Below, in pieces: positions 1 to 64,000 of a DNA stretch of 64,000 nucleotides. Position 1 is the first letter of the stretch, and each line of letters starts with the position of its first letter. The stretch is from Pseudomonadota bacterium. GTDB taxonomy: Bacteria; Pseudomonadota; Alphaproteobacteria; Acetobacterales; Acetobacteraceae. The stretch is taken from positions 1 to 64,000 of the forward strand of contig JAJZES010000020.1 of NCBI GenBank assembly GCA_021845985.1, read 5' to 3'. The position numbers and the translations under genes were made by a program. A model generated the notes under the pieces. It did no database searches, had not been told where the DNA came from, and saw only the letters and a list, made by a program, of their open reading frames with translations.

Positions 1-385
1 AAAACCCTAACCCAAACCTAGCCCAGCCACACCCCAAAACCATATCCCACGAAACCGCAAAATACAGCCCAGGTCCCAGAACGCCGCCAACGTATCCCTT
101 CCATGCAGATTTACTTGTCAATGAACATCCCGTTTCCGGGGCCGGCGACACCGCGTCTCAGCGGTGCTCATCGGTGAGGCGCTATCTAGTGACCCGGCGC
201 CTCGGTGTCAACGCCGTGACAGTGCCCGCGACGCACCCCCCGGAGCGGGCAGAAAACAGCGGAAATCCGCGGGACTGCGCCCCCGACTCCGGGCGAGGGC
301 GCAGCTTTTAGCAGCCGGACGGCGAGCAGTAAAGGTATTACTTTATCGCATAGCTCCTGGGCTTGCCATGTCCCGCCGTCTCTGC
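1..385. other. Window edge / region downstream of clpB, no gene seen
   Basis: No convincing gene is visible here. The first roughly 100 bases are poor in G and rich in A and C on the plus strand, unlike the rest of the window. An inverted repeat (GAGGCGC at 176-182, GCGCCTC at 197-203) could form a 7-bp stem with a 14-nt loop 3' of clpB, but it has no T-run, so a terminator role is only possible. ORFs entering this region from clpB are antisense shadows. Confidence 0.4.
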
Positions 386-2968
<2,583 letters not shown>

Positions 2969-3043
2969 GTCTGGCGTCCCTGCATCAGGCGACGGCACGG
3001 TCCCGTCCCGCCAACCGGCAACGGAGACTATGCTCGGACAAGC

Positions 3044-3072
3044 AGATGGGCGATGCTTTGACCCATCTCAAG
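3044..3072 (-). promoter_or_regulatory. Predicted RpoH (sigma-32) promoter of clpB
   Basis: On the minus strand CTTGAG (3067-3072) is followed after 15 nt by GCCCATCT (3044-3051). This resembles the sigma-32 consensus CTTGAA-N13-15-CCCCATNT and the alphaproteobacterial form CTTG-N17/18-CYTATNT. It would give a leader of roughly 70 nt before the clpB ATG at 2968. Heat-shock control of clpB is well established in general; the assignment here is by motif only. Confidence 0.6.
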
Positions 3073-3091
3073 ATCGCGACCGGACCCGCGC

Positions 3092-3850
3092 ATGCGCATC
3101 GAACAGCTCTACCGCTACCCGGTGAAGGGCCTGACCGCCGAGGCCCTGGAGGAGGTCGCTGTGGCGGCGGGCGGCATGCTGCCGTGGGACCGCGCCTTCG
3201 CGCTCGTCCAGGGCGACGCCCCGTTCGACCCGGCGGCGCCGGGCTGGCTGCAGAAGCGGCATTTCATGTGCCTGATGGCCAATGCCCGCGCCGCGCTGCT
3301 GCGCGCCAGCTTCGACCCGGCCAGCGGCACCCTCGCCATCCGCGCCCCCGACGGCGGCCAGATCGCCGAGAACGCGCTGAGCGAGCGCGGGCGGCGGCAC
3401 ATCGCCGCGTTCCTGACCGGCTTTCTCGGGCCGGAGGCGCGCGGCACCCCGCAGTTCCACCATGTTCCCGGCCACGCCTTCTCCGACGTGCGGGACAAGC
3501 GTCTCAGTCTGATCAACCTGGCGAGCCTCGCCGATCTCGCCCGCCATGCCGGCGCGGTGCGCCACAAGCGGCGGTTCCGCGCCAATCTCTGGTTCTCCGG
3601 CGCCGCGGCCTGGAGCGAGTTCGGCTGGATCGGACGGGAGGTGCTGGCCGGCGGCGTGCGGCTGCGCATCCACCGCCGCATCCCGCGCTGCGCCGCCACC
3701 GAGGTCAACCCGGAGACCGCCGAGCGCGACGCCGATCCGGTGGCCGAGTTGCGCGCCGCCTATGGCCACCCCGATCTCGGCGTCTATGCCGAGGTGATCG
3801 CGGGCGGTCACATGGCGGTGGGGGACGCGATGGAGTTGCTGCCGGATTAG
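3092..3850 (+). CDS. MOSC-domain protein
   Basis: Protein of 252 aa with the MOSC N-terminal beta-barrel (MRIEQLYRYPVKGL...) followed by a MOSC domain, the fold that handles sulfur carried on molybdenum cofactor in sulfurases and in mARC/YcbX-type enzymes. A conserved-type Cys occurs in RIPRCAATEVNP (about residue 201), the place expected for the MOSC sulfur- or Mo-binding cysteine. No ferredoxin domain like that of YcbX is attached. It stands alone, divergent from clpB. The substrate cannot be named from sequence. Confidence 0.85.
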   Translation: MRIEQLYRYPVKGLTAEALEEVAVAAGGMLPWDRAFALVQGDAPFDPAAPGWLQKRHFMCLMANARAALLRASFDPASGTLAIRAPDGGQIAENALSERGRRHIAAFLTGFLGPEARGTPQFHHVPGHAFSDVRDKRLSLINLASLADLARHAGAVRHKRRFRANLWFSGAAAWSEFGWIGREVLAGGVRLRIHRRIPRCAATEVNPETAERDADPVAELRAAYGHPDLGVYAEVIAGGHMAVGDAMELLPD

Positions 3851-3934
3851 CTTCGCCGGCCGTCCGCGGCGGCCATCCCGCCATTGGGCTGGCGTCGCGA
3901 CCGGCCATCCGGGGCCGCAGGCGGCGCGCCGGCG

Positions 3935-4744
3935 CTACGGCGCCTCCAGCCAGTGCAGCGCCCGCGCCACCGAGCGTTCGACCGCCGCTTTGCCATCGGT
4001 CTCGATCACCCGGTCCCACCACGCGCCATAGACGCGATCGAAGGCGAACGGCGCCACCGCGTCGCCGATGCGGCGCACCGCCGCCGGACCGAGCGGGATC
4101 CAGTTCGGGTAGCTGCGCATGAAGCCCGCCGTGCGGCGATCCGCCGCCACCTGCACGATGTCGCCGGACAGCAACGCCCCGCGACCCTCCGCCCCGCCCG
4201 GCCAGTGCAGCATCGCTGCCCCGTCGAAATGGCCGGGCGCGTGGATCAGCGTCAGCCCGCCGGGCAGCGCCTGCGTCGCCCCCGACCAGAAGCAGATCGC
4301 CGGATCGGGCCGCACCGCCCAGTGCCGGTCGCCCGCCTGCAGCCACAGCGGGCAGCCGAAGGTCTGCGCCCACTCGACCATGTTGCCGTAGTAATGCGGA
4401 TGGGAAATGGCGATGGCGGCAAGGCCGCCCAGCGCCCGCAGCAGCGCCACGGTGGCGTCGTCGAGCAGGCTCAGCCCGTCCCACAGCACGTTGCCCTCCG
4501 CGGTGCGGATCAGCAGCGCGCGCTGGCCGATGGCGAAGGCCGGAGTGGTGCCGATGCCGAGCAGCCCCGGCTCGTGCTGGTGCCACGCATTGCGATGCGC
4601 CGCGGCGAGGCGGGCCGGCGTCGTCCATTGCTGACCGGCGGGCGGGATGTATTGCCGCTCGTCCTGGCAGATCGGGCAGCTATCGGGCGGCGCTTCGGCC
4701 GGCGGATACTGGACGCCGCAGGCGGTGCAGATGAAGGCGGGCAT
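3935..4744 (-). CDS. Rubredoxin-like zinc ribbon / MBL-fold hydrolase fusion
   Basis: Protein of 269 aa. The first 30 residues form a small metal-binding knuckle (C6-x2-C9 and C23-x2-C26), and the rest looks like a metallo-beta-lactamase-fold hydrolase with ISHPHYYGN, HAPGHFDG and LSGDIVQV motifs. The canonical HxHxDH is changed (HPHYYGN, no Asp-His), so the metal site differs from classical MBL enzymes. The knuckle suggests redox or structural metal binding. It lies 16 bp downstream of the PBP gene on the same strand and may share its transcript. Function unknown. Confidence 0.8.
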   Translation of the reverse strand: MPAFICTACGVQYPPAEAPPDSCPICQDERQYIPPAGQQWTTPARLAAAHRNAWHQHEPGLLGIGTTPAFAIGQRALLIRTAEGNVLWDGLSLLDDATVALLRALGGLAAIAISHPHYYGNMVEWAQTFGCPLWLQAGDRHWAVRPDPAICFWSGATQALPGGLTLIHAPGHFDGAAMLHWPGGAEGRGALLSGDIVQVAADRRTAGFMRSYPNWIPLGPAAVRRIGDAVAPFAFDRVYGAWWDRVIETDGKAAVERSVARALHWLEAP

Positions 4745-4760
4745 GGCGACTCCTCGCGGT

Positions 4761-6602
4761 TCAGTGCAGTTCGAGGGCGATCTCGCGGAACAGTCGCGCC
4801 GGCAGGCTGCCGCCGGTCACGCCCTGCATCGGGCGGTTGTCGTCGTTGCCGGTCCACACGCCGATCACCGCACCACCAACGCAGCCGACGAACCAGGCGT
4901 CGCGATAATCTTGTGTCGTGCCGGTCTTGCCGGCGACCAGCCGCCCCGGCACCGACGCCGCCCGGCCGCTGCCATGCGCCACCACGCCGGCCATCATCCG
5001 CAGCATCCCGGCGGCAAGATCGGCCGAAATCACCCGCGCCGCGGCGGGATGCGGCGGCAGCGTCGTCCGCCCGTCCGCCTGCACCGTCTCGATCGCCGAC
5101 GGGGTGACGCGCAGCCCGCCGTTGCAGAACGCGGCATAGGCGCCGGTGAGTTCCAGCGGCGTCACCACGCCGGTACCGAGGGCGATGGTCAGGTTGTCCG
5201 GCAGCTTCTCGGCAATCCCCAGGCGGTGCGCCACCGCCGCCACCGCGCCGGGACCGCCGGCATCCTGCGCCAGCCGCACCGCGACCGTATTGAGGCTTTC
5301 CGCCAAACCCTCCTCCAAGGTCACCGGCCCGCGGAACTTGCCGTCGAAATTGCCCGGCGACCAGCCGCCGATATGCAGCGGCGCGTCCTCCACCAGGCCG
5401 TCGGGGTGCATGCCGTGCTCCAGCGCCGCCAGCCAGACGAATGGCTTGAACGACGATCCAGGCTGGCGCCGGGCGAGTACCGCACGGTTGAAACCACCGG
5501 CATGCCGGTCGCGCCCGCCGACCATCGCGCGCACCGCGCCGCTGGCCGCGTCCAGCACCACCGCCGCGCCCTCCCCGGCGCCGACCGCGGCCCCCGGCCC
5601 GTCCAGCATGGCCGACAGCTTTGCCTCGACGACGCCCTGCAGCCGCGCATCCAGCGTCGTCCGCACCACCGCATCGGCATTTTCCGGCACCACCGCCTCG
5701 GCCGCCTGCGACGCCCAGTCGGCGAACCAGCCGGCGCCGTCGGCGGGCACCGGGAAGGCGAGCTGGCGCCCCGCCTCCGCCGCCTGCGCCTCGGTGATGG
5801 CGCCGGTCTCGGCCATCGCCGCCAGCACCTCCCGCCCGCGCGCCGCCGCCGCCGCCGGATCGACGCGCGGCGAGAAGCGCGACGGCGCCCGCGGCAGCCC
5901 GGCCAGCACCGCCGCCTGCCACAGCGACACATTGCGCGCCGAGACGCCGAAATAGAGTTTCGCCGCCGCATCGACGCCCCAGGCGCCGGAGCCGAGATAG
6001 ACGCGGTTGAGCCAGATTTCGAGAATCTCGCGCTTGCTGAAATGCCGCTCCAGCCACAGCGTCAGCAGCACCTCCTGCACCTTGCGCCCGAAGGTGCGGC
6101 GGTTGCTCAGAAACAGGTTCTTCGCCACCTGCTGCGTCAGCGTCGAGCCGCCCTGCACGACATGCCGGGCGCGCAGATCGACCACCACGGCGCGCAGGAT
6201 GCCCACCGGGTCGATACCCCAGTGCCACCAGAAGCGCCGGTCCTCCACCGCCACGGCCGCCGCCGGCAGCCAGGGCGGCAGGTCGGACAGGCGCAGCTTC
6301 TCGCCCACCACATCGCCATAGGTGGCGAACACATGGCCGGCGCGGTCCTCCAGGGTCAGGCTCGGCCGGCGCACCGCGTCCAACGCGCTGTCCGGCCGCG
6401 GCAGGTCGCGGGCGAACCACAGCACCACCACACCGACCCCGAGCACGCCCCAGACGCCAAGGATCAGCAGCCATTTCAGCGCCCACCCGAGCAGGCCGCG
6501 CCGCCGCTCCGGCGCCCGCCCCGGCGCCGGCGCCGGGGCGGGCGCCGGGGCGCGGTATTCCGCCTCATAGATCTGCGGCGCCCGGTACATTGCCCGGCTC
6601 AT
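4761..6602 (-). CDS. Class A penicillin-binding protein (PBP1-type transglycosylase/transpeptidase)
   Basis: Bifunctional peptidoglycan synthase of 613 aa. It has a short cytoplasmic Ala-Pro-rich stretch (about residues 15-35), one membrane anchor (LLILGVWGVLGVGVVVLWF, about 45-63), a GT51 glycosyltransferase domain with EDRRFWWHWGID and GGSTLTQQVAKN, and a transpeptidase domain with SSFK catalytic serine motif, SLN and KTGTT. The ATG at 6602 is preferred over an upstream start because the extra 73 residues are Arg-rich shadow sequence. The Ala-Pro tract comes from a GC-only tandem repeat near 6520-6550 that may vary in copy number. Confidence 0.93.
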   Translation of the reverse strand: MSRAMYRAPQIYEAEYRAPAPAPAPAPGRAPERRRGLLGWALKWLLILGVWGVLGVGVVVLWFARDLPRPDSALDAVRRPSLTLEDRAGHVFATYGDVVGEKLRLSDLPPWLPAAAVAVEDRRFWWHWGIDPVGILRAVVVDLRARHVVQGGSTLTQQVAKNLFLSNRRTFGRKVQEVLLTLWLERHFSKREILEIWLNRVYLGSGAWGVDAAAKLYFGVSARNVSLWQAAVLAGLPRAPSRFSPRVDPAAAAARGREVLAAMAETGAITEAQAAEAGRQLAFPVPADGAGWFADWASQAAEAVVPENADAVVRTTLDARLQGVVEAKLSAMLDGPGAAVGAGEGAAVVLDAASGAVRAMVGGRDRHAGGFNRAVLARRQPGSSFKPFVWLAALEHGMHPDGLVEDAPLHIGGWSPGNFDGKFRGPVTLEEGLAESLNTVAVRLAQDAGGPGAVAAVAHRLGIAEKLPDNLTIALGTGVVTPLELTGAYAAFCNGGLRVTPSAIETVQADGRTTLPPHPAAARVISADLAAGMLRMMAGVVAHGSGRAASVPGRLVAGKTGTTQDYRDAWFVGCVGGAVIGVWTGNDDNRPMQGVTGGSLPARLFREIALELH

Positions 6603-6703
6603 AGCCGCATCGACGCCGCCGCGCCACGCGCGGCGCACGCAGCCCGCCGCTTGCCCACCGCGCGCGACGTACGCACTATGCCGGCGCTGCACGGGGAGCG
6701 CGC

Positions 6704-7612
6704 ATGAAGGGCCTGTTTGCCGACGCGACCGAGGAACTGGCCGCGGTGTTCGCCCGCGTGGTGCGCCCGGACGATCGCCCGATCGCGGTGAACGTGCAGG
6801 GGATGGTGCCGCCGGACGCACTGCCCGGCCTGTTCGCCGGCCATGCGTTCGTGCTGATCGACCACACCGCCGTCGCGGTGCCGGCGGTGCAGGCGGCGCC
6901 CGGACTGCGCCACATCATCTTTCTCGGCACCGGCGCGCGCAGCTACATGGACCCCGAGGCGCTGGCCGCGGCCGGCGTCACCGTCCACATCATCCGCGGC
7001 TATGGCGACACCGCGGTCGGCGAGCACACCATCGCCCTGATGTGGGCCGCCGCGCGCGGCCTCGCCGCGATGGACCGCGGCATCCGCGCCGGCGGCTGGC
7101 CGCGCCACGAGGGGATGCAGCTCACCGGTCGGACGCTCGGCCTGCTCGGCTTCGGCGGCATTGCCGCCGAGGTGGCGCGCATCGCCGCCGGATCGGGGAT
7201 GCGCGTGCTGGCCTGGAACCGCACAGCGAAATCCGCCCCCGGCGTCAGCTTCGTCGATCTCGACACGCTGCTGGCGCAAAGCGACGTGCTGAGCGTGCAT
7301 CTGCTGCTGACCGACGCGACGCGCGGCTTTCTCTCCGCCGAGCGGCTGGCGCGGCTGCGGCGCGGCGCCATCCTGGTCAACACCGCGCGCGGCGCGCTGG
7401 TCGATGAAGCGGCGATGGCAGCGGCGCTGCGCTCGGGCGCGCTCGGCCACGCGGCGCTCGATGTGTTCAGTGAGGAGCCGCTGCCGGCAGGCCATGTGCT
7501 GGCCGGGCTGGACAATGTGACGCTGTCGGCCCACAGCGCGTTTCGCACGCCCGAGGCGAGCGAGACGCTGCTGCGCCGCGCGCTCGACATCGCCCGCGAC
7601 CTGCCCGAGTAA
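6704..7612 (+). CDS. NAD-dependent D-2-hydroxyacid dehydrogenase family protein
   Basis: Oxidoreductase of 302 aa with the D-isomer 2-hydroxyacid dehydrogenase layout: an N-terminal catalytic half, a Rossmann segment LGLLGFGGIAAEVARIA (about 143-159), the NTARGALVDEAAM signature and a C-terminal AHSAFRTPEA segment where the catalytic His normally sits. It probably reduces a 2-ketoacid or oxidises the D-hydroxyacid in the cytosol; the substrate cannot be assigned. The start ATG follows GGGGAG at a good distance. It is divergent from the PBP gene and followed by tRNA-Leu. Confidence 0.88.
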   Translation: MKGLFADATEELAAVFARVVRPDDRPIAVNVQGMVPPDALPGLFAGHAFVLIDHTAVAVPAVQAAPGLRHIIFLGTGARSYMDPEALAAAGVTVHIIRGYGDTAVGEHTIALMWAAARGLAAMDRGIRAGGWPRHEGMQLTGRTLGLLGFGGIAAEVARIAAGSGMRVLAWNRTAKSAPGVSFVDLDTLLAQSDVLSVHLLLTDATRGFLSAERLARLRRGAILVNTARGALVDEAAMAAALRSGALGHAALDVFSEEPLPAGHVLAGLDNVTLSAHSAFRTPEASETLLRRALDIARDLPE

Positions 7613-7623
7613 TCCGCGCTTAC

Positions 7624-7705
7624 GCCCGCCTGGCGGAACGGCAGACGCAGCGGACTTAAAATCCGCAGCCCAAAAGGCATGGGGGTTCGAGTCCCCCGGC
7701 GGGCA
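7624..7705 (+). tRNA. tRNA-Leu (anticodon UAA)
   Basis: Class II tRNA. The acceptor stem GCCCGCC pairs with GGCGGGC (7698-7704), followed by discriminator A. The anticodon stem GCGGA/TCCGC encloses loop CTTAAAA with anticodon TAA. The variable arm has a short GCC/GGC stem, and the T arm is GGGGG-TTCGAGT-CCCCC. The CCA end is not encoded. It reads UUA codons, which are rare in this GC-rich genome. Confidence 0.95.
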
Positions 7706-7730
7706 TTGCCGCTAGCTCATCGTGCTGCCG

Positions 7731-8858
7731 TCACTGTGCCGCCGGCAGCGCGATGCGCTGCGGGGCAAAGCGGCCGGTTGCGGCGTCGGCATGGCAGGCG
7801 GCGCAGTCGCTGCGTCGAATACCGTCCTTGCCGGCGAACACCGAGGCGGCGATGTGCCGGTGCCGGCGCCGCCAGCCGGGCGTGTCGGTGATCCGCCGCG
7901 ATCCGTCGGCGGCGGGCTGGCGCAGCAGATGCGCCGGCAGCGTATCCCAGCGCTCGGCCGCATTGGCGTCGAGCCAGTCGCGGATATGCGCCGCCTGCGC
8001 GGGCGACAGGCTCGCATCCGCGCCAAAATGATGTTTCAGATCGGCCAGGATCGCCGACCATGTTGCGGCCGGCGCCAGACTGGACGGAAACGCCAGATGG
8101 CAAGCGCCGCATTGCTCGGCGACCATCGGGTCCGGCTCGGCCGGCGGCACGCCGCGGCCCGGCAGCGCCGCCAGCGCCGCGACGCCCCCCGTCCCCACCG
8201 CGACCGCCGACAGCACCACCGCCGCGGCCAGCGCCGGCCGCGCCGCCGCCGGCCGCACCGCGGCGAAGGGCGGGTCGGCCGGCTTGCTGCCGGTCAGCAT
8301 GGCGCGCGTCAGATTCTCCCGCCCGCGCCAGCTCTCCGCCGCGACGCCGGCGAGATGCGCCCCGATCATCACCAGCAGCGCAATCGCCAGCGTGTTGTGC
8401 AGCCCGAGCCAGCCACGGCCCGCCGCATAGGACAGGAACGCCCGCAGCGGCCCCTGTTTGAGCATGCCGCCCAGCGCCAGCGTGCCGGTCAGCACGATCG
8501 CTGTCAGCACCGGCAGCAGCGCCAACACCATCAGCGCGCCGAGCGGATTATGGCCGACATGGCGGGTGTGCTGCCGGCCGCGCAGATGCGCCAGCACGGC
8601 GGCGGGTGGAAAGACGAACCCGGCGAAGCGCGCATAGGTCGGGCCCAACACGCCCCACACCGCCCGCCAGCCGACCACGACGATGACACTGACGCCCGCC
8701 GCCAGATGCCAGGCGAGCCAGCGCGGCCCGAGCACGAAGCCGGTCAGCGCGGCGACGCCGACCGCCGCCGCCAGCAGCCAATGGCCGAGGCGGACCCCGG
8801 CATCCCAGACCTGGACCGTCGGCCGCGTCGCATCGGCCGGCGCCGCCGGCTCAGCCAT
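7731..8858 (-). CDS. Cytochrome b561-type membrane domain fused to diheme cytochrome c
   Basis: Membrane electron-transfer protein of 375 aa. The first about 190 residues form a four-helix cytochrome b561/Ni-hydrogenase-type b domain with candidate heme ligands H26, H51, H154 and H168. A further hydrophobic segment (about 208-232) is followed by a periplasmic part with two c-type heme sites, CGACH (250-254) and CAACH (352-356), in the manner of DHC diheme cytochromes. Likely role: passing electrons from the quinone pool or b hemes to a periplasmic acceptor. The start at 8858 overlaps the 3' end of the SRAP gene by 8 nt, suggesting translational coupling. Confidence 0.88.
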   Translation of the reverse strand: MAEPAAPADATRPTVQVWDAGVRLGHWLLAAAVGVAALTGFVLGPRWLAWHLAAGVSVIVVVGWRAVWGVLGPTYARFAGFVFPPAAVLAHLRGRQHTRHVGHNPLGALMVLALLPVLTAIVLTGTLALGGMLKQGPLRAFLSYAAGRGWLGLHNTLAIALLVMIGAHLAGVAAESWRGRENLTRAMLTGSKPADPPFAAVRPAAARPALAAAVVLSAVAVGTGGVAALAALPGRGVPPAEPDPMVAEQCGACHLAFPSSLAPAATWSAILADLKHHFGADASLSPAQAAHIRDWLDANAAERWDTLPAHLLRQPAADGSRRITDTPGWRRRHRHIAASVFAGKDGIRRSDCAACHADAATGRFAPQRIALPAAQ

Positions 8859-9477
8859 CCTGCCGCAGCCCACGAGCGACCACGCGCAACTGCCCGTCCG
8901 CCAGCGGACGTTGCAGCGCCAGCGCCGCCGGCAACTCAGCCGTCAGCCATTGGTCACAGGCCGCTGCGGTCAGGATCACCGGCATTGCCTTCGCATGCAC
9001 CGGCCGCACCTCGGCGTTGGCCGTCGTGGTCAGGAAGGCGAACAGCAGATGCGCGCCGGTCTCGCCCTTGCGCGTCCCGGTCCACGGCCGCCACAGGCCG
9101 GCGAAGGCGAAGACTGGCCGGTCCTCGGCCAGCGCGAACCAGGTTGGGCGCTTGGCGTCGGTGTCGTCATATTCGCAAAACGACGTCGCCGGCACCAGGC
9201 AGCGGTATGCCGGCTTCAGCCAGCCGCGCCAGAACGGGCTGGCGGTGTTGCGGATGTTGGTCACCGGCCGCGCGCCGGGGCCGGACTGCGGCGGCGGGAA
9301 GCCCCAGCGCATCGTCTGCATCACCCGCCCGCCGTCATCGGCGGTGCAGATCACCGGCGCAAGCTGGTCGGGGAACACCGCCGGCAGCGCCCCCTGGTTA
9401 GCGGTCTGATCCCGCGCGACCCGGAAAATCTGGCGCACCGCGTCGCGCGGCCGCGTCATCGCGTAGAGGTTGCACAT
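8851..9477 (-). CDS. SRAP/YedK-family abasic-site DNA-protein crosslinker
   Basis: SOS-response-associated peptidase family protein (HMCES/YedK), 208 aa, close to the family norm. The catalytic Cys2 follows the initiator Met (MCNLYAM), which fixes the start. The other family residues are present: an Asn in TNIRNTAS (about 74-77), Glu102 in SFCEYDD and His161 in HAKAMPVIL. The family crosslinks through Cys2 to abasic sites in single-stranded DNA and shields them. Its pairing with a cytochrome b/c gene is probably only operon neighbourhood. Confidence 0.93.
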   Translation of the reverse strand: MCNLYAMTRPRDAVRQIFRVARDQTANQGALPAVFPDQLAPVICTADDGGRVMQTMRWGFPPPQSGPGARPVTNIRNTASPFWRGWLKPAYRCLVPATSFCEYDDTDAKRPTWFALAEDRPVFAFAGLWRPWTGTRKGETGAHLLFAFLTTTANAEVRPVHAKAMPVILTAAACDQWLTAELPAALALQRPLADGQLRVVARGLRQDG

Positions 9478-9550
9478 GCGTCCGAATGTAGCTCAAACCG
9501 CGCCGCCGGCTCAGCGCCTGAAATTCATTCGGGCTGATCGGCAAGCAGCA

Positions 9551-9682
9551 GGCAGCAAGCCCAGGGGCTTTGCCCGTGGACCCCAGGAAAGGCGAAGCCT
9601 TTGCAATCCATTACTTTTGTCATGGGGTCTGGGGCCTCGCGGCCTCAACGGGGTTTGGGGCGGAGCCCCAGGCTTGCCTGCC
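9551..9682. repeat. Palindromic intergenic repeat, about 132 bp
   Basis: Sequence with imperfect terminal inverted repeats (GGCAGCAAGCC at 9551-9561, GGCTTGCCTGCC at 9671-9682). Internal arms GGGGCTTTGCCC and GGGCGGAGCCCC form nearly matching second-level inversions, and the centre is less GC-rich (TTTGCAATCCATTAC). It lies between the divergently oriented SRAP start and the 3' end of the prpD-like gene. It looks like a member of a dispersed REP- or MITE-type family that I associate with Acetobacteraceae intergenic regions; only one copy is visible in this window. Confidence 0.55.
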
Positions 9683-9703
9683 CGGCAAGTCATTCTCACG
9701 CTC

Positions 9704-11038
9704 TCAGTCGGCGGGCGCCAGATGCGCGGCCAGTTGGCGCGCGGTCAGCGTGTCCAGCGCGGCAACCGCAGACCACAGCGCCTCGGCTGCCGCCTCGCCC
9801 AGCAGCGCGCGGGCCTTGGCGCGCAGGCCGGCCTGCAACTGCGGCTCGGACAGCGGCGCGGCCAGATCATGCGCCACCTCGATGCGCTCGCCGGAGGCCA
9901 GGATCAGAGTCAGCGCGACCGCCGTGTCGCTGATCTCCGTGCCACCCGTCACCACCACGCGCTGTGCCGTTGCAATCAGCGCCGGGTCGGCGCCGAGGGA
10001 CTCGACATAGGCGCGGTCTGCCGCCGTATCGACCCCGTGCAGCGCCATGGCGGCCAGGAAGGCGTAGCTGAACTTCACCTCCAGCCCGGTGCGCGGCGCC
10101 TTGATGTCGCAGACGTGCAGCCAGCGCGGGTTGGTGCGCACCATGATGCGGGTGATCCGGTCGGCCGGCAGATCGGTCTGCCGCCGCGCCTCGGCCAGCG
10201 CGTTCAGCATCGCGTGTGTGCCGTGGCAGCAGGCGTGCAGCTTGTATTTGTTGTCCTCGAAGACGAAGCGCCCCGGCGGCGGCGCGGCCCAGCCGCGCGC
10301 CTCCGAGGCGTCGTCGGTGTGGGTGTCGATAAAGCCCTGCACCGCGCCAATGCCGTCATCGCAGGCGATGAAGCCGCGCGCCGCCAGGGCCGCGGCCTCG
10401 ACGCCGTTGGCGGCGCTGATGCCGGCGTTGAACGGCTTGCCCATGCTGCCGAACTGCGACTTCAATCCCGAGGCGCGGGTGGCCACCAGGCTGAGTGCGT
10501 TGCGTTGCTGCGCCGCTGTCAGACCCAGCAGCCGACCCGCCGCGACGGTGGCGCCGAACGCACCAGCGGTCGCGGTCTGGTGGAAGCCACGCTCGTAGTG
10601 CCGGCGCCCCAGCACCATGCCGATGCGGCAGGACGCTTCGGCGCCGATCAGAAAAGCGTCGCAGGCCTGCGCCGCCGGCAGATCGCATTGTTCGGCCACC
10701 GCCAGCGCCGCCGGCATGATGCCGACCGAAAGATGGCCGATATGGGCAAAATGCGTGTCGTCGTAGTCGAGCGCGTGCGAGATCGTGCCATTGGCCAGTG
10801 CCGCGGCGCGCGCCGGCGCGCGCGCCGCGGCTCCGACCACGGTCGCCACCGGACGGCCGCCCTCATCGGCGACGACGTCGCGGATGATGCGGCTCACCGG
10901 TTCATCCGCTCCGGCGCGGGCCACCACCATCCAGTCGAACAGCGAGAACCGCGCCAGCCTGCGCGCCTGCGGCGGCAGTGCCGCGGCCGGCATGGCGGCG
11001 AGATCAGTCAGCCGCCCAATGGTCTGCTCTGCGCTCAT
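9704..11038 (-). CDS. MmgE/PrpD family protein
   Basis: Protein of 444 aa spanning the MmgE/PrpD fold, whose members include 2-methylcitrate dehydratase and cis-aconitate decarboxylase. Family-typical segments are present: ANGTISHALDYDDTH (about 86-100), FHQTATAGAFGATVAAG, and KLHACCHGTH. It probably dehydrates or decarboxylates a small tricarboxylic or dicarboxylic acid in the cytosol; the prp operon context is absent, so methylcitrate use is not supported. The start MSAEQTIG at 11038 is preferred over the upstream Arg-rich extension. It diverges from the CoA-transferase/acyl-CoA dehydrogenase pair. Confidence 0.85.
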   Translation of the reverse strand: MSAEQTIGRLTDLAAMPAAALPPQARRLARFSLFDWMVVARAGADEPVSRIIRDVVADEGGRPVATVVGAAARAPARAAALANGTISHALDYDDTHFAHIGHLSVGIMPAALAVAEQCDLPAAQACDAFLIGAEASCRIGMVLGRRHYERGFHQTATAGAFGATVAAGRLLGLTAAQQRNALSLVATRASGLKSQFGSMGKPFNAGISAANGVEAAALAARGFIACDDGIGAVQGFIDTHTDDASEARGWAAPPPGRFVFEDNKYKLHACCHGTHAMLNALAEARRQTDLPADRITRIMVRTNPRWLHVCDIKAPRTGLEVKFSYAFLAAMALHGVDTAADRAYVESLGADPALIATAQRVVVTGGTEISDTAVALTLILASGERIEVAHDLAAPLSEPQLQAGLRAKARALLGEAAAEALWSAVAALDTLTARQLAAHLAPAD

Positions 11039-11506
11039 GCTGCACCCCCGCCAGCCAGCATACCACCTGCCGGACCGACGACGAGGGCACGCCGAGCACG
11101 GCCTCGCCGCCGCTGAACATCGGCTTGCGGAACACGTCGTTGCCCGGAATCGCGCCTGGGCCAAGGGCGAAGCAGATCCAGATCTGCGCCAACGCCCGGC
11201 CGCGTGCAATCTCACGTCCCTACGACTGTCTCGCCAGTCGGATATTCATCGTTGATCAATCACATGGCTTTTCCGGCGGCGAGAATGAGGATTTTGTCTG
11301 TGTTTGGTCGCGCCGGCACAGGCGGTGAGAACCGCCGCGCTGGCAGGCTGGACGCTGGCGGATCGGCCGGGCATATGCGCCGGGGCGACGGCCACGCCGA
11401 GACGGTCGGAGAGCAAGACGATGACCCCGCACAAGATGTTCATCGGTGGCAAGTCGCCGTGGATCGCCTGCGGCGGCGCCAAGCATTCGCGCCACGGCGC
11501 CTGACC
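11039..11506. other. Intergenic region with two candidate short coding stretches
   Basis: This 468-bp gap separates the divergent prpD-like and CoA-transferase genes. On the minus strand a TTG-initiated frame (11004-11192, 62 aa, with PMFSGGEAVLGVPSSSVRQVV) runs into the prpD-like start. On the plus strand a frame ending at 11504 (27 aa from ATG 11421, or 66 aa from TTG 11304, containing MFIGGKSPW) abuts the CoA-transferase start. Both are rich in G or C at third codon positions, as real genes here are, but I recognise neither; either could be a remnant. Confidence 0.3.
11421..11504 (+). CDS. Possible 27-aa leader ORF upstream of the CoA-transferase gene
   Basis: An ATG 10 nt after a GGAG motif opens a 27-codon frame (MTPHKMFIGGKSPW...) whose TGA at 11502-11504 lies two bases before the CoA-transferase ATG at 11507. 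Third positions are mostly G or C. The arrangement would suit translational coupling. The peptide resembles nothing I can name, and chance is a real alternative in DNA this GC-rich. Confidence 0.25.
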   Translation: MTPHKMFIGGKSPWIACGGAKHSRHGA

Positions 11507-12640
11507 ATGGCCGGCGGTCCGTTGGAAGGCGTGCTGGTGGTATCGCTGGAGCAGGCGGTGGCGGCGCCGTACTGTTCCTCGCGTCTGGCCGACGCCGGCG
11601 CGCGGGTGATCAAGGTCGAGCGGCCGGAGGGCGATTTCGCCCGCGGCTACGATACCGCGGCGGGCGGGCTGTCGAGCTATTTCGTCTGGCTCAATCGCGG
11701 CAAGGAAAGCCTCGTCGCCGACATCAAGTCGCCCGAGGATGCCGCGCTGCTGCAGCGGATTGTCGCCAAGGCGGACGTGTTCATCCAGAATCTCGCTCCC
11801 GGCGCGGCCGGGCGTGCCGGCTTCGGCGCCCAGGCGCTGCGCCGGCGTAATGAGCGGCTGATCACCCTCGACATCAGCGGCTACGGCAGCGGCAACTCCT
11901 ATGCCGAGATGAAGGCGTATGATCTGCTGATCCAGGCCGAGAGCGGTCTTGCCGCCATCACCGGCCTGCCGGCCGGCCCCGGCCGGGTCGGAGTCTCCGT
12001 CTGCGACGTGGCCTGCGGCATGACCGCGCATGCCGCGGTGCTGGAGGCGCTGATCAAGCGGGGGCGCACCAGCCAGGGCACGGCGCTGCAGGTCAGCCTG
12101 TTCGACGCCGTTGCCGACTGGATGACCGTGCCGCTGTTGTATTTCGAGGGCACCGGCGCGGCGCCGCAGCGGATCGGTCTCGCGCATCCGTCGATCTGCC
12201 CCTACGGCGCCTTCGCCACCGGCGATCACAGCCTGGTGCTGATCTCGATCCAGAACGAGCGCGAATGGGCCAATCTGTGCGCGCTGGTGCTCGATGCGCC
12301 GGAGCTGACGACGGCGCCCGGCTTTGACAGCAACACCGCGCGCGTCGCCAATCGGGCCGCGGTCGATGCGCGGGTGGCGCTGGGCATCGGCGCGATGACG
12401 CGCGCCGCGGCGGCGGAGCGGCTCAATCGCGCCCGCATCGCCTATGGCTTCGTCAACGAGGTGGCCGATCTGGGCGGTCACCCGGCGCTGCGCCGGCAGA
12501 CAGTGATGACCGAGAACGGTCCGGCATCCATCGTCGCGCCTGCGGTGCTGCAGGACGGGGCGGGGCGCCCGCTGGGCGGGGTACCGGCGATCGGCGCCCA
12601 CAGCGCTGCCATCCGCGCCGAGTTTTCCGCCGAGGCCTGA
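11507..12640 (+). CDS. CaiB/BaiF (class III) CoA-transferase
   Basis: Protein of 377 aa starting MAGGPLEGVLVVSLEQAVAA, the usual family III opening, followed by LADAGARVIKVERPEGDFARGYD, LNRGKES and a central segment in which an Asp serves as catalytic nucleophile in this family. It would move CoA between a donor thioester and an organic acid. The next gene, an acyl-CoA dehydrogenase, starts 21 bp downstream, so the pair probably activates and then oxidises the same acid. An upstream in-frame extension to 11204 is judged non-coding. Confidence 0.9.
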   Translation: MAGGPLEGVLVVSLEQAVAAPYCSSRLADAGARVIKVERPEGDFARGYDTAAGGLSSYFVWLNRGKESLVADIKSPEDAALLQRIVAKADVFIQNLAPGAAGRAGFGAQALRRRNERLITLDISGYGSGNSYAEMKAYDLLIQAESGLAAITGLPAGPGRVGVSVCDVACGMTAHAAVLEALIKRGRTSQGTALQVSLFDAVADWMTVPLLYFEGTGAAPQRIGLAHPSICPYGAFATGDHSLVLISIQNEREWANLCALVLDAPELTTAPGFDSNTARVANRAAVDARVALGIGAMTRAAAAERLNRARIAYGFVNEVADLGGHPALRRQTVMTENGPASIVAPAVLQDGAGRPLGGVPAIGAHSAAIRAEFSAEA

Positions 12641-12661
12641 GCCCGACAAAGGATCATCAGC

Positions 12662-13819
12662 ATGTTCGAGGCAGCCGATCACCAGGACATCCGGGCCGCG
12701 GTGCGCAAACTGTGCGAGGGCTTTCCCGGCGAATACTGGCGTAGGCTCGACGCCGAGCGCGCCTATCCGAGCGAATTCGTCGCCGCGCTGACCGAGGCCG
12801 GGTATCTCGCCATCCTGATCCCGGAGGAATATGGCGGCGCCGGCCTGCCGCTGGGGGCGGCGGCGGCGGTGCTGGAGGAAATCCAGGCGGCCGGTGGCAA
12901 CGGGGCAGCCTGCCACGCACAGATATACGTCATGGGCACGGTGCTGCGCCACGGCAGTCCGGCGCAGAAGGCGCGCTATCTGCCGGCGGTGGCGGCCGGC
13001 ACGCTGCGCCTGCAGGCGTTCGGCGTCACCGAGCCGGGCAGCGGCACCGACACCAGCTCGATCCGCACCATGGCGGTGCGCGACGGCGACGATTATGTCG
13101 TCACCGGCCAGAAAATCTGGACCAGCCGGGCGCAGCACTCCGATCTCATGGTGCTGCTGGCCCGCACTACGCCGCGCGATCAGGTCAGCAAGCGGACCGA
13201 CGGATTGTCGGTGTTGATCGTCGATATGCGCGCGGCGCTGGCCGCCGGCATGACCATCCGGCCGATCCGCACGATGATGAACCACGCCACCACCGAGGTT
13301 TTTTTCGACAATGTGCGCGTGCCGGCGGAAAATCTGGTCGGTGAGGAGGGCCGCGGCTTCCGCTACATCCTGTCGGGCATGAACGCCGAACGCATCTTGA
13401 TCGCCGCGGAATGCGTCGGCGACGCCAAATGGCTGATCGGCAAGGCGGCGGCCTATGCCAAGGAGCGCGTGGTGTTCGGCCGCGCCATTGGTGCCAACCA
13501 GGGCATCCAGTTCCCCATCGCCCGCGCCTACGCCAACATGCGGGCTGCCGAGTTGATGGTGAAGGAAGCGATCCATCGCTTCGAAGCCGGCCAGGACTGC
13601 GGCAGCGAAGCCAACATGGCCAAGATGCTCGCCGCCGACGCCTCCAACGAGGCCGCCAATGTCGCCATCCAGACGCATGGCGGTTTCGGCTTTGCCGAGG
13701 AATACGACGTCGAACGCAAGTTCCGCGAGACAAGGCTGTATCAGGTGGCGCCGATCTCGACCAATCTTATCCTGGCGTATCTGTCCGAGCACGTGCTGGG
13801 GCTGCCGCGCTCCTACTGA
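12662..13819 (+). CDS. Acyl-CoA dehydrogenase
   Basis: FAD-dependent acyl-CoA dehydrogenase, 385 aa, full family length. It carries the N-terminal helical domain, the FAD/substrate signature FGVTEPGSGTDTSSIRT (about 121-137), the middle beta-domain (YVVTGQKIWTSRAQHSD) and the C-terminal segment IQTHGGFGFAEEYDVERKFRETR. It introduces a 2,3-double bond into an acyl-CoA, passing electrons to ETF. Substrate size is not deducible. It follows the CaiB-type gene closely and presumably shares its transcript. Its 3' end faces alaS across 87 bp. Confidence 0.93.
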   Translation: MFEAADHQDIRAAVRKLCEGFPGEYWRRLDAERAYPSEFVAALTEAGYLAILIPEEYGGAGLPLGAAAAVLEEIQAAGGNGAACHAQIYVMGTVLRHGSPAQKARYLPAVAAGTLRLQAFGVTEPGSGTDTSSIRTMAVRDGDDYVVTGQKIWTSRAQHSDLMVLLARTTPRDQVSKRTDGLSVLIVDMRAALAAGMTIRPIRTMMNHATTEVFFDNVRVPAENLVGEEGRGFRYILSGMNAERILIAAECVGDAKWLIGKAAAYAKERVVFGRAIGANQGIQFPIARAYANMRAAELMVKEAIHRFEAGQDCGSEANMAKMLAADASNEAANVAIQTHGGFGFAEEYDVERKFRETRLYQVAPISTNLILAYLSEHVLGLPRSY

Positions 13820-13906
13820 AACGACCCATACGTAACGCTTTGGGGGGAAGCCTCGCAGCCGACCGCTTCGAGCAGACGCAGCAGGTGATCCCGCACAGCA
13901 CGCTGC

Positions 13907-16555
13907 CTACGCCGCGGTCTGCGCCACCCCGGCGCGCACCGCCGCCAGCGCCGCGTCGGCCGCCGCGCCATCCGGCCCGCCCGCCTGCGCCAGTTCCGGC
14001 CGGCCGCCGCCGCCCTTGCCGCCGAGCGCCGCCGCCGCCATGCGCACCAGCTCGACGGCGTTGCAGCGTCCGAGCAGATCGGCCGACACCCCGACCACCA
14101 CGCTCGCCTTACCCTCGGTCGTCGCCACCAGCGCCACCACGCCGCTGCCGATCTGCTTGCCGATGGTCTCGGCCAGCGCCTTGAGGTCGCGCGCCGGCAT
14201 CTCGCCCAGGTTGCGCGCCGCCAGCGTCACCCCGGCCACCTGCTCCACGCCGCCGCCGGCCTCGCCGGTCGCCAGTCGCCGTTGCAGCTCCGAGACCTGC
14301 CGTTCCAGCCGGCGCCGCTCCTCGGCCAGCGCCGCCACCCGCTCGGGCAGCTCGGCCGGGCTGGCGCGCAGCGCCGCTGCGGCCTCGTGCAGCCGCCGGT
14401 CGGCCTCGGCCACCGCCGCCTCGGCCGCCGCCCCGGTCACCGCCTCGATGCGTCGCACCCCGGCAGCGACGCCACCCTCGGCGACGATGCGGAAATAGCC
14501 GATATCGCCGGTGCGCCGGACATGCGTGCCGCCGCAGAGTTCGATCGAGTAGGCCGGCCGGTTGCCCTCGCCCTCGCCCATCGCCACGACGCGCACCTCG
14601 TCGCCGTATTTCTCGCCGAACAGCGCCATCGCCCCCTGCGCCACCGCCGCCTGCGGCGTCATCAGCCGGGTCGTCACCTCGCCGTTCTCACGGATGCGTG
14701 CATTCACCTCGGTCTCGACCCAAGCGAGATCGTCGCGGCCGATCGGCGCCGGGTGGCTGACATCGAAGCGCAGCCGGTCGGGCGCGTTCAGGCTGCCCTT
14801 CTGCGACACATGCGCGCCGAGCCGCCGGCGCAGCGCCTCGTGCAGCAGATGCGTCGCCGAATGATGCGCGCGGATGGCGCCGCGCCGTGCATGATCGACC
14901 TCGGCCAGCACCGCCGCCCCGACCACCGCCGCGCCGTGCGCGACCCGGCCGAGATGCACATACAGATCGCCGAGCTTGCGCTGCGTATCAGTCACCATGA
15001 CAGCAAGTCCGGCCGCCGTGATCATCCCGCTGTCGCCGACCTGGCCGCCGCTCTCGCCATAGAACGGCGTCTGATTGAGCAGCAGCGCCACCTCCTGCCC
15101 GGCTTCGGCGCGCGCGACCGGCTGGCCATCGACGACGATGGCGGCGATCACCGCTTCCGCGCTCTCGGTGGCGTAACCGAGGAACTCGCTGGCCCCGACC
15201 CGCTCGCGCAGCTCGAACCACACCCGCTCGGTCGCCGCCTCGCCGCTGCCGGACCATGCGGCGCGGGCGCGGCGGCGCTGCTCGGCCATCGCCGCGGTGA
15301 AGCCCTCGGTATCGACCGCACGCCCCTGCTCGCGCAGCGCGTCCTGCGTCAGATCGAGCGGGAAGCCGAACGTGTCATAGAGCCGGAACGCCACCTCGCC
15401 CGGCAGCGTGCCGCGCTCGGGCAGCCGCGCCAACTCCTCGGCCAGCAGATGCAGGCCGCGGTCGAGCAGCACGCGGAACCGCGTCTCCTCCAGCCGCAGC
15501 GTCTCGGCGATCAGCGCCTCGGCGCGCACCAGTTCGGGATAGGCGGTGCCCATCTGGCGCACCAGCGCCGGCACCAGCCGCCACATCACCGGCTCTCGGG
15601 CGCCCATCATGTGGGCATGGCGCATGGCGCGGCGCATGATCCGGCGCAGCACATAGCCGCGCCCCTCATTCCCCGGCAGCACGCCGTCGGCGATCAGAAA
15701 GCTGCTGCTGCGCAGATGGTCGGCAATGACCCGGTGGCTGACCTTGAAGTCGCCGTCCGGCGCGCGGCCGGTGGCCTCGGCGCTGGCCAGGATCAGCGCC
15801 CGCAGCGTGTCGGTGTCGTAGTTGTCGTGCTTGCCCTGCAGGATGGCGGCGAAGCGTTCGAGGCCGAGGCCGGTGTCGATCGACGGCCGCGGCAGCGCCA
15901 CGCGGGTCCCCGGCGGCCCCTCCTCGAACTGCATGAACACGAGGTTCCAGATCTCGATGAAACGGTCGCCGTCCTCGTCGGCGCTGCCGGGCGGGCCGCC
16001 GGGGATCGACGGGCCGTGATCGTAGAAAATCTCGCTGCACGGGCCGCACGGCCCGGTATCGCCCATGCGCCAGAAATTGTCCGAGGTGGCGATGCGGATG
16101 ATCCGCTGCTCCGGCAGGCCGGCGATCTTGCGCCACAGCACCGCGGCGTCTTCATCCTCGGAATAGACCGTGACCAGCAACCGGTCGGCAGGCAGCGCAA
16201 AATCCCGCGTCACCAGTGTCCAGGCGTGCTCGATCGCCGTCTCCTTGAAATAATCGCCGAAGGAGAAATTGCCCATCATCTCGAAGAAGGTATGGTGCCG
16301 CGCGGTATAGCCGACATTGTCCAGGTCGTTGTGCTTGCCGCCGGCGCGGACGCATTTCTGCGCTGTGGTGGCCCGGCTGTACGGCCGCTTTTCCTGGCCG
16401 GTGAAGACGTTTTTGAACTGCACCATGCCGCTGTTGGCGAACAGCAGCGTCGGGTCATTGCGCGGCACCAGCGGGCTGCTCGGCACCACCGCATGCCCGT
16501 TGCGGGCGAAATAGTCGAGGAAGGTGGCGCGGATGTCGTTGCTGCTGCTGGCCAT
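13907..16555 (-). CDS. alaS: Alanyl-tRNA synthetase
   Basis: Class II aminoacyl-tRNA synthetase of 882 aa that charges tRNA-Ala. It shows the catalytic core (starting at [17 protein letters not shown]; motif [17 protein letters not shown]), the editing domain with zinc-site motifs [11 protein letters not shown] and CGGTHV, and a C-terminal coiled-coil/DHHA1 region. The extra 52 residues upstream of 16555 are not family-like, so the ATG at 16555 was chosen. It is monocistronic and divergent from the Hint-domain gene. Confidence 0.97.
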
Positions 16556-16703
16556 GATGCGGCGGCGATCCTCGGGCGATATGTCCGACCAGCACTTAGC
16601 GCAGCCCCCCGCCGCTGTCATCCGCCGGGATGATGGCGAATGGCAGCAAATAAAATATGCGTGATACACGCGTCCGTCATAATCTGCTGGCGGCACGCAT
16701 GTC

Positions 16704-16724
16704 GGCGCCATTTGTAATGGCGCC
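16704..16724. repeat. Perfect 9-bp inverted repeat in the alaS/Hint-gene intergenic region
   Basis: GGCGCCATT and AATGGCGCC flank the trinucleotide TGT. The repeat lies about 130 bp upstream of the Hint-gene start in the least GC-rich part of the neighbourhood, next to an A/T-rich run at 16735-16745. It could be an operator or an RNA hairpin; no T-run follows it, so a terminator is less likely. Confidence 0.5.
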
Positions 16725-16849
16725 TCGTTAGGAAGAAAAAATTTTCGGGTGCAGCATCACGGTAATGTAACATCGCACGGGTTTTACCACACGACACTTC
16801 CGCAACCGCTACGGTCGCGCTCAACGATCGAACGGGAGCGCCTCGCACC

Positions 16850-19039
16850 ATGAGTGCATCAGTCACGTCGGCAAATTGGATTGACGTCAACTCGGTGCCC
16901 AGCGGCAGTTGGACGGACGCCACTCATTGGAGCACCGCCTCGGTGCCCGGCGTCGCGACGAGCGCCGTGATCGGTCCCAGCGTCAGTGCCTCGGCGCCGT
17001 GGACGGTGTCGCTGGCCGGCAGTCAGGCCGTCGCCGCGCTGACGCTGCAGATGGGCACGCTCGGCACCCTCTCGATCGCCGGCGCGCTGAATGTCAGCGG
17101 CAATGCGTCGATGGGCTATGGCAGCACCGGCGGCGGCACCGTCCTGCTCGGCAGCGGCGCAACCCTCGGCATCAACGGCAACTCGGTCACCCAGCAGAGC
17201 ACGTTCGAGGTCAACGGCGGCACCATCACCACGGGTGGCTTCTTCGACCTTGATGGCGATGCCGCGACCGTCTCCAACGCCGGCGTGTGGAATGCCGACA
17301 CGCTGTGGATCGGTCAGTTCTTCACCACCGGGATGAGTGTGCAGGGTGCCGGTGCCGCGATCAACGCCAGCACGGTCATCAACATCGGCGCCGACGGCAC
17401 GGCCTCCGCCCCGTTCAGCATTGGCGCCGGCACTCTCGCGGTGACCGGCGGCGCCGCAGTCAGTGCGCCGACGATGAAGATCGTCGATGGATCGGTGCTC
17501 ACCATCGACGCCACCAGTTCGGTCGATCTCCAGGCCGCCGGCGTCGCCGGTGCGGTGGCGATCGGCGCCGCCGGCACGCTGCTGCTGGAGTCGGCCAAGG
17601 TCGAGGCCAACGTGGTTGACAACGGGGCGATTGTCGCGCTGGTCAACACCGCCGGCTCGTCCTATGCGATCGGCCACGGCCCGGTGATCACCGGCGCATT
17701 GAGCGGCGCCGGCAGCGTGCATGTCGGCGGCGGTTACACCATGGAGGTCGGCAGCGCCGCCGGCTTCACCGGCAACGTCACCATCGACCCGCAATCGACC
17801 CTGGTGATCGACACCGGCGCCGGCCCCGCCGGTGCGGTCAGCATGAACAACAGCGCCATCGACCTGCGGGCGCTCACCTATGGCACCGGCGCCGGGCCGG
17901 CCCTGTCCTATTCCGGCAGCACGCTGACGGTCGGCGCCGACAGCATCGTTGTCGGCGCCGGTCTGGCGGTCGGTGATTTCACCGTCGCCGCCGACAGCAA
18001 GGGCGGCACCATCATCACCGACATCGCCTGCTATGCCGCCGGCACCCGCATCGCCGCGGCGTTCGGCGAGATCGCGGTGGAGATGCTGCGCGCCGGCGAC
18101 CTCGTGCGCACCGCCGGCGACCGGCTGGCGCCGGTCGCCTGGGTCGGGCACACCACGCTTAACCTCGACCATCATCCGGCGCCGCGTCAGGCGGCACCGG
18201 TGCGCATCGCCGCCGGCGCCTTCGCCCCCGGCCTGCCGCGGCGCGACCTGCTGGTCTCGCCCGATCATGCCATGCTGGTCGATGACGTGCTGATCCCGGC
18301 CCACCGGCTGATCAACGGCGCCAGCATCCGCCAGGACACGACGCTGCGCACGGTGCGCTACATCCATGTCGAACTCGATCGTCACGACCTGCTGCTGGCC
18401 GAGGGTCTGGCCAGCGAGAGCTATCTCGACACCGGCAACCGCGGCCAGTTCGACGGCGAGTCCGGCCGGCGCATGCTGCATCCGCGCTTCGACACCGATC
18501 CGACCGCGGCGGCGCTGCGCGCCTTCGCCGAGCGCGGCTGTGCGCCGCTGGTCCTCGACGGGGCGCTGGCGCATGCCGCGCATGCACGGCTGGCGGCGCG
18601 CGCCGAGGCGCTGGGCTGGCGGCGCAGCGCCGATCCGGCGTTGTGCTTCACCGCCGACCGGCCGGGACTGGAGGTCGCCATCGTGCTGCCGGACCTCGTG
18701 CGGCTGGCGCTGCCGCCGGGCACGCGGCAGGTCCGCATCGCCAGCCGCCGCTTCGTTCCCGACACGCAAACGCCGGGCTGCGGCGATGGCAGGCTGCTCG
18801 GCGCCGCCCTGGCGGTGGCGCTGGACGGCGCCAGACTCGACGGCGCCGCGCTCGCCGCCGGCTGGTATCCGGCCGAGGACGGCGCATCCTGGCGCTGGAC
18901 CAATGGCGATGCGGTGCTGACGCTGCCCGACAGTCCCGGCGGCCGCGTGCTGGCGGTCCATGTGGTGCCGATGGGCACACCTTACTGGGATGCGCCAAAC
19001 TGTGATGCGCCGACGCAGGCGGCCAGCCGCGCCGCCTGA
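16850..19039 (+). CDS. Beta-repeat protein with C-terminal Hint (Hedgehog/intein) domain
   Basis: Protein of 729 aa. Residues 1-390 are Gly/Ala/Thr/Ser-rich beta-strand repeats of the pectin-lyase/autotransporter-associated kind (GSGATLGINGNS, MNNSAIDLRALTYGTGAG). A Hint domain follows, with the nucleophile-position Cys394 (CYAAGTRIAAAFGEIAVEML), VAWVGH and LLVSPDHAMLVDDVLIPAH. The last about 170 residues are of unknown fold. Hint domains self-cleave or splice through the leading Cys. No signal peptide or beta-barrel is present, so export, if any, needs another route. The start follows GGGAG. Confidence 0.85.
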   Translation: MSASVTSANWIDVNSVPSGSWTDATHWSTASVPGVATSAVIGPSVSASAPWTVSLAGSQAVAALTLQMGTLGTLSIAGALNVSGNASMGYGSTGGGTVLLGSGATLGINGNSVTQQSTFEVNGGTITTGGFFDLDGDAATVSNAGVWNADTLWIGQFFTTGMSVQGAGAAINASTVINIGADGTASAPFSIGAGTLAVTGGAAVSAPTMKIVDGSVLTIDATSSVDLQAAGVAGAVAIGAAGTLLLESAKVEANVVDNGAIVALVNTAGSSYAIGHGPVITGALSGAGSVHVGGGYTMEVGSAAGFTGNVTIDPQSTLVIDTGAGPAGAVSMNNSAIDLRALTYGTGAGPALSYSGSTLTVGADSIVVGAGLAVGDFTVAADSKGGTIITDIACYAAGTRIAAAFGEIAVEMLRAGDLVRTAGDRLAPVAWVGHTTLNLDHHPAPRQAAPVRIAAGAFAPGLPRRDLLVSPDHAMLVDDVLIPAHRLINGASIRQDTTLRTVRYIHVELDRHDLLLAEGLASESYLDTGNRGQFDGESGRRMLHPRFDTDPTAAALRAFAERGCAPLVLDGALAHAAHARLAARAEALGWRRSADPALCFTADRPGLEVAIVLPDLVRLALPPGTRQVRIASRRFVPDTQTPGCGDGRLLGAALAVALDGARLDGAALAAGWYPAEDGASWRWTNGDAVLTLPDSPGGRVLAVHVVPMGTPYWDAPNCDAPTQAASRAA

Positions 19040-19056
19040 GGCCTGAAGCTGGCGAC

Positions 19057-19082
19057 GGGCGCGGCCAGGGATGGCCGCGCCC
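19057..19082 (+). terminator. Hairpin downstream of the Hint-domain gene
   Basis: GGGCGCGGCC and GGCCGCGCCC form a perfect 10-bp stem with a 6-nt loop, 18 bp after the Hint-gene stop. No long T-run follows, so intrinsic termination would be inefficient, but position and stability suit a transcript end. Confidence 0.5.
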
Positions 19083-19195
19083 GCTTCGCGTCGTGACCGC
19101 TTCGCCCAGACCGATGATGGCCAAACGGGCCGGCTGGGGCTGCCGCCGCCGGCGCGTTATACTGGACGGCCGCCGCGCGCCGAGGAGCCATCCGC

Positions 19196-19768
19196 ATGAA
19201 CGATCCTGCCGTTACCCCGCCGATGCAGCGCAGTGCCGCGCTGGCGCGCAACTGGTGGGCGGTGCTGCTGCGCGGTCTGCTCGGCATCGTGTTCGGCATT
19301 TTCGCGCTGCTCCAGCCGGCCGCGGTGGCCGCCATCCTGGCTCTGGTGTTCGGCATTTATCTTCTGGTGGACGGCGTCTTTGCACTGACCGCGGCGATCC
19401 GCGCGGCGACCCATCACGGGCGCTGGGCGATGCTGCTGCTGGAGGGCATCCTCGACCTCATCGTCGGCGTGCTGGCGCTGGCGGTGCCGGGCGCGGTGGT
19501 GCTGGGCGCCGTCTGGGTCATCGCCGCCTGGGGCGTCGTCACCGGCGGGCTGATGCTTGCCGCCGCCTTTCGGGTACATGGCAGCCACGGTAACTGGCTG
19601 CTCGGCCTCGCCGGTCTGGTCTCGGTCGTCTGGGGGGTGCTGCTGTGGTTCGCGCCGATCGCCGGCGCCCTGGTGCTGACCATCTGGCTCGGCGCCTACG
19701 CGTTGATCTTCGGCGTCGCCATGATCGCCTTTGCCTTCCGCCTCCGGCATGCGGCACAAAGCATATGA
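19196..19768 (+). CDS. HdeD/DUF308-family membrane protein
   Basis: Inner-membrane protein of 190 aa with six hydrophobic segments (from WAVLLRGLLGIVFGIFALL through WLGAYALIFGVAMIAFAF) arranged as three similar two-helix units, typical of HdeD/DUF308 proteins. HdeD of Escherichia coli is linked to acid resistance at high cell density; the molecular role is unknown. It lies 144 bp upstream of the HtrA-type protease and may belong with it to an envelope-stress set. Confidence 0.88.
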   Translation: MNDPAVTPPMQRSAALARNWWAVLLRGLLGIVFGIFALLQPAAVAAILALVFGIYLLVDGVFALTAAIRAATHHGRWAMLLLEGILDLIVGVLALAVPGAVVLGAVWVIAAWGVVTGGLMLAAAFRVHGSHGNWLLGLAGLVSVVWGVLLWFAPIAGALVLTIWLGAYALIFGVAMIAFAFRLRHAAQSI

Positions 19769-19912
19769 CAGGCGCGTTATGAAGTCCTCAGCCGGCCGAT
19801 GACGCCGGTTTCATTCCCGCGCCACAGCAACGGATACATCGTTCAGGCATTATCCATGCAAGCCAGGCGCATCTCTGCGCCCGCGACTTTCCCTCTTGCA
19901 TGGAGACGAACG

Positions 19913-21406
19913 ATGAGGATTTCAGGACTGACTCCGCGCACCCTGCGCGGCGCCTTGCTCGCCGGGCTGCTCGGCACCACCACGCTGGCGGGATTTGCCG
20001 CCGGCAATTTCGGCCATGCCGCCGACGCGCCCGCTGCGGCGCAGCCGATCCAGCCCGCCGCGCCGGCGCAGTTGCTGCCCGACTTCACCGCCCTGGTCAC
20101 CCGCATTCGCCCCGCCGTCGTCTCGGTCACCACCGAACTCAAGCCGCAGGCCGCCAGCGACGAAGGCGGCGTGCCGAACCCGCTCGGCGCGGCGCCGCAG
20201 CAGCCTCAGGGGCCGGTGGAGGCGCGCGGCTCGGGCTTCATCATCGACGCCAGCGGCCTCATCGTCACCAACAACCACGTCGTCAAGGACGCCAAATCGG
20301 TCAGCGTCACCCTCGATGACGGCACCGAACTGCCGGCCCGCGTCATCGGCCGCGATCCGCGCACCGATCTGGCGGTGCTGCGCGTCGATGCCGGACGCAA
20401 ACTGGCCTATGTCCCGCTCGGGAATTCCGACGAGGTGAAGGTCGGCGAATGGGTGGTGGCGATGGGCAACCCGTTCGGCCTCGGCGGCACCGTCACCGCC
20501 GGCATCGTCTCGGCGCGCCAGCGTGACATCGGCGCCGGCCCGTACGACAGTTTCCTGCAGATCGACGCGCCGATCAATCGCGGCAACTCGGGTGGCCCGC
20601 TGTTCACCCAGGACGGCCGCGTCGTCGGCGTCAACACGGCGATCCTGTCGCCCTCCGGCGGCTCCATCGGCATCGGCTTCGCCATCCCCTCGAACACCGT
20701 CAAGGCGGTGGTGCAGCAGCTTGAGACCGCCGGCCATGTCGTCCGCGGCTATCTCGGGGTGCAGGCGCAGCCGGTGACGGCGACGATGGCGGCGGCGCTC
20801 GACCTGCCGAAGTCCAACCCCGGCGCCGGCGGCGCGCTGATCGCCGGGGTCGAGCCGGACAGCCCGGCGGCCCGTGCCGGTCTGCGCGCCGGCGATGTCA
20901 TCACCGCCATCAACGGCCAGACCGTCGGCAACCCTCGCGACCTCGCCGTCGATGTCGCCGGCGTCAAGCCCGGCGAGCAGGCGAAGATCGACGTGCTGCA
21001 GGACGGCCAGGCGAAATCCGTCACCGCGACCGTTGCCTCGCTGCCGTCCGACGAGGGCGTCGATGCCGGCGGCGGCGCCGATCAGCACCATGGCGTCGGG
21101 CTGGCGCTGGCGCCGATCTCGCCGGAAATGCGCAGCCAGCTCGACCTGCCCGAGCATCTGCGCGGCGCCGCGGTGGCGGAGGTGACGCCCGGCTCGCCGG
21201 CCGATCAGGCCGGCATTCAGCAGGGCGACGTGATCGTCGGGGTCGGCGCCGAGCCGGTCAATTCGGCGGAGCAGGCGGCGCATGCCATCAAGCTGGCGGC
21301 GCAGAAGGGCAAGGCGGTGGCGCTGCGCATCTTCCGCGACGGCCACTCGGCCTTCGTCGCCATCGACCTGACCAAGAAAGCCGCGGCCGAATCTAACGCC
21401 GGCTGA
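19913..21406 (+). CDS. Periplasmic Do/HtrA-family serine protease
   Basis: DegP/HtrA-like endopeptidase of 497 aa acting on misfolded periplasmic proteins. It has an N-terminal signal peptide ending near HAADAP (about residue 37) and a trypsin-like domain with the triad H122 (TNNHVVKD), D152 (RTDLAVL) and S226 (RGNSGGPL). Two PDZ domains follow (about 250-350 and 385-485). The start was set at the ATG after GGAGACGAACG, which gives a proper signal peptide; an upstream ATG at 19799 would bury it. Repeats and hairpins follow the stop. Confidence 0.95.
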   Translation: MRISGLTPRTLRGALLAGLLGTTTLAGFAAGNFGHAADAPAAAQPIQPAAPAQLLPDFTALVTRIRPAVVSVTTELKPQAASDEGGVPNPLGAAPQQPQGPVEARGSGFIIDASGLIVTNNHVVKDAKSVSVTLDDGTELPARVIGRDPRTDLAVLRVDAGRKLAYVPLGNSDEVKVGEWVVAMGNPFGLGGTVTAGIVSARQRDIGAGPYDSFLQIDAPINRGNSGGPLFTQDGRVVGVNTAILSPSGGSIGIGFAIPSNTVKAVVQQLETAGHVVRGYLGVQAQPVTATMAAALDLPKSNPGAGGALIAGVEPDSPAARAGLRAGDVITAINGQTVGNPRDLAVDVAGVKPGEQAKIDVLQDGQAKSVTATVASLPSDEGVDAGGGADQHHGVGLALAPISPEMRSQLDLPEHLRGAAVAEVTPGSPADQAGIQQGDVIVGVGAEPVNSAEQAAHAIKLAAQKGKAVALRIFRDGHSAFVAIDLTKKAAAESNAG

Positions 21407-21421
21407 AGCAGCACCGGCAAG

Positions 21422-21448
21422 CGCCCCCTCCCACCGCGGGAGGGGGCG
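21422..21448 (+). terminator. Strong GC hairpin after the HtrA gene
   Basis: CGCCCCCTCCC and GGGAGGGGGCG make a perfect 11-bp stem with a 5-nt loop, 15 bp past the HtrA stop and followed by TT only. It may end the HtrA transcript, and it also resembles the CCCTCCC...GGGAGGG elements scattered between genes in many proteobacteria. Confidence 0.6.
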
Positions 21449-21479
21449 TTCACGCAGGTTTGCGCGATGCCTGCTTCTG

Positions 21480-21498
21480 CCCTCCCGTTGCGGGAGGG
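21480..21498. repeat. Second CCCTCCC/GGGAGGG inverted repeat
   Basis: CCCTCCC and GGGAGGG flank GTTGC, with a weaker outer pairing of CCTGC and GCAGG. It sits 31 bp after the first hairpin and shares its core, so the two look like tandem units of one dispersed palindromic element between the convergent htrA-type and hydrolase genes. Confidence 0.5.
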
Positions 21499-21583
21499 AG
21501 GAGGCAGGAATCTGTGTTTGACTGGCGCACTTCGCGCCGGGGCAAAGCCCACAGCGGCAGCCGGAGGGAACGCTTTTGCGGGC

Positions 21584-22249
21584 CTAATCGGCGGCCAGCG
21601 CCATGGCGCGGTGCGCCATGGTTTTCTTCACATAGTCCTCGACATGGCCGGAAATACGCTCAGCGTGCTGCGCCAGCACATGGTCGCCGCCGGCCAGGAT
21701 GCGGTAATCGACCTGCACGCCCTTTTGCGTGTTGAGCTTATCCACCAGCTTGCGTACCGCCGGCTCGGGCACCAGTTCATCGGTGTCGCCATGCAGCATC
21801 AGGCCGCCGCAGGGGCAGGGCGCAAGGAAGCCGAAATCGTAATGATTGGCCGGAGGCGAGACGCTGATCCAGCCGGAAATCTCCGGCCGGCGCATCAACA
21901 ACTGCATGCCGATAAAGGCGCCGAAGGAATACCCGGCAATCCACAGGTTGTTGGAACTCGGGTTCACCGCCTGCATCCAGTCCAGCGCCGCCGCGGCATC
22001 GCCGATCTCGCCGATGCCGCCGTCATAGCGCCCCTGGCTGCGCCCGACGCCGCGGAAGTTGAACCGCATCACCGAGAAGCCAAGCCGCTGAAACGACTGG
22101 TAGGTCGTGTACGCGATGCGGTTGTTCATCGTCCCGCCATGCAGCGGGTGCGGATGCAAAATCAGCGCAAGCGGCGCACCACTCTCCTTGGAGTGGTGAT
22201 AGCGCCCCTCCAGGCGGCCGTCCGGTCCGGCAAACATCACTTCAGGCAT
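21584..22249 (-). CDS. Alpha/beta-hydrolase of the YheT/dienelactone-like type
   Basis: Cytosolic hydrolase of 221 aa. It begins MPEVMFAGPDGRLEGRYH and carries LHPHPLHGGTMNN (oxyanion-hole region), FNFRGVGRSQG, the nucleophile elbow IAGYSFGAF (Ser at about 118), an acid in LHGDTDELVPE and a terminal His in LAGGDHVLAQH. The set matches a family of small hydrolases annotated as alpha/beta or OsmC-associated hydrolases; the substrate is unknown. Monocistronic, convergent with htrA. Confidence 0.88.
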   Translation of the reverse strand: MPEVMFAGPDGRLEGRYHHSKESGAPLALILHPHPLHGGTMNNRIAYTTYQSFQRLGFSVMRFNFRGVGRSQGRYDGGIGEIGDAAAALDWMQAVNPSSNNLWIAGYSFGAFIGMQLLMRRPEISGWISVSPPANHYDFGFLAPCPCGGLMLHGDTDELVPEPAVRKLVDKLNTQKGVQVDYRILAGGDHVLAQHAERISGHVEDYVKKTMAHRAMALAAD

Positions 22250-22670
22250 GGTCTTGCGGTATCCGTTTCAAGCTGCGCCCGGCGCCGCGACGCGGCTGGG
22301 CCGAAAACCCAACGAAGGCGGAACGGTCGGCAGCAGCCGGGGCGAGACGCCCATCAGATAGGTGCCGCCACCGCGCGCCGCCATAGAGCAGGATATGCAA
22401 ACGCCAACTCTTGATAGCGCGGAGGTCGTGGCGGCCTTGCCGGCGACGCCATCACGCAGGGCGGAGCGGCGGTTCTGCAACGATTTGCCTCCCCCATGCT
22501 GACGCAACCCGATGATGCGACCCGGCGACACGCACCCGCATGGTGCGGTGTTCGACCACGCTCGGGCAGCGGACTATAGGGGGCACAAGGCTTCTTACAG
22601 AAGGGAAATGTCGCGTGAGTGTCATTCTTTTCACCGATGTTAGCCTTTCCGTAATCGGAACGGAGCGGCA
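22250..22670. other. Intergenic region upstream of the Fe-S/thiolation operon
   Basis: About 420 bp between divergent genes. No protein of a known family is readable in any frame; an IscR-type regulator, which often sits here in other genomes, is absent. The last 60 bp contain a possible 19-codon leader frame. The A/T-richer stretch at about 22610-22660 is the likeliest site of transcription start signals for the downstream operon. Confidence 0.4.
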
Positions 22671-22674
22671 GTGA
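22615..22674 (+). CDS. Possible 19-aa leader peptide overlapping the desulfurase start
   Basis: A GTG preceded by AGAAGGG opens MSVILFTDVSLSVIGTERQ, whose TGA overlaps the GTG start of the first cysteine desulfurase (GTGA). The overlap has the form of a translationally coupled pair. The peptide is not Cys-rich and matches nothing known to me; its reality rests on the ribosome-binding site and the overlap alone. Confidence 0.3.
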   Translation: MSVILFTDVSLSVIGTERQ

Positions 22675-23768
22675 TCTATTTGGACGCCAATGCCAGCGAG
22701 CCGCTGCGCCAGCCGGCGCGGGAGGCGGCGCTGGCGGCAATGGGCGGTCTCGGCAACCCGTCCTCGGTCCACGCCGCCGGCCGCGCCGCGCGGCGGACGC
22801 TGGAGACGGCGCGGGAGAGTCTCGCCGTCCGCTTCGGCGCCGCCCCGGCGGAGGTGATCTTCACCTCCGGCGGCACCGAGGCGAACGCGCTCGCCGTGCA
22901 TGCGCTCGGCCGCGGCCGGCGACTGCTGACCGGCGCCACCGAGCACGACGCGATCCGCGCCGCGGCGCCTGCCGCCACGATCATCGCGGTCGATGCCGAG
23001 GGCGTCGCCGATCTCGACGCGCTGCGCCGGCTGCTGGCCGATTGCGGCCCGGCGCTGGTCTGCCTGATGCTGGCCAACAACGAGACCGGCACGCTGCAGC
23101 CGGTGGCCGAGGCCGCCGCCCTGTGCCGCGCCGCCGGCGCATGGCTGCATGTCGATGCGGTGCAGGCGGCCGGGCGTATCGACGTCGATCGCGCCGCCCT
23201 CGGCGCCGACAGTCTGGCGCTGTCGGGCCACAAGCTCGGCGGCCCGGCCGGCGCCGGGGCGCTGCTGCTCGGCCCCGCCGCCGCCGAACATATGGTGCCG
23301 CTGATCGCCGGTGGCGGGCAGGAGCGCGGGCGGCGCGGCGGTACCCCGCCGCTGCCCGCCATCGCCGGCCTCGCTGCCGCGGCGACTGCGGCAGCGACAG
23401 ACGACGCCGGCCGGCGACTGGCGCCGCTGCGCGATGCGATCGAGCAGGCGGCGCTGGCGTGCGGCGCGGTGGCACTCGGCGCCGGTGCCGCGCGCCTGCC
23501 CAACACCACCTGCCTCGCGCTGCCCGGCGTCGCCGCGCTGACCCAGGTGATCGCGCTCGACCTCGCCGGCGTCGCCGTCTCCGCCGGGGCCGCCTGCAGC
23601 TCGGGCAAGGTGGCGCGCAGCCATGTGCTGACGGCGATGGGTGCCGGGCGGCTGGCCGGCGAGGCGATCCGCGTCTCGCTGCCCTGGTCGGCCACCGCCG
23701 CCGACGCCGCCGCCTGCATCGCCGCCTATCAGGCCATGGCGGCGCGGCTTTCCCGCGCCGTCGCCTGA
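22671..23768 (+). CDS. Cysteine desulfurase-family protein, first of a tandem pair
   Basis: PLP enzyme of 365 aa of the NifS/IscS class, which takes sulfur from cysteine as a persulfide. The PLP lysine K188 lies in LSGHKLGGP and the sulfur-accepting C309 in GAACSSGKV. It opens with IYLDANASEPL where most relatives have DNAATTP. It starts with GTG. The second paralogue follows 16 bp later, then ferredoxin and mnmA, which places the pair in Fe-S cluster and tRNA 2-thiouridine synthesis. The two are far from identical, so they are old paralogues with probably divided work. Confidence 0.9.
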   Translation: MIYLDANASEPLRQPAREAALAAMGGLGNPSSVHAAGRAARRTLETARESLAVRFGAAPAEVIFTSGGTEANALAVHALGRGRRLLTGATEHDAIRAAAPAATIIAVDAEGVADLDALRRLLADCGPALVCLMLANNETGTLQPVAEAAALCRAAGAWLHVDAVQAAGRIDVDRAALGADSLALSGHKLGGPAGAGALLLGPAAAEHMVPLIAGGGQERGRRGGTPPLPAIAGLAAAATAAATDDAGRRLAPLRDAIEQAALACGAVALGAGAARLPNTTCLALPGVAALTQVIALDLAGVAVSAGAACSSGKVARSHVLTAMGAGRLAGEAIRVSLPWSATAADAAACIAAYQAMAARLSRAVA

Positions 23769-23784
23769 CGGCATCCTGCGCCGC

Positions 23785-24960
23785 ATGCCACCGCACCCCA
23801 ACCGTCCGATCTATCTCGACAACCAGGCCACCACGCCGTGCGATCCACGCGTCGTCGCCGCCATGCTGCCGCTGTTCAGCGAGGGCTTCGGCAATCCGCA
23901 CAGCGCCGAGCACGCGCTCGGCCGCGCCGCCGAGGCAGCGGTCGAGGCGGCGCGCGGCGAGGTCGCCACGCTGATCGGCGCCGAGCCGCGCGAGATCGTC
24001 TTCACCTCCGGGGCGACCGAGAGCAACAATCTGGCGATCAAGGGCGCCGCCCGCTTCGCCGCGGCGCAGGCCGACCCGCGTCGGCGCATCATAACCGTCG
24101 CCAGCGAGCATAAATGCGTCCTGGAGAGCGTCGCCGACCTCGCCGCCGAGGGGTTTTCCACCGTCGTCCTGCCGGTGCGGCCGGACGGCACGCTCGACCC
24201 GCAGGCCCTGGCGGCGGCGCTCGCCGAGCCGACGCTGCTGGTCAGCGTCATGGCGGTGAACAACGAGACCGGGGTGATCCAGGACATCGCGGCACTGGCC
24301 GCCATCGCCCGCGCCGCCGGTGCGCTGTTTCATACCGATGCCGCGCAGGCGGCGGGCAAAATCCCGCTCGATGTCGCCGGCATCGATTTGATGTCGCTCA
24401 GCGCCCACAAGCTGTACGGCCCGAAGGGGGTCGGCGCGCTCTATGTCCGCCGCCGCCCGCGGGTGCGCCTCGCGCCGCTGTTCAGCGGCGGCGGGCAGGA
24501 GCGGGGCTTGCGCTCGGGCACGCTGCCGGCGGCGCTGCTGGTCGGCTTCGGCGTCGCCTGCCGCATCGCCGCCGCCGAGATGGCCGAGGAAACGACGCGC
24601 ATCGCCGCTCTGCGCGACCGGCTGCTGGCAGAGCTTGCCGCCGCCATCCCCGGCCTCGCGCAGAACGCCGTCGGCGCGCCGCGCATCGCCGGCAACCTCA
24701 ATCTCAGCTTCCCCGCCGCCACCGCCCAGGCGCTGATGGCGGCCTGCCCCGATCTCTGCGTCTCCACCGGTTCGGCCTGTTCCTCGGCCGAGGTGGAACC
24801 CTCCTATGTGCTGCGCGCGCTCGGTCTGGACCCGGCGCGTGCGGCGCGCACCTTGCGGATCGGGGTCGGACGCTTTACCTCCGCCGCCGACATCGACTTC
24901 GCGGTCGCAGCACTGGCGGCGGCGCATGCGGCGGTGGCCGAGCAGCGAACCGGGACCTGA
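23785..24960 (+). CDS. Cysteine desulfurase, IscS-like, second of the pair
   Basis: PLP-dependent cysteine desulfurase of 391 aa, closer than its neighbour to Isc[16 protein letters not shown] at the N-terminus, K209 in [11 protein letters not shown] and the mobile-loop C332 in [15 protein letters not shown]. It supplies persulfide sulfur, presumably for Fe-S assembly with the adjacent ferredoxin and for tRNA thiolation by the nearby MnmA. An in-frame ATG at 23641 lies inside the previous gene and was rejected because the protein fold starts at MPPHPNRP. Confidence 0.95.
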
Positions 24961-24971
24961 AGCACCAATCC

Positions 24972-25304
24972 ATGCCGAAGATGACCTTTATCGACCGCGA
25001 CGGGACCCGCCGAGAGGTGGAGGCGCCGCTCGGCCTCTCGGTGCTGGAGATCGCCCACAAGCATGGCGTCGATATCGAGGGTGCGTGCGAAGGCTCGCTC
25101 GCCTGTTCGACCTGCCATGTCATCGTCGATGCCGCTTGGTTCGGCCGCCTCGCCACGCCGACCGAGGATGAGGAAGACATGCTCGACCTCGCCTTCGGGC
25201 TGGCAAAAACCTCCCGCCTCGGCTGCCAACTGGTGATGACTGCGGCGCTGGACGGGCTGGTCGTGCGCCTGCCGCCGGGCAGCCGCAATCTGCTCAACGG
25301 CTAG
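24972..25304 (+). CDS. fdx: [2Fe-2S] ferredoxin, ISC/adrenodoxin type
   Basis: Small electron carrier of 110 aa. The cluster ligands are C39, C45 and C48 ([14 protein letters not shown]) and C85 (SRLGCQL), the spacing of adrenodoxin-like ferredoxins used in Fe-S assembly. It starts 12 nt after the second cysteine desulfurase, which it probably serves as electron donor, and 12 nt before mnmA. Confidence 0.95.
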
Positions 25305-25316
25305 CGGGGACGCGGC

Positions 25317-26366
25317 ATGCGCATCCTCGTCGCGATGTCCGGCGGGGTGGACAGCAGCACGGTTGCCGGATTGCTGGCCGAGGTTGGGCATGAGGTGATC
25401 GGCGTCACGCTGCAGCTTTACGATCACGGCGCCGCCATCGGCCGCAAGGGCGCCTGCTGCGCCGGGCAGGACATCCACGACGCCCGCCGCGTCGCCGACC
25501 TGCTCGGCATTCCGCATTACGTGATCGACGCGCAGGCACGCTTCCGCGCCGCGGTGATGGAGGAGTTCGCCGACAGCTACGCCGCCGGCGAGACCCCGGT
25601 GCCCTGCGTGCGCTGCAACCAGTCGGTGAAGTTTGCCGACCTCACCGCCCTTGCCCGCGATCTCGGCGCCGAGCGGCTGGCGACCGGGCATTACGTGCGC
25701 CGCCTCGACGGGCCGGAGGGGGCGGAACTGCACGCTGCCGCCGATCCGGCGCGCGACCAGAGCTGGTTCCTGTTCGCCACCACACCGGCGCAGTTGGCGG
25801 CCTCGGTGTTCCCGCTCGGCACCATGCCCGACAAGGCGGCGGTGCGCGCGGCGGCGGTGCGGCTCGGTCTGCCGGTGGCGGCCAAGCCGGACAGCCAGGA
25901 CATCTGCTTCGTGCCGAGCGGCAGCTATGCCGAGGCGGTGGGGCGGCTGCGGCCGGACGCGCTGGCGCCGGGGGAGATCGTCGATGCGGCGGGCGCGGTG
26001 CTCGGCCGGCATGCGGGGATCGCCCACTACACGGTCGGCCAGGCCAAGCGGCTGGGCGCGGCCGGCGGGGCACGGCGGGTGGTGATCGGGCTGGACGCGG
26101 CGCGGCGGCGCGTCGTCGTCGGGCCGGCCGAGGGTGGCAGCCGCACGGTGCGGCTGCGCGAGGTGAACTGGCTGGCCGGGCGGCGGGCGCTGCGCTGCAC
26201 GGTGAAACTGCGCGCCCGCGAGCAGCCGCAGCCGGCCGAGCTGGTGCCGACCGACAGCGGCGCCGAGGTGACGCTGGACACCCCGGCACTGGCCGCGCCC
26301 GGCCAGGCCTGTGTGTTCTATGACGGCAGCCGGGTGCTCGGCGGCGGTTTCATCCGCGCCGCCTGA
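25317..26366 (+). CDS. mnmA: tRNA-specific 2-thiouridylase MnmA
   Basis: ATP-dependent enzyme of 349 aa that puts sulfur on U34 of tRNA-Lys, -Glu and -Gln. It has the PP-loop SGGVDSS (8-14), the catalytic Cys pair C100 (PCVRCNQSVKF) and C197 (SQDICFVPSG), and the C-terminal beta-barrel. Its position as the last gene after two desulfurases and ferredoxin gives it a sulfur source in the same operon. Length is slightly under the Escherichia coli protein. Confidence 0.97.
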   Translation: MRILVAMSGGVDSSTVAGLLAEVGHEVIGVTLQLYDHGAAIGRKGACCAGQDIHDARRVADLLGIPHYVIDAQARFRAAVMEEFADSYAAGETPVPCVRCNQSVKFADLTALARDLGAERLATGHYVRRLDGPEGAELHAAADPARDQSWFLFATTPAQLAASVFPLGTMPDKAAVRAAAVRLGLPVAAKPDSQDICFVPSGSYAEAVGRLRPDALAPGEIVDAAGAVLGRHAGIAHYTVGQAKRLGAAGGARRVVIGLDAARRRVVVGPAEGGSRTVRLREVNWLAGRRALRCTVKLRAREQPQPAELVPTDSGAEVTLDTPALAAPGQACVFYDGSRVLGGGFIRAA

Positions 26367-26385
26367 GGCACGCCGGCAGCGCCGG

Positions 26386-26826
26386 TCAGAGCAGCGAGCG
26401 GGCGTGCTGCAGCACGAGGTTGCACAGTTGCAGCTTGAGATCGGCGATCATCCCGCTGCCGCCCAGATCGAAGCTCTGGCCCTGGCCGGTCTGCAGCAGC
26501 CCGTTGACGCCGGACTGATACAGGCTGTCGGCCGTCGAGCCACCCTGTGTCAGCAAGGAACTGCCGACCGGGCCGGCGGCATTGCCGTTCAGCAGGTTGT
26601 TCTGCACGCAATACTGCAGAATGCCGGCCAGATTGCTCGGCCCGGCCTGGGTGACCGACGGCAGACCACCGCCGCCGAGGGCGCCGAGCGCGCCGGCCGC
26701 GTTCTGTAATTGATTGAGGAATTGCGCCGGCGCCGGCTGGGCGCAGAGCAGCAGCGCCGCGGCGCCGAGGGCGGCGGCGGCACTGGCGCGGCGGGGAATG
26801 ATCTGGCGGTGCGGACGGATGGGCAT
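26386..26826 (-). CDS. DUF2501-family secreted protein (YjjA-like)
   Basis: Small protein of 146 aa with an N-terminal signal peptide (hydrophobic AALGAAALLLCAQPAPA, cleavage near residue 34). A Gly/Leu-rich mature region follows, with the DUF2501 pattern: GGGGLPSVTQAGPSNLAG, LQYCVQNNLL and a final LCNLVLQHARSLL. The two Cys could form a disulfide. Function is unknown. It is convergent with mnmA, 19 bp away. Confidence 0.8.
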   Translation of the reverse strand: MPIRPHRQIIPRRASAAAALGAAALLLCAQPAPAQFLNQLQNAAGALGALGGGGLPSVTQAGPSNLAGILQYCVQNNLLNGNAAGPVGSSLLTQGGSTADSLYQSGVNGLLQTGQGQSFDLGGSGMIADLKLQLCNLVLQHARSLL

Positions 26827-26948
26827 GCCGACGTTCCGTTTCTGTGGACGTTTCGACCGATCAGGTAGTCCGACCGGCGGAGAATTGCCAGGGGGCGGCG
26901 GTTGACGCGGGCCACGGCGCGGCGGTATTTCGGCCCGGCGCGACGGAT

Positions 26949-27023
26949 GGCGGCGTAGCTCAGTGGTAGAGCAGGGGAATCATAATCCCTTGGTCGGTGG
27001 TTCAAATCCGCCCGCCGCTACCA
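26949..27023 (+). tRNA. tRNA-Met (anticodon CAU), elongator type
   Basis: The acceptor stem GGCGGCG pairs with CGCCGCT (27013-27019) with a G-U closing pair, then A and an encoded CCA (27021-27023). The anticodon stem GGGGA/TCCCT carries loop ATCATAA, anticodon CAT. The T arm is GGTGG-TTCAAAT-CCGCC. It lacks the mismatched first pair and GGG/CCC anticodon stem typical of initiators, so elongator Met is preferred; tRNA-Ile with a modified CAU anticodon is the alternative. Confidence 0.92.
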
Positions 27024-27219
27024 TCCGGCGCGACGCCTGCCGTCGACCGGCCAGAATGCAGCGCAGGCAGAATGCAACCGGATCGGCACATGGCCGTGGT
27101 TGGTATTTGTTGACAAATGAAACATGAAAATAAGCATTGAATCGCTCGCTGAATCGTTTCAATGTGCTGACTGAGACAGTGATGCGGTGTTCTGCTCGAC
27201 ACTGGGAAAGACCGGTCGG

Positions 27220-27453
27220 ATGACGGGTATGGGGTTCAACACGGTGCGGGCGGTATGCCGCGACCGCAGGGGAATTGCGGCGGTCGAGTATGCGGTGATC
27301 GCGGTCGGCATCATCGGCGCGCTGGCGGTCGGCACCATGTCGTTCGGCGGCGACGTGAATCAGACATTCAGCAGGATCGCCAACGGCATTACCCCCGCCG
27401 TCGCCCCCACACCGACCTCCACCGGAGGCGGAGGTGATGACGGGGAGCATTGA
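27220..27453 (+). CDS. Flp/Fap-type IVb pilin subunit
   Basis: Prepilin of about 77 aa. The processing site is readable: DRRG followed by IAAVEYAVIAVGIIGALAVGT, i.e. Gly then a hydrophobic helix with Glu at +5, the substrate pattern of prepilin peptidases for tad pili. A Pro/Thr/Gly tail follows. Starts at 27187, 27220 or 27229 are all possible. No tad or cpa assembly genes are in the window, so the machinery must lie elsewhere if it exists. Confidence 0.82.
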   Translation: MTGMGFNTVRAVCRDRRGIAAVEYAVIAVGIIGALAVGTMSFGGDVNQTFSRIANGITPAVAPTPTSTGGGGDDGEH

Positions 27454-27601
27454 CGCGGCGGCAGGTCTCGCCCGTCTGCGACCGGGTTCGCCCCTCACCG
27501 ACCGTCCATGACGGCGGCAGACGCCGCGCCGCATACCGACGTCACGGATGTCGGGGCGCCGGCGTGCATGGCGGCTCGGCTACGTGCCGCGCCCGCCGCG
27601 G

Positions 27602-28357
27602 CTACGCCATCGCACCGTCGTCGGCCACCATCGCCGCGCCGTTGATGAACCGGCTCGCCTCGCCCGAGCACAGCAGTTTCAGCAGCCCGTCGAGATCGCG
27701 CGCCTCGCCCATCCGCCGCCGCGGCAGGCCGGCGATCAGTTTGGCGCCGCCCTCGGTGTCCCAGAAATCGCCGCCGATCTCGGTGCGGATATAGCCGGGG
27801 CAGATGGCGTTGCTGTTGATGCCGTGCCGGCCCCATTCCTTCGCCTGGCATTTGGTCATCGCCACCAGCGCCGCCTTGGCCATCGAATAGGGCGCCTGCT
27901 GGCCAAGCGCGCGGAACGCCGCGATCGAGGCGATGTTGACGATCCGGCCCTGGCGCTGATGCGCGATCATCTGCCGCGCCGCCTCCTGGGCGGCAAAGAA
28001 CGCGCCTTTGACATCGACGTTCATCACCACGTCGTAATCCGCCTCGGCGAACGCCTCCAGCCGCGCCTGTCGGCTGATCCCGGCGTTGTTGACCAGGATG
28101 TCGATCGGCCCCAGTTCATCGGCGATGCGCGCCGCCGCCGCGCGGATCGCCGCCACGTCCTGCATGTCCAGCGGCAGCACCAGCGCCCGCCCGCCGGCCG
28201 CGGCGATCTCTGCCCCGAGAAGCTCCAGCCGCCCGCCGCGCCGCGCCGACAGCGCCACCACCGCACCCTCGCCCGCCAGGACCTGCGCGAAACGGTGGCC
28301 GAGGCCGGACGATGCCCCCGTCACCCAAGCCACCTTGCCCGCGATATCGCCGCTCAT
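27602..28357 (-). CDS. SDR-family oxidoreductase
   Basis: Short-chain dehydrogenase/reductase of 251 aa: NAD(P)-binding TGASSGLG (about 13-20), NNAG, catalytic Ser in NIASIAAF, and YSMAK catalytic Tyr/Lys. It probably oxidises or reduces a hydroxyacyl or keto intermediate. It is the last gene of a four-gene minus-strand operon (kinase, enolase-like, NMO-family flavoprotein, SDR); its ATG overlaps the preceding stop by ATGA. The long upstream in-frame extension is inside the neighbour and was dropped. Confidence 0.9.
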   Translation of the reverse strand: MSGDIAGKVAWVTGASSGLGHRFAQVLAGEGAVVALSARRGGRLELLGAEIAAAGGRALVLPLDMQDVAAIRAAAARIADELGPIDILVNNAGISRQARLEAFAEADYDVVMNVDVKGAFFAAQEAARQMIAHQRQGRIVNIASIAAFRALGQQAPYSMAKAALVAMTKCQAKEWGRHGINSNAICPGYIRTEIGGDFWDTEGGAKLIAGLPRRRMGEARDLDGLLKLLCSGEASRFINGAAMVADDGAMA

Positions 28358-29310
28358 GCCCCGATCCCCAATCTTGCGCGGGCGGCGGCGTATTCCGCCG
28401 CCAGCCGTGCCACCACCTCGCCCGCCGGCTGCACCGCGCGCACCGCGCCGATGCCGTGCCCGGCGCTCCACACATCACGCCACACCTTGGTCTCGTCGCC
28501 CATGTTCATCTCATGCCCGGCCGCGCGCGGCGGCAGCGCGTCCGGGTCCAGCCCGACGCGCCGCACGCTGGGGCGCAGGAAATTGGCCAGCACGCCGCTG
28601 AAATAGTCAGTATAGACGATGTCGGCGGCGCTGCCCTCGACGATCATGCGCTTGTGGTCCTCCGCCGCATGCGCCTCGGCAGTGGCGATGAAGGCCGAGC
28701 CGACATAGGCGAAATCCGCGCCCATCGCCTGCGCCGCCAGCACCGCCCCGCCGGTCGCGATCGACCCCGACAGCGCCAGCGGCCCCGCAAAGAACTGGCG
28801 GATTTCGGCCACCAGCGCAAAGGGCGAGACCGCGCCGGCGTGGCCGCCGGCGCCGGCGGCGACGGCGATCAGTCCATCGGCGCCCTTGTCGATCGCCTTG
28901 CGGGCGAACATCGCGTTGATCACGTCATGCAGCACCACCGCGCCCCAGTCATGCGCGGCGCGGTTGACCTCCTCGCGCGCGCCGAGCGAGGTGATGATCA
29001 GCGGCACGCGGTGGTGCGCGCACACCTCCATGTCGGCCATCAGCCGCGGGTTGGAACGATGCACGATCTGGTTGACCGCGAACGGCGCGGCGGGGCGCTC
29101 CGGGTGACGTGCATCATGCTCGCCGAGTTCGCCGACGATGCGCCGCAGCCATTCGTCCAGCACATGCGCCGGGCGCGCGTTCAGCGCCGGGAAGCTGCCG
29201 ACCACCCCCGCCTTGCATTGCGCGATGACCAGATCGGGGTGCGAGACGATGAACAGCGGCGCGCCAATCACCGGCAGGCGCAGCCGGTTGAACACAGCAG
29301 GGAGGCTCAT
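28354..29310 (-). CDS. Nitronate monooxygenase/2-nitropropane dioxygenase-family flavoprotein
   Basis: FMN-dependent TIM-barrel protein of 318 aa. Family landmarks are PVIGAPLFIVSHP at the N-terminus, GADGLIAVAAGAGGHAG (phosphate-binding loop and the His of the NMO signature, about 171-187) and ALSGSIATGGAVLAAQAMGADFAYVGSAF. The family covers nitronate oxidases and also ene-type reductases such as IpdC of steroid degradation, so nitronate chemistry should not be assumed. It is bounded by ATGA overlaps with the enolase-like gene before it and the SDR after it. Confidence 0.88.
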   Translation of the reverse strand: MSLPAVFNRLRLPVIGAPLFIVSHPDLVIAQCKAGVVGSFPALNARPAHVLDEWLRRIVGELGEHDARHPERPAAPFAVNQIVHRSNPRLMADMEVCAHHRVPLIITSLGAREEVNRAAHDWGAVVLHDVINAMFARKAIDKGADGLIAVAAGAGGHAGAVSPFALVAEIRQFFAGPLALSGSIATGGAVLAAQAMGADFAYVGSAFIATAEAHAAEDHKRMIVEGSAADIVYTDYFSGVLANFLRPSVRRVGLDPDALPPRAAGHEMNMGDETKVWRDVWSAGHGIGAVRAVQPAGEVVARLAAEYAAARARLGIGA

Positions 29311-30617
29311 CGCGGCACTCCCGCCCCGGCCGCGGCGCGTCCGGCCAGCACCGCGGCGCCGGCAAACCGCCCGCGCGGCCCCATCGCCTCCTCAATGCGC
29401 AGCGCCTCGTTCCATTTCGCCGTGCGTTCGCCACGCGCCATCGACCCCACCTTCAACTGACCGATGCCCCAGCCGACGGCGAGATGCACGATCGTCGTGT
29501 CCTCGGTCTCGCCCGAGCGCGCCGAGACGATGCCGGCCATGCCGGCGGCGCGTGCCGCCTCCCAGGCGGCATGCGTCTCGCTCAGCGTGCCGCGCTGGTT
29601 CGGCTTGAGCAGCACGGCGTTGCAGGCGCGCCGCGTCGCCGCCTGGTCGATGCGCGCCGCCTGCGTCACCAGCAGGTCGTCGCCGACCACCTGCACCCGG
29701 TCGCCGACCGCGGCGGTGAAGGCGGCAAACCCGTCCCAGTCGTCTTCTGCCAGCGGGTCCTCGATCGACACGATCGGATAGCGGCCGATCCAGTCCTGCA
29801 GCAGCCGCACCATCCCGTCACTGTCCATCTCGCGGCCTTCCAGCCCGAGCCGGTAGCGCCCGGCGCTGCCGAACGAGGAGGCGGCGATGTCGAGCGCCAG
29901 CGCGATCTCCTCGCCCGGCTCGAACCCGGCGCGGTCGATGGCGCGCACCACCATTTCCAGCGCCTGTTCATTGGCGGTGAACTCCGGCCACCAGCCGCCC
30001 TCATCGGCGACGCCGTGCAGCAGCCCGGCCTCGCGCATCAGGCTGCCGGCGGCGCGATAGACCTCGGCGGTCCAGTCCAGGGCTTCGGCGAAGTTTCGGG
30101 CGCCGGGGCAGATGACCAGCACGTCCTGAATATCGACCCGCCCGCCGGCATGCGCGCCGCCGCCGAAGATCTGGATTTGCGGCAGCGGCAGCATCCCCGC
30201 CTCCTCGCCGCCGAGATGGCGGTACAGCGGCACCCCCGCCGCCCCGGCCGCAGCATGGGCGGCGGCCATCGACACCGCCAGCATGGCGTTGGCGCCGAGC
30301 CGCGTCTTGCCCTCGGTGCCATCGAGCCGGATCAGCGCCGCGTCGAGCGCCGCCTGATCGGCGGCATTGCTGTGCAGCAGGGTCGCGGCGATCTCGCCGT
30401 TGACGCTGGCGACGGCGCGCGCCACGTCGAGGCCGCCGAAGGTCTCGCCGCCATCGCGCAGGTCGCGCGCCTCCGCCGAGCCGGTGGAGGCGCCGGCGGG
30501 GGCGATGGCGCGTCCGACGGCGCCGCCGGAGAGCAGCATCTCCGCCTCCACCGTGGGCCGCCCGCGGCTGTCCCATACGCGGCGGCCGTGCAGATAGACG
30601 ATCTCGGTCTCGTTCAT
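29307..30617 (-). CDS. Enolase paralogue with altered active site
   Basis: Enolase-fold protein of 436 aa, aligning end to end with phosphopyruvate hydratase. The metal and catalytic set is largely kept: D243 (LALDIAAS), E286 (SIEDPLA), D313 (VGDDLLV), K338 (LLKPNQ), R367-S368 (RSGETED), K389 (GQLKVG) and E206 (ADEGG). Two active-site positions differ from typical enolases: D165 in VDIQDV where Glu is usual, and A366 in SARSGE where His is usual. PAGAST replaces PSGAST. It is joined by ATGA overlaps to an APH-type kinase and an NMO flavoprotein, not to glycolytic genes. I infer dehydration of a different 2-phospho-3-hydroxy acid; a degenerate true enolase is the alternative. Confidence 0.85.
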   Translation of the reverse strand: MNETEIVYLHGRRVWDSRGRPTVEAEMLLSGGAVGRAIAPAGASTGSAEARDLRDGGETFGGLDVARAVASVNGEIAATLLHSNAADQAALDAALIRLDGTEGKTRLGANAMLAVSMAAAHAAAGAAGVPLYRHLGGEEAGMLPLPQIQIFGGGAHAGGRVDIQDVLVICPGARNFAEALDWTAEVYRAAGSLMREAGLLHGVADEGGWWPEFTANEQALEMVVRAIDRAGFEPGEEIALALDIAASSFGSAGRYRLGLEGREMDSDGMVRLLQDWIGRYPIVSIEDPLAEDDWDGFAAFTAAVGDRVQVVGDDLLVTQAARIDQAATRRACNAVLLKPNQRGTLSETHAAWEAARAAGMAGIVSARSGETEDTTIVHLAVGWGIGQLKVGSMARGERTAKWNEALRIEEAMGPRGRFAGAAVLAGRAAAGAGVPR

Positions 30618-31621
30618 CCCGTTTCCTTCCGCCACGCCGCCGCCACCCGGTCCAGCCGCGTCGCCGGCGCCGCCAGCAAGGCGCGGGCGACGCGGCGAAC
30701 CCGGTCCTGGTCCGACGCCGCGGTAATGTACTCGACCGGCGACTTGCCATCCACCCGCGCCAGCAGCAGCCCCGGCAGCAGCGTCGCCGCCCGCGCCTCC
30801 AGCGCCACCGGCCGCTCCCAGTCCACCCGCGCCAGATAGCGCCCGCCGAGCGCCGCGAAGCAGTCGAGAAGGCCCTGCCGCGCCGGCGGAGTCCACAGGC
30901 ATTTCAGCAGCAGATGGGTCAGGCAGAAGGCGAGGTCGAAGGCCGGGTCACCCCACCAGGCGCATTCCGCATCAAGGAACACCGGACCGGCCGGGCCGAC
31001 CAGGATGTTTTTCGGGCTGACATCGCCATGCACCAGCGCCAGCCGCGTCGCCGCGGTGTCCGCCGCCAGCCGCCGCAGCGCCGCGGCGCGGTCGGGATGG
31101 CGGGCGGCGGTGGCCAGCAGATAGGGGTCGAGCCGGATGGCGTGGAAAATTGCGTCGGTCGGGAAGTCGGCCGCGACCGTCGGGTCGGCCGCAGTTGTAC
31201 TGTGGATGGTGGCGAGGTTGTGCCCGACCGTCGCGGCGAAATCCGGGTCGGCGTGGCCGTCACGCAGCCGCGTCTTCCACAGCGGGTATCGTTCCGGCGG
31301 GAGATAGTCCATCGCCAGCGAGCCGCTCTCGGCGTCCTCCCCGAGCAGCGCCGGGGCGGCGCCGGGCAGGGCGGCGCCGGCATGGCGCATCCAGCGCGCC
31401 TCATACCGATTGCGCTCTACCGGCGCCTGCCAGTCGGCCGCGACTTTCAGCCGGGCCAGGGCGCGTTTGACGCAGACCGGCCGGTCGCCGAGCCGGATCA
31501 GCCAGATGTCGGAGGAGACGCCGCCGGCCAGCGCCTCGCCGCACGGCGGCGGCAGATCGGCGGCGAGCAGCCCCATGCGCCGCAGCGCGGCGACGATCGG
31601 CGGTGGCAATTGGTCGCGCAT
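30614..31621 (-). CDS. APH/choline-kinase-fold small-molecule phosphotransferase
   Basis: Kinase-like protein of 335 aa of the aminoglycoside-phosphotransferase superfamily: ATP-contacting K52 in VCVKRAL, Brenner motif VHGDVSPKNIL with catalytic D200 and N205, and metal-binding FLDAECAWWGDPAFDLA (D217). It would phosphorylate a hydroxyl of a small molecule in the cytosol; nothing ties it to antibiotic resistance. It is the first gene of the four-gene operon, and its stop overlaps the enolase-like start (ATGA). An obvious reading is kinase first, enolase-type elimination second. The start was set at MRDQLPPPIV, 71 bp from the divergent CoA-transferase. Confidence 0.87.
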   Translation of the reverse strand: MRDQLPPPIVAALRRMGLLAADLPPPCGEALAGGVSSDIWLIRLGDRPVCVKRALARLKVAADWQAPVERNRYEARWMRHAGAALPGAAPALLGEDAESGSLAMDYLPPERYPLWKTRLRDGHADPDFAATVGHNLATIHSTTAADPTVAADFPTDAIFHAIRLDPYLLATAARHPDRAAALRRLAADTAATRLALVHGDVSPKNILVGPAGPVFLDAECAWWGDPAFDLAFCLTHLLLKCLWTPPARQGLLDCFAALGGRYLARVDWERPVALEARAATLLPGLLLARVDGKSPVEYITAASDQDRVRRVARALLAAPATRLDRVAAAWRKETG

Positions 31622-31692
31622 CGCGCCATCCTGCGCGGCGCCGGCCGCAGCGGCAACGGCCGGATGCGGGCGCCGAGGACGGAGAGCCGCCG
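31622..31692. promoter_or_regulatory. 71-bp divergent promoter region of the kinase/enolase-like and CoA-transferase-like operons
   Basis: The whole upstream region of two divergent operons is this short GC-rich gap, which must hold both promoters unless they extend into coding sequence. GGAGAGCCGCCG before 31693 serves as ribosome-binding site for the alpha subunit. I see no clear sigma-70 boxes. Sharing such a short region suggests joint regulation. Confidence 0.4.
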
Positions 31693-32469
31693 ATGACCGT
31701 TTCGCTCGACACGCTGGTCGCCCGCATCCCGGACGGCGCCATGCTGGTGGTCCCGGCCGATTACAGCGGCGTCGCGGTGGCGGCGACGCGGGCGCTGATC
31801 GCACGCGGGGTGCGCGGGCTGCATCTGCTGGCGGCGCCGACCTCCGGCATTCAGGCCGACCTGCTGATCGCCGCCGGCTGCGTCGCGACCATGGAGGCCG
31901 CCGGCGTCACGCTCGGCGAGTTCGGCACTGCGCCGGCCTTCAACGCCGCGGTGCGTGCCGGCAATATCCGCATGCTGGACTCGACCTGCCCGGCCATCCA
32001 TGCGGCACTCAACGCCGCCGAGAAGGGGCTGCCGTTCATTCCGCTGCGCGGCCTGATCGGCAGCGACGTGCTGCGCCACCGCCCCGACTGGCGGGTGATG
32101 CAGAACCCGTTCGCCGAGGCGCCCGACCCGATCGTGCTGCTGCCGGCGCTGCGCCCGGATGTGGCGCTGTTCCACGCCGCCGCCGCCGACCGCGAGGGCA
32201 ATGTCTGGGTCGGCCGCCGGCGCGAGCTGGCGGTGATGGCGCATGCCGCGCGGCGCACGCTGGTCACCGTCGAGCGGGTGCTGGAGACGTGTTTCTTTGA
32301 CCGCGAGGAGCTGGTCGCCGGGGTGCTGCCGGCGCTCTATGTCGAGGCGGTCGCCGTCGCCGAGCGCGGCGCCTGGCCGCTCGGCATCGACGAGGCGTAC
32401 GCACCCGACGCGGCGGCACTGGCCCGCTACGCCGCCGGCACGCTGTTTCCGGCGCGGCTGGCGGCGTGA
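31693..32469 (+). CDS. Class I CoA-transferase-like protein, alpha subunit
   Basis: Protein of 258 aa with the Rossmann-like fold of family I CoA-transferase A subunits (3-oxoacid, glutaconate and IpdA types). Segments include MLVVPADYSGVAVAATRALIARGVRGLHLL and NPFAEAPDPIVLLPALRPDVALFHAAAADREGNVWVG, the latter being the usual conserved A-subunit block. It must act with the beta subunit, whose gene overlaps its stop as TGATG. The pair faces the kinase/enolase-like operon. Confidence 0.88.
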   Translation: MTVSLDTLVARIPDGAMLVVPADYSGVAVAATRALIARGVRGLHLLAAPTSGIQADLLIAAGCVATMEAAGVTLGEFGTAPAFNAAVRAGNIRMLDSTCPAIHAALNAAEKGLPFIPLRGLIGSDVLRHRPDWRVMQNPFAEAPDPIVLLPALRPDVALFHAAAADREGNVWVGRRRELAVMAHAARRTLVTVERVLETCFFDREELVAGVLPALYVEAVAVAERGAWPLGIDEAYAPDAAALARYAAGTLFPARLAA

Positions 32470-33224
32470 TGGATGACGCGGTGCTGATCGCCGCCCTTGC
32501 CGGGCTGATCGGCACGGCGGGACATGTGGCGACCGGCGCGCTGTCGCCGATTCCGATGGCGGCGGCGATGCTGGCGCGGCGCCGCTCGGGCGGACGGATG
32601 CGCGTCACCGTGCTCGGCTCGCGCCGCAGCAACCGCTTTACCGACGGCGCCAAGGAGTTGTTCGACTGCGCGGCGCAGGGGCGGCTCGATGTGTTTTTCC
32701 TCTCCGGCGCCCAGATCGACGGCGAGGCCAACATCAACCTGCTCAGCGTCGGCGATTATGCGCGGCCGACGCAGCGGTTTTCCGGGTCGTTCGGGGCACC
32801 ATACTTGTACATGCTGGTGCCGCGGGTGATCCTGTTCCGCCCCGGGCATGACCGGCGGGCGTTGGTGCCGCGCGTCGATTTCGTCAGTGCGCCGGGATGG
32901 AGCGCGCCGGAGGTGTACCGTCCGGGCGGCCCGGCGGCGCTGGTCACCGGCCGCTGCGTGTTCGACTGGCGGCGCGCCGAGCGGCGGTTTGCCCTGCGCA
33001 GCGTGCATCCGGGGGAGACGGCGGCGGGGGTGCGCGCGGCGACCGGGTTTGACTACAGCGAGCCGGACGCCGTGGCGCAGACGGAGCTGCCGGATGCGGC
33101 GCTGCGGGCGGAGATCAGCGACGTGGTGGCGCGGGACGTTGCCGAGACCTATCCGCAGTTCGCCGCGACATTTGGCGGGCAAGGCTTCGACGGTGCTGCA
33201 CAGGGAGCGCGACCTGCTCTATAG
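32469..33224 (+). CDS. Class I CoA-transferase-like protein, beta subunit, catalytic Glu apparently missing
   Basis: Beta-subunit partner of 251 aa with family blocks FFLSGAQIDGEANINLLSVGDY and PRVDFVSAPG. In true class I transferases the catalytic Glu sits in an (Y)ESG motif after about 50 residues; here the aligned stretch reads RVTVLGSRRSN, with Gly50 in that place. The same loss is known in IpdAB, a ring-opening hydrolase of steroid breakdown built on this fold. So hydrolase chemistry on a CoA thioester is as likely as CoA transfer. Either GTG 32466 or ATG 32469 can start it. Confidence 0.82.
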   Translation: MDDAVLIAALAGLIGTAGHVATGALSPIPMAAAMLARRRSGGRMRVTVLGSRRSNRFTDGAKELFDCAAQGRLDVFFLSGAQIDGEANINLLSVGDYARPTQRFSGSFGAPYLYMLVPRVILFRPGHDRRALVPRVDFVSAPGWSAPEVYRPGGPAALVTGRCVFDWRRAERRFALRSVHPGETAAGVRAATGFDYSEPDAVAQTELPDAALRAEISDVVARDVAETYPQFAATFGGQGFDGAAQGARPAL

Positions 33225-33266
33225 CGCCTGGGGTGGCCCGCCCCGGTTGGCCGTGGGGAGATGTTG

Positions 33267-34523
33267 GTGACGGATGGTCCGCTGATTGTTGTCGGAGCCG
33301 GAACTGTCGGCCTCGCCATCGCCTACCACCTTCACCAGGAGGGGATGGCGGTCACCGTCATCGACCGCGACCCGGAGGGCGACCGTGCCTCGCACGGGAA
33401 TGCCGGCGCCATCGCCGTCACCGAGGTAGTCCCGGCCTCGGTTCCCGGACTGGCGTGGAAAGTCCCTGGCTGGCTGCTGGATCCGCTCGGCCCACTGGCC
33501 ATACGGCCGCGCCACGCCCCCAGGCTGGCCCGCTGGCTGTGGGCCTTTGCCCGCGCCGGGCGGCCCGCCGAGGTCGCGCGCATCGCCGCCGCGCTGTCGG
33601 CGCTGAACAGCCGCGTCTATGACGATCTCATCCCGATGCTGACGGCGACCGGCCTGATCGGCGAGCTGCACCGCAGCGGCGCGCTGACCGTTTATGAAAG
33701 CCGCAAGGCCTTCGCGGCGGACAGTGCCGCGTGGGAGCTCAAGCGGCGGCACGGGATCGAGATGGAGATGCTCGGCCGGGCCGAGGCGCTTGCCCTGGAA
33801 CCCGCCCTGGGTCCGATCGTCGCCTGTGGCGTCTTCACCCCCCAGTGGTCGCATATCAGCGACCCCAGGCACCTCGTCAGCGCGCTGCGAACCTGGCTGC
33901 AGGCGGCGGGCGTCGTTGTCATGCCCGGTGAGGTGGCCGCCATCGACGGCAGCGATCCGCTGAGCGTCAGGCTGCGCGACGGCCGCTCGGTCACCGCGGC
34001 GCGGGTGGTGGTCGCCGCCGGTGCCTGGTCTGGACGCCTGGCCAAGGGACTGGGCGACGCCGTGCTGCTGGAGAGCGAGCGCGGCTACAACACGACCATC
34101 CGCGAACCCGGCGTGACGGTCGGACGGGAGATCATTTTCGCCGAGCGCAGCTTCGTGGCGACGCCGCTGAGCTGCGGTCTGCGCATTGGCGGCGCGGCCG
34201 AGTTCGGCGGATTGGCTGCAGTCGCCGACTACCGACGCTCCAAGGCATTGGCGAAACTTGCCGCGCGGTATTTTCCCGACCTGCGCACCGCGGGCGGGGT
34301 TGAATGGGCAGGGCATCGCCCGGCCACGCCCGACAGCCTGCCGGTGATCGGCCGGGCGTCCGCCAATGACCGCGTGTTCTATGCCTTCGGTCACGGTCAT
34401 CTCGGTCTGACACAGGCGGCAACGACCGGCCGGTTGATCGCGGATTTGCTGCTGCGGCGACCGACGCCGATTGATTTGACACCCTACGCCGTCACCCGCT
34501 TTCGCCCGCTTTGGTCAGGATAG
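33267..34523 (+). CDS. DAO-family FAD oxidoreductase, probable D-hydroxyproline/D-amino-acid dehydrogenase
   Basis: Flavoprotein of about 418 aa with the ADP-binding fold PLIVVGAGTVGLAIAYHL near the N-terminus and the C-terminal WAGHRPATPDSLPVIGR and YAFGHGHLGLTQA segments of DadA-like dehydrogenases. The next gene, 3 bp on, encodes a 4-hydroxyproline epimerase, so oxidation of cis-4-hydroxy-D-proline is the likely reaction, with electrons going to the respiratory chain. GTG at 33267 is preferred because GGGGAG lies 6 nt ahead; the ATG at 33261 touches that motif. Confidence 0.85.
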   Translation: MTDGPLIVVGAGTVGLAIAYHLHQEGMAVTVIDRDPEGDRASHGNAGAIAVTEVVPASVPGLAWKVPGWLLDPLGPLAIRPRHAPRLARWLWAFARAGRPAEVARIAAALSALNSRVYDDLIPMLTATGLIGELHRSGALTVYESRKAFAADSAAWELKRRHGIEMEMLGRAEALALEPALGPIVACGVFTPQWSHISDPRHLVSALRTWLQAAGVVVMPGEVAAIDGSDPLSVRLRDGRSVTAARVVVAAGAWSGRLAKGLGDAVLLESERGYNTTIREPGVTVGREIIFAERSFVATPLSCGLRIGGAAEFGGLAAVADYRRSKALAKLAARYFPDLRTAGGVEWAGHRPATPDSLPVIGRASANDRVFYAFGHGHLGLTQAATTGRLIADLLLRRPTPIDLTPYAVTRFRPLWSG

Positions 34524-34526
34524 CCG

Positions 34527-35528
34527 ATGGCCCGTCACACGTTCTTCTGCATCGACGCGCACACCTGCGGCAACCCGGTTCGCGTCATTGCCGGTGGCGG
34601 GCCGATGCTGCCCCATGTCAGCATGGCCGAGCGGCGCGCGCTTTTCCTGCGTGACCATGACTGGGTGCGGCGGGCGCTGATGTTCGAGCCGCGCGGCCAC
34701 GATGTCATGTCGGGTTCGATCCTGTATCCGCCGTTTCGCGACGATTGCGATCTCGCGGTGCTGTACATCGAGGTGAGTGGCTGTCTGCCGATGTGCGGGC
34801 ACGGCACCATCGGCACGGTAACGGCCGCCATCGAGGCCGGGCTGGTGGTGCCCCGCCAGGCCGGGCGGCTGGCGATCGAGGCGCCGGCGGGGCGGATCGT
34901 CGTCGAGTACACCACAGCCGGCCAATACGTCGAGCAGGTGCGGCTGTTCAACGTCGCCAGCTATCTGCACGCCGCCGACGTGACAATCGATGTGCCAGGA
35001 CTTGGCCCGCTGACGGTCGATCTGGCGTACGGCGGCAACTACTACGTCATCATCGAACCGCAGCGGAACTGGAGCGGACTGGAGACGATGTCGGCCGATC
35101 TGATCCTGCGGCTCAGTCCGCTGGTGCGGCGGGCGGCGCAGGAACGGCTGGCGCCGGTCCATCCCGAGGACGCGCGCATCGGCGGTGTCAGCCATGTCAT
35201 GTGGTGCGACCGGCCGCGCAACCCGCGGGCCACGGCGCGGAACGCGGTGTTCTACGGCGACAAGGCGATTGACCGCTCGCCCTGCGGCACCGGCTCCTCG
35301 GCGCGCATGGCCCAGTTGGTGGCCAAGGGGCGGCTGGCCGTCGGCGACGAATTCGTCCACGAGAGCATCATCGGCTCCATGTTCGACTGCCGGGTCGAGG
35401 CTGCGGCACGGGTCGGCAGCCACGCCGCCATCTTGCCGAGCGTCTCCGGCTGGGCACGGGTCATTGGCCACAACACGATCTTCGTCGATGATCGGGATCC
35501 CTTGGCGCACGGATTCCAACTGAGCTGA
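34527..35528 (+). CDS. 4-hydroxyproline 2-epimerase (proline racemase family)
   Basis: Cofactor-independent epimerase of 333 aa. Both catalytic cysteines are in place: C90 in PMCGHGTIG and C253 in [10 protein letters not shown], numbers matching characterised 4-hydroxyproline epimerases. It converts trans-4-hydroxy-L-proline to cis-4-hydroxy-D-proline, which the adjacent flavoenzyme can oxidise. The later enzymes of the route (deaminase, ketoglutarate semialdehyde dehydrogenase) are not in this window. Confidence 0.92.
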
Positions 35529-35634
35529 TCCGCCGCCCGCCGTGGCGGAGCGCAACCGTGCCGCAGCGATAGGGATTTTGTTAAGCCTCGTGCGGCATGG
35601 TCGGCGGCGTTCACCAGGAAGGGAAACGCGCGCG

Positions 35635-36276
35635 ATGAACTTTATCGCCGGTCAATCCAAACTCCGCAGCAATCTCGTCGCCGATCGGCCGTCGCGCAAG
35701 GAGACGGAGGACGCGGTGCGAACGCTGCTGCGTTGGGCTGGCGATGATCCTGAGCGCGAGGGCCTGCGCGACACGCCGGCCCGCGTCGCCCGCGCCTATG
35801 AGGAATTCTTCGCCGGGTACGACATCGACCCGCGCGAAATCCTCGCCCGCACTTTCGAGGAGGTCGAAGGCTATGACGAGATCGTCCTGCTGCGCAATAT
35901 CCGTCTGGAAAGCGTGTGCGAGCATCACATGGCAACGATCATCGGCCGCGTGCATGTCGCCTATCTGCCGGCCAGTCGCGTTGTCGGCATCAGCAAGCTC
36001 GCCCGCGTCGTGGAAGCTTATGGCAAGCGCCTGCAGATCCAGGAGAAGCTGACCGCGCAGATCGCCAACACGATCAACGACGTGTTGCAGCCGCGCGGCG
36101 TCGCCGTGGTGGTCGAGGCGGCGCACCAGTGCATGACCACCCGCGGCATTCACAAGACGGGTGTGACGATGACCACCAGCCGCATGCTCGGCGCCTTTCG
36201 CGACGATCTCGCGACACGGCAGGAATTCCTCGCCATGCTGCAGGCGGGTGGATCGTCCGGCACTTGCCAGGATTGA
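35635..36276 (+). CDS. folE: GTP cyclohydrolase I
   Basis: FolE of 213 aa, first enzyme of tetrahydrofolate (and possibly queuosine) synthesis, turning GTP into dihydroneopterin triphosphate. The zinc-binding and catalytic residues lie in [21 protein letters not shown] and [10 protein letters not shown], and KTGVTMTT follows. The start after AGGAAGGG is clear. It is monocistronic, ending at a very strong hairpin shared with lctP. Confidence 0.97.
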
Positions 36277-36304
36277 TGCCGCAGCGCGGCGGGTGGGCAA
36301 CATC

Positions 36305-36342
36305 TGTGGCGGCGTCGCGCAAGGTCGCGCGACGCCGCCACA
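36305..36342. terminator. Bidirectional terminator hairpin between folE and lctP
   Basis: TGTGGCGGCGTCGCGC and its exact complement GCGCGACGCCGCCACA form a perfect 16-bp stem with loop AAGGTC. It lies in the 82-bp gap between two converging genes, 28 bp after folE and 16 bp after lctP. No T-run is present on the plus strand, so Rho may assist. Confidence 0.8.
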
Positions 36343-36358
36343 TTCCGTCATCGTCGGT

Positions 36359-37975
36359 TCAGCCGCCGACCACCGGGATGATCCATGGGATCACGAACTG
36401 CTGCAGCGCGACCAGCAGGCCCAGCAGCAGCGTCAGCAGCACGCTGTGCCAGAAGGTGCGGGCGAAGACGACGCCTTCCTGACCCTTGAGGTTGGTCACC
36501 GATACGCCGGTGGCGATGTTCTGTGGCGAGATCATCTTGCCCATGACGCCGCCGGAGGAGTTGGCGGCGGCAAACAGCACCGGGTTGAGGCCGAGCTGGC
36601 GTGCCGCGACCACCTGCAAATTGCCGAACAGCGCATTGCCGGACGTATCGCTGCCCGACAGCATCACCGCGACCCAGCCGAGGAAAGGCGACAGCAGCAC
36701 GAACAGATGACCGGTCGAGGCGGCGGCCTTGCCGAGCGTGTAGGCGATCCCGGAATAGTTCATCAGATAGGCCAGTCCGATGATCAGCATCACGGTGACC
36801 ACCGCCAGCCAGGCCTGGCTGATGGTTTCCGCGACGCAGCCGAAGAACGCCCGCGGCGAAAGCTGCACCAGCAGCGCGGTGATCACCGCCGCCAGCAGGA
36901 TCGCGGTGCCGGTGGCGAGCGGCTGAAACACCCAGATCGCCGCATAGGGCTTGCCGCCATAAAGGGTGATCGCAACCGCATTGTGCAGGCCCGGCCAGGC
37001 AATGGCCTGCTGGCCGATGGCAAACCACTTCATATGCGTCCACACGATCACCAGCGCCGAGACGATCAGCCACGGCAGCCAGCCCTGCCACGGCGCCACC
37101 GGACCCGACATACGCTCGCCGACAAGGACGGTATCCTTGATCATGAAGGCGGCATCCGGCGCCGGACGCCAGACCTGCAGGAACAGCAGCGTGCAGACCA
37201 GAGAACCGAGCGAGGCCAGCACATCGGTCAGCGCATAGTCGAGCAGGTTGGAGGTGATGAACTGCGCCACCGCGAAGCTGCCGCCAGCGACCAGCAGCAC
37301 CGGCCACAGCGCCCGGATCGACCGCAGGCCGCCATAAAGGGCCATGACGTAAAACGGCAGGATCAACGCCATCCCCGGCAATTGCCGGCCGATCATGGCG
37401 CCGACCGCGGTTGGCGGCAGGCCGGTGACGGCGCCCAGCACGGTCACCGGCACGCCCAGCGCGCCGAAGGCGACCGGCGCGGTGTTGAAGATCAGCACCA
37501 GCACCAGCGCATCCAGCGCCGGAAAGCCGACCAGGATCAGCAGCGAACTAGTGATCGCAACCGGCGTGCCGAACCCCGCGACCCCCTCCAGCAAGGCGCC
37601 GAAACAAAAGCCGATCACCACCAGCACGATGCGCCGGTCATTCGGCAGATGCTCGATCACCCAGGCGCGGAAGGCGTCAAACCGCCCGGAGCAGACGGCG
37701 ATGTTGTAGAGTAGCAGCGCGTTGACCACGATCCACATCACCGGCCACAGGGCGAACACCGCGCCGCTGACCACCGAATTGACGGCAAGACCGAGCGGCA
37801 TCTGCCAGTAGGCCACCGCGATCACCAGGGCTACGACGAGGCCCGCCAGCGCCGCCTGCCATGCCGGTCTGCGCAGCAGCCCGAGCAGGACCAGCACCGC
37901 GACGATCGGCAATACGGCGACCAGAAACGACAGCAACAGGCTGTCGCCAACCGGCGTCAGAAGTTGATGGAACAT
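36359..37975 (-). CDS. lctP: L-lactate permease, LctP/LldP family
   Basis: Polytopic inner-membrane transporter of 538 aa with about 13 hydrophobic segments and the family blocks CFGALLEGVAGFGTPVAITSSLL (about 115-137), FNTAPVAFGALG and ANSSGGVMGKMISPQNIATG. It imports lactate (or glycolate) with protons. The gene starts 31 bp after lutC and is the last of the lutABC-lctP operon, which completes an uptake-plus-oxidation unit. The ATG at 37975 begins a normal first membrane helix. Confidence 0.93.
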   Translation of the reverse strand: MFHQLLTPVGDSLLLSFLVAVLPIVAVLVLLGLLRRPAWQAALAGLVVALVIAVAYWQMPLGLAVNSVVSGAVFALWPVMWIVVNALLLYNIAVCSGRFDAFRAWVIEHLPNDRRIVLVVIGFCFGALLEGVAGFGTPVAITSSLLILVGFPALDALVLVLIFNTAPVAFGALGVPVTVLGAVTGLPPTAVGAMIGRQLPGMALILPFYVMALYGGLRSIRALWPVLLVAGGSFAVAQFITSNLLDYALTDVLASLGSLVCTLLFLQVWRPAPDAAFMIKDTVLVGERMSGPVAPWQGWLPWLIVSALVIVWTHMKWFAIGQQAIAWPGLHNAVAITLYGGKPYAAIWVFQPLATGTAILLAAVITALLVQLSPRAFFGCVAETISQAWLAVVTVMLIIGLAYLMNYSGIAYTLGKAAASTGHLFVLLSPFLGWVAVMLSGSDTSGNALFGNLQVVAARQLGLNPVLFAAANSSGGVMGKMISPQNIATGVSVTNLKGQEGVVFARTFWHSVLLTLLLGLLVALQQFVIPWIIPVVGG

Positions 37976-38006
37976 TTCGCGCTCTTTTCGATACGTGTTG
38001 CAGGGT

Positions 38007-38693
38007 TCATGCGGCGTCGGAAGCGGGCGGGTGGTACGCTGGGTCCACCAGCACAACGTGCAGGTGTCCGGGACCGTGGGCGCCGCGTACCAGCGTGCCC
38101 TCGATGTCGGTGGTGCCGCTCGGTCCGGTCACCAGGTTGACGTTGCGCGGCACCGGCAGAGTGGCCAGCGCCGCGGCGTAGTCCTCCAGCCAGGGCCAGA
38201 TCCGCTCTGCCGCGACGGCGACGATGTGGTGCAGCGGCAGAAAGGCGAACAGCGTTGGCGCGGTTGGGCCGGAATGGAACACCAGCGACCCGGTTTCGGC
38301 GATGCCGCCCAGCGCCAACCCGACGGCGACGGGTTCGTCGAGGTCGATCCGCGGATGTGTGGCGATGCCGGACCAATCGAGCGCGCACAGCTCGGGATGC
38401 GGCTGCAAGGCGATGCTGGCGGCAAGGTCGTGCGCGGCAAGATAGCGGCGCACGGCGTCTGGAAGCCCGGCCAGGGAGACGATGCGTTCGGCGCTGGCGC
38501 CAACCGCCGGTGAGGCGACGCGGGCCAGGAACGCCTCGGCCGCCGCGCCGCGCACCCGGTCGGGGCGCAACGGCGGGACGCGCAACAACAGACCAGCCGC
38601 CGCGGCGGCGATGGCGGCCGGATCGGCGGCGGCGCGGTCCGGCCGCAGGGTGGCGCGGATCGCGGTCAGAATGGTGCTGCGTGCGTCGCTCAT
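38007..38693 (-). CDS. lutC: Lactate utilization protein C
   Basis: LUD-domain protein of 228 aa, the third subunit of the LutABC iron-sulfur L-lactate oxidase complex. Family features are the N-terminal SDARSTILTAIRATL helix, GGIAETGSLVFHSG and the C-terminal GPSGTTDIEGTLVRGAHGPGHLHVVLVD. It overlaps the lutB stop by ATGA. The family C-terminus runs to about 230 aa, so it is full length. Confidence 0.93.
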   Translation of the reverse strand: MSDARSTILTAIRATLRPDRAAADPAAIAAAAAGLLLRVPPLRPDRVRGAAAEAFLARVASPAVGASAERIVSLAGLPDAVRRYLAAHDLAASIALQPHPELCALDWSGIATHPRIDLDEPVAVGLALGGIAETGSLVFHSGPTAPTLFAFLPLHHIVAVAAERIWPWLEDYAAALATLPVPRNVNLVTGPSGTTDIEGTLVRGAHGPGHLHVVLVDPAYHPPASDAA

Positions 38694-40093
38694 GCCGACG
38701 GTCTCCGCTGGCGCAGCTGCGCCATGAAGGTTTGCCGCGCCGGGCTGGGCAGGTCGCGATGCCGCGTCCAGCCGCCGGCCAGCGGCATGCGCGCGATCCA
38801 GCCGCGGCGGGCAAACAGCCGCATGACGCGCAGCGCCAGCGCGGTGGCCGGCCGATAGAGTGCCGGGCGCAGCACCAGGAAGCGCCAGGCGAACAGCGAC
38901 CCGCGCACCACGCCGGGCTCCAGCCCCTCGCGCCAGGACCGCTCGCGCCAGCCGCGCAGCAGCGTCGGCAGCGGGATCGCCACCGGGCAGACCTCCTGGC
39001 ATTGTCCGTTGAGCGTGCAGGCGTGCGGCAGATCCTGCGTGCCGGCAAGCCCGTCCAGCACCGGCGTCAGCACCGCGCCCATCGGTCCCGGATAGGTTCC
39101 GCCATAGGCATGGCCGCCGATCTGGCGGAACACCACGCAGTGATTGAGACAGGCGCCGCAGCGCAGGCAGCGCAGCATCTCCGCCAGCCCCTCGGCGAGC
39201 ATGCGGCTGCGACCATTATCGACCAGCACGATGTGGAACGCGGTCGGACCGTCGGCATCGCCAGGGCGCCGCGGGCCGCAATGGAACGTGGTGTACTGCG
39301 TCACCTCGGCGCCGGTTGCCGAGCGCACCAGCAGGCGCAGCAAGCTCATCGCATGCGCGGTGGAGGGCACCAGCTTCTCGATACCGGCGGTGACGATATG
39401 CACCCGCGGCGGGGTGGTCGTCAGTTCGGCGTTGCCTTCGTTGGTCACGGTGCACACCGCGCCGGTGTCAGCGATGAGGAAATTGGCGCCCGAGATGCCG
39501 ACATCAGCCGCCATGAACCGGCGGCGCAGCTCGCGCCGCGCGCTCGCCACCATCGCCGCGACGGTGGCCAGCGCGCCGGGATCGTGGTGATGGGCGCGAA
39601 ACAGCGCCGCCACCTGCTCGCGCGTCTTGTGCAGCGCCGGCCAGACGATATGCGACGGCGGATCGCCGGCAAGCTGGATGATGTGCTCGGCGAGATCGGT
39701 CTCGACCCGCTCGATGCCGGCATCGGCCAGGGCATGCGGCAGGCCGATCTCCTCGCCCAGCATCGACTTGGCCCGCGTCACGCTGGCCGCGCCGGCGGCC
39801 TTGCAGATGCCGACCACGATGTCGCAGGCTTCCTGGGCGGTGCGCGCCCAGTGCACGATGGCGCCGGCGGCCGTGGCGTTGCGCTCGAACGTCAGCAGGT
39901 AGTGATCGAGATTGGCGGTGACATGGTCCTTGATGTCGCGTCCAAGCTCGCGCGCGGCGGCGAAATCGGGCCACGCGGCGACCGCGGCGGCGCGTTTGCT
40001 CCGCGCCGTGCCGGTGGTGCGCTCGATCGCCCGCTTGAGGTCGGGATCGGCCAGGGCGCGATCGACCCGCGCGGCGAAGGCGGGCTGGGTCAT
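38690..40093 (-). CDS. lutB: Lactate utilization protein B (Fe-S subunit)
   Basis: LutB of 467 aa: N-terminal LUD-like domain, then a ferredoxin-type part with CLRCGACLNHC (about 313-323). The second cluster motif reads CTLNGQCQEVCPV: the position usually occupied by the first Cys of CGxCxxVCP is Asn, and a Cys stands three residues earlier. The ligand set of that cluster may be shifted. With LutA and LutC it oxidises L-lactate to pyruvate. It is joined to lutA and lutC by ATGA overlaps. Confidence 0.95.
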   Translation of the reverse strand: MTQPAFAARVDRALADPDLKRAIERTTGTARSKRAAAVAAWPDFAAARELGRDIKDHVTANLDHYLLTFERNATAAGAIVHWARTAQEACDIVVGICKAAGAASVTRAKSMLGEEIGLPHALADAGIERVETDLAEHIIQLAGDPPSHIVWPALHKTREQVAALFRAHHHDPGALATVAAMVASARRELRRRFMAADVGISGANFLIADTGAVCTVTNEGNAELTTTPPRVHIVTAGIEKLVPSTAHAMSLLRLLVRSATGAEVTQYTTFHCGPRRPGDADGPTAFHIVLVDNGRSRMLAEGLAEMLRCLRCGACLNHCVVFRQIGGHAYGGTYPGPMGAVLTPVLDGLAGTQDLPHACTLNGQCQEVCPVAIPLPTLLRGWRERSWREGLEPGVVRGSLFAWRFLVLRPALYRPATALALRVMRLFARRGWIARMPLAGGWTRHRDLPSPARQTFMAQLRQRRPSA

Positions 40094-40863
40094 GCGCCGT
40101 CACCGATCGCCGGTCCGTCGGCCATGCCGGCGAGCACCTCGGCAGTATGGAAGGCCCGCACCGCGGCGCCGCGGCGGTGCAGCTTGCCGGCCATGTTCAT
40201 CAGACAGCCAAGATCGCCGCCGAGCAGCAGGTCGGCGCCGGTCGCCTCGATCGCCTGGGCCTTTTCGCTGACGATGGCGTCGGAGATCGCCGGGTATTTG
40301 ACGCAGAACGTGCCGCCGAAGCCGCAGCATGTGTCGGCGCCCTCCAACCTTGCCAGCGACAGGCCGGCAACCGCGGCCAGCAGCCGGCGCGGCTGCGCCG
40401 CAATGCCCAGTTCGCGCAGGCCCGAGCAACTGTCGTGATAGGTCGCGCGGGCGTTGAGCGCCACCCCCGCCGGCAGCCATTGACGGACATCGACGAGATA
40501 GCTGAGCAACTCATGGGTGCGTTCGGCGAGGTCGGTGGCCCGGCGGTGCCATGCCGTGCCGGCGTCGAACAGGGTCGGGTAGTGCAGCCGGATGGTGGCG
40601 GCGCAGGAGCCGGACGGCACCACGACATGCGGGTACGACGCCAGCAGTTCGATCGTGTGTTGGGCGACGCGCACCGCCCCGGCCCGGTCGCCCGAGTTCA
40701 GCGCCGGCTGGCCGCAGCAGGTCTGGCGGCGGGGGACCTCGACGCGACACCCGGCGGCCTCCAGCAGCGCGATGGCGGCGAAACCGATCGGCGGGCGCAT
40801 CGTGTCCACCAGACAGGTGACGAACAGCCCGACACGCGGGCCCTCGGGAACTTTGTCCGACAC
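40090..40863 (-). CDS. lutA: Lactate utilization protein A (CCG-domain subunit)
   Basis: Protein of 257 aa with two Cys-rich CCG domains, RQTCCGQPALNSG (about 50-62) and DTCCGFGGTFCVKYP (about 200-214), the unusual Fe-S or heterodisulfide-reductase-like sites of LutA/GlpC proteins. It starts at GTG 40863 after a GAGGGGAAG ribosome-binding site; the ORF open further upstream runs into the promoter. It is the first gene of lutABC-lctP and oxidises L-lactate together with LutB and LutC. Confidence 0.95.
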   Translation of the reverse strand: MSDKVPEGPRVGLFVTCLVDTMRPPIGFAAIALLEAAGCRVEVPRRQTCCGQPALNSGDRAGAVRVAQHTIELLASYPHVVVPSGSCAATIRLHYPTLFDAGTAWHRRATDLAERTHELLSYLVDVRQWLPAGVALNARATYHDSCSGLRELGIAAQPRRLLAAVAGLSLARLEGADTCCGFGGTFCVKYPAISDAIVSEKAQAIEATGADLLLGGDLGCLMNMAGKLHRRGAAVRAFHTAEVLAGMADGPAIGDGA

Positions 40864-40931
40864 GGGTTGCTTCCCCTCCCCTGATCGGGCGTCGCCATGG
40901 GTTTGTCCACACGGCCGCACCGTCTATGGAC

Positions 40932-40960
40932 GTATAATCTGGCCGAAGAGCAGTTGGCAA
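40932..40960 (-). promoter_or_regulatory. Predicted sigma-70 promoter of lutABC-lctP
   Basis: On the minus strand TTGCCA (40955-40960) and TTATAC (40932-40937) are separated by exactly 17 nt, a good -35/-10 pair about 70 bp upstream of the lutA GTG. On the plus strand the same -10 region reads TATAAT (40933-40938), so a facing promoter for the regulator is possible but has no clear -35. Confidence 0.6.
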
Positions 40961-40975
40961 TATTTTTTTACCAGA

Positions 40976-40986
40976 CGGTCGGACCG
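40976..40986. promoter_or_regulatory. Predicted GntR/FadR-type operator in the lut divergent promoter
   Basis: CGGTCGGACCG is a palindrome around a single central base and matches the GGTC-N-GACC core bound by FadR-subfamily GntR repressors. It lies 15 bp upstream of the lut -35 box, between lutA and the divergent regulator gene. The position fits binding by that regulator; whether it represses or activates cannot be read. Confidence 0.5.
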
Positions 40987-41054
40987 ATCAGACTCGCCTC
41001 CAATGAACGGCGTGGTCTAATCTCCGGCGCCGCCAGAGATGGGAACGCCCTCCG

Positions 41055-41831
41055 TTGACCGAGCAGATCCGACCTGTCCGCCTCGCCGAGACGATTGCCC
41101 GGCACATCCAGACCATGATCCTGGAGGGCGTGCTGCGGCCGGGGGAAAAGCTCAACCCGGAGCGGGAGCTGGCGGAGACGCTCGGCGTTTCGCGACCGTC
41201 TTTGCGCGAGGGGCTGGCGATCCTGGAGCAAAAGGGGCTGCTGGTCTCGGGCCGCTCCGGTACCGTGGTGGCGCGGTTCCTCAGCCGGCTGGCCGACCCG
41301 CTGGCGGAACTGCTGGCCGATGATGAGCGGGTGGCGGCGGATTATTTTGAATACCGCCTGACCATCGAACCCGCCGCCTCGCGCCGCGCCGCCCGCCGCG
41401 CCACCGAGCCCGACCGCACCGCGATCCGGCACTGTCTGGAGCGGATGCGCACGGTGCATGGTTCGGACGACCCGACCGACGAGGCCGATTGCGACGTGAC
41501 GCTGCACGGCCTGATCTATGAGGCGGCGCACAACGTGCTGCTCCTGCACATCATGTCGGTGCTGGCCGAGCTGATGCGCAAGAACATCTTCTACAACCGC
41601 GAACAGCTGTACCGCCGCGCCGGCGTGCGCGAGACGCTGTTGGCCCAGCATCTGGCGATCGGCGCGGCGGTGCTGGCCGGCGAGCCGGAGGCGGCGGAGC
41701 GTGCCGCGGCCGAGCATATCCGCTTCACCCAGGCCACCATCGAAGAAATCCGCCGCGACGAGTTGCGCATGGCGACCTCGTTGCGGCGCATCGACCGGCA
41801 GGATCTGGTCTGGAAAGGCGGCCGGCCGTGA
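41055..41831 (+). CDS. FadR/LldR-type GntR-family regulator of the lut locus
   Basis: Transcription factor of 258 aa with an N-terminal winged helix (LAETIARHIQTMILEGVL...LNPERELAETLGVSRPSLREGLAILEQKGLL) and a C-terminal all-helical FCD effector domain containing the metal-site type residues of the FadR subgroup. It is divergent from lutABC-lctP, so lactate-responsive control is inferred. The start is TTG at 41055, the only plausible initiator in frame near the fold. Confidence 0.88.
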   Translation: MTEQIRPVRLAETIARHIQTMILEGVLRPGEKLNPERELAETLGVSRPSLREGLAILEQKGLLVSGRSGTVVARFLSRLADPLAELLADDERVAADYFEYRLTIEPAASRRAARRATEPDRTAIRHCLERMRTVHGSDDPTDEADCDVTLHGLIYEAAHNVLLLHIMSVLAELMRKNIFYNREQLYRRAGVRETLLAQHLAIGAAVLAGEPEAAERAAAEHIRFTQATIEEIRRDELRMATSLRRIDRQDLVWKGGRP

Positions 41832-41865
41832 CCGGGCGGCGGTCGCCGGCGGCGACGCGCCCTGG

Positions 41866-43140
41866 TCACTCCGCCGCCAGCGCCCGCCAGCCAATGTCGC
41901 GCCGATAGAACCCCTCCGGCCAGGCAATCGCCGCTGCCGCCCGATACGCCGCCGCATGCGCCGCCGCGAGATCGACGCCGCTGCCGCACAGCGTCAGCAC
42001 CCGCCCGCCGGCGGCGACGAGCTGCCCGTCGCGCATATCGGTGCCCGACTGGAACACCAGCGCCCCCGGCACCGCCGCCGCCCTGTCCAGTCCGCCGATC
42101 GGCGTGCCGTGCAGGTAAGCCCCCGGATAGCCGCGCGCCGCCATCACCACGGCGAGCGCCGCCCCCGGCCGCCAGCGCAGGGCAAAATCGCCGAGCTCCC
42201 CGTCGCACGCAGCCAGCAGCGCCGCCAACAGATCCGATTGCAGCAGCGGCAGCAGGCATTGCGCCTCCGGGTCGCCGAGCCGGACATTGAACTCGATCAG
42301 CTTCGGACCATCCGCCGTCAGCATCAGCCCGGCGAACAGGATGCCGCGAAACGGCGTGCCCTGCCGTGCCAGCTCGGCCAGCGCCGGGCGGATGATGCGC
42401 TGCATCGCCGCCGCTGCCAGCGCCGGCGTCAGCACCGGCGGCGGCGCACAGGCGCCCATGCCGCCGGTATTCGGCCCGGTATCGCCCTCGCCGACGCGCT
42501 TGTGGTCCTGTGCCGCGCCGAGTGGGATCGCATGCGTGCCGTCGCACAGCGCGAACAGGCTGACCTCGTCGCCGATCAGACATTCCTCGATCACCAGCGA
42601 CGCCCCGGCCTCGCCGAGGGTGCGCGCCTGCATGAAATCGGCAATCGCCGCCTCCGCCTCGGCCACCGAGGCGGCGACGACGACGCCCTTGCCGGCGGCC
42701 AGACCATCGGCCTTGACCACGATCGGCGCGCCGCGGCGGCGGACGAAGGCGCGCGCCGCATCGGCGTCGGTAAACCGCTCCCAGCGCGCCGTCGGGATGC
42801 CGGCGGCGTCGCACACCTCCTTGCAGAAGCTCTTGCTGCCCTCCAGCCGCGCCGCCGCCGCCGAGGGGCCGCAGCAGGCGATGCCGGCGGCGCCGAGCGC
42901 ATCGGCCAGCCCGGCGACCAGCGGCGCCTCCGGTCCCGGCACCACCAGATCGAGCCGTTGCGCCGTCGCGAAGGCGACCAGGGCGGCGACATCGGCGGCG
43001 CCGATGGCAACATTCTCGGCCACCTGCGCGGTGCCGGGATTGCCCGGCGCGCACCACAATTTGGTCAGCAGCGGGCTTGCCGCCAGCGCCCAGCACAGCG
43101 CGTGTTCGCGCCCGCCGGCACCCACCACCAGAACCCGCAT
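41866..43140 (-). CDS. purD: Phosphoribosylamine--glycine ligase
   Basis: ATP-grasp enzyme of 424 aa, second step of purine synthesis (GAR synthetase). It starts MRVLVVGAGGREHALCWAL, has GPEAPLVAGLADAL, the ATP-grasp core APIVVKADGLAAGKGVVVA (about 137-155) and the metal/product segment LIEFNVRLGDPEAQ. Length is normal. It follows the MFS gene on the same strand after 60 bp. Confidence 0.97.
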   Translation of the reverse strand: MRVLVVGAGGREHALCWALAASPLLTKLWCAPGNPGTAQVAENVAIGAADVAALVAFATAQRLDLVVPGPEAPLVAGLADALGAAGIACCGPSAAAARLEGSKSFCKEVCDAAGIPTARWERFTDADAARAFVRRRGAPIVVKADGLAAGKGVVVAASVAEAEAAIADFMQARTLGEAGASLVIEECLIGDEVSLFALCDGTHAIPLGAAQDHKRVGEGDTGPNTGGMGACAPPPVLTPALAAAAMQRIIRPALAELARQGTPFRGILFAGLMLTADGPKLIEFNVRLGDPEAQCLLPLLQSDLLAALLAACDGELGDFALRWRPGAALAVVMAARGYPGAYLHGTPIGGLDRAAAVPGALVFQSGTDMRDGQLVAAGGRVLTLCGSGVDLAAAHAAAYRAAAAIAWPEGFYRRDIGWRALAAE

Positions 43141-43200
43141 GCGCGTCTCCCGACCTCTCGCACCGAGCCTTGCCGCCGGGCGCCGCCGCTGTCCAGCCGG

Positions 43201-44424
43201 TCAGCGCCGCCGTGCCAGCACGCTGCCGACGGCGGCCAGCCACAGCAGCCCGCCCCAGCCGAGCGCGCCGAGCGCCCATAGCGGCCCGACGTGGTCGGCC
43301 AGCCACCCGGCCAGCAGCATGCCGAGCGGCCAGGTGCCGACGGCAACCGTCATCAGTCCCATCACCCGCGAGCGCACCGGCGCCGGGGCATAAGCCAGCG
43401 CGATCGTCGTCTGCTCGTTGGAATAGAGCGCGACGCCGAAGCCGCCGGCGAGCAGCAAGCCGCACGCCGCCCAGAACCACGGCACCGCCGGCAGCAGCCC
43501 CATCGCCGCCATGAACGCCGCCGCCCCGCCCAGCAGCAGCCACACCGGTTGGCCGCGCGGCGTGCCGCGCCACGCCAGCAGGATGCCGCCGAGCGTGGCG
43601 CCGGCCGGCTCGGCCGCCGACATCACCCCGACCAGCGCGGCCGAGGCGCCGAACACGTCCTGCCCGACCGGCGCCATCAGCGCGCTGTAGGAGAAGCCGA
43701 ACAGGTTTTGCGCCACGGTGACGCCGAGCAACCCGAGCAGCACCGCCGAGCGGCGCACCACGACCGCCGCCTCGGCCAGATCGGTCAGCACGGCGCGCGG
43801 CGACAGCGGCCGGCGCGCCTGCTGATGGCGCAGTTGCCCGGCCATCGCCACCGCCGCCACACTGAGCACGGTCGAGACGCAGAAGGCGCCGAACAGGCCG
43901 AGGAACTGATAGGCGACGCCGCCGATCAGCGGGCCGGCGACGCGGCTCGCCGAGCCGGTCATGCTGTCCAGCGCCACCGCGCGCGCCACCAGCGACGGCG
44001 CCACGCTCTCGCCGGCCATCCGCCGCCGCGTGGACATCTCCGTGCCATAGACGAGGCCGCTGACCAGACTGGCGGTGAACAGATGCCACGGCTGCACGAC
44101 GCCGAGCCAGGCCAGCACGGCGATGGTGGCAGCCGAGGCCAGGCTGAGGATGGCGCCGCCGAGCACGATCGCGCGCCGGTTGAACGCATCGGCGATGACG
44201 CCGGAGAGCGCGCCGGTGAACAGCAGCGGCAGCGAGCGCGCCGCCGAGACCACGGCGACATCGAACTCCGAGCCGGTGACATCGAGGGTGAACAGCGCCG
44301 CCGCCAGCACCTCCAGCCAGCGGGTGGCGTTGCCGATGCCGCCGACGCCCCACAGCAGCAGGAAATTGCGCGAGGCCAGCAGCCGCGGCTGGTCCGCTTG
44401 GATCGGTGGCCGTGCGTGTTTCAT
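43201..44424 (-). CDS. MFS transporter, EntS-like
   Basis: Integral membrane protein of 407 aa with about 12 hydrophobic helices (beginning NFLLLWGVGGIGNATRWLEVLAAALF). Its loops (DAFNRRAIVLGGA, ASRVAGPLIGGVAYQFLG) resemble the DHA3 group of major facilitator exporters that includes the enterobactin exporter EntS. No siderophore genes are nearby, so the cargo is unknown. Upstream of purD and divergent from the thiolase. Confidence 0.87.
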   Translation of the reverse strand: MKHARPPIQADQPRLLASRNFLLLWGVGGIGNATRWLEVLAAALFTLDVTGSEFDVAVVSAARSLPLLFTGALSGVIADAFNRRAIVLGGAILSLASAATIAVLAWLGVVQPWHLFTASLVSGLVYGTEMSTRRRMAGESVAPSLVARAVALDSMTGSASRVAGPLIGGVAYQFLGLFGAFCVSTVLSVAAVAMAGQLRHQQARRPLSPRAVLTDLAEAAVVVRRSAVLLGLLGVTVAQNLFGFSYSALMAPVGQDVFGASAALVGVMSAAEPAGATLGGILLAWRGTPRGQPVWLLLGGAAAFMAAMGLLPAVPWFWAACGLLLAGGFGVALYSNEQTTIALAYAPAPVRSRVMGLMTVAVGTWPLGMLLAGWLADHVGPLWALGALGWGGLLWLAAVGSVLARRR

Positions 44425-44516
44425 CCCTGCTGCGAATCTGACGCACCAACGCCGCGCTGGCCAGAGGCCGGCGCGGCGGCGTAGAGAGAGAGACGGTCCG
44501 TTCAGGAGCGCGCGCG

Positions 44517-45689
44517 ATGCCCGAGGCCTGTATTGTCGGCTGGTCCCACTCCCCGTTTGGCCGGCTGGAGGAGCCGGATGCCGAGGCGCTGATCGGCCGC
44601 GTCGCCCGCGCCGCCATCACCGATGCCGGCATCGACCCCGCGGAAATCGGCGCGGTTTTCGTCGGCCTGTTCAACAACGGGTTTTCCAAACAGGATTTTC
44701 CCGCCTCGCTGGTGCTGCAGAGCCTGCCCGAGCTGCGCTTCACGCCGGCGACGCGGTTCGAGAATGCCTGCGCCACCGGCTCGGCAGCCGTGCATGGCGC
44801 GCGGGAGTGGCTGGGCGCCGGGCGTGGCCGGTTCGCGCTCGTGGTCGGGGCCGAGAAGATGACGGCGACGCCGACGGCGCAGGTCGGCGACATCCTGCTC
44901 GCCGCCAGCTACCGGCGCGAGGAGGGCGACATCCCGGCCGGTTTCGCCGGCGTGTTCGGCCGCATCGCCGAGCTCTATTTCCAGCGCCACGGCGACCAGT
45001 CCGACGCGCTGGCGGCGATTGCGGCGAAGAACCACCGCAACGGTGTCGCCAACCCCTACGCACAGATGCGCAAGGATCTCGGCTTCGCCTTCTGCCGCGC
45101 CGAGTCGGAGAAGAACCCGTTCGTCGCGCCGCCGCTCAAGCGCACCGACTGCTCGCTGGTCTCCGACGGCGCCGCGGCGCTGGTGCTGGCCGATGAGGCG
45201 ACGGCGGCGACGCTGGAAAAGGCGGTGCGGTTCCGCGCCGCGGTGCAGGTCAACGACTTCCTGCCGCTGTCGCGGCGCGACCCGATCGCCTTCGAGGGAC
45301 CGGCCGAGGCGTGGCGGCGGGCGCTGTCGGCGGCGGGGGCGACGCTCGATGATTTCGCCTTCGTCGAGACGCATGACTGTTTCACCATCGCCGAACTGAT
45401 CGAATACGAGGCGATGGGGCTGGTGCCGCCCGGCCAGGGCGCGCGCGCGGCGCTGGAGGGCTGGACGGCGAAGGACGGACGGCTGCCGATCAACCCGTCC
45501 GGTGGGCTGAAATCCAAGGGCCATCCGATCGGCGCGACCGGCGTTTCGATGCACGCGCTGGCGGCGATGCAGCTCACCGGGCGGGCGGGCGAGATGCAGG
45601 TCAACCGCAGCGGCCTCGGCGGCGTGTTCAACATGGGCGGTGCGGCGGTGGCCAACTACGTCTCGGTGCTGGAGGCGGTGCGCGGCTAG
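44517..45689 (+). CDS. SCP2/SCPx-type thiolase
   Basis: Thiolase-fold protein of 390 aa. The acylated Cys is in ENACATGSAAVHGA (about residue 83), a His in VETHDCFTIAE and the GHPIGATG His are present. The classical second catalytic Cys (CxG near the C-terminus) is replaced by NMGGAAVANYV, as is normal in the SCP2 group. It probably cleaves or forms a 3-oxoacyl-CoA. Isolated between an MFS gene and a convergent regulator, so the pathway is unknown. Confidence 0.88.
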   Translation: MPEACIVGWSHSPFGRLEEPDAEALIGRVARAAITDAGIDPAEIGAVFVGLFNNGFSKQDFPASLVLQSLPELRFTPATRFENACATGSAAVHGAREWLGAGRGRFALVVGAEKMTATPTAQVGDILLAASYRREEGDIPAGFAGVFGRIAELYFQRHGDQSDALAAIAAKNHRNGVANPYAQMRKDLGFAFCRAESEKNPFVAPPLKRTDCSLVSDGAAALVLADEATAATLEKAVRFRAAVQVNDFLPLSRRDPIAFEGPAEAWRRALSAAGATLDDFAFVETHDCFTIAELIEYEAMGLVPPGQGARAALEGWTAKDGRLPINPSGGLKSKGHPIGATGVSMHALAAMQLTGRAGEMQVNRSGLGGVFNMGGAAVANYVSVLEAVRG

Positions 45690-45740
45690 ACCGGCGCCCG
45701 AGCCGGGCGACCAAGGCGCGAAAAGGCGGCGGCGCCGCCA

Positions 45741-46124
45741 TCACGGCCGCCGCCGCGTCTTCGGCGCCAGCGTCGCCGCGTCCAGCGCCGCATGCAGTGC
45801 CGCCACCGTCTCGGGCGGCAGGCGGCGGATGGTCTGAGCCAGCCGGTTGGCCAGCGCCGTCTGCTCCGGGGCAAGGCCGGAGGTGTCCAGCACCACGCGC
45901 GGGTGCGACAGCCGGGCCAGCCGCGCCAGCTCCTCCGCCTCGTCCCAGATCAGCCCGAAGGCCTCGCACACCTGATGCACCAGCCCGGCGCTCGGCGCGC
46001 CGCGCTTGCCGTGCTCCAGCGCCGAGAGATAGGCGGCCGAGACCTGCAGCTGGCGGGCGAAGGCGCGCAGCGTCAGCCCCCGCGCCGCCCGCAGGGCACG
46101 CAGCCGCGCCCCGAACGGCGTCAC
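45741..46124 (-). CDS. Small HTH (XRE-type) DNA-binding protein
   Basis: Protein of 127 aa. Residues 1-65 make a Cro/C1-type helix-turn-helix (FGARLRALRAARGLTLRAFARQLQVSAAYLSALEHGKRG). The rest is helical and Ala/Leu-rich, of unknown role. Its GTG start at 46124 lies 10 nt beyond the stop of the Smr gene. Last gene of a minus-strand run. Target unknown. Confidence 0.82.
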   Translation of the reverse strand: MTPFGARLRALRAARGLTLRAFARQLQVSAAYLSALEHGKRGAPSAGLVHQVCEAFGLIWDEAEELARLARLSHPRVVLDTSGLAPEQTALANRLAQTIRRLPPETVAALHAALDAATLAPKTRRRP

Positions 46125-46134
46125 CCCGCGGGTC

Positions 46135-46665
46135 TCAGCGCGACCGGCGCAGCAGCAGCCGCACCGCGCCGACATTGGCCGCGTGCGGATGCACCGCCGC
46201 CAGCACCAGGGGACGCAGCTTCGGCTGGTTGAGCCAGAACGGCAATTCCCGGCGGATCACCCCGCCCGCGTCGCCGCTGCCGCGCCCGGTGATGATCTCG
46301 ACGCAGCGCACCCGGTCGCCATGCGCCGCGGCGAGAAACCCCTCCAGCGCATGATAGGCGCGCTGTGCCGTCTGGCCGTGCAGGTCGAGCGTGCGCACTG
46401 GCGCCAGCTTGCCCGCACGCAGCCGGTTCCACGAGCCGCCATCCAGCCCCGCCGGCGCCTCACCGACGCCGAGCGTCGCCGGCGGGGCGGGCACGCGCGG
46501 CGTGGCGGCGCGCGGCGGCGGCGGCGGCGGCGGGGCGGCAACCGGCGGCGGTACTATGTCGGGCAGCGGGAGCGGCGCGCGGCCGTCGAGCGGCGCTACC
46601 GTGTGGGCGAATATCGCCCAGTCACGGCTATCCTGCGCGGTCAGCGTTTTGGCGCGGCGTGGCAC
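46135..46665 (-). CDS. Smr-domain protein
   Basis: Protein of about 176 aa. The N-terminal third is Pro/Ala-rich and looks disordered (a run of Pro and Ala near residues 40-60). The C-terminal half is a Smr domain with LDLHGQTAQRAYHALEGFL and ITGRGSGDAGGVIRRELPFWL, the nuclease-type fold also found at the end of MutS2. The start is uncertain: GTG 46665 avoids overlapping the LUD gene, while ATG 46728 would overlap its 3' end by 23 nt. Confidence 0.85.
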   Translation of the reverse strand: MPRRAKTLTAQDSRDWAIFAHTVAPLDGRAPLPLPDIVPPPVAAPPPPPPPRAATPRVPAPPATLGVGEAPAGLDGGSWNRLRAGKLAPVRTLDLHGQTAQRAYHALEGFLAAAHGDRVRCVEIITGRGSGDAGGVIRRELPFWLNQPKLRPLVLAAVHPHAANVGAVRLLLRRSR

Positions 46666-46705
46666 CCGGCAGAGATAGGGGCAGCGACGCCGCGCCGGAA
46701 GCGGC

Positions 46706-47395
46706 TCAGTCGCGCGCCGCCGGATCATCCTCGATCAGCACCACATGCAGCCGCCGCGGGCCATGCGCGCCGAGTTCCAGCACGCTCTCGATGTCGGCCG
46801 AGCGCGACGGGCCGGTGACGAACATGACGTTGCGCGGCAGCATCCCGCCGCCGCCCTCGGCGCGCAGCAGATCCCACGCCTCCTCATAGGCGCCGACGAT
46901 GCGGCTGGCGCGCAGCACGACGATCTCGGTCTCGCACAGCAGGTTCAGCGTCGTCGGCCGCTCCGGGCCGCCGGGCAGCATCAGCGTGCCGGTCTCGGCG
47001 ACGCCGGCATAGCCGTGCTGCAGGCCGATCACGTCGGTCGCCTCGGCGCGGCCCTCTCGGATCGTCAGCCGCGGCTGTTGCGACCACGCCAGCGCGCGCA
47101 GCGCCGGATGCGGCGCCATCACCAGGACCGGGGCGAGGTTCTCGGCCGCCAGATAGTCGGCGACCGCACCCGGCACGTCGCCGGCCGCGGTGACCCGCGC
47201 CAGGGTCGCAAACTCGCGCTGCAGATACCCGGCGAACTGCTCGATCAGCGCCGGCCGCGGCAGGCGGGTGCGGGCGGGCAGCAGGTGCCGCGGATGCGCC
47301 GCCAGCCGCGCCCGCAGCGCCATGGCCTGATCCTCGGGCAGCGGCCCCCGGCGCAGGCCGCGGCGGATGCCGCCGAGGATGGCGTCGCGACTCAT
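46706..47395 (-). CDS. LUD-domain protein, second LutC-like
   Basis: Protein of 229 aa of the LutC family: N-terminal SRDAILGGIRRGLRR, central GYAGVAETGTLMLPGG and C-terminal GPSRSADIESVLELGAHGPRRLHVVLIED. It is a clear paralogue of lutC at 38.0 kb, 10 nt after a second lutB. No lutA lies beside them. They may form a separate complex, share LutA with the first operon, or act on another 2-hydroxyacid. Confidence 0.9.
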   Translation of the reverse strand: MSRDAILGGIRRGLRRGPLPEDQAMALRARLAAHPRHLLPARTRLPRPALIEQFAGYLQREFATLARVTAAGDVPGAVADYLAAENLAPVLVMAPHPALRALAWSQQPRLTIREGRAEATDVIGLQHGYAGVAETGTLMLPGGPERPTTLNLLCETEIVVLRASRIVGAYEEAWDLLRAEGGGGMLPRNVMFVTGPSRSADIESVLELGAHGPRRLHVVLIEDDPAARD

Positions 47396-47405
47396 CTGCC
47401 CACCC

Positions 47406-48836
47406 TCAACCGCCGACCCGCTGGCGCTCGGCGCGGGCATGGCGGGCAAAGAAGGTGTCGCCCTCCGGCGCCGGCAGGTCGCGCCCCTCGGTCCAGCCGC
47501 CGGCGAGCGGCAGATAGGCCAGCCGTCCGCGCCGCCGGCCGAGTATGCCGAGCACCGCCGCCCCGGCCCGCGTCGCCAGCCGATAGGCCGCCGGGCGGCG
47601 GGCGAACCACGCCCACAGCGCCAGATTGCGGCGCAGCGTGGCAGGCGTCAGATGGCGCTCGAACTCGCGCTCCCGCCAATGCCGCATCAGATTGGGCAGC
47701 GGGATCTTCACCGGACAGACGCTCTCGCATTTGCCGCAGAAGGTGCTGGCATTGGGCAACTGCCCGGCCTGATCGACGCCGATCAGGCTCGGTGTCAGCA
47801 CGCTGCCCATCGGACCTGGATAGACCCAGCCATAGCTGTGGCCGCCGACCGTGCCATAGACCGGGCAATGGTTCATGCAGGCGGCGCAGCGGATGCAGCG
47901 CAGCATGTCCTGGAACTCGGTGCCGACCATCGCCGAGCGGCCGTTGTCGAGCAGCACCACATGATACGCCGCCGGCCCGTCGGGATCGGCCGGGCGGCGG
48001 GCGCCGGTGGAGAACGTCGTATAGACCGAAGCGTCCTGCCCGGTCGCCGAGCGCGCCAGCAGACGCAGCAGTGTCGTCGCATCCTCAAGGGTCGGCACGA
48101 CTTTTTCGATACTGGCCAGCACGATATGCACCCGCGGCAGCGTCTGCGTCAGGTCGCCGTTGCCTTCGTTGGTGACCAGCACGCTGCTGCCGGTCTCGGC
48201 GACGAGGAAATTGGCGCCGGTGATGCCAACATCGGCGGCGAGGAATTGGGCGCGCAGCCGTGCCCGCGCCTCGGCCAGGATGTCGCGGCGCTCGCTGAAC
48301 ACCCGGTCGGCCGGCAGGTCGCGGTGCGCGGCGCGGAAACTCGCCTCCCAATCGGCGCGGTTGAGGTGGAAGGCCGGGGCGATGATGTGGCTCGGCGGTT
48401 CGTGACGGAGCTGGAGGATATATTCGCCGAGATCGGTCTCGACCGGAGTGACGCCGTTGGCGGCGAGGAAATCGTTGAGACCGATCTCCTCGCTGATCAT
48501 GCTTTTTCCCTTGGTCGCGGTGCGCGCGCCGGCCTCCTGACAGATTGCCAGTGCAGCGTCGCGCGCCGCCTCGGCGGTGGCGCACCAGTGTATGCGGCCG
48601 CCGGCGCGCTCGACATTGGCGGCGAAGGTGTCGAGATAGAAATCGAGATGGGCGAGGCTGTGGTCCTTGATCTGCTTTCCCGCCTCGCGCAGCGCCTCGA
48701 ACTCCGGCAGGGCGGCGACGGCGGCGGCGCGGCGGGCCGGAAAACCCGCCTGGGTGCGAGCGAGCGCCGTCTGCAGCCCGACATCCGCCATCGCCCGGTC
48801 GGCGTTCTGCTTGAACTGCGGGCTGGTGACGTGCAT
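47406..48836 (-). CDS. LutB-like iron-sulfur protein, second copy
   Basis: LutB paralogue of 476 aa with an N-terminal LUD-like domain and a ferredoxin-like part, CIRCAACMNHC and CGKCESVCPV. Unlike LutB at 38.7 kb, it keeps the usual CGxCxxVCP motif. The start MHVTSPQFKQN at 48836 is 16 nt after the kup stop. It pairs with the LUD gene downstream but has no LutA-type neighbour. Confidence 0.92.
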   Translation of the reverse strand: MHVTSPQFKQNADRAMADVGLQTALARTQAGFPARRAAAVAALPEFEALREAGKQIKDHSLAHLDFYLDTFAANVERAGGRIHWCATAEAARDAALAICQEAGARTATKGKSMISEEIGLNDFLAANGVTPVETDLGEYILQLRHEPPSHIIAPAFHLNRADWEASFRAAHRDLPADRVFSERRDILAEARARLRAQFLAADVGITGANFLVAETGSSVLVTNEGNGDLTQTLPRVHIVLASIEKVVPTLEDATTLLRLLARSATGQDASVYTTFSTGARRPADPDGPAAYHVVLLDNGRSAMVGTEFQDMLRCIRCAACMNHCPVYGTVGGHSYGWVYPGPMGSVLTPSLIGVDQAGQLPNASTFCGKCESVCPVKIPLPNLMRHWREREFERHLTPATLRRNLALWAWFARRPAAYRLATRAGAAVLGILGRRRGRLAYLPLAGGWTEGRDLPAPEGDTFFARHARAERQRVGG

Positions 48837-48852
48837 CGCGCGATTTTCCGGC

Positions 48853-50745
48853 TCAGATGGCGACGCGCACCCCAAGCTCGACCACGCGGTCGCTCGGGAT
48901 GCGGAAGAACTCGGTTGCCGACACCGCATTGCGCGCCATCACCAGGAACAGCCAGACCCGCCACAGCGGCAGCTTCGGCACCTGGGCGCGCACCACGGTC
49001 TCGCGGCCGAGGAAGTAGCTGACCTGCATCGGGTCGAAATCCACCCCCTGCGCCCGGCAGGCGGCGAGGTCGCGCGGCAGGTTGGGGCTTTCCATGAAGC
49101 CGTAGCGGATGGTGACGCGGTGGATGCCCGGCGCCAGCTCCTCGACCGCCGAACGCTCAGCCGCCGGCACCTCCGGCACGTCGAGGTTGGTGACGGTGAC
49201 GAACACCACCTTCTCGTGCAGCACCTTGTTGTGCTTGAGATTGTGCAGCAGCGCGCCGGGCACGTAGTCCGGGTTGCCGGTGAGGAACACGGCGATGCCC
49301 GGCACCCGCACGGTACGCGACTGCGGCAGCCGGGCGAGGAAAGAGGCGAGCGGCAGGCTGTCCATCCGCCAACGCGACAGCATCAGATCGCGCCCGCGCT
49401 TCCACGAGGTCATAAGCGCCAGCAGGGCGATGCCGAGCACCAGCGGCACATAGCCGCCCTCCGGCACTTTCAGCAGGTTGGCGGCGAAGAACACGCTGTC
49501 GATGACGAAGAAGGCGCCGAACACGGCGAAGCTGGCCAGGGTGGACCAGCCGAGCCGGGCGCGGAACACCTCGGCGGCCAGCACACAGGTAGACATGAAG
49601 GTGCCGGTGACGGCGATGCCATAGGCGGCGGCGAGGTTGTCGCTGGTCTTGAACGCCAGCACCAGCACCAGCACGCCGAGCAGCAGCGCCATGTTGACCT
49701 GCGGCACGTAGATCTGCCCCTCCTCGGTGGCGCTGGTGTGGCGCACCGTCATGCGCGGCAGGAAGCCGAGCTGCATGCATTGCCGGGCGATCGAATAGGC
49801 GCCGGAAATCAGCGCCTGACTAGCGATCACGGTGGCCAGCGTGGCGAGGATCACCAGCGGCAGACGCAGCCAGGGCGGGGCCAGCAGAAAGAACGGGCTT
49901 TCCAGCGCCGCCGGATCGGCCAGCACCAGCGCCCCCTGGCCGAAATAGTTCAGCACCAGACAGGGCAGCACGAACCACAGCCAGGCGGCACGGATCGGGC
50001 GGGCGCCGAAATGCCCCATATCGGCATACAGCGCCTCCGCCCCGGTCACCGCCAGCACCACCGAGCCGAGGGCGACGAAGGCGAGCCAGCCATAATGCAG
50101 GCACAGTTCGACGGCATAGCTCGGCGACAGCGCCAGCAGCACCGTCGGGTTGTGCAGGATCGCCAGCGCGCCGAGCAGGCCGATGGCGGTGAACCAAACC
50201 ACCATGACCGGGCCGAACACCCGCCCGACGCTGCCGGTGCCGCGGTACTGCACCGCGAACAGCACGACGATGATCACCACCGAAATCGGCAGGATCACTT
50301 CCTTCAGCGGCGGGGCGACGATCTCCAGCCCCTCCACCGCCGACAGCACCGAAATCGCCGGGGTGATGACGCCGTCGCCGAAAAACAGACAAGCGCCGCC
50401 GATGCCGACCAGCGCCAGCGTTGCCCGCAGCCGTGGATTGCCGACGACGCGCTGGGCCAGCGCCATCAAGGCGAGGATGCCGCCTTCGCCGCGGTTGTCG
50501 GCGCGCATCACCAGCAGCACATATTTGACGGTGACGATCAGCACCAGCGACCAGAAGATCAGCGACAGGATGCCGAGCACCTCCCAGGCGGCGAAGCCGA
50601 CATGGCGGAAATGGTCGAGGCTCGCCTTGAAGGCATACAGCGGGCTGGTGCCGATGTCGCCGTACACGACCCCGAGCACGCCAAGCAGCACCGCCAGGCG
50701 CAGCTTCGCCGGCGGCGCTGCCTCGGCTGTGACCGCGACGGTCAA
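48853..50745 (-). CDS. kup: KUP-family potassium uptake protein
   Basis: Potassium/proton symporter of about 630 aa. It begins [24 protein letters not shown], a hallmark of the family, followed by about 12 membrane helices and a C-terminal cytosolic domain. The start is uncertain; TTG at 50745 gives a family-normal length, and no ATG in frame is available between it and the yggS stop except within that gene. It heads the run kup-lutB2-lutC2-smr-xre. Confidence 0.93.
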
Positions 50746-50860
50746 GCGCTGCCCCGTCGGCGGCAGTTGTTCATCGTTTGTGCATCCGCACTGTGACCGG
50801 CGGACGCATACGCTTGCGACCTGTCGGGTGCAACAGCATCGTCCGGCCCGGCATGGCGGC

Positions 50861-51538
50861 TCACCCTGCCGGCCGATGGCCAAAGATGGCGGTGCCGACG
50901 CGGACATGGGTGGCGCCGTGGGCGATGGCGGTCTCGAAATCGGCCGACATGCCCATCGACAGCACCGACAGCCCATGCCGGGCGGCGAGCGTCGCCAGGG
51001 CGGCGAAATGCGGCGCCGGATCGCCCTCGGCCGGCGGAACGCACATCAGCCCGACCAGCGCGGCACCGAAGCGACCGCGGCAGGCGGCGATGAAGTCCTC
51101 CGCCGCCTCTGGCGCGATACCGGATTTCTGCGCTTCGCGGCCGGTATTGACCTGGATCAGCAGGCGCGGCAGGCGGCCGGCACGCTGGGCGGCGGCGTCG
51201 ATGGCGTCGGCCAGGGCGGGACGGTCCAGCGACTCGATGACATCGGCCAGCCGCACCGCCTCGCGCGCCTTGTTGGTCTGCAGGCCGCCGATCAGATGCA
51301 GCCGCAGCGCGGGATATGCCGGGCGCAGGGCGGGGTATTTGGCGGCGGCTTCCTGCACCCGGTTTTCCGCGAACAGCGTCTGGCCGGCGGCGAGCACAGC
51401 GACAACCGCTGCCGGCGGATGGGTCTTGGCGACGGCGACCAGGGCGACATCCTCGGCCCGCCGCCCGGCCCGCGCGGCGGCGGCAGCGATGCGGGCACGG
51501 ATGGTGGCGAGGCGTTCGGCAATGGCGGAGGTGGACAT
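50861..51538 (-). CDS. YggS/PLPBP-family pyridoxal-phosphate homeostasis protein
   Basis: PLP-binding protein of 225 aa, an alanine-racemase-like barrel without enzymatic activity in characterised members that buffers PLP levels. PLP Lys is K38 (LVAVAKTHP), with [20 protein letters not shown] and [27 protein letters not shown] as family blocks. Its ATG (51536-51538, minus strand) overlaps the ATG of the divergent thiE-like gene by two bases. Confidence 0.95.
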
Positions 51539-52124
51539 GGATGAAAAGCTGCTGACTTGGGCGCGGGCGGTCAAGGTGCGGCAGGGCCGCGTCGGCCGGG
51601 CGGCCTGCCCGGTGCTGTGGCTGTTCACCGATGCGCGGCGGCTGGCCGAGCCGCTGGCGGCGATCCGGCGACTGCCGCGCGGCCTCGGCGGGGTGGTGCT
51701 GCGCGATGCGGCCGGCCGGCCGGACCGGGCGGCACAGGTGGCGCGGCTGTGCCGGGCGCGGCGGCTCGGCCTGTCGGTGGGCGGCGACTGGCGGCTGGCG
51801 GCGTCGCTCGGCGCCGGCGTGCATCTGCGCGACGGGCGCCGGCCGGCCGGGATGCCGCGCTGGCTGCCGGCGCTGACCAGTTCGGCGCATGACGTTGCCG
51901 GGCTGCTGCGGGCGCGGCGGGCCGGGGTGGCGCTGGCATTCCTGTCGCCGGCGTTCACCACTGCCAGCCATCCGGGCGCCACGCCGCTGGGCTTGTTGCG
52001 CTGGGCGCGCGCAGCCCGCGCCGGCGGCGGCGCGGCGGCGCTGGGCGGCGTCGATGGGACGACGGTGCGGCGGGTGCCGGCGGCGCCGTGCCGGGGCGCC
52101 GGGGCGATTTCGGCGCTCCTCTAG
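51537..52124 (+). CDS. ThiE-like (thiamine phosphate synthase family) protein
   Basis: Protein of 195 aa with a TIM-barrel pattern resembling thiamine phosphate synthases: LWLFTDARRL, GVVLRDAAGRP, LGLSVGGDWRLAASLGAGVHLRD, TSSAHDVAGLLRARRAGVALAFLSPAFTTASHPGATPLG and ALGGVDGTTVRRV. It is short and Ala/Arg-rich, and the diphosphate-binding residues are only partly recognisable, so it may be a divergent TenI-like relative. The start is uncertain because the given ATG lies on the divergent yggS ATG; a later GTG is possible. Confidence 0.7.
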   Translation: MDEKLLTWARAVKVRQGRVGRAACPVLWLFTDARRLAEPLAAIRRLPRGLGGVVLRDAAGRPDRAAQVARLCRARRLGLSVGGDWRLAASLGAGVHLRDGRRPAGMPRWLPALTSSAHDVAGLLRARRAGVALAFLSPAFTTASHPGATPLGLLRWARAARAGGGAAALGGVDGTTVRRVPAAPCRGAGAISALL

Positions 52125-52466
52125 TCGCTCCAACGATCGATGCAGTGCAGTGTGATCGCCGGCAGCAGCGCGGCTGTGCCATGGTCCGATCGCGCGGGCT
52201 GGGCTGTGTCCGGTCCGACGTTTGGCGTTGATCCGGCCGGCGGCCCGGACGCGGCGCCGTGATATTCCAGCCACAGTGTCTCGACAACGCCACCACAGCC
52301 TCGGTTAGGCGATTGCAGGTTCGTGAAACCTGCGTCAGAAATGAGCGTGCGCCATCGATGTCGAAACCGTGAGGATCGGGGAACAGCCCCGCCTTCGCCC
52401 AGATCGGCTCTCGGCAGGCATGCGATAGGCCGGCGTCGCCGGTCGAATGACAATGTGGAGGAGTGG
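52125..52466. other. Porin upstream region, no gene seen
   Basis: 342 bp without a recognisable gene. It contains an inverted repeat GCAGGTT/AACCTGC (52315-52333, loop CGTGA), which could be a leader hairpin or a binding site. The porin ribosome-binding site GGAGGAG lies at its end. ORFs across it are extensions of neighbouring frames. Confidence 0.4.
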
Positions 52467-53741
52467 ATGCGTAAACTTCTTCTTGCCGGGGTCGCCCTTG
52501 GGGCGGTTGCGGCGATGGTCGGGCCGGCTTTTGCCGATGATGCGCCGGCTGCGGTTTTCCCGGTTACCAGCGAGACTGATCTGGCGGGCGTCAACGGACC
52601 GTCGCTGAACGGGGCTGCGCCCGGCTCAGTGCAGGTGAACCTCGGCGGCCGGACGTTCTCGGCGTTGTGGTTCCAGAACAATCCGTCGGGCACGGCGTCG
52701 TGGAACAGGTCGCCGCAGCCTCAGTTCATGAGCTACTTCTTCCTGTACCCTGGCTTTGACTACGCCTCGCCGAGCGGCGTGCATTTCGGCGCCAACGCCG
52801 AAATCCGGGTGACCAGCGCGACGCAGGGTGGCGGTGTAGGCGGCAATTTGAACTCGCCGGTTCCCTGGATCCATCAGGCGCAGACCTACGTGTCGAGCGC
52901 CCAGTTCGGTAAGGTGCAGTTCGGCGAAGTGTCGGGCGCCTTGGTGCAGAACGCGGTCGGCACCGGCGACGACTTCGGCAGCGGCGTGTTCTTCGCCTGG
53001 TACGGCACCAGCCCGTATGTCCCCTGGGTGATGGCCGACTCGGTCGATAACTACGTGACCGGCCAGAAGGTGGTCTATACGACCCCGACCTTCTCCGGCT
53101 TTACCGCGGCGATTTCGTATCAGCCGCAGCCGGTTGCGCTGAACTACGCCGACAACCTGACGAGCGACCAGTTGCCAGGTGCAACCGGCCTGCTCAGCAA
53201 GAACCGGGTCGAACTGGCCGGCAAGTATGCCGGCAATTTCGGCGCTGTCGGGGTCAAAGTGAACGCCGGCTACGTGTTCTCCGGCGCGGAGAAGTCGGGC
53301 GACGCGGTGATCGCGCAGGACGTCAGCTACGGCAACGGCGGTATCGAGTTGCACGTCGCCGGGTTCGAGTTGGAAGGCAGCGTGTCTTCCGGCAAGTTCA
53401 ACCCGAACCTGACCGACAACGGCAACCCGGACGGCCCGCTCGCGGTCGGCGCAAAGGGCACCACCGCCTATGTCGCCGGCGCCGGTTATGCAACCGGACC
53501 GATCAAGTTCGGTGCCGTCTATTACGGCGTCCAATACGACGCCTCGGACTTCGGCGGCACGATGGGCAAGACCGGCCACATCAGCGGTGAGGGTCTTGGC
53601 GCCAGCTACACGGTTGGACCGGGAGTGGTGGCCTATTTCGACGCTATCCGGGCCAATTTCGACACGGTCAGCCCGGCGACCGGAAGCTATGGCACGCAGC
53701 ATCCGGCGGGCCTCGGCATCGGCACCTACTTCACTTGGTGA
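52467..53741 (+). CDS. Outer-membrane porin
   Basis: Protein of 424 aa with a 23-residue signal peptide (MRKLLLAGVALGAVAAMVGPAFA). Its mature sequence is full of alternating aromatic/polar beta-strands, and a terminal aromatic residue (GIGTYFTW) marks it as a Bam substrate. Overall it looks like the alphaproteobacterial general-porin type. Its base composition is milder than that of its neighbours, as often seen in highly expressed porins. The start ATG follows GGAGGAG. Confidence 0.88.
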   Translation: MRKLLLAGVALGAVAAMVGPAFADDAPAAVFPVTSETDLAGVNGPSLNGAAPGSVQVNLGGRTFSALWFQNNPSGTASWNRSPQPQFMSYFFLYPGFDYASPSGVHFGANAEIRVTSATQGGGVGGNLNSPVPWIHQAQTYVSSAQFGKVQFGEVSGALVQNAVGTGDDFGSGVFFAWYGTSPYVPWVMADSVDNYVTGQKVVYTTPTFSGFTAAISYQPQPVALNYADNLTSDQLPGATGLLSKNRVELAGKYAGNFGAVGVKVNAGYVFSGAEKSGDAVIAQDVSYGNGGIELHVAGFELEGSVSSGKFNPNLTDNGNPDGPLAVGAKGTTAYVAGAGYATGPIKFGAVYYGVQYDASDFGGTMGKTGHISGEGLGASYTVGPGVVAYFDAIRANFDTVSPATGSYGTQHPAGLGIGTYFTW

Positions 53742-53746
53742 TCACG

Positions 53747-53768
53747 CAGCCGCGCTTCGGCGCGGCTG
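53747..53768 (+). terminator. Terminator hairpin after the porin gene
   Basis: CAGCCGCGC and GCGCGGCTG form a perfect 9-bp stem capped by TTCG, a very stable tetraloop with C-G closing pair, 6 bp after the porin stop. It is followed by TCG rather than a T-run. Confidence 0.65.
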
Positions 53769-53921
53769 TCGTACGCGGTTCGGGCGGGATGGGGGGCAAC
53801 CTCCGTCCCGCTCAACTTTTGCGGGCGTGTCGGCGCAGGCCAGGGCGCATGTTGCTGCGCTTGGCCCACCCTCACATTTGCGCTAAACAGTGAATGCGCG
53901 ATGGTGAAAGTCTGGGGTCTC

Positions 53922-54497
53922 ATGAGCAATGATCGTCTGGCCCGGCACACAGCGGTGGCGCGTCGATGGCGCGTTGTTGTCGGCGGCGGCGGCGTGTCGG
54001 CGTTGCTCGCGCTCGCCGGCTGTGGTGGTGGGCCGCCACCTCAGGAGGGCAGCCTGCGATCGATCGTGACTCAGCCACCCTGGGAATCGTCGCAGCCAGG
54101 CATGGCCTCCAGCAACGGCTCGTTGTTCGACTTTGCCAGCAAGCGGCCGGCGGCGGGTGGCGAAGGACAGGGTCTCGGCGTCAACGCCTATCTCTGGCGC
54201 GGCGCGCTCGACACGCTGTCATTCATGCCGTTGGCATCGGCCGACCCGTTCGGCGGGGTCATCATCACCGACTGGTACACCCCGCCCTCGGCAAGCGACG
54301 AGCGGTTCAAGGCGACCGCCTATATTCTCGGCCGGGAGTTGCGGGCAGACGGCGTGAAGGTGTCGATCTATCGGCAGGTTGAACAGAATGGCAACTGGGT
54401 CGATGCGCCGGTGGCAACGAACACCGCGCCCGAAATCGAGAACAAAGTGCTGGCCAAGGCGCGTGAATTGCGGGCGCAGTCGGCCTCAAACCAGTAG
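53922..54497 (+). CDS. DUF3576-family lipoprotein
   Basis: Lipoprotein of 191 aa: a basic N-terminus, a hydrophobic stretch and lipobox LALAGC with C34 as the lipidated residue. The family block VNAYLWRGALDTLSFMPLASADPFGGVIITDWY follows. DUF3576 genes usually precede leuS and lptE in alphaproteobacteria, as here, hinting at a part in outer-membrane assembly, but no function is established. ATG 53922 is preferred over 53901 for its nearby GGGG. Confidence 0.88.
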   Translation: MSNDRLARHTAVARRWRVVVGGGGVSALLALAGCGGGPPPQEGSLRSIVTQPPWESSQPGMASSNGSLFDFASKRPAAGGEGQGLGVNAYLWRGALDTLSFMPLASADPFGGVIITDWYTPPSASDERFKATAYILGRELRADGVKVSIYRQVEQNGNWVDAPVATNTAPEIENKVLAKARELRAQSASNQ

Positions 54498-54566
54498 GCC
54501 CGCGGTTGCCTGACGACGTGTTCTGAACGATAGAGGCGGCAGAAGCAGTCGAGTACCCGCCAAACA

Positions 54567-57242
54567 ATGTCCGCCTCGCCCGAGACCACGCCCGCCCGGC
54601 CGGATGCGCCGGCCTATGATTTCCGCACCGCCGAGCCGCGCTGGCAGCGCGCCTGGGCCGAGCGGGCCTGCTTCGAAGCGGAGGACGTGCCGCCGCAGGG
54701 TCGCCCAACCTACTATGTTCTTGAGATGTTCCCGTATCCGAGCGGGAAGATCCATATGGGGCATGTCCGCAATTACACACTGGGCGATGTCGTGGCGCGC
54801 TACAAGCGGGCGCGCGGCTTTACCGTGCTGCACCCGATGGGGTGGGACGCGTTCGGCCTGCCGGCGGAGAACGCGGCGCGCGAGCGTGGCATTCACCCAG
54901 CGACCTGGACCTTCGACAACATCGCGGCGATGAGGGCCGAGCTGCAGCGGATGGGCCTGTCGCTCGACTGGCGGCGAGAGTTCGCCACCTGCCAGCCGGA
55001 GTATTACGGGCAGCAGCAGAAGCTGTTTCTCGACATGCTGCGCGCCGGGCTGGTGGAGCGGCGGGAAAGCTGGGTCAACTGGGACCCGGTCGATCAGACG
55101 GTGCTGGCCAACGAACAGGTGATCGATGGCCGCGGCTGGCGTTCCGGCGCGCTGGTCGAGAAGAAGCTGCTGTCGCAATGGTTCCTGCGCATCACCCGCT
55201 ATGCGCCGGAGCTGTTGGCGGCGCTGGACGGCCTGGATCGCTGGCCGGAACGTGTGCGGGTGATGCAGGCGAAATGGATCGGCCGCAGCGAGGGGGCGCG
55301 GCTGCGCTTCGCGCTGACTGATGCAAAGCTGGCCGGACAGGACGAGGTCGAGGTCTATACGACGCGGCCGGATACGCTGTTCGGCATGTCGTTCCTGGCG
55401 GTGGCGCCGGAGCATCCGCTCGCCGCGCGGCTGGCGGCGCGCGACCCGCGGGCGGCGGCCTTCACCGCCGAGTGCCGACGCATGGGCACCAGCGAGGCGG
55501 TGATCGAGACCGCCGAGAAGCGCGGCTACGATACCGGGCTGTTTGTTGCTCACCCATTCCGGCCACAGCTGCGGTGCCCGGTGTGGATCGCCAATTTCGT
55601 GCTGATGGACTACGGTACCGGCGCCATTTTCGGCTGCCCGGCGCATGACCAGCGCGACCTCGATTTCGCCCGCGCCTATGGTCTGCCGGTGCTGCCGGTG
55701 GTCGCCGCGGTGCCGGCCGACGGCGGACAGCCGGGCGGGCCGGACGACGACGCGGCCGGCGCCATCGGCACGCGCGCCTATGACGGACCGGGGCGCATCG
55801 TCAACTCGGAATTCCTCGACGGGCTGACGATCGAGGACGCCAAGCGCCGCGCCATCAGCGAACTGGAACGGCTTGGTCTCGGCGCCGGCGTGGTCAACTG
55901 GCGGCTGCGCGACTGGGGGGTCAGCCGGCAGCGCTATTGGGGCTGCCCGATCCCGGTGATCCACTGCGCCGCCTGCGGCGTCGTGCCGGTGCCGGCGGCG
56001 ACGTTGCCGGTGGTGCTGCCGGCCGATGTCACCTTTGATCGGCCGGGCAATCCGCTCGATCACCATCCGACCTGGCGGCACGTCGCCTGCCCGAACTGCG
56101 GCGCGGCGGCACGGCGGGAAACCGACACGTTCGATACGTTCGTGGACAGTTCGTGGTATTTCGCCCGCTTCTGCAGCCCGCACGCGGCGGAGCCGGTGGC
56201 GTGCGCGGCGGTCGATCGCTGGCTGCCGGTCGATCAGTATATCGGCGGCATCGAGCACGCCATCCTGCACCTGCTCTATGCCCGCTTCTTCACCCGCGCC
56301 ATGCAGGCCACCGGCCATTTGTCGGTCGAGGAGCCGTTCCGCGGCCTGTTCACTCAGGGCATGGTGACGCATGAGAGCTACCGCGACGCGGCGGGCAAGT
56401 GGCTCTATCCCGAGGAGGTCGAACGCACCGCCGACGGCACGCCGCGGCGCCGGGCGGATGGCGGCGCGGTGACCGTCGGCCGCGTCGAGGCGATGTCGAA
56501 ATCCAAGCGCAACACCGTCGATCCCGGCGCCATCATCGACCGCTACGGCGCCGATACGGCGCGCTGGTTCATCCTCGCCGACAATCCGCCCGAGCGCGAC
56601 ATGGAGTGGACCGAGGCGGGAGTGGCCGGCGCCTATCGCTTCACCCAGCGGCTGTTCCGGCTGGCCCAGGGTCTCGGCGGTGCCGCATGCCCGGAGGAAC
56701 TGCCGCCGACCATCGGTGCGGCGGCACGCACGCTGCGCCGGGCGACGCATCGCTGCGTCGCCGCGGTGACCGAGGCGCTGGAGGGGTTTGCCTTCAACGT
56801 CGCGGTGGCGCGGCTGCACGAACTGGCCAACGCGGTCGGCGAGGCGGAGCGCGCTCAGGGCGCGACCGCAGACGCGGCGGTCGATCTGCTGTGGTCACGC
56901 CATGAAGCGCTGCGCACGCTGGCGCTGCTGGTGGCGCCGATGATGCCGCATCTGGCCGAGGAGATTTGGCACCTGCTGGATCCGGCGGCGGCGCGGCTGG
57001 CGGCCGAGATGGCTTGGCCGGACGCCGACCCGGCACTGGTCGCCGCGGAATCGGTGACGATCGCGGTGCAGGTGATGGGCCGGCTGCGCGGCACGCTGGA
57101 GATGCCGCCCGACAGTCCCGAGGCGATTGTGCTGGCGGCTGCCGCCGCCGAACCGAATGTGGCGCGGGCGCTGGAGGGGCGGCGCGTGGTCAAACGGGTG
57201 CATGTCGCCAACCGGATCGTCAATTTCGTGATTGCCGGATGA
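54567..57242 (+). CDS. leuS: Leucyl-tRNA synthetase
   Basis: Class I synthetase of 891 aa that charges tRNA-Leu. Motifs: HMGH-type signature in [14 protein letters not shown] (about residue 60), the CP1 editing domain (TTRPDTLFG), the [21 protein letters not shown] (KMSKS) loop and the anticodon-binding C-terminus. Length is normal. lptE overlaps its stop by ATGA. Confidence 0.97.
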
Positions 57243-57808
57243 GCCAGCGCAGCGCCGGACCGGGCGTGCCCCGCCGCGCGCTGCTGAGGCTGCTGACCGC
57301 GCCGGTGCTGGCGGCGCCCTTGCTAGGTGGCTGCGGCTTCCGCCCGGTCTACGCGCGGCGATCCTCCGGCGAGGCGGGAGCGGCGGCGGAAGGGCTGGCG
57401 GAGACCTCCATCCTGCTCATTCCCGAGCGGCCGGGGCAGTTGCTGCGCAATGCCCTGCAGGAGCGGTTTGAGCGCAGCGGGCTGGCCCTGGCGCGGCGCT
57501 ATGATCTGGGCGTGACCTTCGGCATCACCAGCGAGGCGATCAGCATCCAGCAGGACACGTCCTCGACCTATATCCGCTATGTCGGCACCGCCAATTACCG
57601 GCTGACGGCGCAGGACCCGAGCCGCAGCACCTTGACCACAGGGACGGCGCGCTCGGTCGATGGTCTGAACTTTTTCGATCAGCAGTTATTTGCCGCCGAT
57701 CTGGAGGGCGACGTGGTGCAGCAGCGGATTGCCGAGGCAATCGCCGATTCGATCGCGCTGCAGCTGGCTGCGTATTTCAACAAGCAAGCCGCCGTGTCGG
57801 CGCACTGA
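57239..57808 (+). CDS. lptE: LPS-assembly lipoprotein LptE
   Basis: Lipoprotein of 189 aa with lipobox LLGGC (C32) followed by GFRPVYA, the alphaproteobacterial LptE opening, and a beta-rich body ending in [22 protein letters not shown]. It plugs the LptD outer-membrane barrel that inserts lipopolysaccharide. Its ATG overlaps the leuS stop (ATGA), and holA begins 5 bp after its own stop. The leuS-lptE-holA order is conserved across alphaproteobacteria. Confidence 0.92.
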
Positions 57809-57813
57809 TCGCG

Positions 57814-58827
57814 GTGAAGCTGGAGCCCCGCCGGGTCGAGGCGTTTCTGAACGACCCCGGACCGGCGCGGGCGGTGTTGCTGCATGGCGAGGATGCCGGG
57901 CTGGTGGCGGAGCGCGGCGGGCGGCTGGTGCGCAGCGTCGCCGGCGCGGTGGATGATCCGTTTCGCGTCGTCGAACTGGACCGCGATGCGGCGGCGCGGC
58001 TTGGCGACGAAATGGCCAGCCTGTCGCTGACCGGCGGGCGGCGGGTGGTGCGTGTGCGCGAGGCAACGGACGGCATGACCGCGGCGGTGGAGGCGGCGCT
58101 GGCCGGACCGGGCAGCGCCCTTCTGTTGCTGGAGGCCGGCGCGCTGCCGGGTCGCTCGCGGCTGCGCGTGGCGCTGGAGCGACATGCCGCGGCTGCCGTC
58201 ATCGCCTGCTACGCCCCCGACGGAACGGCGGTGACGGCGGCGATCCGCAGCGGGCTTGCCGCCCTGCAGGTGACGATCGCGCCGCCGGCGCTGGCATGGC
58301 TGACCTCACAACTCGGCGGCGATCTGGCGACGACGCGCGGCGAGGTGGAAAAGCTGGCGCTCTATGTCGGCGTTGGGGGCGAGGTCGATCTGACGGCAGC
58401 ACAGGCCTGCGTCGGCGACCTCGCCGGGCTGTCGCTGGAAGATGCCGTGTTCGCGGCCACCGCCGGCGATGTTGCGGCAACGGATCGGGCGCTCGAATTG
58501 GCGCTGGCCGAGGGCGCGTCGCCGGTGGCGGTCATTCGCGCGGCGCTCGGCCATGTCCAGCGGCTGCACCGGGCACGGCTGACGATGCGCGATGGGATGA
58601 GCGCGGCGGAGGCGGCAAAGACGGTGCGTCCACCGATCTTCTTCCGCCGCGAGCCGGCCTTCGTGGCGGCGCTGCGGCTGTGGCCGGGGCAGCGGCTGGA
58701 GCTGACGGCGACCACGCTGGGGGCGGCGGAAGGCAAGTGCAAGCGCACCGGCCTGCCAGCCGAAACGCTGTGCCGCAGCGCCGTGATCGGCGTCGCCCTG
58801 CGCGCGGCGGCGTTGCGCCGGGGATGA
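57814..58827 (+). CDS. holA: DNA polymerase III delta subunit
   Basis: Clamp-loader subunit of 337 aa that opens the beta sliding clamp. It has the delta fold: N-terminal AAA-like part (AVLLHGEDAGLVAERGGRLVR), a central region with TTRGEVEKLALYV and a C-terminal collar domain. It starts with GTG at 57814 and is convergent with parB, 24 bp away. Confidence 0.93.
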   Translation: MKLEPRRVEAFLNDPGPARAVLLHGEDAGLVAERGGRLVRSVAGAVDDPFRVVELDRDAAARLGDEMASLSLTGGRRVVRVREATDGMTAAVEAALAGPGSALLLLEAGALPGRSRLRVALERHAAAAVIACYAPDGTAVTAAIRSGLAALQVTIAPPALAWLTSQLGGDLATTRGEVEKLALYVGVGGEVDLTAAQACVGDLAGLSLEDAVFAATAGDVAATDRALELALAEGASPVAVIRAALGHVQRLHRARLTMRDGMSAAEAAKTVRPPIFFRREPAFVAALRLWPGQRLELTATTLGAAEGKCKRTGLPAETLCRSAVIGVALRAAALRRG

Positions 58828-58851
58828 CCGCCGGGCGCGACCGGCAATGGC

Positions 58852-59718
58852 TCAGTCGCGGGTGAGCAGGGTCAGCAGCCCTTCCAACTGGTCGAGCGTG
58901 CGGTAACGCAGGCGCAGGGTGCCGCCGCGTCCGCGCGGGGTAATCTCCACCTGCATGCCGAGGCGCGCCGCGAGGCTGCGCTCCAGCGCCGCCGTGTCCG
59001 GGTCCTTCGGCGCGGCATCAGGCCGGACGGCGGGATCGGCACCGGAGCCGCGCGCCGCGGCGAGCGCCTCGGTCTGGCGGACGTTGAGGCCGCGGGTTAT
59101 CACCGCCAGCGCCGCCTTGGCCGGTTCCGGGTGGGCGAGCAGGGCGCGTGCATGTCCGGCGCTCAATGCCCCCGCCCGCACCTCGGCCAAAACGGTGCCC
59201 GGCAGATGCAGCAGGCGCAGCGTATTGGCGACATGGCTGCGCGACTTGCCCACCGCCTCGCCCATCGCCTCCTGCGTCAGTCCGAACTCGTCGATCAGGC
59301 GGCGATAGCCTTCCGCCTCCTCGATGGCGTTGAGGTCTTCGCGCTGGAGGTTCTCCACCAGGGCCGCCGCCATCGCCTCGGCATCAGCGAGCGGGCGGAC
59401 CAGCACCGGAACGTCGTGCAACCCTGCCTGCTGCGCGGCCCGCCAGCGGCGCTCTCCGGCGATCACCTGAAACCGCCCCGGCAGCGTCGGATGCGGACGG
59501 CCCAGCAGCGGCTGCAGGATGCCGCGGGCGCGAATCGACGCCGCGAGTTCAGCCAGGGAGGCCGGATCGACGGTGCGTCGCGGCTGAAACGGGCTGGGTT
59601 CGAGCGCATCGATGGCGATGCTGCGCGGCCCGTCGGCCGACTCGCGATTGGCCGCGGCGTCGCCCAGCAGCGCCGCCAGGCCGCGGCCGAGGCGCGGCCC
59701 GGGGTCCTTCACGCTCAT
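58852..59718 (-). CDS. parB: Chromosome-partitioning protein ParB
   Basis: ParB of 288 aa: the N-terminal CTP-binding/ParB domain with PFQPRR, LLGRPHP, VIAGERRWRAAQQAGL (C-motif GERR), then the HTH QEAMGEAVGKSRSHVANTLRLL, and a C-terminal dimer domain. It binds parS and spreads as a clamp. It overlaps parA (ATGA). A near-consensus parS lies at 61118-61133. Confidence 0.97.
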   Translation of the reverse strand: MSVKDPGPRLGRGLAALLGDAAANRESADGPRSIAIDALEPSPFQPRRTVDPASLAELAASIRARGILQPLLGRPHPTLPGRFQVIAGERRWRAAQQAGLHDVPVLVRPLADAEAMAAALVENLQREDLNAIEEAEGYRRLIDEFGLTQEAMGEAVGKSRSHVANTLRLLHLPGTVLAEVRAGALSAGHARALLAHPEPAKAALAVITRGLNVRQTEALAAARGSGADPAVRPDAAPKDPDTAALERSLAARLGMQVEITPRGRGGTLRLRYRTLDQLEGLLTLLTRD

Positions 59719-60521
59719 CCTGTTGCCACCACGGCCCGCTCGCGCCGCAACATCTCGGTGGCGAGTTTGACATAGGCCTGCGCCCCAGGCGAGCGATAGT
59801 CATACAGCAACACCGGCTTGCCGTGGCTCGGCGCCTCGGAGACGCGGATGTTGCGCGGGATGACGGTCTCATACACCTGATCACCAAAGAAGCCGCGGGC
59901 GTCGGCGGCGACGAGGTCGGACAGATTGTTGCGCCGATCAAACATCGTCAGCACGATCCCCTGGAGCCGCAGGAGCGGATTGAAGCCGCGGCGCACCATA
60001 TCGACCGTGTGCAGCAGTTGACTGATTCCCTCCAGGGCGAAGAATTCGCATTGCAGCGGCACCAGCACCGAGGCCGCCGCGACCAGACCGTTGAGGGTGA
60101 GCAGACCAAGGCTGGGCGGGCAGTCGATCAGCACCACGTCGGGCATCGCCGCGCCGGCGGTGGCGCGCAAGGCGTCGCGCAGGCGGAACTCGCGCCGCGT
60201 TTCGCCGACCAGCTCGATCTCGGCGCCGGCGAGGTCGGGATCGGCGGGAACGATGGCGAGATTGGGCACGAAGGTCGGGCGCTGCACGGCTGCGAGATCG
60301 ACCGGGTCGATCAGCAGACGATAGGTTCCGTTACGGCGGTCGGCGCGGCCCAGCCCGAGCCCGGTCGAGGCATTGCCCTGCGGATCGAGGTCGATCAGCA
60401 ACACCTGTTGCCCGGCGGCGGCGAGCGCGGTGGCAAGGTTGATCGCGGTCGTTGTCTTGCCGACGCCGCCTTTTTGATTGGCAACGGCGATGACCGTGGG
60501 GTCAGCCGATCGATTGGACAC
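59715..60521 (-). CDS. parA: Chromosome-partitioning ATPase ParA
   Basis: ParA of 268 aa with a deviant Walker A motif NQKGGVGKTTTA (about 15-26), LLIDLDPQGNASTGLG, and VVLIDCPPSLGLLT (Walker B). It drives origin segregation together with ParB, whose gene it overlaps by 4 nt. Its 5' end overlaps the 3' end of rsmG by 20 nt, so the whole mnmE-mnmG-rsmG-parA-parB group is likely one transcript. Confidence 0.97.
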   Translation of the reverse strand: MSNRSADPTVIAVANQKGGVGKTTTAINLATALAAAGQQVLLIDLDPQGNASTGLGLGRADRRNGTYRLLIDPVDLAAVQRPTFVPNLAIVPADPDLAGAEIELVGETRREFRLRDALRATAGAAMPDVVLIDCPPSLGLLTLNGLVAAASVLVPLQCEFFALEGISQLLHTVDMVRRGFNPLLRLQGIVLTMFDRRNNLSDLVAADARGFFGDQVYETVIPRNIRVSEAPSHGKPVLLYDYRSPGAQAYVKLATEMLRRERAVVATG

Positions 60522-61134
60522 GGGCGACCTCGCGCAGACGGAAAATGGTGGCGTCAGGATTGGTGCAGCTTGGGAAGCGCTCGACCTGCATCTGCCACTG
60601 GCGGCGGGCCTGCGTCAATTCGGCCTCGGCGGTACGGCCCTTGGGAAACAGGCAAATCCCGTCCGGCCGCAGCACTGGCGCGGCAAAGCCGAGCAGGACG
60701 GGCAGCGGCGCCAGGGCACGCGCCGTCACCACATGAAAGCTGGGCAGCGACAGGCGCTCGATGCGTTCGGCATGGATCACCGCGTCGGCCTCGCAGACGC
60801 GCGCCGCCTCGCGCAGAAAGCCGGCCTTGCGCTGGTCCGCCTCAACAAGGTGAACCCGGCGCCCGGTGACGATGCCGAGCACCAGACCCGGAAACCCGGC
60901 GCCGGCGCCGAGATCGAGGATCGTGGCATCGGCGGGGACCACAGGCAGGTCGGTCAGCAGGGCGGCTAGCTGGGCCGAGTCGATGATGTGACGCTCCCAG
61001 ATGTCCGCGGCATCGGCGCGACCGACGAGATTGATCCGCAGTGTCCAGCGCCGCAGCAGCTCAACGAAGGCGTCGAGCCGCGCCTTGACATCGGGGGTAA
61101 ATCCCGGCCGGGCGGAGTGTTTCATGTGAAACAT
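60502..61134 (-). CDS. rsmG: 16S rRNA (guanine-527-N7) methyltransferase
   Basis: RsmG/GidB of 210 aa with [16 protein letters not shown] (SAM-binding loop, about 73-88) and [19 protein letters not shown]. It methylates G527 of 16S rRNA. Two starts are possible: ATG 61134 overlaps mnmG by 13 nt, while ATG 61125 gives the common ATGA overlap. Both lie over the parS-like site, which encodes the MFHMKH opening. Confidence 0.95.
61118..61133. promoter_or_regulatory. Predicted parS centromere site
   Basis: TGTTTCATGTGAAACA differs from the bacterial parS consensus TGTTTCACGTGAAACA at a single central base. It sits inside the mnmG/rsmG overlap, less than 2 kb from parB, exactly where origin-proximal parS sites are common. 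It should be bound by the ParB encoded at 58852-59718. I found no second near-match in the window by eye. Confidence 0.8.
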
Positions 61135-62990
61135 TGACCGGCCGCGCCGTGCCGGCGCACATGCGCGGTCAACGCGGCGAGCGCCGCCGGCGTCACCCCC
61201 TCGATGCGCGACGCCGCACCGAGCGAAGCCGGGCGCGCGGCGGTCAGCTTGCTGCGCACCTCGGCCGACAAGCCGCCGACCGTGGCGTAGTCGATCCCGG
61301 CACCGAGAACCGCCCCCTCGAAGCGGCGGAAGGCGCGGATATCCGCCTCCTGCCGGGCGCCATATCCGGCATATTGCGCGTCGGCCCGAATCACCGCCAT
61401 CGCCTGCGGATCGGCCTCCCCCATCCACGGGAACAGCGCCTGCAGCGCCGCCACATCGGCCACCGCCAGCAGTTCAAACGCGCTGCGCTTGCGGCCATCG
61501 GCGCTGATCGGCAGGCCGGAGGCGGCCAACGCGCGCGGCCCCACGCTCTGCGTCGCGGCGCGCTGCCGCAGCCGCTCAACCGCATCCCGGAACGGCTCGA
61601 ACTGCCGCCGCCGCGCCGCACCGACACAGCCAAGCGCGATGCCCCGATCGGTCAGCCGCAGCGCCGCGTTGTCCGCGCGCAGCGTCAGCCGGTATTCGGC
61701 GCGCGAGGTGAACATCCGATACGGCTCGCTGACCCCCTGCACCACCAGATCATCGACCATGACGCCGAGATAGGCTTCGGCCCGGTCGAGAATCACCGGC
61801 TCCGCCCCCCCGGCACGGCGCGCCGCGTTCAGCCCGGCCAGCAGCCCCTGCGCCGCCGCCTCCTCATAGCCGGTGGTGCCGTTGATCTGCCCGGCGAGGA
61901 ACAGGCCCGGCATCGCCCGCATCTCCAGCGTCGGCCACAGCGCCCGCGGATCGACATAATCATATTCCACCGCGTAGCCCGGCCGGAGAATACGCGCCTG
62001 CGCCAGACCGGGAATCGTCGCCACCAGCGCCGCCTGCACCGATGCCGGCAGGCTGGTGGAGATGCCGTTGGGATAGACCGTCGGATCGTCCAGCCCCTCC
62101 GGTTCGAGAAAAATCTGATGCCCGTCGCGGTCGCCGAAGCGCATCACCTTGTCCTCGATCGACGGACAATAGCGCGGCCCGCGCCCACCGATCTGCCCGC
62201 CATAGGCCGCCGAGAGATGCAGGTTCTCGCGGATCAGCGCATGCGTCGCCGGCGTCGTGTGGGTCACCCCGCAGGCCACCTGCGGCAAGCTGATCGCCCC
62301 GCTCAGCGGGCTGAACGGTTCCGGTACCGCGTCGCCCCAGTCGCGGCCGACCGCCCCCCAGTCGATCGTGCGCCCATCGAGGCGCGGCGGTGTCCCGGTC
62401 TTCAGCCGCCCGAGCGGCGCACCCAGCCGCTCAAGCGACAGCGCCAGCCCGACCGAAGGCGCCTCCAGATTGCGACCGGCGGGCGTGCTCTCCTGGCCGA
62501 CAAACACCCGCCCGCGCAGAAACGTCCCGGTGGCGATGACCACCGATCCGCAGACAATGCGCCCGCCATCGTCCAGCTCGACGCCGGCGACCCGGCCATC
62601 GCCGGCCGCCACCAGCGCCTCGGCGCTGGCCTGCACCACCTCCAGCCCAGGCTGCGCCGCCAGCAGGTCCTGGATCGCCCGCCGGTACAGCGCCCGATCG
62701 GCCTGCGCCCTAGGCCCGCGCACCGCCGGCCCCTTGCTCCGGTTCAACAGCTTGAAATGAATGCCTGCCGCATCGGCCGCCCGTCCCATCAGCCCGTCCA
62801 GGGCATCGACCTCGCGCACCAGATGGCCCTTGCCGATCCCACCGATCGCCGGATTGCACGACATCTCGCCGATCGTCGCCCGATTATGCGACAGCAGCAC
62901 CGTGCGCGCGCCGCAGCGCGCCGCCGCCGCTGCCGCCTCGCAGCCGGCATGGCCGCCGCCGATCACCACGACATCCGCCGTTCGGTCCAT
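61122..62990 (-). CDS. mnmG: tRNA uridine-5-carboxymethylaminomethyl modification enzyme MnmG
   Basis: FAD enzyme of 622 aa (GidA) that with MnmE modifies U34 of several tRNAs. N-terminal FAD-binding [38 protein letters not shown], and the C-terminal helical MnmE-binding part are present. The start at 62990 follows GGAG and lies 10 nt after the mnmE stop. An upstream in-frame ATG at 63032 would overlap mnmE and was not chosen. Confidence 0.97.
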
Positions 62991-63000
62991 CACCACTCCG

Positions 63001-64000
63001 CTATTTGCCGATACAGAACTGCCCGAAGACACTGTCCAGGATCGCCTCCGTCCCGACCCGCCCGGTAATCCGCCCGAGCGCCGCGAGGGCCAGCCTCAGC
63101 TCTTCGCCGCACAGCTCCGGCAATCCGGCCGTCGCCGATGCCGCCAGCGCCGCTGCCGCCTCGGCCAGGGCGGCGCGGTGCCGCGGGCGGGTCAGCGCCG
63201 GCGGCCCGCCGATCCCGGTCAGCTCCCGTGCCGCCTGCGCCAGACTCTGATGCAAGCGGTCAATACCATATCCGGTCGCCGCACTGACGGCGATTTCCCC
63301 CGCCAGCACCGCGCCGCCCAAATCGCATTTGGTCGCCACCCGCAGCGTCCGCCCGCCGTCCGACATTTCGACCGCCATCGCTGCCGACCCGCTCTGGCGC
63401 AACACCAGCACGAGGTCCGCCGAGGCCATCCGCGCTGCCGCCCGCCGCACCCCTTCCGCCTCGATCGGATCCGCCGTCTGCCGCAGCCCGGCCATGTCCA
63501 GCATGGTCACCGGCACGCCGTCCAGCACCAGCCGCGCCTCCAGCACGTCGCGGGTGGTTCCGGCGACCGGCGAGACGATCGCCACCTCGCGCCCGGCCAG
63601 AACATTCACCAGCGTCGATTTGCCGACATTGGGCGGTCCGGCGACGGCGAACACCAACCCGTCGCGCAGCCGTTCGCCGCGCCGTCCATCATCCAGATGC
63701 GCGGCGATCTCGGCGCGCAGCGCAGCACGCTCCGCTGCCATCCCGAGATCAATCTCGGGCGGCAGGGCATCATCAGGAAAATCGATCAAAGCCTCTTGCT
63801 GTGCGACGAGTCGCGTCAGCCGCGCCGTCCACTGGGCGTAAACCTGCCCCAGCCCGCCCTCGAGCTGGCGCAACGCCTGCCGCCGCTGCTCCGCCGTCTC
63901 CGCCGCCACCAGATCGGCGACCGCCTCCGCCGCCAACAAATCCATCCGGCCGTTGAGAAAAGCGCGGCGGGTAAATTCGCCCGGCTCAGCCGGCCGCGCC
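63001..64000 (-). CDS. mnmE: tRNA-modification GTPase MnmE, 5' end beyond the window
   Basis: Partial gene; about 330 C-terminal residues are visible. The frame is open to the window edge and reads [18 protein letters not shown] just before the internal ATG at 63945, a hallmark MnmE block, so that ATG is not the start. The G domain has GPPNVGKST, the G2-like GTTRD loop, DMAGL and TKCD, and the C-terminal signature CIGK ends the protein. It is the partner of MnmG. Confidence 0.95.

Follow-up and report, generated by a model that had tools for sequence, protein, structure and literature searches.

The 64,000-nucleotide stretch of Acetobacteraceae DNA analysed here (the window) contains a gene for a 729-aa protein in which a long β-rich passenger without a signal peptide is followed by a Hint domain and a further C-terminal region. 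Such an architecture raises the question of how the protein would leave the cell and what a self-processing domain would accomplish there. The best reading of the comparisons described below is that the Hint_2 domain and the tail behind it constitute an alternative export-and-release module, perhaps also one of attachment, probably for type I secretion. A probability of about one half is given to the proposal that the window protein belongs to a large exported, self-processing family in which Hint_2 and a β-sandwich take the place of the export parts normally present in secreted adhesins and enzymes.

Anatomy and conservation of the window protein

The sole Pfam domain detected in the 729-aa protein is Hint_2 (PF13403, residues 394-528; E 1.4e-45), and its score of 155.7 bits, far above the cut-off of 28.4, rules out a chance match, in agreement with the Cys-initiated Hint domain that the first-pass annotation had placed at C394 (Table 1). 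The region behind the domain, given there as 170 residues, actually comprises ∼198-201. No NCBIfam profile matched the protein at E 1, so that TIGR04415 repeats are absent, and neither Pfam nor NCBIfam detected RTX, AIDA or other recognised repeats; a PDB sequence search returned a chance match only. The passenger (residues 1-393) consists to 65% of Gly, Ala, Ser, Thr, and Val and to ∼2% of Lys, Arg, and Glu, and its halves align with each other better than 298 of 300 shuffles, so that "repetitive beta" is a fair label for these ∼390 residues, though no known repeat family matches. Elsewhere in the window (∼22640-25300), inspection by eye suggests two neighbouring ORFs with NifS/IscS-type aminotransferase-like starts, followed by an MnmA-like start.

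Table 1. Coordinates of the gene and its parts in the window.
Feature	Position	Strand	Remarks
ORF	16850-19039	+	729 aa, ATG start
N-terminal passenger, residues 1-393	16850..18028	+	β-rich, hardly any charged residues, no signal peptide
Hint_2 domain, residues 394-531, Cys394 to GNR motif	18029..18442	+	PF13403, AF2 fold, ortholog identity
Cys394, residue 1 of Hint and putative nucleophile; Ala393-Cys394 is the bond predicted to be cut	18029..18031	+	Invariant Cys column
Block B, S470-P-D-H473	18257..18268	+	Invariant [ST] and His columns
E523-S524, place of intein/BIL C-terminal His-Asn (block G)	18416..18421	+	Glu then Ser/Thr in all domains aligned
C-terminal region, residues 566-729: one helix and β-sandwich, Arg-Ala-Ala end	18545..19036	+	AF2, profile in paralogs

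Full-length orthologs adjoin alaS in three genus-mates, as in the window, and the gene is therefore real and conserved. Conservation among these proteins is highest in Hint_2 (69-70% identity, compared with 46-54% for the passenger and 50-53% for the tail). For two further records, L064 and L065, the alignment figures equalled those of the orthologs in G001 and G002; these records probably represent the same genomes and were not counted in addition.

The domain itself is far from rare. The genome containing the window encodes 22 Hint_2 domains, including the window copy, with similar counts in genus-mates, and 96 of the 120 genomes sampled from its own family (apparently Acetobacteraceae) carry Hint_2, which amounts to 627 copies, with a maximum of 26 in a single genome. 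The window protein is therefore less singular than it first appeared, and taken alone it is an ordinary member of the Hint_2 family. In two genomes from another family of the class (G144 and G275), 13-17 Hint_2 domains per genome were found, most of them in frames only 180-600 aa long. In the searchable literature, Hint_2 appears merely as an annotation or list entry.

The Hint_2 domain and its predicted chemistry

An AF2 model of the Hint domain plus tail, built from 69 sequences, reached a pLDDT of 92.5, and in Foldseek searches the solved folds nearest to it belonged to inteins and BIL domains (E 1e-5 to 1e-3). VIA-align gave a Z of 13.1 to the Clostridium BIL 2lwy (116 residues, rmsd 2.1) and of 11.0 to hedgehog 1at0. 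The first-pass annotation had let its proposal hinge on catalytic residues in a structural model, and the model contains a complete Hint fold with Cys394 and the block-B Ser and His.

Conservation of the catalytic columns was counted over all domains by profile alignment, because the columns of an earlier alignment, drawn from motif-picked loci, are biased (alignments A2 and A4 hold 68 of the 79 related loci, nine having been missed by the motif pattern and L081 and L124 by length; alignment A3 holds 48 of the 54 complete related proteins, six being left out). Counted in this way, residue 1 is Cys in 22/22 own domains and in all 84 related domains in which this column is covered, and the block-B [ST]-x-x-H motif is found in 22/22 own and 86/86 related domains; additional columns, of His and Glu, do not vary either. 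The residue preceding Cys1 is mostly Ala or Pro (19/22 own, 69/84 related). At the block-G place, Glu occupies the column in all 22 own and 86 related domains and is followed by Ser or Thr in every case; in the window protein this is E523-S524, which we take to be the block-G position on the basis of where the structural alignment ends and of the motifs known for these domains. When the protein is compared with inteins, the C-terminal Asn and the +1 nucleophile are absent, Glu-Ser replaces His-Asn, and the Hint domain is flanked by a passenger and a constant tail. Type B BILs, which lack block G, are described in the accessible text of two sources as cleaving without splicing (PMC4031507; PMC7765530). 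As judged from its sequence, the Hint_2 domain of the window protein is quite likely to cleave N-terminally at Ala393-Cys394, and from Glu-Ser in place of His-Asn together with the descriptions of type B BILs, cleavage is predicted at this bond alone, without C-terminal cleavage.

Passengers, missing export parts, and the C-terminal tail

Of the 22 own Hint_2 copies, 18 were searched with Pfam and 14 with NCBIfam. By these profiles AIDA repeats form the passenger of the own paralogs L001, L014, and L019 and, weakly, of L004 and L006, TIGR04415 being over its cut-off in 3 of the 14 copies scanned. Other own paralogs comprise a serralysin with M10_C and RTX-type repeats (L008), a protein with a Lipase_3 passenger (L015), one with a weak metalloprotease match (L011), and one in which a glycosyltransferase follows the Hint domain (L002). 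Recognised passengers are a minority among 49 proteins (the window protein and 48 related ones), with Matrixin in four and a β-helix in two. Two frames stood out for other reasons. In L024:4871-10531 (−), an 1887-aa protein of unusual architecture has Hint_2 in mid-protein followed by a group 1 glycosyltransferase, and a 419-aa frame with RTX repeats (G000:C28:32133-32615; L227, L228) provides the only RTX match of its genome besides the Hint_2 serralysin.

Signal-peptide-like starts were recognised by a crude rule in 0 of the 18 own Hint_2 copies with an assignable start and in 6 of 61 related Hint_2 proteins, compared with 44 of 231 background ORFs. The rule, loosened after its first version missed this control, detects the signal of the DegP-like protein encoded nearby, and by it the window protein does lack a signal peptide, as had been noted on first inspection. 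The autotransporter barrel PF03797 is absent from the window protein and was not recognised in any of the five genus genomes searched.

The constant element of these proteins lies behind the Hint domain. Modelled alone by AF2, residues 566-729 form one helix and a β-sandwich (pLDDT 93.1). The tail is known in general architecture only, because Foldseek found nothing below 1e-3 and the best structural comparison, with the tail protein of an archaeal virus, reached a Z of 7.6; CBM35 modules scored ∼5, and both were dropped as relatives since the listed matches are weak. Most related Hint_2 domains are followed by a tail of ∼180-200 residues, nearly as constant in length as Hint_2 itself, and a profile recovered the tail family, in frame, from another 15 own paralogs. 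The own copies L042 (G000:C12 ∼140997-142381) and L025 (G000:C5 ∼91853-92813), two out of 22, have tail and Hint in different frames, as after a frameshift or assembly error. C-termini ending in -AA are carried by 7/22 own Hint_2 proteins compared with 10/209 background ORFs, and by 33/83 related proteins compared with 17/324. This enrichment would fit a C-terminal secretion signal and is suggestive only, a degron being conceivable as well.

Association with an autotransporter heptosyltransferase

TIGR04414 (Aah/TibC) is over its cut-off in 31 of the 120 family genomes, among them the own genome, and all 31 contain Hint_2, compared with 96/120 overall (p = 3e-4). The 40 heptosyltransferase regions fetched, which cover 48 of the 51 matches over cut-off, hold Hint_2 in 12 cases where 2.1 would be expected if Hint_2 genes were placed uniformly. 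In eight of the 40 regions a Hint_2 ORF starts 26-182 bp downstream of the heptosyltransferase on the same strand, and TIGR04415 is over cut-off in six of the seven such proteins scanned and just under it in the remaining one. This order, heptosyltransferase followed by AIDA-type Hint_2 gene, is that of aah-aidA, Hint_2 standing where the barrel would be. The heptosyltransferase gene of the own genome does not adjoin any Hint_2 gene. TIGR04414 enzymes are described in available parts of the literature as modifying AIDA-type passengers (PMC4358343), and O-heptosyltransferase genes are mentioned in passing together with hint-domain proteins in Acetobacteraceae polyketide clusters in the accessible text of another source (PMC8776678).

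A candidate type I exporter

The first-pass annotation had pointed to linked type I secretion genes as something to be sought in the genome; a candidate exporter with HlyD and a HlyB-like ABC protein is indeed present, but is not linked to the window gene. The own genome contains one clear pair, composed of an ABC protein most similar to HlyB (542.7 bits, below the cut-off of 725.55) and a HlyD protein over cut-off, which is followed by a Sel1 protein and then by a two-domain glycosyltransferase; TIGR01842 remains below cut-off in all five genus genomes. This order is kept in 35 of 44 regions, eight others being cut by contig ends and one lacking the rest. The operon (for example L183:8309-16827 (−), with the same operon in L184-L226) is widely conserved and contains no obvious substrate gene. 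In L170 (G057:C62:44000-63999), a heptosyltransferase gene lies ∼2.5 kb downstream of it on the same strand.

The generic HlyD profile was useless as a discriminator, with matches in 120/120 genomes and over cut-off in 114 (93/96 with Hint_2 and 21/24 without; p = 0.09). The operon glycosyltransferase is found in 78 of the 96 genomes with Hint_2 and in 4 of the 24 without (p = 6e-9 for co-occurrence, kinship being ignored), a strict count that drops two genomes with distant matches (33-36% identity) and becomes 80/96 versus 4/24 with them. All 21 genomes having at least 10 Hint_2 domains carry it. Flagellin, used as a control, occurs in 81/96 and 18/24 genomes, respectively (p = 0.37). Physical linkage of Hint_2 genes with the operon is not supported, as they lie near it in just one of the 44 regions, and the C-terminal glycosyltransferase of L002 was dropped as a bridge to the operon since no BLASTP match was obtained. 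Eighteen of the 96 Hint_2 genomes lack the operon glycosyltransferase. Outside the own family the co-occurrence fails in both directions, as, among genomes sampled across the class, two from another family (13 and 17 Hint_2) have no match to the operon glycosyltransferase and four match it without having Hint_2. What ties Hint_2 to the operon is co-occurrence and not any adjacency; export by type I secretion is rated about as likely as not.

Relation to known self-processing and export systems

Hint_2 shares with type B BILs Cys1 and the block-B [ST]-x-x-H motif (C394, S470, and H473) and the lack of a block-G His-Asn, a likeness judged from the descriptions in accessible parts of PMC4031507, where neither a constant β-sandwich tail nor links to the heptosyltransferase and type I secretion are mentioned. 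The Hedgehog (Hog) domain likewise has the common Hint fold, an N-terminal passenger, and a further C-terminal region, and dispenses with a C-terminal Asn step, whereas the window protein has no Hedgehog signal domain (Pfam detects Hint_2 only) and its tail is a β-sandwich of ∼160 residues. With the adhesins AIDA-I and TibA and their modifying enzymes Aah and TibC, the common features are TIGR04415 repeats in paralogs and relatives and, in relatives, a heptosyltransferase directly upstream; unlike these adhesins, the Hint_2 proteins have neither signal peptide nor β-barrel and carry Hint_2 and the tail at the C-terminus, and the repeats are absent from the window protein. FrpC and other RTX proteins of type I secretion resemble it in having no N-terminal signal, a C-terminal tail, and self-processing, which for the window protein is predicted. 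The window protein lacks RTX repeats, however, and the FrpC module cuts Asp-Pro with calcium and is not described as a Hint domain in the available text of PMC3034196. There, FrpC self-processing is termed "clip-and-link", and the number of predicted RTX proteins weakly similar to Hedgehog/Intein is given as nine.

Proposed mechanism and alternatives

From these comparisons we infer an export route, a cleavage, and the release of a passenger. The proposal of the first-pass annotation, that the N-terminal part may be released or esterified after self-processing, possibly as a surface or secreted factor, is supported in part, by the Hint fold with its catalytic residues, the missing signal peptide, the secreted-type passengers of paralogs, and the candidate type I exporter. 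The chain would be made without a signal peptide and would leave the cell C-terminus first, most likely via type I secretion, with the signal in the tail. The Hint domain would then fold and Cys394 form a thioester at Ala393, upon which the passenger may be freed by hydrolysis or handed to an acceptor held by the tail. A more elaborate conjecture, which is considered unlikely, is a Hedgehog-like sorting in Acetobacteraceae. Hint_2 and the β-sandwich tail would constitute a common address for diverse passengers, some of them heptosylated in the cytoplasm; the ABC-HlyD-Sel1-glycosyltransferase machine would be dedicated to exporting them tail first; and the Hint domain would move the C-terminus of the passenger to a tail-bound surface acceptor (glycan or lipid), a covalent fixing as performed by Gram-positive sortases.

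A self-processing secreted or surface protein could also travel by another route, such as two-partner secretion, Tat or Sec by way of a signal that escaped recognition, or a system not yet described; the co-occurrence with type I secretion would then reflect lifestyle or ancestry. The dispersed location of operon and Hint_2 genes, the Hint_2-rich genomes of another family (f23) and the own-family genomes that lack the operon glycosyltransferase, and the absence of RTX repeats from most passengers all point that way. Such a route is nevertheless somewhat doubtful, given that flagellin, of similar prevalence, shows no association, that the PF03797 barrel is absent from the genus, and that the own serralysin/RTX-type paralog belongs to a kind using type I secretion.

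That Hint_2 has lost its cleaving activity and acts instead as a rigid structural element, or one akin to a chaperone, in the folding of β passengers is improbable in view of the invariance of Cys1, of the block-B motif, and of the further His and Glu columns, and of Hint_2 being the best conserved part of the orthologs, although the nearly constant length of the tail behind it would suit a structural role. Ends in -AA resemble ssrA tags, and their enrichment, together with the missing signal peptide, would also be expected of an intracellular protein whose -AA end is a ClpX-type degron and no part of an export signal; as the passengers of the paralogs are of extracellular types, this is very improbable. 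Export and self-processing through Hint_2 and its tail remain the preferred reading.

Significance

Hint_2 domains, BIL cleavage, heptosylated adhesins, and type I secretion are each already known. What is new here is the absence of signal peptides from the testable own copies (0/18), the secreted-type passengers of the paralogs, the barrel-free genus, and the links to the heptosyltransferase and to the operon. Within the literature searched, to which subscription papers, including the founding BIL paper, do not belong, neither Hint_2 as a replacement for an autotransporter translocator nor its co-occurrence with an ABC-HlyD-Sel1-glycosyltransferase operon was found.

Should the tail serve for export and release or for attachment, the purpose of the Hint_2 proteins would be explained, and adhesin passengers would be shown to switch between two unrelated export strategies. 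The family would then also provide a bacterial relative of Hedgehog processing that could be tested in acetic acid bacteria. The dedicated export machine indicated by the comparison makes the purpose of the very common, unstudied Hint_2 tails testable.
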